This document shows positions 1 to 49,393 of a DNA stretch of 49,393 bases, piece by piece. Below the pieces are notes generated by a model. That model was not told where the DNA came from and searched no databases. It worked only from the letters and a program-made list of their open reading frames with translations. The translations under genes were made by a program, and so were the position numbers. Source of the DNA: Pelotomaculum isophthalicicum JI. Its GTDB lineage: Bacteria; Bacillota; Desulfotomaculia; Desulfotomaculales; Pelotomaculaceae. The first letter of the stretch is position 1, and each line of letters starts with the position of its first letter. The stretch is taken from positions 1 through 49,393 of the forward strand of contig NZ_JAKOAV010000026.1 of assembly GCF_029478095.1 (NCBI RefSeq), in the 5' to 3' direction.

Positions 1-47
1 ATTCCTAAAAAACGTTGTATCCGTCGAGGGGAGACGACGGCCCCCGG

Positions 48-114
48 CCGCGCGCCGCGCGGTGTAGGCGGGATTTCAGTCGCCCTACGGGCTCCTTACA
101 TCCCGCCTACACCG
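48..114. repeat. GC-rich nested hairpin / inverted repeat
   Basis: A perfect 15-bp inverted repeat (60-74 with 100-114) encloses a loop that itself folds (82-85 with 89-92). A second small GC hairpin (48-53 with 57-62) abuts it. The DNA is far more GC-rich than the AT-rich DNA that follows. There is no T-run, so it is not a classical terminator. It could be a REP-type mobile palindrome or the end of a structured RNA, and it may mark the edge of the accessory segment. Confidence 0.6.
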
Positions 115-201
115 GCAAGTCCCCATCACGAAATGTTAGTGTGGATGAAAGGTGGGGATGCCGAAAAATCAAGATATTCTGTAATACCAAGAGTTTTTTA
201 G

Positions 202-415
202 CCGGACAAATGTCCTAAATGTAAAACAACTGGGAGGGTACCCTTTTTTCAGGAGTCGCAAAGGGTTTATAGTAAACTTAAAGATGGTTAAAAAAATCAT
301 ACCTTGTGGTAGAAGTAGCTTTGAACTTGTTATGGCTAATACAGATAAAAGACCGCTTCTGACTTGGGAAAATGCTAAAATATTAGAAAACATGACAAAT
401 TCCAAAGTCTTATAA
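202..415 (+). pseudogene. Possible 3' remnant of a small zinc-ribbon gene
   Basis: One frame (202-289) has no start codon and reads a CPKC zinc-knuckle-like start followed by a polar stretch, ending at TAA 287-289. The overlapping next frame has an ATG at 284 and reads 43 codons to TAA 413-415, directly before a good terminator. Together they look like the end of a gene broken by a frameshift near 285. Only the frames and the CxxC pair are seen. The second frame alone could be a genuine 43-aa peptide. Function is not recognised. Confidence 0.25.
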
Positions 416-423
416 ACATTTTC

Positions 424-450
424 AAGGGTTTTTAAACGAACCCTTTTTTT
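424..450 (+). terminator. Rho-independent terminator
   Basis: A 7-bp stem (424-430 with 439-445) with an 8-nt loop runs into a T-tract (444-450). It lies 8 nt after the stop of the small reading frame ending at 415, which supports a once-functional gene ending there. Confidence 0.65.
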
Positions 451-705
451 GAATCGGTATCAAGTCTTATGCAATTTTAGACAACGAATATACGAAGATA
501 GACATGAAAATGCGGTTTATAGACATAATCCATAGACAAGTTCTTTTATAAATGCTAAATTATTATCACCAAAATATGGGTGGCGAAAATCTATACGCGG
601 GGGTGATTCCAGTGGGCCAATATTAGTTAAATCTTTGTAAAGCAAATCATGAAAGCTGCAACTATCATACACATTTACTCTTACATCATATATTTTAATT
701 AATTA
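451..705. other. AT-rich stretch without recognisable gene
   Basis: No reading frame, RNA gene or promoter could be supported here. The sequence is AT-rich and ends in the TTAATTA that forms the left target duplication of the insertion sequence. Confidence 0.5.
699..705. repeat. Left copy of 7-bp target-site duplication
   Basis: TTAATTA lies immediately outside the left terminal inverted repeat and is repeated exactly at 2308-2314 outside the right one. The sequence is AT-rich, so part of the match could be chance, but its position against both repeat ends supports transposition. Confidence 0.6.
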
Positions 706-2307
706 CAGTAGTTATGCACTTGCAGTAAATTAGTGCCAAAAAAATTTTTAGAAAATCTCTAAAATCTCTTGACATTTTCAAAATCGCCCAATAATCGAAA
801 TGGATGGTATTTTTTGCCATTACATTATCGATACGGGTGATACAAAAGATGAACTTGCAAAAACCGGCCTTTGAAAACAAACAACATGGTCCTGGTGGCG
901 GTATTCCACTTCTGAAGAGTCTTTGGGAGAAATTTGACCTCTCGCTGCTCTTTTTGCAGACGGGTATTGTCAAGCATTCCGGTATTTCCGGTTGGTTGAT
1001 GTCTTTTGCCTATATTTGTGGCTTGATTGCTCAAAAGCCTTCGGTAAACCAGAATGCAGATTTTACCTCGGATTCTCCCATTCTGAAGGTTTTGTTAAAA
1101 GGTGAATCCATCAGCCAGTCTGCTTTCAGCCGTTTTTTCCGAAACCCTTTGAGTGGCTCCAGTTTGCGGTAGGCCGTGTCCAAAGGCTTCAGGAACGCCC
1201 GGAATCCCGGTTATCCGAAGGGGATGTGATTGCTTTGGATGACACCAAAGTGGCCCACCCGTTTGGGAAAAAACTTCCCTTCCTATGCTGGCTATTTGAT
1301 AGTTCTACCCGGAATCATGTCTGGTGTATGAACTTGATTTCCACCTATGCCGTTTTGAAAAACGGTTTGGAATACCCTCTCTTCTGGCGATTTTGGCGTA
1401 AAACCGAAAGCCGGAATGACAAACAAACCAAGCTGGAATTGGCACGGAAAATGCTCCTGGATCTCCGCAGTACCTGGCGTGAACGGCTATGGGTAGCTAT
1501 GGACCGCTGGTTTATATGCAAGAATTTCTTCAACTGGCTGGCCGAACACAACTTCGACTGGGTGACCAAGGCCGGGAAAAACACCGTTTTGTATTGCAAA
1601 TACTTCGATCCGGTATCCCGGAAAGAGCAATATAAGAAGGTCAACCCGAAAGAACTGCTCCGCAGCATTTATGCAAAGCTCTGCAAACTCGAAAAGGGTG
1701 GAATAATCAGCATTCCTGATGTCTACATCAAGCTTTCCTATGAAACCACCAACCGTAAAGGCGAGCCGGTGAGACGGTGGCGGTATGTCCCGATTGCAGC
1801 GGTTGCGTCTACGTACCGGAAAGAGCCGGTCACCGTGGACGGGATTCTTCAAGAGGATGATGAAAGTGCTGCCTGCCGGATGCCTACCTGTTGATCAGCA
1901 ACCGGCATGACGCGCCGGAAGAAGTGGCAGCGGCTTACGTTAAACGCTGGCGGATTGAAGTGTTTTACCGCACTGCCAAACAGGAACCGGGACTCACAAA
2001 TTGCCATTCGCGGTCGGAAGCTTCGCATTTTGCTCACATGGAACTGCTTTTTACCGCAGAAACCCTTCTATGCTACGCAAAATGGGAATGCAATAAAGAA
2101 GGCGCCGAAGAAGCCCTTTCCCACTGCGAAATGGTTAGATGCTTATTCAACGCCAGTCATCGGATTTGCTCTCATGAGCAACAAATCCAAGTCTATTTTG
2201 ACACAACTGGCGATCGGTTTTCAAGGTTCATCGAAAAATTTTGGCCCCCACATCCATTTTTCTGGTTGTGGAATTGGTGCTATTTACCTGCAACTGCATA
2301 ACTCATG
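706..2307 (+). mobile_element. IS4-family insertion sequence, about 1.6 kb, complete ends
   Basis: Imperfect terminal inverted repeats of about 25 bp (706-731 and 2282-2307) share a core reading GTTATGCA then TTGCAG. They bound one transposase gene and are flanked by TTAATTA on both sides. About 140 bp of leader precedes the transposase. The ends are intact, so the element could be moved in trans, but its own transposase is broken by frameshifts. The 7-bp duplication is shorter than in many IS4 subgroups; the exact subgroup is not assigned. Confidence 0.8.
849..2301 (+). pseudogene. IS4-type DDE transposase, frameshifted
   Basis: The protein is spread over three frames. The N-terminal part runs from ATG 849 to a stop at 1172, but the homologous continuation (FEWLQF then RVQRLQERP) is already in another frame from about 1145. 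The central part carries the first two catalytic acidic residues, in ALDDTK (about 1235) and VAMDRW (about 1495). The C-terminal part, from about 1880 to 2301, carries the YVKRWRIEVFYRTAKQ signature with the catalytic glutamate. Junctions lie at about 1135-1150 and 1845-1890; the second region may hold more than one indel. The element is therefore probably not autonomous, unless these are sequencing errors. The C-terminal domain reaches the right inverted repeat, so nothing large is missing. Confidence 0.85.
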
Positions 2308-2314
2308 TTAATTA
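2308..2314. repeat. Right copy of 7-bp target-site duplication
   Basis: TTAATTA directly follows the right inverted repeat and matches 699-705. It lies about 20 bp upstream of the ribosome-binding site of the secreted-protein gene, so the element landed just upstream of that gene and may have separated it from its promoter. Confidence 0.6.
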
Positions 2315-2348
2315 GATTAATAACTTTATAAATTTAGGAGGAATAAAT

Positions 2349-3188
2349 CTGAAAAGATTTCTTGCAACTCTAACTACCCTCTGTTTACTAATTATACTAG
2401 CAGCAACAATAGCTTATGCTAACCCGTCTAGTGAAAGTAATCTTAGTACCTGGGATGTCGAGCTTCAGCAGCAGAAAGCGGCTGAACAGCCATTAGCTTC
2501 GGACGAAGCAATTAAAAAGTTTAACGAAAACAAAGCAATCGCTGAACAACAAAAAGCAGAAGCGGATCAAAAAGCTATAGAAAAAATAATCCAAGGGGCG
2601 AAAACGTCAGAAGATAGCAATAAAATTTCCCCAGGCTTTGAATTGAATAAGGACAAAAGTTTAGCAACACCTGCTTCAGGATTAGTATGGTGGTATTATT
2701 TACCTAATAATGACAAATCAAAAGGTGGTTCCGGTGTAGGTTGGAGTGGTTCTTCTTGGGCGGCCTCCGATGATATCAGAAATGGTTCGAGAGCGGAACT
2801 ATATGGTGCCTATTGGGCAAAAGCTTGGGGATGGAATTACTACACACCCTCTACGACAGGGAACTATTCTGTATTAACTAAGTTTTATGTTACAGGACGT
2901 ATTATTAGCGGTAGTTCATTAGCGGTAAGAGTTAAAGTTACTGACACCACTACTGGTCAAACCGTAACAAGAACTATTTTTAACCCCGGTGCCGGGTATT
3001 ACAATAATCAATGCGTTGAAGAAGCGGAACAATTTTACTTACAAGGTGGGCATAGATACGCGTTCACATTTGAGACGGAAACTAATTCAAGTGCTCTAGC
3101 CTCCGCAACATTTAGCGATTTCTACGAAAAGGAAATAGGAGGGGTACAGCGAAAAATCTATTTCTATAGTATGAGTTTGTCCAATTAA
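2349..3188 (+). CDS. Secreted protein of unknown function, CTG start
   Basis: The frame is open from CTG 2349, preceded by a clear AGGAGG (about 2337-2342) at 6-nt spacing, to TAA 3188, giving 279 aa. The first ATG/GTG/TTG choice (TTG 2643) would discard the export signal and has no ribosome-binding site, so the CTG start is preferred. Residues 2-24 form a signal peptide: KR, a hydrophobic core rich in L, T and I, then AYA with likely cleavage before N25. A Q/E/K/A-rich, probably helical linker (about 35-95) follows. The C-terminal half (about 100-279) is rich in G, S, Y, W and T and looks like a beta-sandwich; it has one visible cysteine. The family is not recognised. The next gene starts 11 nt downstream and encodes a membrane protein, so the two may form a unit. 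Codon use is AT-rich, unlike genes to the right, suggesting acquisition. Confidence 0.75.
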   Translation: MKRFLATLTTLCLLIILAATIAYANPSSESNLSTWDVELQQQKAAEQPLASDEAIKKFNENKAIAEQQKAEADQKAIEKIIQGAKTSEDSNKISPGFELNKDKSLATPASGLVWWYYLPNNDKSKGGSGVGWSGSSWAASDDIRNGSRAELYGAYWAKAWGWNYYTPSTTGNYSVLTKFYVTGRIISGSSLAVRVKVTDTTTGQTVTRTIFNPGAGYYNNQCVEEAEQFYLQGGHRYAFTFETETNSSALASATFSDFYEKEIGGVQRKIYFYSMSLSN

Positions 3189-3198
3189 GAGGTGACTG

Positions 3199-3456
3199 AT
3201 GGATTTTAGCATTATTATAGGATTGTTGCTATTTATAGCGTTAGTTTACTATTTTTATCAAGCATATACTTCACAGAAAAACAAAAAGAGGATTGTGGAT
3301 TTGTTAGCAGTAGGCGTTATTCTTTGGGTAGCCCCAAAATTAAGTACTTACATTAACAAAGAACCATTCGAGGTAAGTGGAATATTGATATTCGCTTATG
3401 GATGGGGAATATTTATCATTGAGAAATTCTGGGAAGGGTTTGATGGAAAGAAGTAA
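3199..3456 (+). CDS. Small membrane protein of unknown function
   Basis: This 85-aa frame starts at ATG 3199, with GAGGTGA (3189-3195) as ribosome-binding site, 11 nt after the secreted-protein gene. Hydrophobic segments lie at about residues 2-23, 31-46 and 57-78, separated by a short basic loop (QKNKKR). It therefore probably spans the membrane two or three times and has almost no soluble domain. No family is recognised. Tight spacing suggests co-expression with the secreted protein, which fits an export partner or an immunity-type protein, but neither role is shown by sequence. Confidence 0.6.
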   Translation: MDFSIIIGLLLFIALVYYFYQAYTSQKNKKRIVDLLAVGVILWVAPKLSTYINKEPFEVSGILIFAYGWGIFIIEKFWEGFDGKK

Positions 3457-3760
3457 AAATCACCTAAAGAAAAGGGCTGAATCAAGTGCCGCCATTCGCG
3501 CTATTTGACTTTGCCAGTGTAAATCCTCTATGTCCATCAGTATTTCGCTAAGACTCTATTTGATAGGAATCTAGGTCTCCGTGCCGAAAATGTCCAAAAC
3601 TTGTATGCCACAAAATGCACCGACATAATATGAGTGCGAATCTAAACAAAAGTAACAATTCGGAATTTTTTCGCGTAAAAAGGCTCAATAATCAGCTAAT
3701 ACCTGACTATTGAGCCTTAACAATAGCTTGAGTAAAAACCAATAAATTTTAAAAGGTAAA
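3457..3760. other. AT-rich intergenic stretch
   Basis: No gene is supported here. The only clear structure is the inverted repeat at 3680-3718, listed separately. Both strands are interrupted by frequent stops. Confidence 0.5.
3677..3718 (-). terminator. Hairpin, possible terminator for leftward transcripts
   Basis: An 11-bp perfect stem (3680-3690 with 3708-3718) reads into a short T-run on the minus strand (complement of A 3677-3681). On the plus strand no T-run follows. It would stop leftward transcription from the radical-SAM gene or from the decayed minus-strand frame at 3761-3911. Confidence 0.45.
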
Positions 3761-3911
3761 TTACAAATATGATTTATAACTTTTTATATCATTCTTACTT
3801 AACGGCTTTTTTTTCTCAATAGAATGCGGTGGTATCTCCTCATATTCCTTTGTATTAGAAATTTCGTCTTTGAGTGCATCTCCTTCAATGAAGTAATCAA
3901 TAATAAGGCTA
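3761..3911 (-). pseudogene. Coding-like tail of a lost gene
   Basis: On the minus strand an open stretch of about 50 codons ends at TAA (3761-3763) and starts just after an in-frame stop (3914-3916), with no ATG or other usual start. The translation is strongly charged and non-repetitive (for example NTKEYEEIPPHS and KKKPLSKNDIKSYK), more like real protein than noise. It sits just before the hairpin at 3677-3718. Best read as the preserved C-terminal end of a deleted gene. Identity unknown. Confidence 0.25.
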
Positions 3912-3974
3912 CTTTATGCATTACACAAAGCTATGCGGCATGTCTTGGGCCTTGTGGCCGCATTCATTATCTAA

Positions 3975-4895
3975 TCAATACCTGCTAAGGCCACTGAGGT
4001 CGAAACGAGGGACATATTCCTCCGTTGCCGCTGCTAAATCTTGCATGTAGCCGTTTTGCAGTCCGGCTTTATCGAAATATTCCAGTACGGCTTGATACTC
4101 TACCGGAGAAAGACGGCGGTTGATTTCCGGATGCCGGCGGGCTTGCCAGAGCGGCACGTATTGGCTCATGATACTGACAAAAGTTTCGGCAGGCAAATTG
4201 GAGTGTATCCATTCCAGTATGCGGCAAGCAGCGTCGCGCTGGCCGGGCAGGACCAGATGGCGGATCAGTAGACCTCGTACGGCTAAGCCTTCTTCGCTGA
4301 AAGTCAGGTTTCCCACCTGACGGTGCATCTCCAAAACGACGGCTGCGGCGACTGCGAAGTAGTTTTTTACCCCGCTGTAGCGGGAGGCTGCTTCCTCCGT
4401 GAAGTATTTCAGGTCGGGCAGGTAGATGTCCACCAGCCCATCCAGCAGTCGCAGTGCCGCCACGTTTTCGTAGGCGTTGGAGTTATACACGACAGGTATT
4501 TTCAGACCCTGGTTTTTCGCCTGGCGCAGGGCGGCGGCAATAACCGGTATGTACGGGGTGGGGGAGACCAGGTTCAGATTGTGCGCCCCGGCGGTTTGGC
4601 GCTGCAAAAATACTTCAGCCAATTCGGTTGCCGACAGGTCTTTTCCGGTGTCTCCCCAACTGATCTCGTGGTTCTGGCAGTAGACACAGCGCAGGTTGCA
4701 GCGGGAAAAAAAGACTGTGCCTGAGCCGCGGCTGCCGCTGATGCACGGTTCTTCCCCGTGGTGCTGCGCGGCTAGGGCGACTGTGGCGGCAGCCCCCGCG
4801 CCGCAAAAGCCGGTTTCGCCGCGCAGCCGGTCCGCCATGCACCGGCGCGGGCAAAGTTCGCACCGGCGTAATGCCGCCATGGCTGTTTCGGCCAT
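3975..4895 (-). CDS. Radical SAM protein, PflA-related (COG1313 type)
   Basis: This 306-aa protein has the radical SAM cluster motif CxxxCxxC at C66, C70 and C73 (in SRCNLRCVYCQN), which binds a [4Fe-4S] cluster and S-adenosylmethionine. An extra N-terminal cysteine set (C12, C15, C19, C31) may bind a second metal centre. The overall plan matches the uncharacterised relatives of pyruvate formate-lyase activating enzyme; no glycyl-radical enzyme partner is visible nearby, so the substrate is unknown. It lies 22 nt downstream of the THUMP methyltransferase gene on the same strand, so the two are probably co-transcribed. Start ATG 4895 follows an AAGGAGC site read on the minus strand. Confidence 0.85.
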   Translation of the reverse strand: MAETAMAALRRCELCPRRCMADRLRGETGFCGAGAAATVALAAQHHGEEPCISGSRGSGTVFFSRCNLRCVYCQNHEISWGDTGKDLSATELAEVFLQRQTAGAHNLNLVSPTPYIPVIAAALRQAKNQGLKIPVVYNSNAYENVAALRLLDGLVDIYLPDLKYFTEEAASRYSGVKNYFAVAAAVVLEMHRQVGNLTFSEEGLAVRGLLIRHLVLPGQRDAACRILEWIHSNLPAETFVSIMSQYVPLWQARRHPEINRRLSPVEYQAVLEYFDKAGLQNGYMQDLAAATEEYVPRFDLSGLSRY

Positions 4896-4917
4896 CTCTT
4901 ATAGTGCTCCTTTCCTA

Positions 4918-6093
4918 TTAATCCGGTTCCGCGACTGGTTCCGGAGCAGTTATGGAATCCCGGCGCGGCGGCCGGGGGCCGAAAAACTGGTAGTAGTCGC
5001 ACTGGATCCGTCCGTTGTACAGCTTGCGCTTTTTATCGGCCCGTCTGCCGAATAGCTTCTCGAATTCGTGGTGAGCGGTCAATACATAGAATGACCAGGT
5101 ATCCAAGGCTTTGAAAACCTGTCCCATTTCCCGGTAGAGGCGGCTGACGGCCGGCAGGTCTTCCAAACGCTGCCCGTAAGGAGGGTTGCAGATAATGTAC
5201 CCGTATTTCTGCCGTGCTCTCAATTCGGCCACCGGGGACTGCTGCCAATGGATCTGGTCTTCCACTCCCGCGAGGCGGGCATGATACCGGGCTAGACTTA
5301 AAACATCTTTGTCGATGTCTGTTCCCCGGATAATTAATTGCCGTCGGCGGTGGATTACATCTTCCGCTTCCTGACGCGCTTCCCGCCATAGCTGGGCAGG
5401 CACAACCGGCCATTTTTCAGCGTCAAACTCCCGTTTCAAGCCCGGCGCCCGGTTCAGGCCGATTAGCGCCGCTTCTATGGGGATAGTGCCCGAGCCGCAC
5501 ATGGGGTCAATCAGGACGCGCTCAGGTTTCCAGCGGCTTAAGCTAATCATGGCGGCGGCCAGAGTCTCCTTGAGTGGGGCGGCTCCCGTCAATTTACGGT
5601 AGCCGCGCTTGTGCAGGCCCGCGCCGCTGGTGTCAATCGTCAGGGTGGCCACGTCTTTCAATAGAGCTACTTCGATGGTATACCGGGGGCCGGTTTCTTC
5701 AAACCACTGCCTGCGGTACCGCTGCTTCATTTTTTCAACCACCGCTTTCTTGACGATGGCCTGGCAGTCGGGAACGCTGAACAGCTTGGAATTTATCGAC
5801 TTGCCCTGCACGGGAAAGACGGCGTTTTCAGGAATCCAGTCCGGCCAGGGCAAGGCCTTGGTTTTTTCAAAGAGTTCATCAAACGAAAAAACCTGGAACT
5901 CGCCTATTTTGACAAGTACCCGGTCCGCGCTGCGCAGCCACAGGTTAGCCCGGCAGATAGCGCTCTCATCGGCCTTGAAGGTCACTCTGCCGTTTTCCAC
6001 AACGGTCCGCTCATAGCCCAACGCACGGATTTCCCGCGCCACCACCGCTTCCAGGCCAAAAGCGGTGGTGGCGATTAATTCAACTTCGGCCAT
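4918..6093 (-). CDS. THUMP-domain class I RNA methyltransferase (RlmL/YpsC type)
   Basis: This 391-aa protein has an N-terminal THUMP RNA-binding region (about 45-155) and a C-terminal Rossmann methyltransferase. The SAM-binding motif I is DPMCGSGT at 196-203 and the catalytic NPPY is at 303-306, typical of N2-guanine methyltransferases acting on 23S rRNA. It corresponds to the first half of the E. coli RlmL fusion and to the stand-alone YpsC of Firmicutes. The exact modified base cannot be read from sequence. It is the first of two tightly spaced minus-strand genes. Confidence 0.9.
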   Translation of the reverse strand: MAEVELIATTAFGLEAVVAREIRALGYERTVVENGRVTFKADESAICRANLWLRSADRVLVKIGEFQVFSFDELFEKTKALPWPDWIPENAVFPVQGKSINSKLFSVPDCQAIVKKAVVEKMKQRYRRQWFEETGPRYTIEVALLKDVATLTIDTSGAGLHKRGYRKLTGAAPLKETLAAAMISLSRWKPERVLIDPMCGSGTIPIEAALIGLNRAPGLKREFDAEKWPVVPAQLWREARQEAEDVIHRRRQLIIRGTDIDKDVLSLARYHARLAGVEDQIHWQQSPVAELRARQKYGYIICNPPYGQRLEDLPAVSRLYREMGQVFKALDTWSFYVLTAHHEFEKLFGRRADKKRKLYNGRIQCDYYQFFGPRPPRRDSITAPEPVAEPD

Positions 6094-6194
6094 ACTCGAT
6101 AATCACCTGCTTGTCATCTTGATTATAAAGTTGTCGCCGTATGAAGGTAAGTGCTACGCCATACTGAGCTAACTTATATAAGTATGTTTTATAT

Positions 6195-7505
6195 TTACTC
6201 TTGTTTATATGTTGCTGCCGGAAAGCCTGCTTTTTCCGCTGCCGACAGCCCGGCTACCCAACCGGTGGAGAAAGCTATTTGCATGTTAAACCCGCCGGTG
6301 TACGCGTCCACGTCGATCACTTCGCCGGCGAAATACAGGCCGTCAACCAGGCGCGAAGCCATGGTGCGGGGGTCAAGCTCCCGCACGCTAACCCCGCCGG
6401 CGGTGACCATCGCTTCGGCAAGCGGCCGTGTTCCCGTTATGGTGAAGGGCAGATTTTTAAACAGCCGGGCGGCTTCACGCCAGGCTCCTTTGCTTGTTTC
6501 ACCGGACTTTTGGTGTTCGCTCACCTGGAGCATTCTGGCGCATATGGCCGCGAGACGGCCGGGCAGCAATTGTTTAATAATGTTGATTATAGCTTTTTGC
6601 GGCTGTTCAGAAGCCATGGAAAGCAGCAAGTCGGCCAAGCTTTCCTCGCTCATTTCCGGTAAAACATCCATCAGCAGGCATAGATCACAGACACCGGCGG
6701 CAGTTTTTTGTTTGGAAACCACCCGGCTTAACCTGAGCGCGGCCGGTCCGGAAATGCCAAAGTGGGTAAAAACAACATCACCCCGCTCAATGGCGATTGT
6801 TTTGCCTTCAGCAGTAGTTAGAGTAAGCAAGGGGTTTGTTATGGACAATCCCTGCAGCTGTCTGCATAGATGCTGTTCGGCAAGGCATAGCGGCACCAGG
6901 CCGGGATGACGCGGGGTAACCTGGTGGCCGGCTTGTCTCGCGAGCGCGTAACCGTCTCCCGTTGAGCCGGTTTGCGGATAAGAAGCCCCGCCGGTGGCGA
7001 TAACAGCCGTTTTACCGGCAAATATGCGCCGCCCGGCGGCAATTACTCCCTGACAGCGGCGGTTTGCCAGTAATAATTCAGCTGCCCTGACCAGATAGAT
7101 TAACCGCACGCCTGAGACCGTCAAATATTCCTCCAGGGCGTCGACCACTTTACCGGCTTGTTCGTTAACCGGAAAAACCCGGCCGCATTCCTCTTCTTTT
7201 GTAGGCACGCCCAGTTCTTTTAAAAATTTTCTGCAGTCCGCGCTGGAGAAGCGGGATAAAGCGCTGAACAGATATCTCCCGTTTCCCGGAACATTATTAA
7301 TAAAATCATTCAGTGAAGCAGTATTGGTCAAATTGCCCCGCCCGCCTCCGGTGATGCTCATTTTGCGTCCCAGACGCTCATTTTTTTCCAGTAAAGTCAC
7401 TTTCGCTCCCGATATTACGGCGGCCGCGGCTGCAAACATGCCTGCCGGGCCACCGCCGACCACCAGAACGTCTGACGTGTCCGGGTTGTTTTCTTGTCTG
7501 CCCAT
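6195..7505 (-). CDS. HI0933/YhiN-family FAD flavoprotein
   Basis: This 436-aa protein starts with a dinucleotide-binding motif, VVGGGPAG (15-22), followed by the family hallmark TGGGRGNLTN (52-61) that contacts FAD. The C-terminal FAD motif (FAGEVIDVDAYTGGFN) is also intact. Members are called aminoacetone-oxidase-like or BaiN-like NAD(P)/FAD oxidoreductases, and their physiological substrates are mostly unknown. It is cytoplasmic, with no signal peptide or membrane segment. It is about 100 nt upstream of the methyltransferase gene on the same strand, close enough for a shared transcript. Confidence 0.9.
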   Translation of the reverse strand: MGRQENNPDTSDVLVVGGGPAGMFAAAAAVISGAKVTLLEKNERLGRKMSITGGGRGNLTNTASLNDFINNVPGNGRYLFSALSRFSSADCRKFLKELGVPTKEEECGRVFPVNEQAGKVVDALEEYLTVSGVRLIYLVRAAELLLANRRCQGVIAAGRRIFAGKTAVIATGGASYPQTGSTGDGYALARQAGHQVTPRHPGLVPLCLAEQHLCRQLQGLSITNPLLTLTTAEGKTIAIERGDVVFTHFGISGPAALRLSRVVSKQKTAAGVCDLCLLMDVLPEMSEESLADLLLSMASEQPQKAIINIIKQLLPGRLAAICARMLQVSEHQKSGETSKGAWREAARLFKNLPFTITGTRPLAEAMVTAGGVSVRELDPRTMASRLVDGLYFAGEVIDVDAYTGGFNMQIAFSTGWVAGLSAAEKAGFPAATYKQE

Positions 7506-7829
7506 TTACTGCTCCTCATTATAATCAGATTCGTATGAATGTTTGCAAAGATAATGCATTTACAGGTAAGAGGCCGGGAATTACGATAGCAAAACTGAGC
7601 ATTCTTTTAACGGGATTTTAATCTATAAAACAAAAAAACACAAGCAAAATTGCCTAATGGCTAAGGATGCTCCAAGCTTAGTAAAATTTATTGCCCATTT
7701 GATAATAATAGTGAGGAACAATAGTGAGGAACAAAAAGTTGCTGTATGTGGAAAGGAGATTGTTTCAGCCATGCCGAACTATACCTGTTGCCGACAGCTA
7801 TCAATAAAACGAGGAAGGTGGTAAGACAT
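7506..7829. other. Intergenic region with a 13-bp tandem duplication
   Basis: This region separates the minus-strand flavoprotein from the rightward genes. A 13-bp unit (ATAGTGAGGAACA) occurs twice head to tail at 7708-7733. The frame of the 60-aa gene is open upstream to ATG 7746, but the strong ribosome-binding site is at 7811-7821. No clear promoter is seen. Confidence 0.5.
7708..7733. repeat. 13-bp exact tandem repeat, two copies
   Basis: ATAGTGAGGAACA is repeated exactly at 7708-7720 and 7721-7733. Two copies only, so it may be a recent slippage event or a paired protein-binding site upstream of the 60-aa gene. Confidence 0.7.
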
Positions 7830-8012
7830 ATGTCTGAATGGTATATTATTCTCGTCATAACATCTGACGGTCAGCAGCGCGTTGCCATTTCCACGGAGCA
7901 GGACGGTCCGGTGATGGCTACTGCCGCCACGAGGGAGGAAGCGGTTGAAAGCGCAAAAAGTTTGTCCACTATGACCGGTTTACCGTTATACAACCAGGAA
8001 ACCGACGAATGA
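7830..8012 (+). CDS. Conserved-looking 60-aa protein, unknown function
   Basis: The start is placed at ATG 7830, behind GAGGAAGGTGG (7811-7821), rather than at ATG 7746, which would add 28 poorly conserved-looking residues. The 60-aa product is soluble, alternates short beta-like stretches (WYIILVIT, QRVAIST) and a helix (TREEAVESAKSLS), and has no cysteines. This pattern suggests a small alpha/beta fold. The family is not recognised. It precedes galE by about 100 nt on the same strand. Confidence 0.6.
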   Translation: MSEWYIILVITSDGQQRVAISTEQDGPVMATAATREEAVESAKSLSTMTGLPLYNQETDE

Positions 8013-8113
8013 TTTGCTCCTTGCCGGACATGCTCCGGAAACAAATTTAAGATATAATCTGTTTAAGAAACGCGGTTGCCAGCTCAGTTGACAATCGTGA
8101 GAGAGGTGGAGCA

Positions 8114-9100
8114 ATGAATATTCTGGTAACGGGTGGCGCCGGTTATATCGGCAGCCACACCGTCCGTGCGCTTGTCAATAAAAAACACCGGGTGGTGGTG
8201 CTGGATAACCTATCCAAAGGGCATCCGGCAGCCGTCAAAGAGATAGAGTTAGTGCGGGGGGATACATCCGACAGACAATTGTTGAAACGTCTTCTTACCG
8301 GGTGTAATATTGAAGCGGTAATGCACTTTGCCGCCAGCAGCCTGGTTGGCGAGTCTGTTCGCCTGCCGTCTGATTACTACCGTAACAACGTGGTGAACGG
8401 TTTGACGCTGCTGGATGCCGCTGTTGAAGCCGGAGTGCGCTACTTTGTGTTTTCTTCAACCGCGGCGGTCTACGGTGAGCCTATTGAAGTGCCTATAACG
8501 GAAAACCACCCGGCGACCCCTTTAAATCCTTACGGGGCGACCAAGCTGGCTTTGGAAGGCGCGATGCGCTGGTACGGGGAGGCCTACGGCTTGCGCTACA
8601 CTTCCCTGCGTTATTTTAACGCAGCGGGAGCCGACCCGGCCGGAGATATCGGAGAGGATCACGAACCCGAAACCCATTTGATTCCCCTGGTGATGAAGGC
8701 GGCTCTTGGGTTGATACCGCAGCTTGAAATATTTGGGGACGATTATCCCACTCCGGACGGCACCTGTGTCAGGGACTATATTCACGTCAACGATCTGGCG
8801 GATGCTCATATTCTGGCCTTGGAGGCAATGGCGGGGGGGGCTGGTTCAAATATTTACAATCTGGGCAATGGCAACGGTTACTCTGTCCTGGAGGTAATCG
8901 AAACTGCTAAAGCTGTAACAGGCAGCTCTATTCCTGTAAAATACGCGGCGCGGCGGGCGGGTGACCCGGCGGTGCTGGTGGCGGGTTCGGAAAGAATCAA
9001 GGATGAATTGGGCTGGAGGCCAGCTTTCCCCGGCTTGCGTGAAATTATCGAGACAGCCTGGCGTTGGCACAGCAATCATCCCGGGGGATATGAAAAATAA
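8114..9100 (+). CDS. galE: UDP-glucose 4-epimerase
   Basis: This 328-aa short-chain dehydrogenase-type protein interconverts UDP-glucose and UDP-galactose with bound NAD, feeding cell-surface polysaccharide and galactose metabolism. The N-terminal GGAGYIG (7-13) is the NAD-binding glycine motif. The catalytic YxxxK is Y140/K144, preceded by FSSTAAVYG with the catalytic Ser/Thr. Length matches bacterial GalE. Start ATG 8114 has the site GAGAGGTGGAG. A phosphomannomutase/phosphoglucomutase follows after about 200 nt, consistent with sugar-nucleotide supply. A related 4-epimerase of N-acetylated sugars cannot be excluded. Confidence 0.93.
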   Translation: MNILVTGGAGYIGSHTVRALVNKKHRVVVLDNLSKGHPAAVKEIELVRGDTSDRQLLKRLLTGCNIEAVMHFAASSLVGESVRLPSDYYRNNVVNGLTLLDAAVEAGVRYFVFSSTAAVYGEPIEVPITENHPATPLNPYGATKLALEGAMRWYGEAYGLRYTSLRYFNAAGADPAGDIGEDHEPETHLIPLVMKAALGLIPQLEIFGDDYPTPDGTCVRDYIHVNDLADAHILALEAMAGGAGSNIYNLGNGNGYSVLEVIETAKAVTGSSIPVKYAARRAGDPAVLVAGSERIKDELGWRPAFPGLREIIETAWRWHSNHPGGYEK

Positions 9101-9248
9101 GCTATTAACCCTACAGTGTACTTGACAGTTGGTAAAATATTTATTGGCTGTTATTTTTACTGCTTCCGGCTGGTTATTTTAGAATAGATATGAATGGTTC
9201 TAATGGAACTAGCATATATAAAGTAAGTAATGTGCAAAAGTTAAAAAA

Positions 9249-9277
9249 TGGATAAGAAAGAGCATGCGTGTTATAAT
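9249..9277 (+). promoter_or_regulatory. Possible sigma-A promoter of the phosphohexomutase gene
   Basis: TATAAT (9272-9277) lies 17 nt after TGGATA (9249-9254), a weak -35. It is about 29 nt upstream of the GTG start, which would leave a very short leader. Confidence 0.4.
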
Positions 9278-9305
9278 TATTACTAACTATGATTAGAGGG
9301 GGTTA

Positions 9306-10691
9306 GTGGAGGCTATGATCAACCCGCAGATTTTTCGTCAATATGATGTCCGGGGAGTAGCCGGGCGTGATCTTACAGACGATACTGTTGAGTTGCTGGG
9401 AAAAGCCTTCGGCACATATGTCAGGAGATCCGGCACCAACAAGGTTTTAGTGGGCAGGGACAACCGTCTCAGCTCCGAGCGGTTGCGCAACGCTATAATT
9501 AACGGGCTGCTATCTACCGGCTGTGATGTAATCGACATTGGCCTGGTAGTCACACCGATGCTATACTACGCCAGGGTTCATTACGAGATTGATGGCGGGG
9601 TAATGATTACCGGGAGTCATAATCCGCCCGATGAAAACGGGTTCAAACTTGCTCTAGGCAGTGGTACCATATATGGCGCGGATATCCAAAAGCTGCAAAG
9701 TCTGATGGACGAAAAGGATTTTATTACAGGTTCGGGCAAACTGGAGAAGCGGGACGGGGTGCTGCCTTATCTGGCCATGCTGAAGGAAAAAATACATCTT
9801 GGACCGCGCAAGCTAAAAGTAGCGGTGGATTGCGGCAACGGAACGGCCGCTTTGTTTGCCGAACAGGTTTTGCACAACTGGGGCTGTGAGGTGGTCCCTT
9901 TGTATTGCACGTCTGACGGAGCTTTTCCGAACCACCAGCCCGACCCTGTCAAGACGGCGAATTTGGCTGATCTAAGAAAAGCTGTGACAGAGCAGGGGGC
10001 GGACCTGGGAGTTGCCTTTGACGGTGACGCGGACAGGATCGGGGTTGTGGACGGGTCCGGGGGGATTATCTGGGGAGACATGCTAATGTGTCTTTACTGG
10101 CGGGAAATAATGGCTAAACATCCCGGGGCGCAAGCAATCATCGAGGTAAAATGCTCCCAGGCTCTGGTGGACGAGGTTATCCGGTTGGGCGGAAAACCTT
10201 TCTTCTATAAAACGGGACACTCTTTGATTAAGGCGAAAATGAAAGAAGTCGGGTCTGTTTTTACCGGTGAGATGTCCGGGCATATGTTTTTTGCCGATGA
10301 GTATTATGGTTTCGACGACGCTTTTTATGCCGCCGGGCGGTTATTAAGAATTTTATCCCATTCAGATGAAAAGCTTTCGCAAATGCTGGCGGGCTTGCCA
10401 AAATATTATTCCACGGCGGAAACCAGGGTTCCCTGCCCTGATCAAGATAAGTTCGAGGTGGTGCGGGGGTTGGTGGAGCAGTTCAGAAAGGAATATGAAG
10501 TGATTGACGTCGACGGCGTACGGGTGTTGTTCGGCGACGGATGGGGATTGGTGCGCGCATCCAATACTCAGCCGGTTTTAGTGGCCCGTTGCGAGGCGAA
10601 ATCGAAAGAAGGCCTGCAGCGGATCTGTTCGATTATGCAGGCGGCGCTGGAGAAATTTCCGCAAGTTGAGCACTTTGAGTGGGATTATTAG
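9306..10691 (+). CDS. Phosphomannomutase/phosphoglucomutase
   Basis: This 461-aa alpha-D-phosphohexomutase moves phosphate between C1 and C6 of glucose or mannose phosphates. The active-site serine is S104 in TGSHNPP (102-108), the Mg-binding loop is DGDADR (239-244), the sugar-specificity loop is GEMSGH (321-326) and the phosphate-binding loop is RASNTQP (417-423). GEMSGH is typical of the dual-specific AlgC/ManB class. GTG 9306 behind GAGGGGG and ATG 9315 behind GGAGG are both possible starts. A terminator follows, so it is probably the end of its transcript. Confidence 0.93.
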   Translation: MEAMINPQIFRQYDVRGVAGRDLTDDTVELLGKAFGTYVRRSGTNKVLVGRDNRLSSERLRNAIINGLLSTGCDVIDIGLVVTPMLYYARVHYEIDGGVMITGSHNPPDENGFKLALGSGTIYGADIQKLQSLMDEKDFITGSGKLEKRDGVLPYLAMLKEKIHLGPRKLKVAVDCGNGTAALFAEQVLHNWGCEVVPLYCTSDGAFPNHQPDPVKTANLADLRKAVTEQGADLGVAFDGDADRIGVVDGSGGIIWGDMLMCLYWREIMAKHPGAQAIIEVKCSQALVDEVIRLGGKPFFYKTGHSLIKAKMKEVGSVFTGEMSGHMFFADEYYGFDDAFYAAGRLLRILSHSDEKLSQMLAGLPKYYSTAETRVPCPDQDKFEVVRGLVEQFRKEYEVIDVDGVRVLFGDGWGLVRASNTQPVLVARCEAKSKEGLQRICSIMQAALEKFPQVEHFEWDY

Positions 10692-10721
10692 AAACATTTA
10701 TTTTATTAAATGACAAGAAAG

Positions 10722-10753
10722 AAAAGCCGATCTGTGAAAGACGGCTTTTTTTT
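10722..10753 (+). terminator. Rho-independent terminator
   Basis: An 8-bp stem (10722-10729 with 10742-10749) with a 12-nt loop ends in a T8 run. It closes the phosphohexomutase transcript and isolates the downstream efflux unit. Confidence 0.85.
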
Positions 10754-10824
10754 GTGTTTAGCCGCATTGCATACCAAAGGCCGGCCAATGACGAATTTGT
10801 TCTTGTTATATTTGAAGTTAATCC

Positions 10825-10854
10825 TTGACAACGGTAAAAAATGAGAGATATACT
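10825..10854 (+). promoter_or_regulatory. Sigma-A promoter of the marR-efflux unit
   Basis: A perfect TTGACA (10825-10830) is followed after 18 nt by TATACT (10849-10854). The palindromic operator candidate at 10858-10873 begins directly downstream, in the initiation region. Confidence 0.75.
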
Positions 10855-10857
10855 TTA

Positions 10858-10873
10858 ATTCATGAATCATTCA
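10858..10873. promoter_or_regulatory. Candidate MarR operator
   Basis: Two overlapping palindromes, ATTCATGAAT (10858-10867) and TGAATCATTCA (10863-10873), lie just after the -10 box and before marR. AT-rich inverted repeats in this position are the usual autoregulatory site of MarR dimers. Binding is inferred, not shown. Confidence 0.55.
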
Positions 10874-10904
10874 AAATATTAACTATTTAAACGAGGGAGT
10901 GAAT

Positions 10905-11348
10905 ATGGATTCTGAAAAACTAAACCTTTATCTGGAGCGCCTGGATGAAGTCTTTCAACACATAGCCCGGCGTTTGCATGCGGAACTGGCTCAAAATATG
11001 GTTAACGGCATAACAATGAGCCAGTTTGTCGTGTTAAAAAAGCTCAATGAAAAGGGAAGGGTCACTGTTTCTGAAGTTGCCGAGGGACTGAATGTTTCAT
11101 TGAGCGCCATTACCGCCCTGGCTGACCGGCTGCATAAAGCAGGCCTGGTGGACAGGTGCCGTGATGAACAAGACCGTCGTCTGGTGTTGCTTACGTTAAC
11201 CGCAGAAGGGGAAAATACTGTTTCGACCTGCCGGAAGGCCCGCTCAAAGGTGGTCGAGAAATACTTGAGCAAGTTGCCGGAAGAAGATGTTAAACATCTC
11301 GTTCAGATATACGAAAAAGTCTTGGCCTTAATGAGGGCGGAAGGCTAA
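10905..11348 (+). CDS. MarR-family transcriptional regulator
   Basis: This 147-aa protein has the winged helix-turn-helix of MarR regulators (about residues 30-105): a recognition-helix region (VSEVAEGLNVSLSAITALADRL) and the wing signature DEQDRR. Flanking helices would form the dimer interface. ATG 10905 is preferred over GTG 10899 because of its spacing from GAGGG. The gene heads a unit with an HlyD-type adaptor and an EmrB-type transporter, so it most likely represses its own operon and responds to a transported compound. Confidence 0.88.
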   Translation: MDSEKLNLYLERLDEVFQHIARRLHAELAQNMVNGITMSQFVVLKKLNEKGRVTVSEVAEGLNVSLSAITALADRLHKAGLVDRCRDEQDRRLVLLTLTAEGENTVSTCRKARSKVVEKYLSKLPEEDVKHLVQIYEKVLALMRAEG

Positions 11349-11409
11349 TAGCAAGTCTGGTATCAGTGCCGTTTGCGCGGAGCAATTATGTATTCTGTTT
11401 TTAGGGGAG

Positions 11410-12072
11410 ATGAAGGTGAAGAAGAAGGGCCTATTTATTGGTGTGCTGGTGGCTATGGTAGTTACACTCGCGGCAGTATCGGGCTATTACTGGTACAAGA
11501 ACGCGCATTATGTGGATACTGAAGACGCGAGTGTGACGGGAACGATAGTGAAAGTCAGTCCCCAAGTTACGTCAAGGTTGATTGAGATAAACGTTGGTGA
11601 AGGTGATACGGTGCGGGCGGGGGACATTATTGCCAGACAGGACGATATTTCTCTGCCGACAGCCACTAGTGTGGATTTAACTGTAATCAAGGCGCCGATA
11701 AAAGGGACTATTTTGAAGAAGGTCGGCAATGTCGGCGAGGTGGGAACGCCGGGCTCGGCAGTGGTGATGATGGCGGACCTGAGTGATCTTTACATCACTG
11801 CGAACGTGGAAGAAACCGACTTATATAAAGTAAAATTGGGCCAAAAGGTGGACTTTACCGTCGACAGTATCCCGGGCATAAATTTTTACGGAGAGGTTTA
11901 CTCACTGGGGGAGGCCACTGCTTCTACTTTTTCCCTGCTGCCCGCCCAGAACACCAGCGGCAGTTTTACTAAGGTAGTGCAAAGGGTGCCGGTTAAAATA
12001 AGCATTAAGAACAACCAAGGCCAAAGATTGCTGCCGGGCATGAACGCCATAGTCAGAATCCACGTTAAATGA
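11410..12072 (+). CDS. HlyD/EmrA-type efflux adaptor, short form
   Basis: This 220-aa protein has one N-terminal membrane anchor (about 8-27), then the two half-lipoyl motifs (about 45-77 and 88-120) and a beta-barrel domain. In EmrA these halves are separated by a long coiled-coil hairpin that reaches TolC. Here only about 10 residues separate them (QDDIS to TVIKAP), so the hairpin is absent. That fits a single-membrane Gram-positive cell with no outer-membrane channel to contact. The MFS gene starts 11 nt downstream, so the two act as a pair. Start ATG 11410 follows GGGGAGATGA. Confidence 0.88.
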   Translation: MKVKKKGLFIGVLVAMVVTLAAVSGYYWYKNAHYVDTEDASVTGTIVKVSPQVTSRLIEINVGEGDTVRAGDIIARQDDISLPTATSVDLTVIKAPIKGTILKKVGNVGEVGTPGSAVVMMADLSDLYITANVEETDLYKVKLGQKVDFTVDSIPGINFYGEVYSLGEATASTFSLLPAQNTSGSFTKVVQRVPVKISIKNNQGQRLLPGMNAIVRIHVK

Positions 12073-12083
12073 GGTGAGCGGCA

Positions 12084-13745
12084 GTGGAAAGTGATATGAA
12101 CCCACCGTCTCAGATGCAAACTGCCGCTGCCGGGAAAAACGGACCGGGCGGCGGACCACCGGGGACAGGAGAAACGGTTTCAGGGAAATTCCCTTTGGCT
12201 GCCTTGCTTACTCTGGTTGTTGGCGGGTTTATGGCCATTCTTGACGGCAGTATTGTCAATGTGGCCCTGCCGAAAATGATGTCCATTTTCGGGGTGACGG
12301 CGGACGAGGTGCAGTGGGTGATGACCGCCTACCTGCTGGCATCGGGTGTCGTTGTGCCGGTAACAGGGTATCTGGGCGACCGCTTCGGAATGAAAAGCAT
12401 GTACATATTTTCCCTGGTCTCATTTACGGCCGGTTCCTTAATTTGCGGATTGGCCTGGAGCAACAATTCTTTGGTCGCGGCAAGGGTGATCCAGGCGGTC
12501 GGTGGCGGCATGATTATGCCGGTGAGCATGTCCATGATTTACCTGATCGTGCCGAGGGAAAAAATAGGCATGGCCCTGGGGATCTGGGGCATCGCCGCCA
12601 TGGCGGCGCCGTCCATCGGGCCGACTCTCGGCGGCTATCTGGTCGACCACTTTAGCTGGCAGTGGATATTTACAATTAATATACCGGTTGGTCTGGGGGC
12701 TACTTTCCTGGCTGTGGCGTTATTACATGAGACCCCCAGGAGAACAGACCTGAAGCCGGATATTCCAGGCATTGTTTTAAGCGCGGCTGCTTGTTTCGCC
12801 TTGCTGCTGGCGCTCAGCGAAGGACAGGACAAAGGGTGGACTTCGCTTTATATTGTCGACTTGTTTATCTTTTCCGGGTTTACGGCAATACTATTTATTA
12901 TATGGGAACTGAACACGCCGGAGCCATTGGTAGATATCAGACTCTTAAAAAATACGACATTTGCGATCAGCTTGGTTTGCTTGAGCATCGTTACTGTAGG
13001 CATGTTTTCCGCGATTTTTATGATACCGCTTTTTGCCCAGAGTATTCAGGGGTATACACCGATGCAAACCGGATTGATGATGATGCCCATGGCCTTGGTT
13101 ATGGGAGTGATGATGCCTATCAGCGGGCGGTTATTCGACAAACTCGGGGCTACCCCGTTATGCCTGATAGGCTTGACCATCGCCGCGATCACAACATATC
13201 ACCTGCACACGATAACCTATGATATCAGTTTCCGGCAGATGCAATGGCTTTTGGTGGAAAGGTCGTTAGGATTGGGATTGTGTATGATGCCGTTGACTAC
13301 GGCAGGTATGAACACTATTCCGCATTTTTTGATTGCCAGGGCTTCCGCGCTTAGTAATTTGATCAGACAGGTATCTGCTTCTTTCGGCATTGCTTTTCTC
13401 ACATACGTTATGCTGCAACGCCAGCAATACCACGTTGCCTGGTTGGGGGACGCATTGAACTGGTTTTCCCCGGCAGCCGTGGGGGCGCTCCGGCAGATTC
13501 AGAATTTGCTGGCGCAGACTGGGTCGGGTGAAGCGGGCGCTATTGCCGTCTTGTATTCCATAGTGCGCCGGGAGGCTTATATATCCGGAATTGCCGACGC
13601 TTTTATCGTCAGCTCATTAATTATCTGCCTGGGAATACCACTAGTTTTTTCACTTAGCAAAAAACGTGTCGAAGCCACCAGATTAACGGAATACAAGAGA
13701 TACGCCCACATGGCGCCGCAAGGTCCCCCGCCTTCCGGTACATAA
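12084..13745 (+). CDS. DHA2-family MFS drug-efflux transporter (EmrB/QacA type)
   Basis: This 553-aa polytopic protein is a proton-coupled multidrug exporter of the 14-helix DHA2 family. The family motif LDGSIVNVALP is at about 53-63 in helix 1, and the MFS motif A, GYLGDRFGMKS, is at about 95-105 in the loop after helix 2. A 35-residue Gly/Pro-rich cytoplasmic tail precedes helix 1. GTG 12084 has GAGGTGA at good spacing; ATG 12096 is an alternative. It is the last gene of the marR-hlyD-MFS unit. Substrate unknown. Confidence 0.92.
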   Translation: MESDMNPPSQMQTAAAGKNGPGGGPPGTGETVSGKFPLAALLTLVVGGFMAILDGSIVNVALPKMMSIFGVTADEVQWVMTAYLLASGVVVPVTGYLGDRFGMKSMYIFSLVSFTAGSLICGLAWSNNSLVAARVIQAVGGGMIMPVSMSMIYLIVPREKIGMALGIWGIAAMAAPSIGPTLGGYLVDHFSWQWIFTINIPVGLGATFLAVALLHETPRRTDLKPDIPGIVLSAAACFALLLALSEGQDKGWTSLYIVDLFIFSGFTAILFIIWELNTPEPLVDIRLLKNTTFAISLVCLSIVTVGMFSAIFMIPLFAQSIQGYTPMQTGLMMMPMALVMGVMMPISGRLFDKLGATPLCLIGLTIAAITTYHLHTITYDISFRQMQWLLVERSLGLGLCMMPLTTAGMNTIPHFLIARASALSNLIRQVSASFGIAFLTYVMLQRQQYHVAWLGDALNWFSPAAVGALRQIQNLLAQTGSGEAGAIAVLYSIVRREAYISGIADAFIVSSLIICLGIPLVFSLSKKRVEATRLTEYKRYAHMAPQGPPPSGT

Positions 13746-13752
13746 ATTGCTT

Positions 13753-13788
13753 CCCCTTCGCTCAAAATAAAAGAAAAAAGCGGAGGGG
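13753..13788 (+). promoter_or_regulatory. Hairpin that would mask the ribosome-binding site of the SpoIID-like gene
   Basis: CCCCTTCGCT (13753-13762) pairs with AGCGGAGGGG (13779-13788) with a single G-U pair. The second arm contains the ribosome-binding site of the gene at 13794. The loop is A-rich (16 nt). It may limit translation or act as a weak terminator for the efflux unit. Confidence 0.5.
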
Positions 13789-13793
13789 TTAAT

Positions 13794-14756
13794 ATGTTCC
13801 GGCAACCTGTAACCAGAATGTCCCTGCTTCTGCTTATTACTGCTGTACTAGCCGCGGGTTGTGCTGCCGGGCCGGCGCCCAAACCGGCGCCCAATCAGGT
13901 TTCACAAGTACCGCAGGGTGACGAGCCGACTATTTCTCTTTTTGACAACAAGACCGGCGAGCGAAAAAACATTAAGCTGGAAGATTATGTCCAAGGAGTG
14001 GTTGCGGCGGAGATGGACACCAAGTGGCCGGTTAACGCCCTCGCCGCCCAAGCGATACTGGCCCGCACTTTTACCATGGAAAATATTAAAGAAGGCCGGG
14101 TTAAGCAGATGCATGGCACAGACGCCTCCACCAGTGTGGAAGAGTTTCAGGCTTACGACCCGTCTAAGATTAACGATAATGTCCGCCAGGCGGTAGAGCG
14201 CACCAGGGGCGAAGTGGTAACTTCCGGCGGCAACTTTATCCATGCTTGGTTTTCTGCTTGTGACGGCGGAATCTCGTCCACCGCGGAAGAAGGGCTGGCT
14301 TACACAAAGGAACCTACTCCTTACGTGAAGGGAGGGTTCCAGGACGGTTGCCTGTCCATCACGGAACCTAAAAACAAGTCCTGGGAGGTCAGAATCCCCG
14401 TCAGTCAAGTCGCGGCGGCGGTGAAGAAGACAACCGGCAAGGACCCCGGACCTGTAACCTCGGCTTCGATAGCGCAAAAGGGACCTTCCGGACGGGCGGA
14501 GCGGCTCAAAATAGGCAGCGAGACAGTTGGCGGGCCCGCTCTGAGACTGGCCTTGGGCAGCGAAAAAGTACGGTCGATGCTGCTCTCGGACATCCGGGTG
14601 GAAGGCGGTGAACTGGTTCTCGCGGGGAAGGGCTTCGGACATGGAGTCGGCATGTGCCAGTGGGGGGCCAGGTTGATGGCGGAACAGGGCAAGTCCCCTG
14701 AAGATATTGTAAAATCTTATTTTAAAGACATAGATATTCAAAAACAGTGGAAGTAA
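13794..14756 (+). CDS. SpoIID/LytB-domain lipoprotein
   Basis: This 320-aa protein begins with a lipoprotein signal peptide ending in the lipobox LAAGC (C23), so it is probably anchored on the outer face of the membrane. From about residue 45 it matches SpoIID, the peptidoglycan lytic transglycosylase needed for engulfment. The catalytic glutamate is probably E73 in VVAAEMDTKWPVNALAAQAI. The conserved HAWFSACDGG and GFGHGVGMCQWGA segments are present. Unlike true SpoIID, which has a membrane anchor, it is a lipoprotein and stands alone behind an efflux operon. It may therefore be a paralogue acting in spore or vegetative wall remodelling. Confidence 0.88.
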   Translation: MFRQPVTRMSLLLLITAVLAAGCAAGPAPKPAPNQVSQVPQGDEPTISLFDNKTGERKNIKLEDYVQGVVAAEMDTKWPVNALAAQAILARTFTMENIKEGRVKQMHGTDASTSVEEFQAYDPSKINDNVRQAVERTRGEVVTSGGNFIHAWFSACDGGISSTAEEGLAYTKEPTPYVKGGFQDGCLSITEPKNKSWEVRIPVSQVAAAVKKTTGKDPGPVTSASIAQKGPSGRAERLKIGSETVGGPALRLALGSEKVRSMLLSDIRVEGGELVLAGKGFGHGVGMCQWGARLMAEQGKSPEDIVKSYFKDIDIQKQWK

Positions 14757-14783
14757 GAAGAAGGCAAAACGCCTTCTTTTTTT
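14757..14783 (+). terminator. Rho-independent terminator
   Basis: An 8-bp stem (14758-14765 with 14771-14778), a 5-nt loop and a T7 tail directly follow the SpoIID-like stop codon. Confidence 0.9.
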
Positions 14784-14916
14784 GGTATAAATGAATTGAC
14801 ACAGCATATGATTGAATTAGGTTTCTCCGTCACTTTGCAAGCTGCCTGGCCGAAAGAGGGCGGCTTTAAAGGAAATGAGACCTATAAGCACGATGATTAA
14901 TTAAGGAATGATGGAA

Positions 14917-15189
14917 ATGAGCGAACAGGCTGGCCACAGTGTGGCAATAAATGGACGCAAACAATTGACCATGGAAGGCGTCCAGCACGTTGACAGCTTC
15001 AACGAGTCGGAGATAATCTTGGAAACCAACATGGGCATGGTGATTTTGAAGGGTGACGGGATGCATATTACCCAACTCAATCTGGAAACCGGCTCCATTG
15101 AAGCGGAAGGGTTTTTTGCTTCACTTCAGTATGTGGAAGGCAAGGGAAAAGGCAAAGGGAAAAGATTTCTGGGTAGAATATTAAAATAA
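14917..15189 (+). CDS. yabP: Sporulation protein YabP
   Basis: This 90-aa protein matches YabP, a small spore-coat-assembly protein of Firmicutes made in the mother cell. The conserved pattern is seen: a start like GRKQLTMEGVQHVDSFNESEI, then ILETNMGMVILKGDGMHI and QLNLETGSIEAEG, a beta-rich repeat. ATGs at 14908, 14911 and 14917 are in frame; 14917 has the best distance from AAGGA. The C-terminal KGKGKGK tail is basic. yabQ follows after a terminator, as in other spore formers. Confidence 0.85.
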   Translation: MSEQAGHSVAINGRKQLTMEGVQHVDSFNESEIILETNMGMVILKGDGMHITQLNLETGSIEAEGFFASLQYVEGKGKGKGKRFLGRILK

Positions 15190-15224
15190 ATTCTGTGCCA
15201 AAATAGTCTCTCTTAACCCGCTAG

Positions 15225-15250
15225 AAAAAAGCGCCTGGGGCGCTTTTCTT
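15225..15250 (+). terminator. Terminator between yabP and yabQ
   Basis: A 9-bp stem (15227-15235 with 15239-15247) with a 3-nt loop is flanked by A and T runs, so it could act in either direction. It splits a pair usually co-transcribed and would allow different yabP and yabQ levels. Confidence 0.75.
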
Positions 15251-15332
15251 CGTTGCTTGGGAAATTACGCTTTTTTTATTTTGCTTTATCGAGGAGTGGG
15301 TGAGTCCTAAGATAAGTGGGGGGAGTTTTGTC

Positions 15333-15890
15333 ATGGAACCGCTAGTCAACCAGATATATGCTTTTGCGGCAACTTTGGTTATCGGGGCGATAGCCGGTTT
15401 TTGTTACGATTATTATCTGGTGGTCAGGGGAGTATTTAAGCTGAAAAAAGTAGGCACCTGCCTGGGAGATATTATTTTTTGGCTTTTTACTACCACCTTG
15501 GTTTTTACCTTGCTCATTTTGGGAAATTGGGGGGTTGTTCGTTTATATGTTTTTATTGGTTTGGGTCTGGGGGCCTTGCTTTATTTTCAATCCCTTAGCG
15601 TAGTTATGCGCCGGTTGGTCAGGTTTAAATTTTACCTGCTTTACGAAATCTGGAAATTAATAGTCAGAATAGCATTGTTTTTTTGGAAAATTATTATTTT
15701 CCCTGTCCGCTTGCTGTTTCTTATATTGTCTTACCCGTTAAATCTTTTGCGGGTGATTTTTAACAAAACCGGCAGCCGGCTCAAAGGGATATTCTATAAC
15801 CTTCTGGGGAAACGCGTGGAGAGAGGAATTATCAGATTAAAAGCGAAACTATCCGCCCTGGCTTTTTGGAAAAAAAGAAAAGATGACTAG
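15333..15890 (+). CDS. yabQ: Spore cortex protein YabQ
   Basis: This 185-aa membrane protein has about four to five hydrophobic segments, at roughly 7-28, 44-62, 66-84 and 105-150. The GFCYDYYLVVR start and the position after yabP match YabQ, needed for cortex formation. The C-terminal region is strongly basic (KKRKDD end) and probably cytoplasmic. ATG 15333 is chosen because GGGGGAG lies 9 nt upstream and the alignment with YabQ begins there. Confidence 0.85.
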   Translation: MEPLVNQIYAFAATLVIGAIAGFCYDYYLVVRGVFKLKKVGTCLGDIIFWLFTTTLVFTLLILGNWGVVRLYVFIGLGLGALLYFQSLSVVMRRLVRFKFYLLYEIWKLIVRIALFFWKIIIFPVRLLFLILSYPLNLLRVIFNKTGSRLKGIFYNLLGKRVERGIIRLKAKLSALAFWKKRKDD

Positions 15891-15959
15891 TCCCCTCGAC
15901 ATTGCCATCCTCAAAATCGGCAATTAATATTATGTTCATGAGAAAATTTTATTACCTGA

Positions 15960-16661
15960 CTAGGAATTAATAAACTTATTAAACAAATCCAATATCCTGA
16001 AGCGAAATTCCACCTTCGTATGAATTTCGTCGGTTAACGCATTACTGCCGGGTTCTTGCGTCGCAAAATTTTCCGATACGGCGCCGGCGTTTGTAAATTC
16101 TTCCGTGAGAGAGCTGTTTGGCGCCGTTAATGATGAAGCTGAATTATAGCTTTCCGGCAGATCCACTGTCGTTCCTTTGGGCATATCCACAAAACAAAGG
16201 GGTGGAAAGAGAACGCACCACCAATTGGCTCCGCCGCCTGAACCGATAACAACCTGTACCGACTCATAGTCACCGGCCGGGAGCACAAAAGGACCGTAGT
16301 GTTTTGTCGGGAAAGTAAAGTTGTCAAGTTTTACATCTACAGAATAATCTTTCCCTTCAGCATTGATTTCCCTGGCAGCGATTTCTTTGATTTTGCCAAG
16401 GTTGGCCGCGGCGATTTCCCTGGCTGTAAAGATATTGCCAGCTTCAAGGAATTCCGGTGAAATATACCGGATTATTTCGTCGCGCACTTTTCTTTTGAGT
16501 TCCTGGTCAACAACACAGTCACTGTTTGCCACAATATGCAAACGGATTAATTGATCGGACGGATATGTTGTATCCTGAGTTTTATTATTCCAGGTGCATG
16601 CGAAGAGTAATACTGTCAGAGTTGTAAGGACTAACGGTATGAATTTATACTTGCTGTTCAA
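15960..16661 (-). CDS. spoIIR: Stage II sporulation protein R
   Basis: This 233-aa exported protein has an N-terminal hydrophobic segment (about 5-22). SpoIIR is made in the forespore and signals across the septum to activate SpoIIGA processing of pro-sigma-E. The diagnostic elements are LIRLHIVANSDC, DQELKRKVRDEI and GGGANWWCVLFPPLCFVD. It is convergent with yabQ and divergent from the HTH-divIC pair. In many genomes spoIIR lies elsewhere, so its position inside the yabPQ-divIC block is a local rearrangement. A sigma-F promoter is expected but could not be placed confidently. Confidence 0.92.
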   Translation of the reverse strand: MNSKYKFIPLVLTTLTVLLFACTWNNKTQDTTYPSDQLIRLHIVANSDCVVDQELKRKVRDEIIRYISPEFLEAGNIFTAREIAAANLGKIKEIAAREINAEGKDYSVDVKLDNFTFPTKHYGPFVLPAGDYESVQVVIGSGGGANWWCVLFPPLCFVDMPKGTTVDLPESYNSASSLTAPNSSLTEEFTNAGAVSENFATQEPGSNALTDEIHTKVEFRFRILDLFNKFINS

Positions 16662-16929
16662 AGAGATTTACCCCATTTCGTGTCCGTAATTGTTGCAATT
16701 GAGATTAGTTCACGCCGATATTTATTGTTAGTTGGTTGCTTGTCAGACATAGGTCTAACAATATGATTGCCATTTTATGGTTATTTAATCGTGTAACGGT
16801 TGATAATTCAGCAAACTATGAAAATTTTTCATTGACTTGCAGGAGTATCATTATTAGTGTAGAAAATATGTAGTTAGTTTGTACATAATATGTGGACAAT
16901 CAGGTTGAAAAGTTGCTGGGGCGGTAGTT

Positions 16930-17178
16930 ATGAAAATTGAAATCAGGGGGGTGGAGAGACTCAGTTTCCGGGAGCGTCAGGTAGTCGCGCTAAAGGAAAT
17001 GGGTTACTCTACAAACCGGATTGCCAAACAACTGGGCTTAAGCGCCAGTACAGTGAATACTCTATTTAATCGTGCGAGAACCAAGGGCTACGAGGTAGTA
17101 ATAATAATTCCCGGCAGTAATCTGGGTTTATTCGGAGTTGACGATGAAAACGAGGCTGAAGGGGGGAAAGAAGTTTGA
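16930..17178 (+). CDS. Small HTH protein, sigma region 4 / LuxR-like
   Basis: This 82-aa protein is almost entirely a helix-turn-helix. LSFRERQVVALKEMGYSTNR followed by IAKQLGLSASTVNTLFNRAR (about residues 11-50) matches sigma-70 region 4 or the LuxR C-terminal domain. It has no other domain, so it is not a complete sigma factor. The acidic tail overlaps divIC by 4 nt (stop TGA within the TTGA start), so translation of the two is probably coupled. It may regulate the division/sporulation block. Its DNA target is not visible. Confidence 0.75.
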   Translation: MKIEIRGVERLSFRERQVVALKEMGYSTNRIAKQLGLSASTVNTLFNRARTKGYEVVIIIPGSNLGLFGVDDENEAEGGKEV

Positions 17179-17588
17179 ATCAATTAGCTAGAAAAGAACA
17201 GGATATGTATGTTTCAGTTCCAGAAAGACAGGCTGAACGTGTCAAAAAACAGATAACTTTCAAATTATCCCGGAGTAAGCTTCCTACTCTGGTAGTTATG
17301 TTGCTGTTAGTGTACTTGGCGTTTACCTTTGGCAGCCAGTTTAGCTCCCTTGCCTCCATGCAGAGGGATGTGGGCAATATTGAACAGCAAGTGCAGGAAC
17401 TGAAACAAAAAAATGAAGATCTGCGCAATGAATTGCAACATGTTCAAAGTGATTCCTTTATTGAAAAAACAGCCCGTGAGAAACTCGGGTTGATTAAGGC
17501 AGGTGAAACCAGAGTGGTTCCTGTTCCCGAGGGAACCGAGCTAAAAAAGATTCAGTCTCCTGTTAATAATGGGGCCTTGGCTGATTAG
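17175..17588 (+). CDS. divIC: Septum formation protein DivIC/FtsB-like
   Basis: This 137-aa bitopic protein has a basic cytoplasmic start, one membrane helix (about 36-55), an extracellular coiled coil (about 60-93) and the conserved tail FIEKTAREKLGLIKAGE. DivIC pairs with FtsL and DivIB in the divisome to license septal wall synthesis. Start TTG 17175 has GGGGGG upstream and overlaps the preceding HTH gene; ATG 17205 is a shorter alternative. Its place after yabQ and before the S1 gene matches B. subtilis. Confidence 0.9.
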   Translation: MNQLARKEQDMYVSVPERQAERVKKQITFKLSRSKLPTLVVMLLLVYLAFTFGSQFSSLASMQRDVGNIEQQVQELKQKNEDLRNELQHVQSDSFIEKTAREKLGLIKAGETRVVPVPEGTELKKIQSPVNNGALAD

Positions 17589-17730
17589 GTGCAGCCGGTA
17601 GTGCTATGTTTGTTATTGCATAACAACTATTTTCGCAAATGTCGATTGGTTTGCGTTTAGTTGTTAAGGTGTTTTTGGCAGTTTAATTCTTGAAAAACAC
17701 AGAACAAACACAGAAAAACACAGGTGCTTC

Positions 17731-17760
17731 TTGACACTCTTTATTTAGTTCGCATATAAT
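17731..17760 (+). promoter_or_regulatory. Sigma-A promoter of the S1-domain gene
   Basis: Perfect TTGACA (17731-17736) and TATAAT (17755-17760) are separated by 18 nt, about 55 nt before the S1 gene start. It is the best-matching promoter in the window. Confidence 0.85.
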
Positions 17761-17814
17761 TACAATAGGTTTTTGGGATCGTTTTTGGTGATTTAAGGAG
17801 GAATTTTGTTTATT

Positions 17815-18201
17815 ATGCCGATTGAACTGGGGAGCGTCGTAGAAGGCGTTGTAACCGGAATAACCAATTTCGGCGCGTTCATCGAATTGCCCGGGGGTGA
17901 AACAGGACTGGTGCATATCTCGGAAATAGCCGAGGTTTATGTGAAGGATGTAAATGATTTTTTAAAAACAAGCGATAAAGTAATGGTAAAAGTAATTTCA
18001 GTGGATCCAAAAGGCAAAGTAGGTCTTTCAATAAAAAAAGCAAACCCTTCAGCGAATCGTATGCAAAAGAAGAAGATACAGGCTTCTTTTGAAGATAAAT
18101 TGGCTAAGTTCCTTAAAGAAAGTGAAGAGCGGCAACAGGTTTTGAAACGGAGCAACGAGTCCAAAAGAGGAGGGCGCGGCTCCTCCCGGAAGATGGAATA
18201 A
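17815..18201 (+). CDS. S1-domain RNA-binding protein (YabR-like)
   Basis: This 128-aa protein has one S1 OB-fold (about 1-75; GSVVEGVVTGITNFGAFIELPGG, then VKVISVDPKGKVGLSIKKA) and a charged basic tail (KKKIQ to RGGRGSSRKME). YabR-type proteins bind RNA and associate with ribosomes; their exact role is unclear. ATG 17815 aligns with family starts, although AAGGAGG sits 13 nt upstream, so TTG 17806 is possible. It has its own strong promoter and terminator. Confidence 0.88.
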   Translation: MPIELGSVVEGVVTGITNFGAFIELPGGETGLVHISEIAEVYVKDVNDFLKTSDKVMVKVISVDPKGKVGLSIKKANPSANRMQKKKIQASFEDKLAKFLKESEERQQVLKRSNESKRGGRGSSRKME

Positions 18202-18246
18202 GGGTTTTATAAATTAACAAATAACAATTAAAATAGTGATATTATT

Positions 18247-18268
18247 TGGCCGTAAAGCGGCTTTTTTT
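18247..18268 (+). terminator. Rho-independent terminator
   Basis: A short GC stem (18249-18252 with 18258-18261) is followed by T7 (18262-18268), just after the S1 gene. Confidence 0.65.
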
Positions 18269-18353
18269 ATTGTTATGGTAAAACAGGGCCGAACATGTGC
18301 CGCGATATGCAGAGGTCACTAAAGGCGAATTGTTCTTATTAAGGAGGGTGCAG

Positions 18354-19229
18354 ATGATCCGGATTGCGGCTATTGACATAGGAACCAACTCAACCAGACT
18401 GCTTGTCGCTGACGTATCTGGCGAGAGAGTGCAGACGGTAGATACAAAACTCATGACAACGCGGTTAGGTGAAGGAATCAACGAAGGGATACTGTTGCCC
18501 GCTGCAATGGAAAGAACGCTTGAGGCGATTGGCGTCTGTTATGATACATCTTTACGGTTGGGAGCGGAACGGGTAGTTGCCGCCGCCACCAGCGCGGTTC
18601 GTGACGCGGCCAACCGGCCGACGTTTTTGGAGCTTGTCAAACAACGTTTTGGCCTTGAAGTGTGGGTGCTTAGCGGAGAGGAAGAGGCAGCTTTGAGTTA
18701 CCGGGGAGTTCTTTCCGGGTTGCCCGTCGATCCGCTATCGACATTAGTTGTGGATGTGGGAGGCGGCAGTACCGAACTGATTTGGAACGGAAACAGCCGG
18801 CCGAACTGTGTCAGTGTCAATGCGGGAGCAGTGAGAATGACCGGTTCCGGGTGGAATGAACAGGATATGGCGATTGTTTTAAAACCGGCGTTGAATATGC
18901 TTCGGGGATACCGGATAAGCTGTTTAGCCGGGGTCGGAGGAACTGTTACCACTTTGGCTGCGATTGATCTGGGGTTAACGGTTTATGAACCGTCGCTCGT
19001 CCACGGGCACCGCTTAACTGCCGGTACCATTCAACGTATTTATGAAATGCTGAAGTCCTTGAGCGTTGAGGAGCGTAAACGGCTGCCCGGCCTTCAGCCT
19101 GAAAGAGCGGATATCATTGTCGCCGGTGTTGCCATCGTGAAAACTCTGCTGGATATTATCGGGTTGGATAGTATAGTTGTTAGCGAGTGTGATATTCTTC
19201 ACGGATTGGTTCTGGAAAAGTCGAAATAA
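18354..19229 (+). CDS. Ppx/GppA-type exopolyphosphatase
   Basis: This 291-aa protein of the ASKHA fold hydrolyses polyphosphate or pppGpp. The phosphate-1 loop AAIDIGTNSTRL is at about 5-16, the catalytic glutamate is in LSGEEEA (about 107-112), and DVGGGSTEL is at about 134-142. It is short and lacks the C-terminal HD-type domain of E. coli Ppx, as do many Firmicute forms. ATG 18354 is chosen because AGGAGGG lies 6 nt upstream. The gene lies directly before spoIIE, and a candidate Spo0A site overlaps its end. Confidence 0.9.
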   Translation: MIRIAAIDIGTNSTRLLVADVSGERVQTVDTKLMTTRLGEGINEGILLPAAMERTLEAIGVCYDTSLRLGAERVVAAATSAVRDAANRPTFLELVKQRFGLEVWVLSGEEEAALSYRGVLSGLPVDPLSTLVVDVGGGSTELIWNGNSRPNCVSVNAGAVRMTGSGWNEQDMAIVLKPALNMLRGYRISCLAGVGGTVTTLAAIDLGLTVYEPSLVHGHRLTAGTIQRIYEMLKSLSVEERKRLPGLQPERADIIVAGVAIVKTLLDIIGLDSIVVSECDILHGLVLEKSK

Positions 19230-19284
19230 AGTATTCTCTTACCTACTCCAAATGACAAAAATTTCCTGACCGTTGTACTATAAT
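19219..19284 (+). promoter_or_regulatory. Candidate Spo0A-controlled promoter of spoIIE
   Basis: TATAAT (19279-19284) lies about 38 nt before the spoIIE start. Two sequences close to the Spo0A box TGTCGAA are present upstream: AGTCGAA (19219-19225) and TGACAAA (19253-19259), the latter in the -35 region. In B. subtilis spoIIE is transcribed by sigma-A with Spo0A boxes around -35. No good -35 hexamer is seen, which fits activator dependence. Confidence 0.45.
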
Positions 19285-19321
19285 TAATCTATTGGTTAAT
19301 TTAGTGCAAGGGGTGGTCCTG

Positions 19322-21784
19322 GTGCTCGAAAATGTCAAGATCTATCCTTACCAGAGGACCGGAAAAGGCGAGCATAAACGACGGGTGTTGTTTCGCTTAA
19401 AGAAGAATACAGTAAAACGTCACCTTTTCCCTGGCGTTAAACTGGGTAAATTAGCGTTAGCCGGCGAACTGTGTTTCTGTTTCGCGGGCTTTTTTCTGGG
19501 CCGGGCGGTGTTGCTAGGTGATCTGATGCCCTTTGGGATTGCCTTTGCAGTTGCCGCCATCCAGGTTTTTGGGCGGTTCGGACTAATGAGCGTGCCGGCT
19601 GTGATTGCCGGCTTAATCACTATCAGCAAGGGCATACCCCTGACCGGTTCTATTCTTGTAGTGATTTGCGCTTTACTGTTAATGAGGGTAATATCCCTCG
19701 AACCGAAAAAGCAATGGTTAATTCTGCCCGGCTTGGTTCTAGCCGTGACGATAATTGTGAAAACCTCACTCCTGGTTTTTACCAACCCGTTAGCGGCTTC
19801 TTACAGTTATTTTTGTGTGTTGTTCGAAGCGGTATTTGCGGCGTTGTTTACGCTTGTGACATTAAACGGCCTCACGGCGTTAGGGAAAAGGATCAAAAAA
19901 GGCCAAGCCTTAGCTAGTGACGAGATTTTTTGCGTATTGATCATATTTGGAGGGCTGATTGCCGGGACCGGCGATCTAGGAGGCGGATTGGCTAGTGTAA
20001 AAGGTACGTTGAGCCGATTGGCTATTTTATTGGCGTCTCTGGTGGGGGGGGCCGGGGTCGGCGCTGCGGCCGGCGCGGTTTTGGGAGTTATCCCGGGTCT
20101 TGCTTACACTGTGGTCCCGGCGCTGGCGCCTGCTTATTCTTTTGCCGGTTTTATCGCCGGCCTTTGCAGGGGTTTAGGCAAAGCCGGAGTGGCTACCGGG
20201 TTTCTTCTGGCCAATATCATCTTAACGGTCTATGTTACCGGTTATGGAAATTTAGTTTCAACCTTGGTCGAGTCCGGCCTATCTACAATGTTTTTTTTAT
20301 TAGTCCCGCAGTTCATTATTAAAGAAGCAATTTCGTCAATGGGTCTGGAGGTCGCCGACGATAAGGAGCACCCGGCGGGGAAGGCACTATTAAAAGAAGC
20401 CTTTAAAGAAAAGATAAAAAATTGGGCGCTGGTTTTCCGGGAACTGTCTCAGACTTTTGAACAACTGTCAACTACCGCCGGGTCAAACGAGGAACAAAAA
20501 ATACAAGGTTTGATCAATCAGGTCGGGCAGAAAGTATGCGACGGCTGCGCTTTTTACCGTACTTGCTGGGAGAGGGAGTTTTATAGAACCTACCAGTCTT
20601 TGATTGACCTCTTTGCCCAGGTGGAGGTGTATGGCAATATCACCCGGGACAATCTGCCGGATGAGATCAAGAAGCGCTGCGCAAGGACAAAGGAACTTGC
20701 CGTCGCAGTTTGCTGTCTTTATGAAACTTACCAGATTAACCGGTACTGGTCCGGCCGGCTGCTGGAAAGCAGGGAAATTGTATCGGAACAACTCAGGGGA
20801 ATTGGGGAAGTAATTGCCGGACTGCCCGGTGAATTGGAATTCAATGTGGAAGTGGGAGATTCAGGTTTACACCTGCGCAAGAAGTTAAAAGACGCAGGTG
20901 TGAGAGCAGAGAGTTTATCTATCAGTTCTCAGGGGGGAGATAGGATTGAAGTTTCGCTAACCCATCCTGCTTGTGGCGGCAGGATGCGGTGCAGGAGTGT
21001 AATCGCCCCCTTCTTGTCTGCGGCGCTGGAGCGCAACTTTTCTCCGCCGGCAGTTGGCTGCGCTGTTAATGGGGAAGGTCCGGTTTGCCGGCTGAGATTC
21101 TCTAGCGACTTAAATTACCGGCTTATATTGGGCGTTTCCGGAATGGGCAAGGGTGGTAGTCTGGTTTCAGGAGATAACTATGCCTTTTTTTGCTTGAAGG
21201 GAGGGCGTTTTGGTCTGGCTTTGAGTGACGGCATGGGGGTCGGGCCAAGAGCGGCCCTGGAAAGCGGCACCACGCTCTCGCTCCTGCGCCATTTGCTGGA
21301 TTTGGGATTCGGCCAGGAACTGGCGATCAAGACAGTTAACTCAATCCTGGTATTACGCTCCCCCGGAGAAAGCTTTGCCACAGTAGATCTGGTCATGGTC
21401 GACCTTTACAACGGTCAAGCGGATTTTATAAAAATCGGGGCTGTGCCCACGTATCTGCTGCGCGACGGGCAGGTAAGCCAAATCAAGGCCAGTTCCCTGC
21501 CGGTGGGGATCATTGAGGATTTTGAGATAGTATCTCAAGCCAGGTTGCTGGAGCCGGGGGACATGCTGGTGATGCTGACGGACGGCATGTTTGAAGCTTG
21601 TGACAACGGGGATGAACATGGTGAATGGATCATCAAAGTGCTGGAAGATGCGGCCGGCTTGCCGCCTCAGGAAATGGCGGAATTGCTGCTTAAGCTAGCC
21701 CAAACAGGGTCTGGCGGTGTCGCAAGAGTGCCGGACGATATGACAGTCGTTGTGGCAAGGCTGGAAAAACAAAAAAGTAAGTAA
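19322..21784 (+). CDS. spoIIE: Stage II sporulation protein E, PP2C phosphatase
   Basis: This 820-aa protein has about ten membrane helices (roughly 30-345), a central regulatory region with a Cys-containing patch (about 400-430), and a C-terminal PP2C phosphatase (about 590-815). The metal-binding LALSDGMGVG is at about 634-643 and MLTDGMFEA near 750. SpoIIE sits at the polar septum and dephosphorylates SpoIIAA, activating sigma-F in the forespore. GTG 19322 is chosen because AAGGGGTGG precedes it; TTG 19292 would add 10 residues without a ribosome-binding site. Length agrees with SpoIIE (about 820-830). Confidence 0.95.
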   Translation: MLENVKIYPYQRTGKGEHKRRVLFRLKKNTVKRHLFPGVKLGKLALAGELCFCFAGFFLGRAVLLGDLMPFGIAFAVAAIQVFGRFGLMSVPAVIAGLITISKGIPLTGSILVVICALLLMRVISLEPKKQWLILPGLVLAVTIIVKTSLLVFTNPLAASYSYFCVLFEAVFAALFTLVTLNGLTALGKRIKKGQALASDEIFCVLIIFGGLIAGTGDLGGGLASVKGTLSRLAILLASLVGGAGVGAAAGAVLGVIPGLAYTVVPALAPAYSFAGFIAGLCRGLGKAGVATGFLLANIILTVYVTGYGNLVSTLVESGLSTMFFLLVPQFIIKEAISSMGLEVADDKEHPAGKALLKEAFKEKIKNWALVFRELSQTFEQLSTTAGSNEEQKIQGLINQVGQKVCDGCAFYRTCWEREFYRTYQSLIDLFAQVEVYGNITRDNLPDEIKKRCARTKELAVAVCCLYETYQINRYWSGRLLESREIVSEQLRGIGEVIAGLPGELEFNVEVGDSGLHLRKKLKDAGVRAESLSISSQGGDRIEVSLTHPACGGRMRCRSVIAPFLSAALERNFSPPAVGCAVNGEGPVCRLRFSSDLNYRLILGVSGMGKGGSLVSGDNYAFFCLKGGRFGLALSDGMGVGPRAALESGTTLSLLRHLLDLGFGQELAIKTVNSILVLRSPGESFATVDLVMVDLYNGQADFIKIGAVPTYLLRDGQVSQIKASSLPVGIIEDFEIVSQARLLEPGDMLVMLTDGMFEACDNGDEHGEWIIKVLEDAAGLPPQEMAELLLKLAQTGSGGVARVPDDMTVVVARLEKQKSK

Positions 21785-21891
21785 AGCAACGAACCGGGTC
21801 AAGATTGTGAGAGACTTTTGGGCGTGCGAAAGCGGTGATTTGAGGCCTAATTCAAAGAGCGAATGAACCCGAGGATCAGTGAGGGAACTGT

Positions 21892-21919
21892 TTGAGCGAG
21901 TGAAGCGAGTGAAGCGAGA
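21892..21919. repeat. 9-bp tandem repeat (TGAAGCGAG)
   Basis: The unit TGAAGCGAG occurs twice exactly, with partial units on both sides. It lies immediately upstream of the REP-like element. Confidence 0.6.
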
Positions 21920-21932
21920 GAGTTTGACGTAA

Positions 21933-22020
21933 GCCCGAGGGTGAAGGAGTTCGCGGCTGAGGAAAGGGGACACACCTCCCTAACGGGCCTATATTTATGG
22001 TCGGAGGAATGTCCCCGATT
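21933..22020 (+). repeat. REP-like palindromic element, copy 1
   Basis: About 88 bp that recur on the opposite strand at 48778-48864 with about eight differences. The core is an imperfect palindrome: GGGGACACACCTCC (21966-21979) against GGAGGAATGTCCCC (22003-22016). This resembles palindromes moved by REP-associated tyrosine transposases, though no such gene is in the window. Confidence 0.75.
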
Positions 22021-22151
22021 ATATAGGCCGAATATGAGCCGCGTTGTGCGCCCAAAGGTCTTATTTCCTATTTTTGCAGGAAAAACTTTTATCATTGTTG
22101 AATATCAATGAACTGCTATATTAAGTAATTTTGTAGCGAGGTTGGATCCTG

Positions 22152-23573
22152 ATGGAACTGCTCCGCAAGGTTAAAGCGAATATTCAGCGCTACCGGATGG
22201 TGGAGCGGGGTGATCGGGTGGTGGTGGCGGTTTCCGGTGGCCCCGACTCAGTTGTATTGTTGCATTTGTTGCACCGCTTAGTGCAAGATCTGGGAATCTC
22301 TCTGCATGTGGCTCACCTTAATCACATGTTCCGCGGGGCTGAATCTGAGGCTGACGCTTTGTTCGTGGCCGGGATAGCTGAGCGTTATCATTTGCCTGCC
22401 ACGGTTGAAGCTGTTGATGTCCCGGCATACCGGAGCGAAAGAGGAATTCCCGCTCAAGTGGCTGCGCGGGAAGTGCGTTATCATTTTCTCGAAGAGGTAG
22501 CCAGAAAAAACGGAGCAAGTAAAATAGCGCTGGCCCACCAGGCCGATGACCAGGCTGAAACTATTTTGCTTAATTTTTTGCGGGGCGCGGGCACAGCGGG
22601 GCTGAAGGGCATCATGCCGGTGCGGGATAATTATTATATCAGGCCGCTATTGACGGTGAGGCGATCTGAGATTGAGCGCTACTGCGTGGAAATGAACCTG
22701 TCTTTTAGAAATGATTCTTCAAACTTGAAACCTGTATATTTGCGGAACAGGGTCAGAATGGAACTAATTCCTTTATTAAAAAATGAATATAACCCGGGTC
22801 TGACAGCCTCGTTGCTCAGACTGGGCGAGATTTGCCGCGAGGAGGACGGTTATCTGGAGGAGCAGGCGGTGAAAGCATACCGTTCAGCCGGGCAAAATGA
22901 CGGCAACGGGGTTATTAAATTATCACTGGCACGCTTATATGAGATGCCCAAGGCAGTTCTGCGCAGAGTGGTCAGGTTGGCTTGGCGTGACTTGACCGGT
23001 TCGGAGAGGGATTTGTCTTTTACGCACACAAAAGCCGTGTTGGATTTATTGGACAATGAAATTACCGGCTTAAGAGCATCCCTACCGGCAGGAATCGTGG
23101 CAATCAGATCCTACACGACTCTTGATTTATATGTGGAGCGAAAAAAACAGGAGCTCAGCCCTTACATTTACCCGCTAAGAGTGCCCGGTTTAACCTGGAT
23201 TCCTGAGCTGGGTCTTGCTGTGCGCGCTTCGTTGACAACCATCGAGGATGCTCCGGAACCTAGTTTTTTGCCGGTAACTGAAGCCTTGTTGGATTTTGAT
23301 AAACTGCCGCCGCAAATATTTGTGCGGCGGCGTTTGGAAGGGGATTTTTTTTGTCCGTACGGACGGAAGTCAACAGAAAAGTTAAAAGATTTTTTGATCA
23401 AACAGAAGGTGCCCCGGGCCGAAAGAGATTATCTTCCACTGATATGCACACCGGAAGAAATAATCTGGATTGGAGGTATACGTGTGGGGGAAAAGTGGAA
23501 AATTGAAAGTGACACTGCAAAAATACTTCATTTAGAACTGGTGCGGGGCGCCCCTGGGTATCAGGAGTCATAA
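22152..23573 (+). CDS. tilS: tRNA(Ile)-lysidine synthase
   Basis: This 473-aa enzyme converts C34 of the AUA-reading tRNA(Ile) to lysidine using ATP and lysine. The PP-loop SGGPDS is at 28-33. The TilS hallmark region follows (VAHLNHMFRG to HQADDQAETILLNFLRGAG), then a linker and the C-terminal tRNA-binding domain (about 380-465). Length is typical. It is followed by ftsH; in B. subtilis hpt lies between them, and it is absent here. Start ATG 22152 has GCGAGGTTGG upstream. Confidence 0.95.
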   Translation: MELLRKVKANIQRYRMVERGDRVVVAVSGGPDSVVLLHLLHRLVQDLGISLHVAHLNHMFRGAESEADALFVAGIAERYHLPATVEAVDVPAYRSERGIPAQVAAREVRYHFLEEVARKNGASKIALAHQADDQAETILLNFLRGAGTAGLKGIMPVRDNYYIRPLLTVRRSEIERYCVEMNLSFRNDSSNLKPVYLRNRVRMELIPLLKNEYNPGLTASLLRLGEICREEDGYLEEQAVKAYRSAGQNDGNGVIKLSLARLYEMPKAVLRRVVRLAWRDLTGSERDLSFTHTKAVLDLLDNEITGLRASLPAGIVAIRSYTTLDLYVERKKQELSPYIYPLRVPGLTWIPELGLAVRASLTTIEDAPEPSFLPVTEALLDFDKLPPQIFVRRRLEGDFFCPYGRKSTEKLKDFLIKQKVPRAERDYLPLICTPEEIIWIGGIRVGEKWKIESDTAKILHLELVRGAPGYQES

Positions 23574-23600
23574 AATAAATCTTTAATATTTTGTGCTGCA

Positions 23601-23609
23601 TGGTATAAT
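23601..23609 (+). promoter_or_regulatory. Extended -10 promoter candidate for ftsH
   Basis: TGGTATAAT (23601-23609) is an extended -10 (TGnTATAAT) about 50 nt before the ftsH start. The -35 is poor, which extended -10 promoters tolerate. Confidence 0.45.
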
Positions 23610-23658
23610 TATAATTATGGGTTTTTGTGCCCTGACTTTTAGAGAGGAAGTGGCATAT

Positions 23659-25488
23659 TTGAATAAGGTTGTAAAAAACCTTAGTATATATTTGTTAATT
23701 GTTCTTGTTATTATCGCTTTGATCAGATATACGGCGCCCAGTAAAAATGCTGCTGAGCAATTGAGTTACAGCAAGTTTTATGAGGATTTAGAAAGCGGTC
23801 AGATCAGCAATATCGTAATTCAACCGGAGAATTATACCAACATAATCACCGGAGAGAAAAAAGACGGAAGCAAGTTTGAAACCAAGGGACTCGCCGCGGA
23901 TACTGATCTGTACACGCTTCTCAAAGAAAAGAAGGTGACTTGGAAGAACGAGCCGCCGGCTCAACCCGGCTGGTGGACCGGCCTGCTGTCAACGCTGCTG
24001 CCTATACTCTTGTTCGTGGTGTTGTTCTTCTTCTTGATGCAGCAGACCCAGGGGGGCGGCAACCGGGTTATGTCTTTCGGCAAGAGCCGCGCCAGGCTGC
24101 AAAGTGATGAAAAGAAAAAAGTCACTTTTACTGATGTGGCAGGCGCAGATGAAGTAAAGGAAGAACTGGAGGAAATTGTCGAATTTTTGAAAAGCCCGAG
24201 GAAGTTTCAGGAGCTTGGCGCCAAAATACCTAAAGGAGTGCTTCTTTTCGGACCCCCCGGGACCGGCAAAACCCTTCTGGCCCGGGCCGTGGCAGGTGAA
24301 GCTGGGGTTCCCTTCTTCAGTATCAGCGGGTCGGATTTTGTGGAAATGTTTGTGGGAGTGGGGGCGTCGCGGGTCCGTGATCTCTTTGAACAGGCCAAGA
24401 AAAACGCGCCATGTATCGTTTTTGTGGATGAAATTGACGCCGTGGGCCGGCAGCGGGGCGCGGGCCTTGGGGGCGGCCATGACGAGCGCGAGCAGACTCT
24501 GAACCAGCTTCTGGTGGAAATGGACGGATTTTCGCCTAATGAGGGTATCATCATTTTGGCGGCCACCAACCGTCCGGATATTCTTGACCCGGCGCTCTTA
24601 AGGCCGGGGCGTTTCGACCGTCAGGTGGTGGTCGACGCGCCGGACGTTAACGGGCGAAAAGAAATTCTCAAAGTGCATGTGCGCGGTAAGCCTTTGGATA
24701 CAGCGGTAAACCTGGAAATTATCGCGCGCCGGACCCCGGGGTTCACCGGCGCCGACCTGGCCAACCTGACTAACGAAGCGGCGCTTCTGGCGGCGCGGCA
24801 AAACCGCAAAAAGGTGACGATGGCTGACCTGGAAAATTCTATTGAGAGAGTGATTGCCGGTCCCGAGAAAAAATCCAAGGTAATCAGCGAAAAAGAAAAG
24901 TGGCTGGTTTGCTACCACGAGGCCGGCCATGCCGTGATGGGCTATCTGCTGCCTAATACCGATCCGGTGCATAAGGTATCAATTATACCGAGGGGCCGTG
25001 CCGGCGGTTACACCTTGCTCCTTCCCAAAGAGGACCGTTATTATGCCACCAAATCACAACTTATAGATCAGGTTACCATGCTGCTGGGCGGGCGTGTGGC
25101 CGAGGCCGTGGTGCTGAAAGAAATCAGCACCGGCGCGCAAAACGATCTGGAGCGTTCCACCGCTATAGTTAGAAAAATGGTAATGGAATACGGGATGAGC
25201 GACCTGGGTTCGATGACCTTCGGGCATAAGCAGGATACCCCGTTCCTCGGGCGGGATTTATCCAGGGACCGCAACTACAGTGAAGAGGTGGCAAACGCCA
25301 TTGACGTGCAGGTAAGGGAAATGATTGACAGTTCATATAACAAAGCGAAGCAGCTCCTGGAAGAACACCTGGAAACCCTGCATTTGGTGGCGAAAACACT
25401 TTTTGATAAGGAAACCGTCGAAGCTGAAGAATTTGCCGAGTTGATGAAACAAGCCGGCGAGGCGGAGCGTCTGGACAGAGTTAATTAA
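23659..25488 (+). CDS. ftsH: ATP-dependent zinc metalloprotease FtsH
   Basis: This 609-aa membrane-anchored AAA protease degrades misfolded membrane and regulatory proteins. There are two membrane helices (about 6-24 and 111-131), an extracytoplasmic segment between them, Walker A GPPGTGKT (198-205), Walker B VFVDEIDA (about 254-261), the SRH with [17 protein letters not shown], and the zinc site HEAGH (420-424). TTG 23659 is chosen because GAGGAAG lies 8 nt upstream and the protein then begins [12 protein letters not shown] as in the family; GTG 23650 is possible. Confidence 0.97.
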
Positions 25489-25512
25489 GTAAAATTACGG
25501 AGGTTATCAAAA

Positions 25513-25968
25513 ATGGAAATGGAACGCACATATCTTATGGTTAAGCCTGATGGCGTGCAGCGTAATCTGGCGGGAGAAATCATCTCCAGGTTTGAGAAAA
25601 GAGGATTTAAAATTATCGGCCTGAAGATGTTTAAGATAACCAGGGATTTGGCGGAAAAGCACTATGGCGAACATGTCGGCAAACCCTTTTTCGAGCCACT
25701 GGTGGACTTTATCACTTCCGGGCCGGTTGTGGCCATGGTAATTGAGGGAAAAAACGCTATCAGCGCCGCCAGAGAGATGATGGGGGCGACCGACCCTTTG
25801 AAAGCCGCGCCGGGTACGATCAGAAACAGCTTCGGGATTGATATGGGGAGGAACGTAATCCACGGATCAGACTCGCCTGCCAGCGCCGCCAGGGAAATCG
25901 GCCTGTTCTTCAAAGAAGAAGAATTAGTTGTATACAACCGGGATCTTGACCGGTGGATCTACGAATAA
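25513..25968 (+). CDS. ndk: Nucleoside diphosphate kinase
   Basis: This 151-aa cytoplasmic enzyme transfers the gamma-phosphate from ATP to other nucleoside diphosphates through a phosphohistidine. The active-site histidine is H117 in NVIHGSDS, and the N-terminal [10 protein letters not shown] motif is present. Length is standard. It lies 24 nt after ftsH with a good GGAGG site, so read-through from ftsH is likely. The fhs gene follows 28 nt later. Confidence 0.97.
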
Positions 25969-25996
25969 TTCGCAAATACAAGCAGGGGAACAATCT

Positions 25997-27757
25997 ATGC
26001 CGTATGACGCGACAATGATGGCTGATTGGCAAATTGCCGAAGAAGCGGAAAAATATATGCCTACACCCGAGCAATGGCGGGACAAGCTTTATTTGGAAAA
26101 AGATGAGGTAATACCTTATGGAAGAGTCTGTAAGCTTGATTTCCTGAAGATTATAGACCGTCTGAAAAACAGGCGGGACGGCAAGTATATTGAAGTAACC
26201 GCGATCACCCCTACCCCGCTGGGTGAGGGAAAGACAACTACAACCGTGGGGCTGCTGGAAGGTTTGGGCAAAAGGCGCAAGAATGTAGGCGGCTGTGTCA
26301 GGCAACCATCGGGCGGACCCACCATGAATATCAAAGGTACGGCCGCCGGTGGCGGCAATGCCCTGCTGATTCCCATGACTGAGTTTTCCATGGGGCTTAC
26401 CGGTGACATAAACGACCTCATGAATGCCCATAACCTGGCCATGGTGGCCCTTAACGCCCGGATGCAGCATGAGGCGAACTATAGTGACGCGGAACTGTCA
26501 AGCCGGAATCTAAGGCGTTTGGACATAGATCCCAAACGGGTGGAAATGAGCTGGGTCATTGATTTTTGCGCTCAGGGCCTGCGTAATATTATTATGGGTA
26601 TCGGCGGCAAGATGGATGGCTTTATGATGTCGTCCAAATTCAATATCGCCGGAAGTTCCGAAATAATGGCCATTCTCGCTATTGTCCGGGATTTGCGGGA
26701 TTTGAGAGAAAGACTGGGCAATATCATTGTGGCTTATGACCGGCGGGGTAATGCGGTAACCACTACTGACCTGGAAGTTGCCGGCGCCATGTGCGCCTGG
26801 ATGAGCAACAGCATTAACCCGACTTTAATGTCAACGGTGGAACACCAGCCTTGCATGGTGCATGCCGGTCCTTTTGCCAATATTGCCGTGGGGCAGTCTT
26901 CCATTATCGCCGATCGCATCGGCTTGAAGATGTTCGATTATCATGTGACCGAAAGTGGTTTTGGGGCGGACATCGGTTTCGAGAAATTCTGGAACGTGAA
27001 ATGCAGGTTGAGCGGGCTTATTCCCAGCGTTTCTGTTGTTACGGCTACCATCAGGGCCTTGAAGATGCACGGCGGCGGACCCCAGGTTGTCCCGGGCCGG
27101 CCGCTGGCTGAAGAATACCGGAAAGAGAACCTGAGTCTTCTGGAGAAGGGTATTCCGAACCTGCTGCATCATATAGCCACTGTTAATAAAGCGGGAATCA
27201 AGCCGGTTGTCTGCATTAACGCCTTCGACACAGATACAAAAGAGGAGATAGACATGGTGCGCCGGTACGCGGAACAGGCCGGCGCCCGTTGCGCGCTTTC
27301 CAGACAATGGCTGGCAGGCGGGGAAGGCGCTCTTGAGTTGGCTGACGCGGTTATTGACGCTTGTAATGAAGAAGTTGACTTTAAATTTCTCTATCCGCAG
27401 GAAATGCCGCTGCGGCAGAGGGTTGAAATAATAGCCAGAGAAGTATATGGGGCTGAAGGTGTCGACTGGGCTGCTGAAGCTGAAATAAAAGCCAAATTGC
27501 TGGAAGCCGATCCCGCGTTAAATGATTACGCGACTATGATGGTAAAAACACATCTGAGCTTGACTCATGACCCGGAACTTAAGGGAGTGCCCAAAGGTTG
27601 GGTTCTGCCGGTACATGATATCTTGGTTTTTGCCGGTGCAAGATTTCTTTGTCCAGTTACCGGCTCAATCAGCCTGATGCCCGGCACCAGCTCTAATCCG
27701 GCGTTTAGAAGAATTGACGTGGATGTAAATACCGGTAAAGTGACAGGTCTTTTTTAG
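25997..27757 (+). CDS. fhs: Formate-tetrahydrofolate ligase, divergent form
   Basis: This 586-aa enzyme would make 10-formyl-tetrahydrofolate from formate, ATP and tetrahydrofolate, the entry step of the Wood-Ljungdahl methyl branch. The P-loop is GEGKT (76-80) in [30 protein letters not shown] and [11 protein letters not shown] are recognisable. It differs from usual Fhs: [19 protein letters not shown] replaces the standard REPSLGPVFGIKGGAAGGG region, and about 30 residues are added at the N-terminus. ATG 25997 is chosen by GCAGGGGA spacing; upstream in-frame codons overlap ndk. It could be a paralogue with altered substrate preference. Confidence 0.85.
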
Positions 27758-27852
27758 TTGCTTTTGAAAATTTAAGGTATCTATGGATATCTGCCTCAGA
27801 TAACGCTGTCAAGAACCAAAGCTACCGACAAATATTGCGGGAGGCATGTAAA

Positions 27853-28272
27853 ATGTATAATAAGATCCTGGTACCTTTCGATAATTCCGGTCAGGCGCTT
27901 TCAGCCGCGCAGCACGCTGTTAAACTTGCCATGGTTTCCAAGGCAAATATTACGCTCTTTCATGTCGTGCAAGATATCGCTAATTATACTGAAGAACAAA
28001 TTATAGCACTCAGGACAAAAGCACAGGATATGCTTGAACAGTTGAAGGAAAGCCTTAGCGGGAATGATGTGAAAATTGATACTGCCGTGGCGCTTGGCAA
28101 TCCTGCCAGAGAGATACTGAAAAAAGCAAAAATAGAGAGTTATGACGTAATTATCATGGGCAGCAGGGGCTTGGGGAAAATCCCCGGCTTGCTGATGGGC
28201 AGTGTCAGCAATAAAGTATGTTCCGGGGCTTCCTGTCCGGTTATTGTTATTCACGTGACACCAAAAAGCTAA
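27853..28272 (+). CDS. Universal stress protein UspA family
   Basis: This 139-aa protein has the Usp fold. It starts with KILVPFDNSGQA, and the ATP-binding motif G-2x-G-9x-G-S appears in GSRGLGKIPGLLMGS (about 109-123), so it probably binds ATP. ATG 27853 follows GGGAGG; the upstream TTG/ATG frame at 27835 would overlap that site. Single-domain soluble protein; role in stress or energy limitation is inferred from the family. Confidence 0.92.
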   Translation: MYNKILVPFDNSGQALSAAQHAVKLAMVSKANITLFHVVQDIANYTEEQIIALRTKAQDMLEQLKESLSGNDVKIDTAVALGNPAREILKKAKIESYDVIIMGSRGLGKIPGLLMGSVSNKVCSGASCPVIVIHVTPKS

Positions 28273-28494
28273 GTACGAAGTTCTTCCCAGTCAAAAGCCT
28301 TGGACTTAAGATAATAATTTCACTATTGTCGACCCGCTCAAGATGCGGGTTAAAACCATTCCACTAATTCCTTCAGCGCTCTTTTCACAATTCCCCGTCA
28401 GTAATACATGAATTGTTGAGCTCATTTAGTATTATCCTTTCATGACATTACATTTGTGATTTTTTAACAGGTTTGTGACAGCAGTCATGTTGTG

Positions 28495-28523
28495 TTGATT
28501 TTCTAGTTTATCAGTCTTATACT
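28495..28523 (+). promoter_or_regulatory. Sigma-A promoter of the folate operon
   Basis: TTGATT (28495-28500) is followed after 17 nt by TATACT (28518-28523), about 30 nt before the folP start. The rest of 28273-28494 contains no gene or recognised riboswitch core. Confidence 0.6.
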
Positions 28524-28551
28524 ATTAATTATTCATTCACAATCTTTTGAT

Positions 28552-29799
28552 ATGAACATGCGGTCTGGCTTTAAGAAAACGGGGGTAGTGGGATTGGCGA
28601 TCAGGGTTTATGGCATTGAGGTTAATAATCAGAAGCAGGCAGTGCGAATCCTGGAATCAGTCGGCGCCGATCAAGCCGGCTGCAGGTGGATGGCCCCCAA
28701 AATGGTGCACCGGTTGGTGATGCTGGAAGGGGTGCGGCCGGAACAGGCTAATATCATTAAACAGGAAATGCTCGGCAAGGGTGGGGAAGCTGCTGTCGCC
28801 CGGGGTGTTGTCAGCTGTTCGGTGGATGAAACCAAAGTGCTTCTAATGGGTACATTGAAACAATATAGCGCCTTTATGGCCAAGCTTCGCCTGCAGCCTT
28901 ACGGCCTGCCCGATCTGGCCGACCGGATCGGGCAGGTTATAACCGGTCAGGCGGGGAATCTGCCAGGTAGTCTGGATTGCCGCGGCATAACTGTCCGCTT
29001 GGGTGAGAAAACGCTGATCATGGGTATCCTGAATGTTACGCCAGATTCTTTTTCGGACGGGGGAAGCTATCTTGACAGCGGTGCGGCAGTTGCCCGGGCA
29101 AAACGAATGGTAGCGGACGGGGCTGACATCATTGATCTGGGCGGCGAGTCTACCCGGCCGGGACACATGCCGGTAGACGCGGAGGAAGAACTGGCGCGGG
29201 TGATCCCAGTACTAAAAGAATTGGTTAAAGAGTTGCCGGTGCCAATTTCAATCGATACTTCGAAGTCTGCCGTAGCCCGGCTGGCTTTAGAATCAGGCGC
29301 CCATATGCTAAACGACCAATGGGCTTTGCGTGCCGATCCGGCCATGGCCGGGCTGGCTGCGGAATACGGCGTGCCGGTAGTGCTTATGCACAATCAGGAA
29401 GGAACCGGATATAGCGATTTGACCGGCGATATGATTGCGTATTTTCAAGAAAGTATTAATTTTGCTCTGGAAGCAGGAATGGACAGGGAAAAAATCATTA
29501 TTGATCCGGGCTTTGGGTTTGGCAAAACAGCCGAACAAAACCTGGAAGCGCTGCGGCGGCTTAGGGAACTGCGCTGTTTGGGACTCCCGGTATTGATTGG
29601 CACTTCCCGCAAGTCTACTATCGGCAAAGTGCTCGGTCTGCCCGTGGAACAGCGGGTAGAAGGCACTGCGGCGACTGTGGCGGTGGGTATTGTCAACGGC
29701 GCGGATATTGTCCGTGTGCATGACGTGAAGGAAATGGCACGGGTGGCCAGGATGACGGATGCTATTGTACGGGAGCAAGGAGCGTTTGCCGGTGGATAA
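28552..29799 (+). CDS. folP: Dihydropteroate synthase with N-terminal extension
   Basis: This 415-aa enzyme joins p-aminobenzoate to dihydropterin pyrophosphate. The catalytic TIM barrel (about 150-410) carries NVTPDSFSDGG (161-171), GGESTRPG (197-204) and GTSRKS near 353. An extra N-terminal domain of about 145 residues, seen in many clostridial FolP proteins, has no assigned function. ATG 28552 and 28558 and GTG 28588 are all possible starts; the last has GGGGGT nearby. folB overlaps by 8 nt, so folP-folB-folK is an operon. Confidence 0.93.
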   Translation: MNMRSGFKKTGVVGLAIRVYGIEVNNQKQAVRILESVGADQAGCRWMAPKMVHRLVMLEGVRPEQANIIKQEMLGKGGEAAVARGVVSCSVDETKVLLMGTLKQYSAFMAKLRLQPYGLPDLADRIGQVITGQAGNLPGSLDCRGITVRLGEKTLIMGILNVTPDSFSDGGSYLDSGAAVARAKRMVADGADIIDLGGESTRPGHMPVDAEEELARVIPVLKELVKELPVPISIDTSKSAVARLALESGAHMLNDQWALRADPAMAGLAAEYGVPVVLMHNQEGTGYSDLTGDMIAYFQESINFALEAGMDREKIIIDPGFGFGKTAEQNLEALRRLRELRCLGLPVLIGTSRKSTIGKVLGLPVEQRVEGTAATVAVGIVNGADIVRVHDVKEMARVARMTDAIVREQGAFAGG

Positions 29800-30151
29800 A
29801 ATCATCATGAAAGGCATGGAATTTTACGGTTACCACGGGTTATACCCTCAAGAGCAGACCCTGGGGCAGAGGTTTATTGTCGATGTGGAGCTTTTTTTAG
29901 ACCTCAGTCAAGCAGGCCGTGCTGACGAACCGGAACATACGGTGGACTATGCCGGTGTTTCGGAATTTGTCAGGGCAATCGTGGAAGGCCGTCCCCGCAA
30001 GTTGATCGAGTCAGTGGCGGAAAGCGTTGCGTCAGGTATACTTGTAAATTTTCCGGTGCGGGAAGTGCTGGTCCGGGTAAAAAAACCCCAGGCGCCTCTG
30101 TCCCTCAAATTCGCCTGGATGGCAGTGGAGATTAGGCGAAAAAATGAATAA
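29792..30151 (+). CDS. folB: Dihydroneopterin aldolase
   Basis: This 119-aa enzyme cleaves dihydroneopterin to 6-hydroxymethyl-dihydropterin. Family features KIIMKGMEFYGYHGLYPQEQ and the KK-containing C-terminal strand (VRVKKPQAPL) are seen. The start is GTG 29792, which overlaps the folP stop; TTG 29759 would extend into folP and is less likely. AAGGAG lies 10 nt upstream. It overlaps folK by 8 nt. Confidence 0.93.
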   Translation: MDKIIMKGMEFYGYHGLYPQEQTLGQRFIVDVELFLDLSQAGRADEPEHTVDYAGVSEFVRAIVEGRPRKLIESVAESVASGILVNFPVREVLVRVKKPQAPLSLKFAWMAVEIRRKNE

Positions 30152-30650
30152 CCCCGCGCTTGTTGTTGCCTATGTGGGCCTAGGGAGTAATATGGGGGAT
30201 AAATCAGCAAATATCAGTAAAGCATTAGTTTTATTGGATGCCGCGCCTGGTGTGCGGGTTGTCCGGGCAGCGCCCCGCTATCGAACCGCTCCTATCGGCT
30301 ATACCGGACAGGACTGGTTTATCAACACCGTAGCGGAAGTCGAAACAAGTTTGCAGCCGCTGGATTTGCTTAAATTAATGCTTAACTTGGAAAACAGTCT
30401 TGGACGGGTGCGCGGCAGACGCTGGGGGCCGCGCACGATAGATCTTGATTTGCTTATTTACGGCAGAGAGATAATTAATACGCCGGAATTGGTGATTCCG
30501 CACCCGCGTATGCACGAGCGTGCTTTTGTCATGGTGCCCCTGGCCGACCTGGCGCCTGAATTGGAACTGCCGGGGTGGGGAAATACAGCGGAATTAGCTT
30601 TGTCGCTGGCAAAGGTCCAGTTAATCGAGCCAATGGAAAATAATATATAA
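30144..30650 (+). CDS. folK: 2-amino-4-hydroxy-6-hydroxymethyldihydropteridine pyrophosphokinase
   Basis: This 168-aa enzyme pyrophosphorylates hydroxymethyl-dihydropterin for FolP. Signatures are YVGLGSNMGDK at the N-terminus and RWGPRTIDLDLLIYG, which holds the Mg- and ATP-binding residues, followed by IPHPRMHERAFVMVPL. It is the last gene of folP-folB-folK; the start overlaps the folB end. Length is standard. Confidence 0.95.
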   Translation: MNNPALVVAYVGLGSNMGDKSANISKALVLLDAAPGVRVVRAAPRYRTAPIGYTGQDWFINTVAEVETSLQPLDLLKLMLNLENSLGRVRGRRWGPRTIDLDLLIYGREIINTPELVIPHPRMHERAFVMVPLADLAPELELPGWGNTAELALSLAKVQLIEPMENNI

Positions 30651-30687
30651 GTAGTCGCAAATTACTAAATATTTTGTTAAAAATAGA

Positions 30688-30716
30688 TTGCCTGTTTGCT
30701 AAGGCTGTGTTAAAAT
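30688..30716 (+). promoter_or_regulatory. Sigma-A promoter candidate for the pantothenate operon
   Basis: TTGCCT (30688-30693) and TAAAAT (30711-30716) with a 17-nt spacer lie about 115 nt before the DUF2520 gene. The leader between them has no recognised riboswitch. Confidence 0.5.
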
Positions 30717-30832
30717 GGTAGCGGATAAGGGTGTCATCCATTTTGGAGACATACCTGGCGCAGTTAACGTATTATAAACAATTTATGATCAAATATCTTG
30801 CTAATAAATGACAACTTATCGCTTGGAGCCGG

Positions 30833-31810
30833 ATGGACCGAGACGGGAGGTTGAGTTTTTACGAAGTCTTTCGGGGTCCCCGGAAGGCTTTTATTATTTT
30901 AAGGTCGCCTAAGGGGATGATACCCTTTACTAAACCGTCGATAGCAGTGGTGGGAGCGGGTAAAGTAGGGTCTGCGCTGGCGTTGCTCTTGAGCCGGCGG
31001 GGTTATATAGTGACGGGAGTAGCCGATCAGAGCATCTCATCGGCCAAGCGTCTGGCTGGAGAGTTAAAGGTGCCTGCCACCGGCAACCCGGAGGAAATTA
31101 CCGGCAGCGCGGATATAGTTTTTATTGCGACTCCCGACCGCGTAATAACCCGGGTTGCTGAGGAAATAAGCGAGAAGAGAGGGTTTGTCGCCGGACAGGC
31201 TGTGTTTCACACCAGTGGGGCTCATCCAGCGGAAGCGGTGGGGGCAGCCCGGCGTTCAGGAGCGTTGGCCGCGTCACTGCACCCGCTCCAGTCCTTCGCC
31301 GATGTGAAAATGGCCATGGAAAACCTGGAAGGCTCATATTTTGCGCTGGAAGGGGACGCGGGCGCGCTGCCCGTGGCTGAACAAATCGTCAGAGACCTTG
31401 GGGGCAGGAGTTTTACCATAGCTGCTAAAGATAAGCCGTTGTATCACGCCGCGGCGTGTATCGCGTCCAACTATCTTGTTTCTTTGATGCACTTGGCCAC
31501 AGGATTATTCAGTAGTTTCGGACTATCCCGGAAGGAGGCTTTTCAAGCGTTATTTCCCTTGGTTCAAGGGACGATAAGTAATATTGCCCGGGTGGGTCCT
31601 GCCCCGGCGTTGACCGGTCCCATCGCGCGGGGTGACGGTACGACTGTGGAGGGTCACCTGGCGGCGTTTGGAGAAGTGGGGAGGCAGGAGACGGATCTCT
31701 ACCGCGTATTCGGTCTTTATACTATAAAAGTGGCGTTAGAAAAAGGAAGCATTGATTCGGACCAGGAGGAAAGGCTGAAAGAGATCTTCGAGGAGGCATA
31801 TATAAAATGA
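30833..31810 (+). CDS. Rossmann/DUF2520 dehydrogenase, candidate ketopantoate reductase
   Basis: This 325-aa protein has an NAD(P)-binding motif VVGAGKVGSA (39-48) and a helical C-terminal domain of the DUF2520 type (about 190-320), like 6-phosphogluconate-dehydrogenase-fold reductases. It overlaps panB by 4 nt and precedes panB-panC-panD, while no panE is present in the window. The function inferred from context is NADPH reduction of ketopantoate to pantoate, as for Francisella PanG, which to my knowledge belongs to the same family. ATG 30833 has TTGGAG upstream; ATG 30917 would start closer to the Rossmann motif but lacks good spacing. Confidence 0.8.
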   Translation: MDRDGRLSFYEVFRGPRKAFIILRSPKGMIPFTKPSIAVVGAGKVGSALALLLSRRGYIVTGVADQSISSAKRLAGELKVPATGNPEEITGSADIVFIATPDRVITRVAEEISEKRGFVAGQAVFHTSGAHPAEAVGAARRSGALAASLHPLQSFADVKMAMENLEGSYFALEGDAGALPVAEQIVRDLGGRSFTIAAKDKPLYHAAACIASNYLVSLMHLATGLFSSFGLSRKEAFQALFPLVQGTISNIARVGPAPALTGPIARGDGTTVEGHLAAFGEVGRQETDLYRVFGLYTIKVALEKGSIDSDQEERLKEIFEEAYIK

Positions 31811-32643
31811 AACAAGAAAAGATCACCACCGCGACCATTAAACAAAAGAAGGCTGAGGGCAGGCCGATCACCATGCTTACCGCCTATGACTTCCCCATGG
31901 CGAAAATTGTGGACGAAGCCGGGATCGATATGATTCTGGTAGGCGACTCGCTGGGCAACGTGGTTCTGGGTTATGACTCCACGATACCGGTAACCATGGA
32001 TGAAATGGTCCATCATGTCAAGGCGGTGCGCCGCGGCGCAAGCAGGGCAATGATCGTGGCGGACATGCCTTTTCTTTCATATCAGGCTTCCGAGAAGGAG
32101 GCGGTTCGGAACGCCGGACGTTTTTTGAAAGAAGCGGGGGCGCAAGCGGTCAAACTGGAAGGCGGCGCGGAAGTTGCCGGGGTGGTCAGGAAAATCGTTA
32201 ACGCAGGCATTCCGGTGGTGGGTCACTTGGGACTGACGCCGCAATCCATACACCAGTTGGGCGGCTTTAAGGTACAGGGGAAGGATGTACAGGTGGCTAA
32301 AAAAATGATTGCCGATGCCAAAGCCCTAGAAGAAGCGGGTGTCTTCTCAATTGTGCTGGAGTGTGTGCCTACTCCCCTGGCAAAATTAATTACCGAATCA
32401 ATTGGCGTGGCTACCATCGGGATAGGCGCCGGCCCGCACTGTGACGGGCAAGTGCTGGTGATTCACGATATCCTGGGCCTTTACCCGCGCTTTACGCCGA
32501 AATTTGTCAAGCAGTACGCCGACCTGCATGATCAGATGGCCACTGCCGTCAAGCAATATAAAGAAGAAGTGGAAGCTCGCGACTTCCCGGCTCCCGAGCA
32601 CTGTTTCGGCATGTCGGAGGAAGTGCTGGAGAAGCTGTATTAA
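31807..32643 (+). CDS. panB: 3-methyl-2-oxobutanoate hydroxymethyltransferase
   Basis: This 278-aa TIM-barrel enzyme transfers a hydroxymethyl group from methylene-tetrahydrofolate to 2-oxoisovalerate, giving ketopantoate. Motifs TAYDFPMAKIVDEAGID, VGDSLGNVVLGYDSTIPVT and VKLEGG are all typical, with the metal-binding aspartate in VGDSLG. It overlaps the DUF2520 gene by 4 nt (ATGA). The substrate cofactor links it to the folate genes just upstream. A 117-nt gap with an unusual hairpin separates it from panC. Confidence 0.97.
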   Translation: MKQEKITTATIKQKKAEGRPITMLTAYDFPMAKIVDEAGIDMILVGDSLGNVVLGYDSTIPVTMDEMVHHVKAVRRGASRAMIVADMPFLSYQASEKEAVRNAGRFLKEAGAQAVKLEGGAEVAGVVRKIVNAGIPVVGHLGLTPQSIHQLGGFKVQGKDVQVAKKMIADAKALEEAGVFSIVLECVPTPLAKLITESIGVATIGIGAGPHCDGQVLVIHDILGLYPRFTPKFVKQYADLHDQMATAVKQYKEEVEARDFPAPEHCFGMSEEVLEKLY

Positions 32644-32652
32644 GCAAAAATA

Positions 32653-32748
32653 GTGGTGGGTGGTAGGTGGTTGGGGATAGAAGGAATTCGCCGGAGGCGA
32701 ATTCCAACAACTAACCTAACGACCAACAACCAACGACCAACGACCAAT
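32653..32748 (+). repeat. Heptamer-repeat hairpin upstream of panC
   Basis: Three 7-bp units of GTGGTNG type (32653-32673) are followed by a perfect 10-bp palindrome, GGAATTCGCC-GGA-GGCGAATTCC (32683-32705). Then come 7-bp units of AACGACC type (32706-32743, one unit 5 bp). The right units are partly complementary to the left ones, so the whole segment could fold into one long stem in the panC leader. The panC ribosome-binding site lies just after it. Confidence 0.75.
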
Positions 32749-32760
32749 TGGAGGTTGGAC

Positions 32761-33630
32761 ATGTATATTTGCCACACCGTTGCTGAGATACGCAAGTTTG
32801 TCCGCGAAGCCAGGACCAGAGGCCAAACTGTCGGCTTCGTGCCGACCATGGGCTATCTGCACGAAGGACATTTGGAACTGATGCGCCAGGCTAAAGAACG
32901 CTGTGACGTTGTTGTGATCAGCATTTTTGTCAACCCGACTCAATTTGGCCCTCAAGAAGATTTTGCCAGATACCCCAGAGATCTGGAGCGGGATGTCCAA
33001 ATGGCCGGAGAAGTCGGAGTGGACGCTGTATTTAATCCTTCTGTCGAGGAGATTTACCCGGCGGGCTACTGCACTTATGTTGAAGTAGAACGGATCACAG
33101 AAAGGCTTTGCGGGCTTTCCCGGCCCGGCCACTTTCGCGGAGTGACTACGGTGGTAGCCAAGCTTTTTAATATTGTTGCTCCCGACCAGGCCTTTTTCGG
33201 GCAAAAAGACGCCCAGCAGGTACTGGTGATTAAGAGAATGGCTGCCGACCTGAATATGGATCTGGAGGTAGTGACGGTGCCGACTGTACGTGAAGCGGAC
33301 GGCCTGGCAATGAGTTCCCGTAATGTATATTTGGACGCGGTCCAGCGGCAGGCCGCCCTGGTCCTGTCCAGGAGTTTGCAAGCCGCGGCGGAAGCGGTGG
33401 CGGCAGGCCAGCGGGACGTGTCAACCATTCGCCAACTGGTTGTTGACATGATCAAAGCGGAGCCGCTGGCAGAGATTGATTATGTTGAAATATACAGCCA
33501 CCCGGACCTGGAGCCTGTCGTCACGTTAAACGGGCCCGCTCTCCTGGCGCTGGCTGTGAAAATCGGGCGGACACGGCTGATTGACAACATTATTTTGGGG
33601 GTACGGGATCATGTTTCTAACAATGTTTAA
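32761..33630 (+). CDS. panC: Pantothenate synthetase
   Basis: This 289-aa enzyme ligates pantoate and beta-alanine using ATP. The HIGH-like motif appears in [25 protein letters not shown] and [15 protein letters not shown] are typical, and MSSRN (KMSKS-like) is present. ATG 32761 is chosen because GGAGG lies 7 nt upstream; TTG/ATG codons farther upstream fall inside the repeat hairpin. The 3' end overlaps panD. Confidence 0.97.
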
Positions 33631-33994
33631 GTCAAAAATTCACCGGGCTACAGTTACAGATGCCAACCTGAACTACATGGGCAGTATCACTATTGACGAA
33701 GACCTGATGGAAGCGGCTGACATCCTGGTTAATGAAAAAGTGCAAATTGTTAATAATAATAACGGCGCCCGGTTTGAAACATATGTGATCAAAGGTGCCC
33801 GCGGGTCAGGGGTGATCTGCCTGAACGGCGCGGCGGCCCGGTTGGTGCAGCCGGGCGATACTGTCATCATCATTTCATATGTCATGTTAGACCGTGCCGA
33901 AGCGAAAGTTTTTAAACCTGTCATCGTCAATGTTGATGGAAAAAATAAGGTTGTCGGGGTAAGACACGGAGAGGCCGCCGGTGAAATCGGCTGA
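33611..33994 (+). CDS. panD: Aspartate 1-decarboxylase proenzyme
   Basis: This 127-aa pyruvoyl enzyme makes beta-alanine from aspartate. With ATG 33611 the self-cleavage site is G24-S25 in NYMGSITID, the same position as in E. coli PanD, which supports this start over 33623 or 33581. The gene overlaps the panC end by 20 nt. S25 would become the pyruvoyl cofactor. Confidence 0.96.
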
Positions 33995-34050
33995 TTTAAT
34001 ACTTATTTAACCTCCTGACCGAAGGAGCGGGAGGGATGTTGATGATTAAA

Positions 34051-34088
34051 GCGTTGTTAAAACAATGGAGGTTTTGCAGCGTTTTTTT
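34051..34088 (+). terminator. Terminator after panD
   Basis: An imperfect stem with G-U pairs (34051-34063 with 34071-34081) is followed by T7. It separates the pantothenate genes from nadA. Confidence 0.55.
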
Positions 34089-34136
34089 GTAATTTTTGTT
34101 TTACGGTATATTCTATTTGGAAAGGATTGAAACTTT

Positions 34137-35057
34137 GTGCCGGGGAAGGAACTTTTACATGAATTGACCGGTGAAATTATCAGGCTAAAAAAAGAGCGCA
34201 ACGCGGTTATATTAAGCCATCTCTACCAGCGGCCGGAGGTCCAGGATATAGCTGATTTTGTCGGTGATTCGCTGGGTCTGTCTCAGCAAGCGGCCGCTAC
34301 GGACGCTGACGTGATTGTCTTCTGCGGTGTGCATTTTATGGCGGAAAGCGCATCCATTCTTTCGCCTGAAAAGATAGTGGTCTTGCCGGACGAACATGCC
34401 GGCTGCCCGATGGCGGACATGGTCGACGAAGTGGCGCTGGCGCGGAAAAAGCAAGAAATGCCGGACGCTATTGTGGTTTGTTATGTGAATACTTCCGCGG
34501 AAGTGAAAGCCGAATGCGATATCGCCTGTACTTCCGCCAATGCTGAAAAGGTGATCAAGTCCCTGCCGGAGGACAAGCCGATCCTGTTTGTTCCGGATAA
34601 AAACCTGGGGAGTTATGTGGCTGCAAAAACCGGGCGTGAGATGGTTGTCTGGGAGGGCTGCTGCAACACCCATGACCGGCTTACCGCCGATGATCTTTTG
34701 GCTGCCAGGGCGGCTCACCCCACCGCTTTGATTCTAGTTCACCCCGAGTGCCGCCCGGAAGTGGTCGCCCTGGCTGACGTGGTAGCCAGTACTACCGGCA
34801 TGATTAATTTTGCCCGGGAAAGCAGTGCCCGCGAATTTATTGTCGGCACTGAGATGGGCATCCTGCACCCGCTGCATAAACATTGCCCGGACAAGCAGTT
34901 TTATCTGGCTTCCGACAAGTTGGTTTGCCCAAATATGAAGAAAACTACCCTGGAAAAGGTCCACCGGGCGCTAATCAACCTGGAACCAAGGGTGGATGTT
35001 CCCAAGCAAATTAGGGAGCGGGCCGTCCGTTGCCTGGACAAGATGTTGGCGGTATGA
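34137..35057 (+). CDS. nadA: Quinolinate synthase
   Basis: This 306-aa [4Fe-4S] enzyme condenses iminoaspartate with dihydroxyacetone phosphate. The three cluster cysteines expected of the family can be placed at C90 (HAGCPMADM), C175 or C176 (EGCCNTHDR) and C264 (LVCPNMK). Start GTG 34137 has GGAAAGGA 10 nt upstream. nadB follows 28 nt later on the same transcript. Confidence 0.96.
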   Translation: MPGKELLHELTGEIIRLKKERNAVILSHLYQRPEVQDIADFVGDSLGLSQQAAATDADVIVFCGVHFMAESASILSPEKIVVLPDEHAGCPMADMVDEVALARKKQEMPDAIVVCYVNTSAEVKAECDIACTSANAEKVIKSLPEDKPILFVPDKNLGSYVAAKTGREMVVWEGCCNTHDRLTADDLLAARAAHPTALILVHPECRPEVVALADVVASTTGMINFARESSAREFIVGTEMGILHPLHKHCPDKQFYLASDKLVCPNMKKTTLEKVHRALINLEPRVDVPKQIRERAVRCLDKMLAV

Positions 35058-35085
35058 TGCGCCGCCTGATTGAGGAGGTTTCCTT

Positions 35086-36666
35086 TTGCCGGATAAATAC
35101 ATGATAAATTTCGACTCCCGGGAGCTAAAACAGGAGGACGATGAATATATCATCCTGGGAAGCGGTATAGCCGGGTTGTATACTGCTTTAGCCGCTTCCG
35201 AAGCAGGTGGCTCGGTTACTGTGCTGACCAAGTACAACATGATGGATACCAGCACGGACAAAGCCCAGGGTGGAATTGCCGCCGCTCTCGGTGACAGCGA
35301 CTCGCCGTCTTTACATAGGGAGGATACTATTGTGGCCGGCGCCGGCCTGTGCGATGATGAGGCTGTGTCGGCGCTGGTCAACGAGGGGCCGCAACGGGTC
35401 AAAGAATTGATCGAAATGGGCGCTATTTTTGACTCTGACAGTCAAGGGCTGGCTCTGACGAGAGAGGGTGCCCACAGTCAGAGGCGGATTCTGCATGCCA
35501 GTGGTGACGCCACGGGCGCTGAAATCCAAAGGGTGTTGACTGAGCGCGTCAGGGAAAAGAAAATACGTGTTAAGGAAAACCACTATGTGGTGGACTTGCT
35601 TGTATGGAATAATACTTGTTATGGCGTGGTGGCGTTTGACCGGGATAATGACAGCTTAAAGATTTATCGCGGTAAGGTGGTAGTACTGGCCACGGGCGGG
35701 CTGGGCCGCTTGTTTGAGTTCAATACCAATCCCGAAATAGCGACCGGCGACGGCATAGCGATAGCCTTTCGTGCCGGGGCTGAAGTAATGGACATGGAGT
35801 TTATCCAATTTCACCCCACTGTGTTAAAACTGCCGGGCGCGCCGCCGTTTTTAATTTCTGAAGCGGTGCGCGGCGAAGGCGCCTACCTGCGCAACGTCGA
35901 TGGCCTGCGTTTTATGCCCCGCTATCATGACTTGCAGGAACTGGCGCCGCGGGATATCGTCGTGCGGGCGATGTTGAAGGAAATGGCCACGACCGGCGCT
36001 AATAAAGTATACCTTGATTTAGCTCATCTCGATCCTGAAGTGATAAAAAAACGTTTTCCAAATATTACTAAAACTTGTGCGACATACGGTTTGGATATAT
36101 CTGTCGACCCAATCCCGGTGGCTCCTGCCGCCCACTACATGATGGGCGGGGTGAAAACCAACCTTGTGGGTGAAACCAGTATCAAGGGTCTTTATGCTTG
36201 CGGTGAGGTTGCCTGTCAGGGGGTACACGGAGCCAATCGCCTGGCAAGCAACTCTTTGCTGGACGGGCTTGTTTTCGGAGGCCGGATCGTGGATGAAACC
36301 AGGCAGTTCCTAAAAACCTATCACCCCCGCCGTCCGGAGTTTGCCTGCGACTGGCTGCTGGAGCCGGTGAAAATAGATTTTGGAGAGTTGCGCAAAAAAC
36401 TTGAGGTCCTGATGGGCAGCAAGGTTGGTCCGGTGAGGAGCGGGCAGGGGTTAAAGGAGTCGCTGAACTTTTTTGATTCCTGGGGATACCTGGGACGACA
36501 CAGTGCGGAAAACGTCGAACAGATGGAAGTGAAGAACATGCTGCAGGTTGGCGAACTGGTGGCCGAAGCGGCCCTGGCGCGGCGCGAAAGCCGTGGCGGT
36601 CACTACCGGGTGGATTATCCCGACAATTCCCGGCGCTGGCAGAAGCATATTATCTTTAGACGATAA
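35086..36666 (+). CDS. nadB: L-aspartate oxidase
   Basis: This 526-aa flavoprotein oxidises aspartate to iminoaspartate for NadA. The FAD motif GSGIAG is at 25-30. Family motifs DKAQGGIAAALGD, the substrate-site DMEFIQFHPT and RLASNSLLDGLVFG are present. Start TTG 35086 has GAGGAGG at 7-nt spacing. A terminator follows, so nadA-nadB is a closed unit and nadC, usually third, is displaced by about 3 kb. Confidence 0.95.
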   Translation: MPDKYMINFDSRELKQEDDEYIILGSGIAGLYTALAASEAGGSVTVLTKYNMMDTSTDKAQGGIAAALGDSDSPSLHREDTIVAGAGLCDDEAVSALVNEGPQRVKELIEMGAIFDSDSQGLALTREGAHSQRRILHASGDATGAEIQRVLTERVREKKIRVKENHYVVDLLVWNNTCYGVVAFDRDNDSLKIYRGKVVVLATGGLGRLFEFNTNPEIATGDGIAIAFRAGAEVMDMEFIQFHPTVLKLPGAPPFLISEAVRGEGAYLRNVDGLRFMPRYHDLQELAPRDIVVRAMLKEMATTGANKVYLDLAHLDPEVIKKRFPNITKTCATYGLDISVDPIPVAPAAHYMMGGVKTNLVGETSIKGLYACGEVACQGVHGANRLASNSLLDGLVFGGRIVDETRQFLKTYHPRRPEFACDWLLEPVKIDFGELRKKLEVLMGSKVGPVRSGQGLKESLNFFDSWGYLGRHSAENVEQMEVKNMLQVGELVAEAALARRESRGGHYRVDYPDNSRRWQKHIIFRR

Positions 36667-36678
36667 AATAAAGTTAAA

Positions 36679-36708
36679 AGGGGCTGACTTTTCGGTCAGC
36701 CTTTTTTC
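36679..36708 (+). terminator. Rho-independent terminator after nadB
   Basis: A 7-bp stem (36682-36688 with 36695-36701) with TTTTCG loop and a T6 tail lies 15 nt after the nadB stop. Confidence 0.9.
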
Positions 36709-36797
36709 AATTATTTACTGTTTACCGGAGGATAAGCGGCTTTTAAGTCGAAATATATAATTGTTCAGTCTTTAGCATTTGACGGGAGGGATACATC

Positions 36798-38567
36798 TTG
36801 TTCAAAAGCATCAAGTCAAAAATTCTCGCTTTGCTGTTACTGGCAGTAATGGTGTTAATAGCCACCAATCTAATCGCTGTTGTTGCCGCCAGGCGGGACC
36901 AGGCTGAGCAGTTGCGTATCGCTCTTCAGGATAGTGCTTTAGCCAACAGTAAGATGGTTGATGAAAGAATCCGGAGGCATATTGACAGGTTAAGCGTACT
37001 GGCAAATACCGCTACGGTTAAAGGTGACGACAAGAATGCGGCGCAGGCTTACTTGCTTGCTGAACTCAATCGTGATTTAAACCAGGAAGGATATTATTTT
37101 GATTTGATATCTCTGGCGGATTTAGACGGAACAGCGTTTGCCGTTGACGGCAGCAGGGTGGATGCGTCCGACCGGGCATACTTTCAGGCAGTCTTGAACG
37201 GACAGGACATTGTTGTGTCCGAGCCCATTATTTCCAGAAGTGGCGGTAAAATATCGGTAGCCATCGGGATGGCGGTGAAAAGGGACGGCCGGTTGTTTCG
37301 CGTGTTGATCGGCCTGATGAGCCTGGAAAGGCTTTCTGACGAGGTGGCTGCCATGAGACACGGGGAAAATGGGCGTGCTTATATTATTGACGCCAATGGC
37401 ACGTGTATCGCCCACCCGGACAAAGAATTGCTCGGTGTGGATTTTTCGAAAACCGGTGGACCAGTAACACAGCAAATGGCGGATATGATTAAAACAATGA
37501 TAATAGATAAAGCTGGTGTGGCAGAATACGGCTTTATGGGAGTCAACTCCATTCTAAATTACCAGCCAATTCCGTCGACCGGCTGGATCCTGGCGGTGGT
37601 AGCCGACCGCAATGAGGTTTTTGCCGCAGTTGACAACCTGACCCGGCAACTCACCGCAATAATCGTAATTACCACGTTGCTGTTACTGATTTTGGGCTGG
37701 TATTTTACCAGTAAAACAGTTCAGCCGATCAGTGACCTGATTACCGCAACCAGCCGGGTGGCCCAGGGTGACCTGGATACGGAAATAGTTGTAGATACCG
37801 GTGATGAGATCGGTTACTTGGCCCGGTCTTTTGACCAGATGCGACAGGACACTAAGGAGTTGGTTAACAATATTGCCGTAGCCGGCAACCGGGTGTCCGA
37901 TATAGCTAAAGCGCTGGCTGTCAAGGCTGACCAAACCGCGGCGGCGGTTCAAAACGCGGGAATACCGGTATCCGGCGCGGGCAAAGCCGGAACAGGCCCT
38001 GGAGGCGGAGAAGCCGGCGCAGTCTCTTTCCGCACGGAGCATGATCGTCAAGGTATCGATAATGTTGTAAATACGATGCGGGAAATAGAACGTTCAGCCA
38101 ACCAGGTGACAGCGTCACTGAACACTTTAAACCAAGCTATTGATGATGTGGGGCAGTTCGTGGAAGCGATCAACGCTATAGCCGGTCAGACCAATAAGCT
38201 GGCTTTGGACGCCGCTGTTGAAGCCACCCGGGCCGGCGAGGCGGGTAAAGGGTTTACTGTGGTTGCCGATGAAGTGCGCAATCTGGCTGAAAGTTCTGCT
38301 GAGTCGGCTGCGGAAATCAGCCGGTTGATCAGCAGGATTGTCAGTGAAGTAAAGCAGCAATCAGCTGCTGTGGTTGTCTCGGAAGACGGTAAGAAAAAGA
38401 TGCCGCGAAATGAACGGATGATGCAGCATGTTAACCAGTCGTTGGCCGCCATCATTGGACTGGTGCAGGATTTAAGCGAGAAGGCCAAGGATGTGGCCGT
38501 TGCTGCTGAACAAGTGGGAAGAGCAGGACAGGATGTTGATGATGCCGGGAATAACTCAAGAAGTTGA
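36798..38567 (+). CDS. Methyl-accepting chemotaxis protein with decayed signalling end
   Basis: This 589-aa receptor has a membrane helix (about 8-30), an extracytoplasmic Cache-type sensor (about 35-280), a second helix (about 285-305), HAMP (about 305-360) and a signalling domain. The hairpin tip [43 protein letters not shown] is recognisable. Two stretches (about 383-412 and 530-545) look out of frame relative to the family while the next frame reads better, suggesting paired compensating indels. The C-terminus stops early, in a frame different from the one that continues the coiled coil. It is probably impaired, or the sequence contains errors. TTG 36798 follows GGGAGGG. Confidence 0.8.
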
Positions 38568-38593
38568 CAATCTTAAATTGTTAGCGGTATACT
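38564..38593 (+). promoter_or_regulatory. Sigma-A promoter of the lipoprotein-nadC unit
   Basis: TTGACA (38564-38569) and TATACT (38588-38593) with an 18-nt spacer overlap the chemotaxis-receptor stop codon. It would drive the lipoprotein gene and nadC independently of nadAB. Confidence 0.7.
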
Positions 38594-38641
38594 TTCGTAA
38601 CAGTTCATATAAGATAGCATTTGTTGGGAGTGGGAAGGCAG

Positions 38642-39709
38642 TTGAAAAATAAATCGTTGAAGATTATTTCGTTATATATATGTTTATTTGCGGTGATAAC
38701 AGTTATATTTACAGGCTGTTCATGGTGGCCTGTCGGGGTTGGTAGAACAGGCAGCCCGCTGGTGATAAAAGTTGAAGATTTTAGTATTTTTCTTTTTGAA
38801 TCTTCAGAGGAAATTTACCGGGCGAACGTAAAGGATCAGGCAATGTGGGCCGGGCTAAAGGAGAAAGCCATCGGCGACGCGGAATATGCCGGACATTATA
38901 GCTGGCTGTATGACACCTATAGTGGTTGGGACGAACACCGCCGCACCCAGTTAAAAACAATCCTGGCCAATTACGACCCGCAGTATATGATTGAATGTTT
39001 GATCCAGGACGGAAAACAAACAGCGAGTTTTGATGAGATCATTAAATTTATCCGTGAGGAACGGTGTTTTAGGAATCAAAGAGATTTGCTGGTGGATTTT
39101 TATTCATGGTACGGCGCTAATTGCGCCTTGCCGCATTATGAGCAAATTAAACCGCTTTTGCAGCGGAAGGTCGATAAAACAATGGCTATGGTTGATAAAA
39201 ACTTCGATATCGTCAACTTTATAGAAAAGGAAACCGGTATTCGCCAGAAGAAAAAGCTGCAAAACGTTGAGCTTCAATTAAATATGAGAATTATCGGGAT
39301 GTCGGTTTTTTCGCGGAAAAAGGACACCATAACAACTGTCCAGTGGAACAGGACTCCTGAAAAGATCTGGACTGCGGTATTTAATGAATTTAGCGCGCCA
39401 TTTTTCGAAACATTTACAGATACCTGGTCGTTTAAGTATATGGCCCGAAAGCTGAAAAAAGATGAAAAGCTAGCAGGCAAGTATAAGGATGATATTCCTT
39501 ATACTTGGGAAGGGTGGATAGAAGAAAATTTGACCGAAGGCTTTGCCAGATATCTGGTTGTCCGCAAAGGGATTACCAGGGATTTGGGCGAAGGGTCTTA
39601 TGTTTTTGACAAGGAATATGCCCAGACGCTGACTAGCAGTTTTGATCCGCAGAAGACCTCATTGAAAGAGTTTACTGTAAATTATATAAAGAAAACTTAT
39701 GATATTTAA
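38642..39709 (+). CDS. Lipoprotein, degenerate gluzincin-like (DUF4932-like)
   Basis: This 355-aa protein has a lipoprotein signal ending FTGC (C26). Around residues 248-258 the sequence NEFSAPFFETF resembles the HEFSHPF zinc motif of DUF4932-type putative peptidases, but both histidines are replaced (N248, A252). Downstream ENLTEGFARYLV (about 296-307) resembles the third-ligand glutamate region. It may be a pseudo-enzyme, binding but not cleaving. The family link is by eye only. TTG 38642 follows GGGAGTGGGAAGG; TTG 38621 is less likely. It lies 23 nt before nadC with its own promoter upstream. Confidence 0.7.
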   Translation: MKNKSLKIISLYICLFAVITVIFTGCSWWPVGVGRTGSPLVIKVEDFSIFLFESSEEIYRANVKDQAMWAGLKEKAIGDAEYAGHYSWLYDTYSGWDEHRRTQLKTILANYDPQYMIECLIQDGKQTASFDEIIKFIREERCFRNQRDLLVDFYSWYGANCALPHYEQIKPLLQRKVDKTMAMVDKNFDIVNFIEKETGIRQKKKLQNVELQLNMRIIGMSVFSRKKDTITTVQWNRTPEKIWTAVFNEFSAPFFETFTDTWSFKYMARKLKKDEKLAGKYKDDIPYTWEGWIEENLTEGFARYLVVRKGITRDLGEGSYVFDKEYAQTLTSSFDPQKTSLKEFTVNYIKKTYDI

Positions 39710-39732
39710 TCTGGTGGAACGGGGGGCGTTCA

Positions 39733-40590
39733 TTGGAGTTTAACGTGATTGAATTGCGTAAACTGATCGTAGATTGCTTAAATGAAGATATCGGTACCGG
39801 AGATTTGACCACCAACAGTATCGTTCCCGCAGATGCCGTTTCAACCGGTTATATTAAGGCCAAGGGAAACGGTACGTTAGCGGGGATGCAGGTGGTGGAT
39901 GAGGTCTTCCGTTGTCTTGACCCGGCATTGCAATTTCAAGCACGGGCTGGTGACGGTGAGCTTGTAGAGCGTGGCCGGGTGTTGGCTGAGGTTAGCGGCA
40001 ACGCGCGGGCAATCCTGACCGGTGAGCGGCTGGCGCTGAATTTTCTCCAGCGCCTTTCGGGAATTGCCACTAAGACAGCTCATTTAGTAAAATTAGTGGC
40101 TGGTACAAGGTCGCGTATTATAGATACCAGGAAAACCACACCTGGTTTGAGAATGCTGGAAAAATACGCTGTCAGGGTGGGTGGTGGACACAATCATCGC
40201 TTTGGCTTGTATGACGCCGTACTGATTAAGGACAATCATATTAAAATAGCGGGTGGTATCACCAATGCAGTAAAAGCGGCCAGACGGGCCAGCCCCCATA
40301 CCGCGAAAATTGAAGTTGAAGTAGAGAGCCTGGCACAGTTGAGAGAGGCGCTGGAAGTCAAGTCTGACATTATTATGCTGGACAACATGACTGTGGAGAT
40401 GATGCGTGAGGCCGTGGCGATTGTGGCAGGCCGGGCGCTGGTGGAAGCGTCAGGTGGTGTCACCGAGGAAAATATCCAGGCGGTAGCGTCGGCCGGCGTT
40501 GACCTGATCTCAGTTGGGGCGTTAACTCATTCGGTTAAATCTCTTGATATCAGCCTGGATTTAGTAGAAATAAAGCTCGATAAACGTTAA
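39733..40590 (+). CDS. nadC: Nicotinate-nucleotide pyrophosphorylase (carboxylating)
   Basis: This 285-aa enzyme converts quinolinate and PRPP to nicotinate mononucleotide. Family motifs EDIGTGDLTT, GERLALNFLQRLSGIAT, DTRKTTPGLRMLEKYAVRVGG and HRFGLYDAVLIKDNH are intact and contain the substrate-binding Arg and Lys residues. Start TTG 39733 follows GGGGGGCG. It completes the nadA-nadB-nadC pathway despite being separated from nadB by two unrelated genes. Confidence 0.96.
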   Translation: MEFNVIELRKLIVDCLNEDIGTGDLTTNSIVPADAVSTGYIKAKGNGTLAGMQVVDEVFRCLDPALQFQARAGDGELVERGRVLAEVSGNARAILTGERLALNFLQRLSGIATKTAHLVKLVAGTRSRIIDTRKTTPGLRMLEKYAVRVGGGHNHRFGLYDAVLIKDNHIKIAGGITNAVKAARRASPHTAKIEVEVESLAQLREALEVKSDIIMLDNMTVEMMREAVAIVAGRALVEASGGVTEENIQAVASAGVDLISVGALTHSVKSLDISLDLVEIKLDKR

Positions 40591-40657
40591 CTTTATCAGT
40601 AATAAATGTTGACGTTTTATGGGCAAAAGATTAGAATATCTTACGGGAGTGGTTATT

Positions 40658-41629
40658 TTGAAAAGGGCTATTCTCCGGCTTCTAAAAGAGTTCCGGCCCG
40701 AATATGTTTCCGGTGAAGACATATGTAAAAAATTCAATGTAACCAGGACCGCGGTCTGGAAGCATATACAGGCCTTACGGGAGGATGGGTATGAAATTGA
40801 AGCCCGTCCGCGCGCGGGCTATTCACTAGTTAGTGTTCCGGACAGGCTTTATGCCGAGGAGATTCTGGACGGGCTGAACAGTAAGTTTTTCGGTCATGAG
40901 GTTTATTATTATGACAGTGTTTCTTCTACGAATGATGTGGCTAAGGAATTAGCCTTACAAGGTGCGCGTGACGGCTCGCTTGTTGTTGCCGAGGAGCAGA
41001 CCGGGGGTAAAGGCCGGTTGGGTAGGGAATGGTATTCGCCTAAGTATAAGGATATTAAATTTTCCTTGCTCCTCTATCCGCCCGTCAATCCTTCCGAGGC
41101 ATCTCAAGTGACCATGGTGACGGCGGTAGCCATGGCTCTGGCGGTTAGAAAAAAGACAGGGGTGCCTGCGGGCATCAAGTGGCCGAACGATCTGCTGGTG
41201 GAGGGCAGGAAGATCTGTGGCATCCTCACTGAAATGAGCGCTGAATTGGATAAAATTAATTATCTGGTGGTAGGCGCCGGCCTGAATGTCAACCAGGAGC
41301 TTGCTGATTTTCCTGAAGAAGTGCGTGATATTGCTACCTCTCTGAAGGTGGAAAAGGGGGTTGAGCTAGCCCGGGTCAGTTTGCTGCAGGCAATACTGGA
41401 GGAGTATGAACAATGGTATATGCTTTGGCTGGAACAGGGCTTTTCAGTAATTCTAGCCAAATGGAAAGAGTTGTCTGTTTCATTGCATTGTCCGGTACGT
41501 ATCCATACCTTGAATAAATCCTGGGAGGGTTGGGCGGAAGATGTGGACGCTGACGGAGCGCTGTTGTTGCGTCTCCCGGACGGCGGGCTGCAGCGGCTGA
41601 TAGCAGGCGACGTCTCATTGCGGGTGTAA
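40658..41629 (+). CDS. birA: Biotin protein ligase / biotin operon repressor
   Basis: This 323-aa bifunctional protein has an N-terminal winged helix (about 1-60; VTRTAVWKHIQALREDGYEIE) and a ligase domain with GGKGRLGR (116-123), which binds biotinyl-AMP, and KWPNDLL. It attaches biotin to carboxylase subunits and, when loaded with biotinyl-AMP, represses biotin genes. TTG 40658 after GGGAGTGG gives the usual start; ATG 40619 would add 13 residues. bioY follows, with a candidate BirA operator in between. Confidence 0.93.
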   Translation: MKRAILRLLKEFRPEYVSGEDICKKFNVTRTAVWKHIQALREDGYEIEARPRAGYSLVSVPDRLYAEEILDGLNSKFFGHEVYYYDSVSSTNDVAKELALQGARDGSLVVAEEQTGGKGRLGREWYSPKYKDIKFSLLLYPPVNPSEASQVTMVTAVAMALAVRKKTGVPAGIKWPNDLLVEGRKICGILTEMSAELDKINYLVVGAGLNVNQELADFPEEVRDIATSLKVEKGVELARVSLLQAILEEYEQWYMLWLEQGFSVILAKWKELSVSLHCPVRIHTLNKSWEGWAEDVDADGALLLRLPDGGLQRLIAGDVSLRV

Positions 41630-41643
41630 AAATTTTAATTTAA

Positions 41644-41674
41644 ATGTCAACTTTATTGTGGGTGATGGTTTACG
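41644..41674. promoter_or_regulatory. Candidate BirA operator upstream of bioY
   Basis: ATGTCAACT (41644-41652) and GGTTTACG (41667-41674) are separated by 14 nt, close to the Firmicute BirA pattern TTGTAAACC-N14/15-GGTTTACAA. The left arm is weaker. It fits biotin-dependent control of the transporter gene. Confidence 0.5.
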
Positions 41675-41703
41675 CATTGTGGCGGGCGGGATAGTGTTTA
41701 AGA

Positions 41704-41832
41704 AGTCAGGAGTCAGTAGTCAGGAGTCAGGAGTCAGAAGACAAGAGACAAGGAGTTAGGAATCAAGGAATTAGAATAAAAGGATGGTTAGTTTGTTGTT
41801 TTATATTATTCTGAATTCTGACTCCTGAATAC
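41704..41832. repeat. Heptamer-repeat array with inverted copy, upstream of bioY
   Basis: About eleven consecutive 7-bp units start at 41704 with AGTCAGG/AGTCAGT and decay stepwise (AGACAAG twice, then GAGTTAG and more divergent units) to about 41780. An inverted copy at 41807-41832 pairs perfectly over 13 bp (41727-41739 with 41816-41828). The element lies between the BirA operator candidate and bioY. Confidence 0.8.
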
Positions 41833-41858
41833 TTATTTTACAGGGGGAGGTTGATTTT

Positions 41859-42431
41859 ATGTCCAGGTTTTCAGCGCGTGATATTACTATGACCGCGGTT
41901 TTTGCCGCAATGGCGGTAGTTGCCGCCATGCTGGTGCGCTACGCCGGTTCTGTTGTGCCTTTTAGTCTTATGCCTTTTGTGGTTATGCTTGCGGGTGGCT
42001 TGTTAGGACCACGCCTGGGGGCGCTGAGTATTGTTGTATATATTTTGCTGGGTTTGGTAGGTTTACCGGTATTTGCCACCGCTCCCTTTGGCGGGCCGTC
42101 ATATGTTTTTCAACCGACTTTTGGCTTCCTGCTTGGTTTTATCGGAAGCGCATATGTTATCGGCGCTCTGCTAAAAAATCCGGAAAAGAGAAGTTACGCG
42201 CGCTATTTTATTGCTATGCTTGCCGGAATAATAGTTTATAATGTGGTTGGATTGCCTTATCTTTATGCTATTTTGACTTTTTATCTGGGTAAAACTTATT
42301 CTGTGATGCAAGTTTTGAAAATCGGTTTCATCCCATTCATTACCCTTGACCTGGTTAAAGCGGCAGTGGCCACGGTACTGGCCAGGGCGGTCTACCGGAG
42401 GTTGGACGCATACGGTGTCGACCGGACATGA
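41859..42431 (+). CDS. bioY: Biotin transporter substrate-binding protein BioY
   Basis: This 190-aa membrane protein is the S-component of an ECF biotin transporter. It has about six hydrophobic helices, the conserved VPFSLMPFVVMLAGGLLGPRLG and GLVGLPVFA, and the PTFGFLLGF stretch. Energising ATPases are not in the window and are presumably shared. ATG 41859 follows GGGGGAGG. It stands alone behind a repeat array and a likely BirA site, consistent with biotin repression. Confidence 0.93.
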   Translation: MSRFSARDITMTAVFAAMAVVAAMLVRYAGSVVPFSLMPFVVMLAGGLLGPRLGALSIVVYILLGLVGLPVFATAPFGGPSYVFQPTFGFLLGFIGSAYVIGALLKNPEKRSYARYFIAMLAGIIVYNVVGLPYLYAILTFYLGKTYSVMQVLKIGFIPFITLDLVKAAVATVLARAVYRRLDAYGVDRT

Positions 42432-42551
42432 ACCGCGTCGTATGCCAAAAGGTCTTGATAGACTGATTCATTGTTTTTTTTCTTAATAAAAGGAGTATTT
42501 TAATATATGAAGAATTAATTTACCAGATTGCAATGAGGAGTTGGTTACATA

Positions 42552-42833
42552 ATGCTCCGTCTGGTTAATGTCATGGAAATTCTAGTACGGGAGACTATTG
42601 ACGACATCCTGAGAAATTATCAGGAAATATGCAAGTGTGAACGCTGCAAGTTAGACATGGCGGCGATTGCGCTGAACAAGCTGTCTCCTTCCTACGTGGT
42701 TACGGCGGAAGGTGAGGTTTTGTTGAGGGTGGGTTCCTTGAAACAACAAAACAAAGTGGATATTATCAGGGTTGTAACTGAAGCCATTGATATTGTGAGC
42801 AAAAAACCGCACCATTTAAGGGAAGAAAACTGA
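42552..42833 (+). CDS. ComFB-like protein
   Basis: This 93-aa protein matches late-competence ComFB-type proteins: NVMEILVRETIDDIL, then a CKCERCKLDMAAIALNKLSPSYV segment with two CxxC-like cysteines that may bind zinc. In cyanobacteria ComFB proteins bind cyclic di-nucleotides; whether this one does is not visible from sequence. A stand-alone gene between bioY and coaX with a GAGGAG site upstream. Confidence 0.82.
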   Translation: MLRLVNVMEILVRETIDDILRNYQEICKCERCKLDMAAIALNKLSPSYVVTAEGEVLLRVGSLKQQNKVDIIRVVTEAIDIVSKKPHHLREEN

Positions 42834-42857
42834 AACTTGATGAATCTGAGCCACAGG

Positions 42858-42886
42858 TTGCACCTTGCCGGGCTCTTTGGTAAAAT
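42858..42886 (+). promoter_or_regulatory. Sigma-A promoter of coaX-dusB
   Basis: TTGCAC (42858-42863) and TAAAAT (42881-42886) with a 17-nt spacer, about 50 nt before the coaX start. Confidence 0.6.
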
Positions 42887-42935
42887 TGTATGGTGACATT
42901 CTACAGTAGCATTTTACATGAAAGCGGGGACGGAA

Positions 42936-43706
42936 ATGATCCTGGTTTTTGATGTCGGCAATACAAATATAGTTCTGGGAGTCTACAGAGGCAGCGAATT
43001 AGTGGCGGACTGGCGAATATCCACAAGACGTGAACGCACAGCCGACGAATATGGGATCATGCTTAAAGAATTGTTCGCTATCTCAAAACTTGAGATGAGT
43101 TCAATTAAAGCCACAGTAATTTCCACGGTGGTTCCGCCACTGACGTTCACATTGGAGAGAACATGTCAAAAGTATTTTGAGCTTACACCACTGATCGTAG
43201 GCCCGGGCATTAAGACAGGGCTTCCGGTTCATTATGAAAATCCCAGAGAGGTAGGAGCGGACCGTATCGTCAATGCAGTTGCCGGTATTGAACTGTACGG
43301 CTGCCCGCTGATCATAATAGATTTTGGAACAGCCACGACCTATTGCGCTATTAACTCAAGGGGCGAATATCTGGGCGGGGCGATCGCACCTGGTATCGGC
43401 ATATCTACGGAAGCGCTTTTCGCGCGGGCGGCTAAGCTGCCCAGGGTCGAATTGGTTAAACCGCCCTCTGTTATCGGGAAAAACACTGTCACAAGCATGC
43501 AGTCCGGTATTTTCTACGGGTTTGTCGGGCAAGTCGATGAAATTATCAGGCGGATGAAAAAAGAATTAGGTGAAAATGCCAAAGCCATTGCCACTGGCGG
43601 TCTTGCCAGGCTGATTGCCCAGGAAAGCTCGGAAATTGACCGGGTGGACTCTTTCCTGACCCTGACCGGGTTGCGTTTAATTTACGAGAGGAATTTACCG
43701 AAATGA
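42936..43706 (+). CDS. coaX: Type III pantothenate kinase
   Basis: This 256-aa ASKHA-fold kinase phosphorylates pantothenate, the first step to coenzyme A, using the product of panBCD. The phosphate loop [11 protein letters not shown] is at the N-terminus, and the IDFGTATTY and GGAIAPGI motifs follow. ATG 42936 with GGGGACGGA is preferred over ATG 42918. The stop overlaps the dusB start by 4 nt, so the two are co-translated. Confidence 0.96.
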
Positions 43707-44677
43707 GGATCGGACAAGTTATGCTGGCCAATCCGGTGATATCCGCCCCGATGGCGGGCATTACCGACAAGGCCTTCCGGATATTAGCCCGAGAGGTGGG
43801 ATGCGGCCTGGTCTGCACCGAAATGGTGAGCGACCAGGCTCTTTTATATGGTAATCCGAAGACCTGTGAAATGCTAAACCTGGCTGGTGAGCGCGGCCCG
43901 TTAAGTGTTCAAATCTTCGGCTCGAACCCCGTTTATATGTCCATGGCGGCGCAAATTGCGGAAAGCCGCGGCGCTGCTATTATTGACATCAATATGGGAT
44001 GTCCGACACCCAAAATTGTCAAGAACGGTGAAGGGGCGGCGCTGATGAGGAATCCTCAATTAGCGGCTGAAATTGTCAGGGCAGTGGTCGAGCGGGTGCA
44101 GATCCCGGTAACGGTTAAGATGCGTAAAGGCTGGGATGAAGAGTCGGTAAACGCTGTAGAAATGGCAAAACTGTTAACCTGTGAGGGTGCCGCGGCATTA
44201 ACCGTACATGGCCGCACGCGGTCACAGTTTTATACCGGGAAGGCGGACTGGGAAATAATCGCCGCGGTGAAAAAGGCTGTGGACGTGCCGGTAATCGGCA
44301 ACGGCGACATCCGACGTCCGGAAGATGCTTTGTTAATGATGGAGCAGACAGGCTGTGACGGGATTATGATTGGCCGGGCTGCCTTAGGTAACCCATGGAT
44401 ATTTGCCAGGACGTTGCATTTTTTGGAAACCGGCATGATTTTACCTGAGCCCGGGCCGGGAGAACGGGTGACGATAGCCCTGCGGCACTTGAACTTACTT
44501 ATAGAAAACAAGGGTGAGAAAGTGGCTGTGCGGGAGATGCGCAAGCATGCCGCCTGGTACACCAGAGGACAGCGGGGCGCGGCGAAGGTGAGGGAAAAGA
44601 TTAATAGAGCCGGATCTAAAGAGGAACTGGAAAAGATATTAAATTTGAGTTTATGTGGTACTTGCGAAGAGTGGTAA
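43703..44677 (+). CDS. dusB: tRNA-dihydrouridine synthase
   Basis: This 324-aa FMN enzyme reduces specific uridines in tRNA. Motifs [31 protein letters not shown] with the catalytic cysteine, [11 protein letters not shown] and GNGDI are present. Length and pairing with coaX or lysS regions are typical in Firmicutes. Subfamily B is assigned by similarity; the exact tRNA position is not certain. Confidence 0.93.
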
Positions 44678-44788
44678 GCTTTGTTAATATTTTAGTGTAC
44701 ACAAATATGTGCACATAATTATCTGACTCATGAAGAATAATATACTTACAGGTTAGCGCCAAGCCATATGAACAAAAACTTTATTAGT

Positions 44789-44862
44789 ACTCAGGAGTCA
44801 GAATGGGAGAATGGTTTATTGTCTTGAAATATTCTGACTCCTGACTCCTGAATTCTGAATAC
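44789..44862. repeat. Heptamer-repeat inverted element upstream of the HTH gene
   Basis: TCAGGAGTCAGAAT (44791-44804) pairs perfectly over 14 bp with 44831-44844. The right arm continues with a second 7-bp unit and TTCTGAATAC, as in the bioY element. The element ends about 9 nt before the ribosome-binding site of the HTH gene. Confidence 0.75.
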
Positions 44863-44883
44863 CTAAAATAAAGGGTGTGTGTT

Positions 44884-45408
44884 TTGGATTTAATTCGTCT
44901 TGGGGAGAAGATAATAAGCAGAAGAAAAATTAATCATATTGTTAGCAGTATGCTGAATCTGAGGGGTAAAGGTCTTTCCCAAACTGAAGTTGCTTCAAAG
45001 CTGGGAGTTGACCGGACTCTGGTCTGTCGTCTGGAAAATTTAGGTGAAATTAGGAAGGGACGCAGGCTGGCTGTCTTCGGTTTCCCTGTTTTGAATAAAG
45101 TAGAGATTCGGGAGGTTCTGGAGCGGGAAGGCGTGGATTTTATTTTTCTGATGTCCGAGGAGGAGCGTTGGGAATTTGTTAAACAAAAAAGCGGTGTTGA
45201 TTTATTTGATGCAATCATGGATTTGATTGTCAAAGCCCACTCTTTTGATCAGGTGCTTGTGATCGGTTCAAATCAGCGGATCAAAATTTTTGAGGCGGTT
45301 TTAGACAAAGAAGTGGTGGGGTTTGAGATTGGCGAGTCGCCTATTCGAGAAGATAAGTATGTCGACCCGGATGAATTAGTGGATTTGGTCAGGGCAATCA
45401 AGGAATAG
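44884..45408 (+). CDS. HTH regulator paired with acyl-ACP-reductase-like gene
   Basis: This 174-aa protein has a helix-turn-helix near residues 33-56 (LSQTEVASKLGVDRTLVCRLE), like Cro/CI or XRE types, and a C-terminal alpha/beta domain (about 80-170) of unknown function. TTG 44884 is chosen because AAGGG lies 8 nt upstream; GTG 44875 overlaps that site. It precedes the reductase gene by 11 nt, so it probably regulates or senses something for it. The C-terminal segment (FDQVLVIGSNQRIK) suggests a small-molecule or protein-binding domain. Confidence 0.78.
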   Translation: MDLIRLGEKIISRRKINHIVSSMLNLRGKGLSQTEVASKLGVDRTLVCRLENLGEIRKGRRLAVFGFPVLNKVEIREVLEREGVDFIFLMSEEERWEFVKQKSGVDLFDAIMDLIVKAHSFDQVLVIGSNQRIKIFEAVLDKEVVGFEIGESPIREDKYVDPDELVDLVRAIKE

Positions 45409-45419
45409 GAGGTTAAAGT

Positions 45420-46538
45420 TTGCAAAGATTTGCCTTCATGCTCCACCCCCTGTCAACGGGGGATGTGGTCAGGAAATTCAGGATTGCAAAACTTATGCCT
45501 GACAAAGTGCTGGAGCGGGCGTTTGCCCTGCTGCCACCGTTAAAAACGTCTCAAATCACCGGGATCCACTCTCAGCACGGAGAGACGGAAGGGTGGTTTA
45601 TCGCGTGCCCGCTGACGCCCAGGCTGATCATGAGTATGCCGCAGGCATATGTTATCAATAAAATAATTCAAGGCGGCCGCCTGGCTGAGAAACTGGGCGC
45701 CAAGATACTTGGCCTGGGCGCTTTTACAAAAGTAGTGGGCGACGCCGGTGTTACGGTTGCCAGGAATTTAAAAATACCTGTTACCACGGGAAATAGTTAT
45801 ACAGTGGCCACGGCTATACAGTCGGTCAGGGAGGCCGCACTGGTGATGGGTCATGACTTAAAAAAGGCATCGGTGGTGATTCTCGGCGCCACTGGTTCCA
45901 TCGGGCGGGTTTGCGCGTTGATCTTGGCTGGAGAAGTACGCAGCATGACCCTGGTGGCCAGGGAAGAACGCAAATTGGAGGAACTGGCCGCGAAAGTGCT
46001 TTATGATACCGGACTGGCTGTTAAAATCACATCCGACAGTAAAAAAGCGCTTCGCTCCGGCGATATCGTGATCACAGTGACCAGCGCTATAGATACGCTT
46101 ATTGAACCGGAAGATTTGAAGCCCGGCGCGGTTGTTTGTGACGTCGCCCGGCCGCGTGACGTGTCAAAGAGAGTTGCTGAGGTGCGTGACGATGTTCTTG
46201 TTATTGAGGGAGGGGTCGTGGAAGTACCCGGCGATGTCGAATTCAACCTGAACTTCGGTTTCCCTCCTAAGACGGCTTATGCTTGTATGGCTGAAACAAT
46301 GGTATTGGCACTGGAAAAACGCTTTGAAAGCTTTACGCTCGGCCGGGAGCTGCGCATAGAGAAAGTTGAAGAAATCGCCGCGCTGGCAAAAAAACACGGC
46401 TTTAAACTGGCCGGCTTCCGTAGTTTCGGCAGGGCAATATCCTTGCAGGAAATCGAAATGATCAAACGTCACGCCAGGGGTGCCGCAATTCTGCCGGCAA
46501 TGAATAATAACTTTGAATTGATTCCGGAGTCAAGATAG
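45420..46538 (+). CDS. Long-chain acyl-ACP reductase-like dehydrogenase
   Basis: This 372-aa protein resembles cyanobacterial acyl-ACP reductase in order and motifs: GAFTKVVGDAGV (100-111), TTGNSYTVA (122-130), the NADP motif GATGSIG (156-162), EGGVVEVPGD, and a C-terminal YACMAETM in which C289 matches the thioester-forming cysteine of that enzyme. The expected reaction is acyl-ACP (or acyl-CoA) to fatty aldehyde. Firmicute members are often annotated as shikimate or predicted dehydrogenases. No aldehyde-deformylating oxygenase is present in the window. TTG 45420 has AGGAGG upstream. Co-transcribed with the HTH gene. Confidence 0.8.
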   Translation: MQRFAFMLHPLSTGDVVRKFRIAKLMPDKVLERAFALLPPLKTSQITGIHSQHGETEGWFIACPLTPRLIMSMPQAYVINKIIQGGRLAEKLGAKILGLGAFTKVVGDAGVTVARNLKIPVTTGNSYTVATAIQSVREAALVMGHDLKKASVVILGATGSIGRVCALILAGEVRSMTLVAREERKLEELAAKVLYDTGLAVKITSDSKKALRSGDIVITVTSAIDTLIEPEDLKPGAVVCDVARPRDVSKRVAEVRDDVLVIEGGVVEVPGDVEFNLNFGFPPKTAYACMAETMVLALEKRFESFTLGRELRIEKVEEIAALAKKHGFKLAGFRSFGRAISLQEIEMIKRHARGAAILPAMNNNFELIPESR

Positions 46539-46548
46539 CAAGATAGCC

Positions 46549-46577
46549 TTGACAAATCTGAGGCATCTCCTTATAAT
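46549..46577 (+). promoter_or_regulatory. Strong sigma-A promoter of greA-lysS
   Basis: TTGACA (46549-46554), 17-nt spacer, TATAAT (46572-46577). It starts 10 nt after the reductase stop codon and leaves a leader of about 170 nt before greA. Confidence 0.85.
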
Positions 46578-46619
46578 GTCACTAAAGTCCTGACTGTATA
46601 ATAAATTAACAGCACCATC

Positions 46620-46653
46620 AAGCACTGCGGAGGGGTCGCTTTTTGCAGTGCTT
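46620..46653 (+). other. Structured greA leader hairpin
   Basis: A perfect 9-bp stem (46620-46628 with 46645-46653) lies in the leader RNA of greA, with a GGAGGGGTCGCTTTTT loop. A second T-rich segment (46671-46675) follows. It could be an attenuator; no known riboswitch class is recognised. Confidence 0.55.
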
Positions 46654-46750
46654 TAAGTGTAGTATGGGGCTTTTTCTACCCACATGAATATATAAAGACA
46701 CGTTACATATATTTTTAAAAGGTCATTCCAGAGATAAGGAGACTGTGTTA

Positions 46751-47227
46751 ATGAAAGAAAAAGAAGTAATTTTAACTGTTGACGGGCTAAAGAACTTAGA
46801 AGACGAGCTTGAACAGCTGAAATCGGTAAAACGGCGGGAAGTGGCTGAGAGAATCAGACAGGCCATTGCTTTTGGCGACATTAGCGAGAATTCTGAGTAT
46901 GAAGACGCGAAAAACGAGCAGGCCTTTATTGAAGGCCGCATTTTGACTTTAGAAAAGATGCTGCGAAACGCAAGAATAATAGATGATGAGAACTTAGGCA
47001 CTGAAGTTGTTTCCATCGGTTCGGTAGTTTTGTTAAAGGATCTGGAAATTGACGACGAGTTTAAGTATACTATAGTAGGTTCCGCGGAGGCCGACCCCGG
47101 GGCGAACAAGATTTCAAATGAATCACCGGTGGGCAAGGCTATACTTGGCATGCCCAAGGGCAGTGTGGTTGAGGTTCAAGTGCCGGCGGGATTACTAAAA
47201 TACCAAATCATGGATATATTGAGGTAA
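46751..47227 (+). CDS. greA: Transcription elongation factor GreA
   Basis: This 158-aa factor rescues backtracked RNA polymerase. The N-terminal coiled coil (about 1-75) carries the acidic tip within [13 protein letters not shown], and the C-terminal FKBP-like domain ends with [24 protein letters not shown] 46751 with AAGGAG at 9-nt spacing gives the standard 158-residue length; GTG 46745 is too close. lysS follows 26 nt later. Confidence 0.97.
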
Positions 47228-47244
47228 GTACGTACCGGAGGTAG

Positions 47245-48774
<1,530 letters not shown>

Positions 48775-48777
48775 TAG

Positions 48778-48864
48778 AATCGGGGACATTCCTCCGGCCC
48801 CAAAGATAGGCCCGTTAGGGAGGTGTGTCCCCTTTCCTAAGCCATGAACTCTTCACCCTCGGGC
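48778..48864 (-). repeat. REP-like palindromic element, copy 2
   Basis: Inverted copy of the element at 21933-22020, with about eight differences including one 1-bp indel. The GGGGACA / TGTCCCC arms are intact. It starts 4 nt after the lysS stop codon, so it may also serve as the 3' hairpin of the lysS transcript. Confidence 0.75.
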
Positions 48865-48978
48865 GAAGGAGTTTGCTAGCTAAAAATGATGGCGAGATGT
48901 TGACATGGTTATCTCTTTATGATAATATAATCACCCGGGTATTTTTCCAAATGATTAATTTCCCGGCAATAAAAAAGT

Positions 48979-49007
48979 CTTGACAAGAGAAATTGAAAGT
49001 GGTAAAG
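48979..49007 (+). promoter_or_regulatory. Promoter of the rRNA operon
   Basis: TTGACA (48979-48984) and TAAAGT (49002-49007) with a 17-nt spacer, about 265 nt before mature 16S. The -10 is not perfect. A palindrome (49019-49038) lies just after it. Confidence 0.7.
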
Positions 49008-49049
49008 TAGCAAATGTGTTGCGGAAAATTTCGCAACCATAAGCGACAA

Positions 49050-49070
49050 GAGGTCTTTGAAAACTAAACA
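49050..49070 (+). promoter_or_regulatory. rRNA leader antitermination-type element (boxA-like)
   Basis: The segment around GGTCTTTGAAAACTAAACA is the common boxA-like leader seen before 16S in Firmicutes, which recruits Nus factors. Confidence 0.5.
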
Positions 49071-49092
49071 GTGGATGGATGGAAATCACAGT

Positions 49093-49155
49093 AGTCAGTA
49101 GTCAGTAGTCAGAATAAATTGAGGTACGAATTTATTCGCGCATCAATAAGACTAC
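49093..49155. repeat. Heptamer repeats and hairpin in the rRNA leader
   Basis: Three 7-bp units AGTCAGT/AGTCAGA (49093-49113) run into a 9-bp inverted repeat (49112-49120 with 49129-49137). GACTAC follows (49150-49155), complementary to the unit junction GTAGTC. It is the same repeat type as the bioY and HTH-gene elements, here lying between the boxA-like site and mature 16S. Confidence 0.7.
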
Positions 49156-49270
49156 CGGCAACAGACAACCGACAACTGAAAACACATGACTCTCGTCGAA
49201 GCGAAAGCTAGAAGCGAGCAGTACATTCCGAAAGAAGAAAAAGAGCCAAGAAAACAAACTATTCATATAT

Positions 49271-49393
49271 AAATGGAGAGTTTGATCCTGGCTCAGGACG
49301 AACGCTGGCGGCGTGCTTAACACATGCAAGTCGAACGGAGGTTACGAGGAAGCTTGCGAATTGTAACCTTAGTGGCGGACGGGTGAGTAACGC
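49271..49393 (+). rRNA. 16S rRNA, 5' end (partial)
   Basis: GAGAGTTTGATCCTGGCTCAG at about 49275, followed by GACGAACGCTGGCGGCGTGC, the ACACATGCAAGTCGA segment and the GGCGGACGGGTGAGTAACGC helix, is the invariant start of bacterial 16S. It continues beyond the window edge. The variable loop is compatible with Clostridia but too short to name a genus. Confidence 0.99.

Follow-up and report, generated by a model that had tools for sequence, protein, structure and literature searches.

The STRRs of cyanobacteria are dispersed intergenic tandem heptamers. The TAACTGA heptamers of Beggiatoaceae, Cyanobacteria and Bacteroidetes are direct repeats for which the accessible part of the published account gives no mechanism, and S23 or IVP is not mentioned in its main text as far as that is accessible (MacGregor 2015, PMC4679880). 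The GGGAATC repeats of Xanthomonas, with about four units and 70–75 convergent pairs per genome, are described as generally unconnected to mobile elements and, together with the GGGGA(T/C)T repeats of Nostoc, have been interpreted as G-quadruplex motifs (PMC4692102, accessible portion). Heptamers also occur in the 23S IVS of Coxiella burnetii, which RNase III cuts and in which three tandem GACAGAT units, varying in number by strain, lie before an S23 ORF whose protein is seemingly not made in vivo (Warrier et al. 2016, PMC4990558). The portion of that paper available to us does not generalise its heptamers. IVP genes themselves have been noted in two further settings, 18 of them in cas loci, where they are reported as an associated function (PMC3936711), and others as ORFs within insertions that interrupt the 16S and 23S genes of CPR bacteria (PMC11270868), both in the excerpts available. 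A general account of heptamer-armed IVP elements was not found in the open-access literature, and within the accessible parts of these papers the only printed precedent that we found is the presence of heptamers in one 23S IVS.

The repeat considered here lies upstream of bioY in the window, by which we mean the whole stretch of 49,393 nucleotides that was analysed. Its parts and neighbours are as follows.

40619–41629, plus strand: birA-type biotin protein ligase gene, upstream (Pfam BPL_LplA_LipB, HTH_11, BPL_C)
41704–41765, plus strand: 5' arm, a degenerate AGTCAGG heptamer array that decays toward the core (TRF and array scan)
41774–41813, plus strand: core, GAATAAAAGGATGGTTAG...TTCTGA, similar by eye to the core of other copies in the genome; probable remnant of a deleted IVP reading frame
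41808–41833, minus strand: 3' arm, an inverted heptamer array that matches the 5' arm exactly over 13 bp
41859–42431, plus strand: bioY, downstream (Pfam BioY, 136.9 bits)

TRF reports a period of 7, 8.7 copies, 76% matches and the consensus AGTCAGG at 41704–41765, and an array scanner pairs the array at 41701–41752 with the inverted arm at 41808–41833, the longest exact inverted match between the arms being TCAGGAGTCAGAA (13 bp). The preliminary description had reported about eleven heptamers of this consensus facing an inverted copy with a perfect 13-bp match; the array, its consensus and the match are borne out, while the count was generous, as about ten units are seen by eye and some of the inner ones are 8-mers. 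With 7-nt units and no spacers the array is not a CRISPR, as that description had also maintained. The repeat has the complementary, stem-forming ends of an IVS; it sits between birA and bioY, outside rRNA genes, and no PF05635 ORF is present between its arms. We nevertheless file it as a derivative of an IVP element, because sibling copies in the genome retain parts of the ORF. A decayed counterpart occupies the same place in the sister species, so the copy is old, and we consider it very probably a worn, ORF-less relic of such an element.

Three other sites in the window had been said to repeat this design. Two of them have the same heptamer, and the third has another one.

44787–44862, plus strand: second copy, short form, with a well-kept core AATGGTTTATTGTCTTGAAATATTCTGA; an altered copy lies at the same place in the sister species
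49089–49178, plus strand: third copy, lacking in the sister species; a 16S rRNA gene (match from 49270) follows downstream
32653–32747, plus strand: fourth element of like design, built of a different, TGGTTGG-type heptamer and enclosing a short palindrome

Ten period-7 arrays occur in the window, whereas 20 locally shuffled versions of it average 1.6 and reach 5 at most. Two inverted array pairs (at 41701 and 32653) were detected, and none in any of the shuffled versions; 44787 and 49089 do not reach the scanner's threshold for inverted pairs. Across the whole genome (3.61 Mb in 93 contigs) the exact 13-mer AGTCAGGAGTCAG occurs 65+64 times, against 0+0 for the reversed pattern, and the 100 of these 129 places that were listed form at least 51 sites. 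Only one of 37 sites tested lies inside an ORF of at least 100 aa, though such ORFs cover 0.64 of those loci. The copies read share a plan consisting of an AGTCAG-type array, the core GAATGAGAGAAyGGTTTATcGTCTTgAAATATTCTGA and an inverted array, and they adjoin unrelated genes. The family is thus one of dispersed intergenic tandem heptamers, like the STRRs, as had been proposed, and the genome-wide search, for which a lack of further copies would have told against the proposal, has multiplied them. The 13-mer was found in nine of 41 genomes (the window's genome and 40 relatives). Rfam, searched over the window, returned only a pan motif (RF01749, 30728–30850, 44.4 bits) and SSU rRNA, and no known RNA family at the repeats.

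The origin of the core becomes apparent from longer copies. A PF05635 search of the genome found three places, all partial and each between heptamer arrays. One of them (L064) retains half of the IVP ORF (Pfam 61 bits), and the 12-mer GGTTTATCGTCT falls within this ORF; at another (L066) the junction GAATAAGAGAACGGTTTATCGTCT equals the short core at 22 of 24 nt and is followed by further ORF remains. Because this junction and this 12-mer tie the core to the ORF, the short copies look like products of internal deletion, in which the start of the ORF would have been fused to its VYRL codons. In addition, a longer core (L004) reads MREAAKTFEDLLVWQKAHLFVLAV and resembles an IVP start, a piece of 26 residues for which Pfam gave no match. 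An intact relative with the same heptamers is present on plasmid pNsp_a of Nostoc sp. ATCC 53789 (L272), with 36 of 54 residues identical to L064, which bears out the kinship with cyanobacterial heptamer repeats that had been suggested at the outset. Judged by their sequences, the short copies are a family of ORF-less, MITE-like derivatives of the IVP element. Like MITEs, they are numerous, arm-bounded deletion derivatives of a coding element; unlike MITEs, their arms are tandem arrays and no transposase was identified, the coding partner encoding only IVP between its arms. Accordingly, the preliminary description was right about a dispersed, mostly intergenic heptamer family; it missed that these repeats form the arms of an element with a gene of its own, and that the core between them is the probable fused remains of an IVP (S23) reading frame.

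A complete IVP element is about 0.4–0.5 kb long and has one PF05635 four-helix-bundle (S23) gene between two usually inverted arms, which are tandem arrays with a period of 7 nt (in some elements 8 or 9); five is the commonest number of units, and AG is commonly fixed in each unit. It is found in many bacterial phyla, and the tree of IVP proteins bears 20 NCBI phylum names. Among the 41 genomes, PF05635 was found in 16, at 32 places, and most full-length IVP genes in them (flanks read, matches listed) are bracketed by inverted arrays, the unit differing per element; four of four related loci tested with Rfam lie in 23S (LSU) rRNA genes and have periodic arms. Counts of period 7, period 8 and complementarity come from 114 loci (the best 80 of 590 GTDB candidates and 34 from viral contigs, near-identical viral rows included). 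Period 7 was best (score at least 10) upstream at 75 and downstream at 68 of these loci; for 539 control ORFs from the same loci the corresponding numbers are 41 and 39, and none of the shuffled upstream flanks showed it. Period 8 was best at 10 and 12. Of 79 own pairs of arms, 68 were complementary (score at least 14), whereas only 33 were among 399 mismatched pairs. Ten genomes reached via these loci contain 30 IVP loci, 26 with a 7- or 8-nt arm; 10 of the 30 are the loci that led to the genomes, and 16 of the 20 new ones have such an arm. In a phylum sample around a cyanobacterium, PF05635 was found in 74 of 146 genomes, and 23 of 25 loci analysed, four contig-edge loci being excluded, have a 7- or 8-nt arm.

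The unit sequence itself varies widely, there being 60 distinct heptamers among 72 period-7 upstream arms. The elements of one genome mostly have different units (by eye), and a host enzyme with a fixed heptamer template was ruled out for this reason. Clustering at 95% identity left 161 elements, with period 7 in 118, period 8 in 25, period 9 in one, another period in three and none in 14; at 60% identity the 97 elements divide into 76, 11, 0, 2 and 8 respectively. The 147 armed elements at 95% comprise 126 with inverted, 13 with direct and eight with weak arms (74, nine and six at 60%), and four of the 147 have other best periods (5, 6, 10) or the lone 9. The elements with no arm above threshold, 14 of 161 and 8 of 97, count against generality. 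About ten loci are counted twice in the arm scan and in the AG-register and AG-shuffle analyses, which the clustered counts avoid. From the arm scan through to the clustered counts we excluded Avd-type and partial matches among the 32 PF05635 places, L064–L066, L082, L083, the plasmid loci and L317 (contig edge), and L316 was left out of the AG-register, AG-shuffle and clustered counts. The S, N and E of the IVP motif (S-x3-N-x2-E) are invariant, an invariance partly built in because the GTDB scan pattern required those letters.

In comparison with the described systems, the Coxiella IVS, in the accessible account, likewise has an S23 ORF between complementary ends and tandem heptamers; unlike 23S IVSs, most loci here are outside rRNA, and the window copies have no ORF. 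The TAACTGA repeats, as far as their account is accessible, are like those here dispersed intergenic tandem heptamers in many genomes, with presence and absence among relatives, and one IVP arm (L159) has TCAGTTA units. The Xanthomonas GGGAATC repeats, from the part of their description available, are also heptamers and often form convergent pairs. PF05635 resembles Avd (PMC10053308, in part), the related four-helix bundle that is accessory to DGRs, and one locus (L086) scores 132 bits with bAvd and 40 bits with IVP. By eye, three Avd-type loci lack the S-x3-N-x2-E motif of IVPs. Two of three such loci have a short upstream heptamer run, so we dropped the notion that Avd loci are free of heptamers, and none of the three has a matching downstream arm (L087 left out). 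Our literature search found no useful paper on Avd as a pentamer.

The arms have a regularity that goes beyond their period. Where both score, the period is equal in 96 of 101 elements (80 with 7, 15 with 8 and one with 9; 95% clusters). Arm length peaks at 30–32 nt for period 7 (56 of 199 arms, mode 31), at 35 nt for period 8 (5 of 41) and at 40 nt for period 9 (2 of 2). Because arm length grows with the period, what is held is the number of units and not the length of the stem, an observation that speaks against RNase III simply requiring a certain length. The longest exact dinucleotide run at the element's period has a mode of five, seen for period 7 in 50 of 118 upstream and 54 of 118 downstream arms, for period 8 in 11 of 25 on either side, and in both arms of the period-9 element (95% clusters); at 60% the five-unit runs number 25 (up) and 31 (down) of 76 for period 7 and six and four of 11 for period 8. 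Runs of four and six are also frequent, and a few extend to as many as 24 units, five being the mode and no rule. AG runs alone never exceed three in shuffled flanks. Where an AG register exists (82 elements), A and G show a conservation of 0.98–0.99 within the array and the remaining positions one of 0.82–0.93, and five AG boxes are commonest (38 of 82, some loci being counted twice).

The solved IVP structures 2GSC, which is Xanthomonas XCC0516, and 2RLD have five chains each, and the title of the 2GSC paper names five four-helix bundles. A plausible model is that an IVP homopentamer reads the arms, one unit per subunit, on single-stranded RNA or DNA; whether five units are read by the pentamer we consider evenly balanced. 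An analogy, and an analogy only, is provided by TRAP, an 11-subunit ring that binds repeated KAG triplets, in that there would be as many repeated boxes bearing AG as there are subunits; to our knowledge its fold is unrelated to that of IVP. Period 8 clusters on the IVP protein tree, with seven changes against a shuffled mean of 14.4 and minimum of 11 (200 shuffles), which is no proof that the protein sets the period, because related elements inherit the period with the protein.

Comparisons of filled and empty sites bear on mobility. At one intergenic site of Nostoc plasmids the AGTCAG element is present in L272, L275 and L276, the site is empty in L269, L277, L278, L279 and L280, and L281 has other sequence; at a second plasmid site another IVP element is present in L269 and missing from the other eight loci, with variable spacers. 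The nrdB–nrdA gap is filled in Nostoc edaphicum and empty in Calothrix NIES-4105, where the empty site has about a dozen bases that are missing from the filled one. Between the window's genome and its sister species, whose main blocks are 83–92% identical, three inserts are missing from the sister, namely the insert of about 90 bp in the 16S leader (window 49089–49178), a 163-bp stretch and a 224-bp stretch, and a fourth, with an ORF remnant, measures 203 bp against 18 bp. The 163-bp case may be a deletion scar, because the empty sequence itself resembles a heptamer, and these pairs are not polarised as insertion or precise deletion. Other sites, the copy upstream of bioY among them, are common to the two genomes or have decayed in one of them or in both, and among the 12 junctions listed some have no connection with heptamers. 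No consistent target duplication was seen at the filled and empty sites read; one TTCTA resembles the arm end and is hence ambiguous. Two Calothrix copies (H2 and H3) lie within a longer shared segment and give no boundaries, and a pattern search for 23S empty sites returned none in 41 genomes, the pattern probably being too strict. A presence/absence comparison in relatives had been suggested, in which a lack of empty sites would have suggested that the likeness of the four loci is chance; empty sites do occur in relatives, and we regard it as highly likely that IVP elements move as units.

We propose that the copy upstream of bioY derives from an IVP element whose arms are read by the pentamer, the complex promoting insertion, and put the probability of this reading as a whole at about 0.65. 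The pentamer–arm complex would promote insertion at new sites and act in trans for ORF-less copies. When transcribed, the inverted arms would pair to form a long hairpin cleavable by RNase III, and cutting of this hairpin would allow insertions in rRNA or mRNA leaders to be tolerated. That IVP itself drives mobility is the more tentative part, to which we give somewhat less than an even chance, and the seeming absence of the Coxiella S23 protein in vivo, in the accessible account, counts against the proposal. With similar reserve we suggest that there is a pan-bacterial class of mobile DNA in which a pentameric four-helix-bundle ring reads five evenly spaced boxes per arm (7, 8 or 9 nt, nearly free in sequence) and drives or licenses movement, the 23S IVSs, the IVP genes of cas operons and many heptamer repeats being one family in varied states of decay. 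If so, the purpose of the S23/IVP protein of rRNA IVSs and the origin of dispersed heptamer repeats become testable, with one 7–9 nt unit per pentamer subunit as the biochemical rule predicted, and several curiosities until now described apart are joined. Caution would also be due where a gene for a ‘four helix bundle protein’ adjoins cas, ribonucleotide reductase or BREX genes, as it may be an insertion and not a functional partner.

The best rival, somewhat doubtful and yet a serious contender, is that IVP elements are passengers moved by a TIR transposase, a reverse transcriptase or repair synthesis, with IVP binding or protecting hairpin RNA or adding nothing. We know of no catalytic domain in PF05635. 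The homology of IVP to DGR Avd, the partner of a reverse transcriptase, would suit this alternative, as would the large number of ORF-less copies in a genome whose three PF05635 places found are all partial. In one genome (G169), 10 of 16 fetched IVP copies start with the same larger terminal sequence, so IVP may there ride in another element. Against passengers stand the Nostoc, nrd and sister-species inserts, which start and stop at the arms themselves with no outer element, and the pairing of arms and ORF in many phyla, with the unit sequence free and the unit number held.

A cis-regulatory or RNA-processing function, for which the host would retain the copies as hairpins, is improbable. 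The copies are mostly intergenic and often just 5' of a start codon, the copy upstream of bioY persists in the sister species, and its predicted RNA fold is strong (41701–41835, −42.2 against a shuffled mean of −21.5, sd 3.7); however, copies are present in some and absent from other sister genomes and plasmids, shared ones decay, and they contain ORF remnants beside unrelated neighbour genes.

A local origin of arrays and hairpins by replication slippage and template switching, with no mobile element, is very unlikely: certain arrays vary and are long, with as much as 166 nt in the scan, and units degenerate within the array, but slippage alone is contradicted by the core and ORF remnants common to many sites, as well as by the same heptamer accompanying an intact ORF in another phylum, the filled and empty sites, and 129 copies of one 13-mer with none reversed. 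Equally remote are REP/REPIN-like elements mobilised by a Y1 (RAYT) transposase, which we rejected, as the preliminary description had, since for all that the copies are short, dispersed, hairpin-forming and intergenic, their cores are probable IVP ORF remains and the heptamer pattern is missing from all four loci, of about 3.3 kb each, that were fetched around the PF01797 places of the genome.

Several further observations were made on the way. Around the 224-bp insert (L251, contig C5 of the window's genome) two elements stand in tandem, and AAGGTGTTGATA comes after each of them, as though flank had been copied along. The larger repeated element of G169 (L348, L349, L351–L355, L357–L359) starts with TAACTGACGTTACGCA and carries IVP genes in many copies, its terminal sequence recurring in inverted form at the opposite end in one or more copies. 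In plasmids of Anabaena sp. 90 (L236) and Pseudanabaena galeata (L268), IVP genes lie between cas6 and cas4 with heptamer arrays on both sides, which in Pseudanabaena share one orientation. The IVP element at L338 has a 9-nt period in both arms, of 40 nt each. Within several heptamer elements of the window's genome (L059, L062, L066) there is a short hairpin-like stretch (GATGAAGCGAAGCTTCAT or similar). At about 48776–48880 of the window, after lysS, lies a different interspersed repeat, GGGGACATTCCTCCGGCCCC...GTGTGTCCCC, missing from that place in the sister species, which has similar sequence elsewhere. Finally, the BREX-1 gene pglX hosts in both species an IVP element whose arms are of the AGTGGGC type and whose IVP ORF is partial (about 1383–1723 in L065 and L085, contigs C7 of the window's genome and C26 of the sister), and the reading frame of pglX is open throughout the element.
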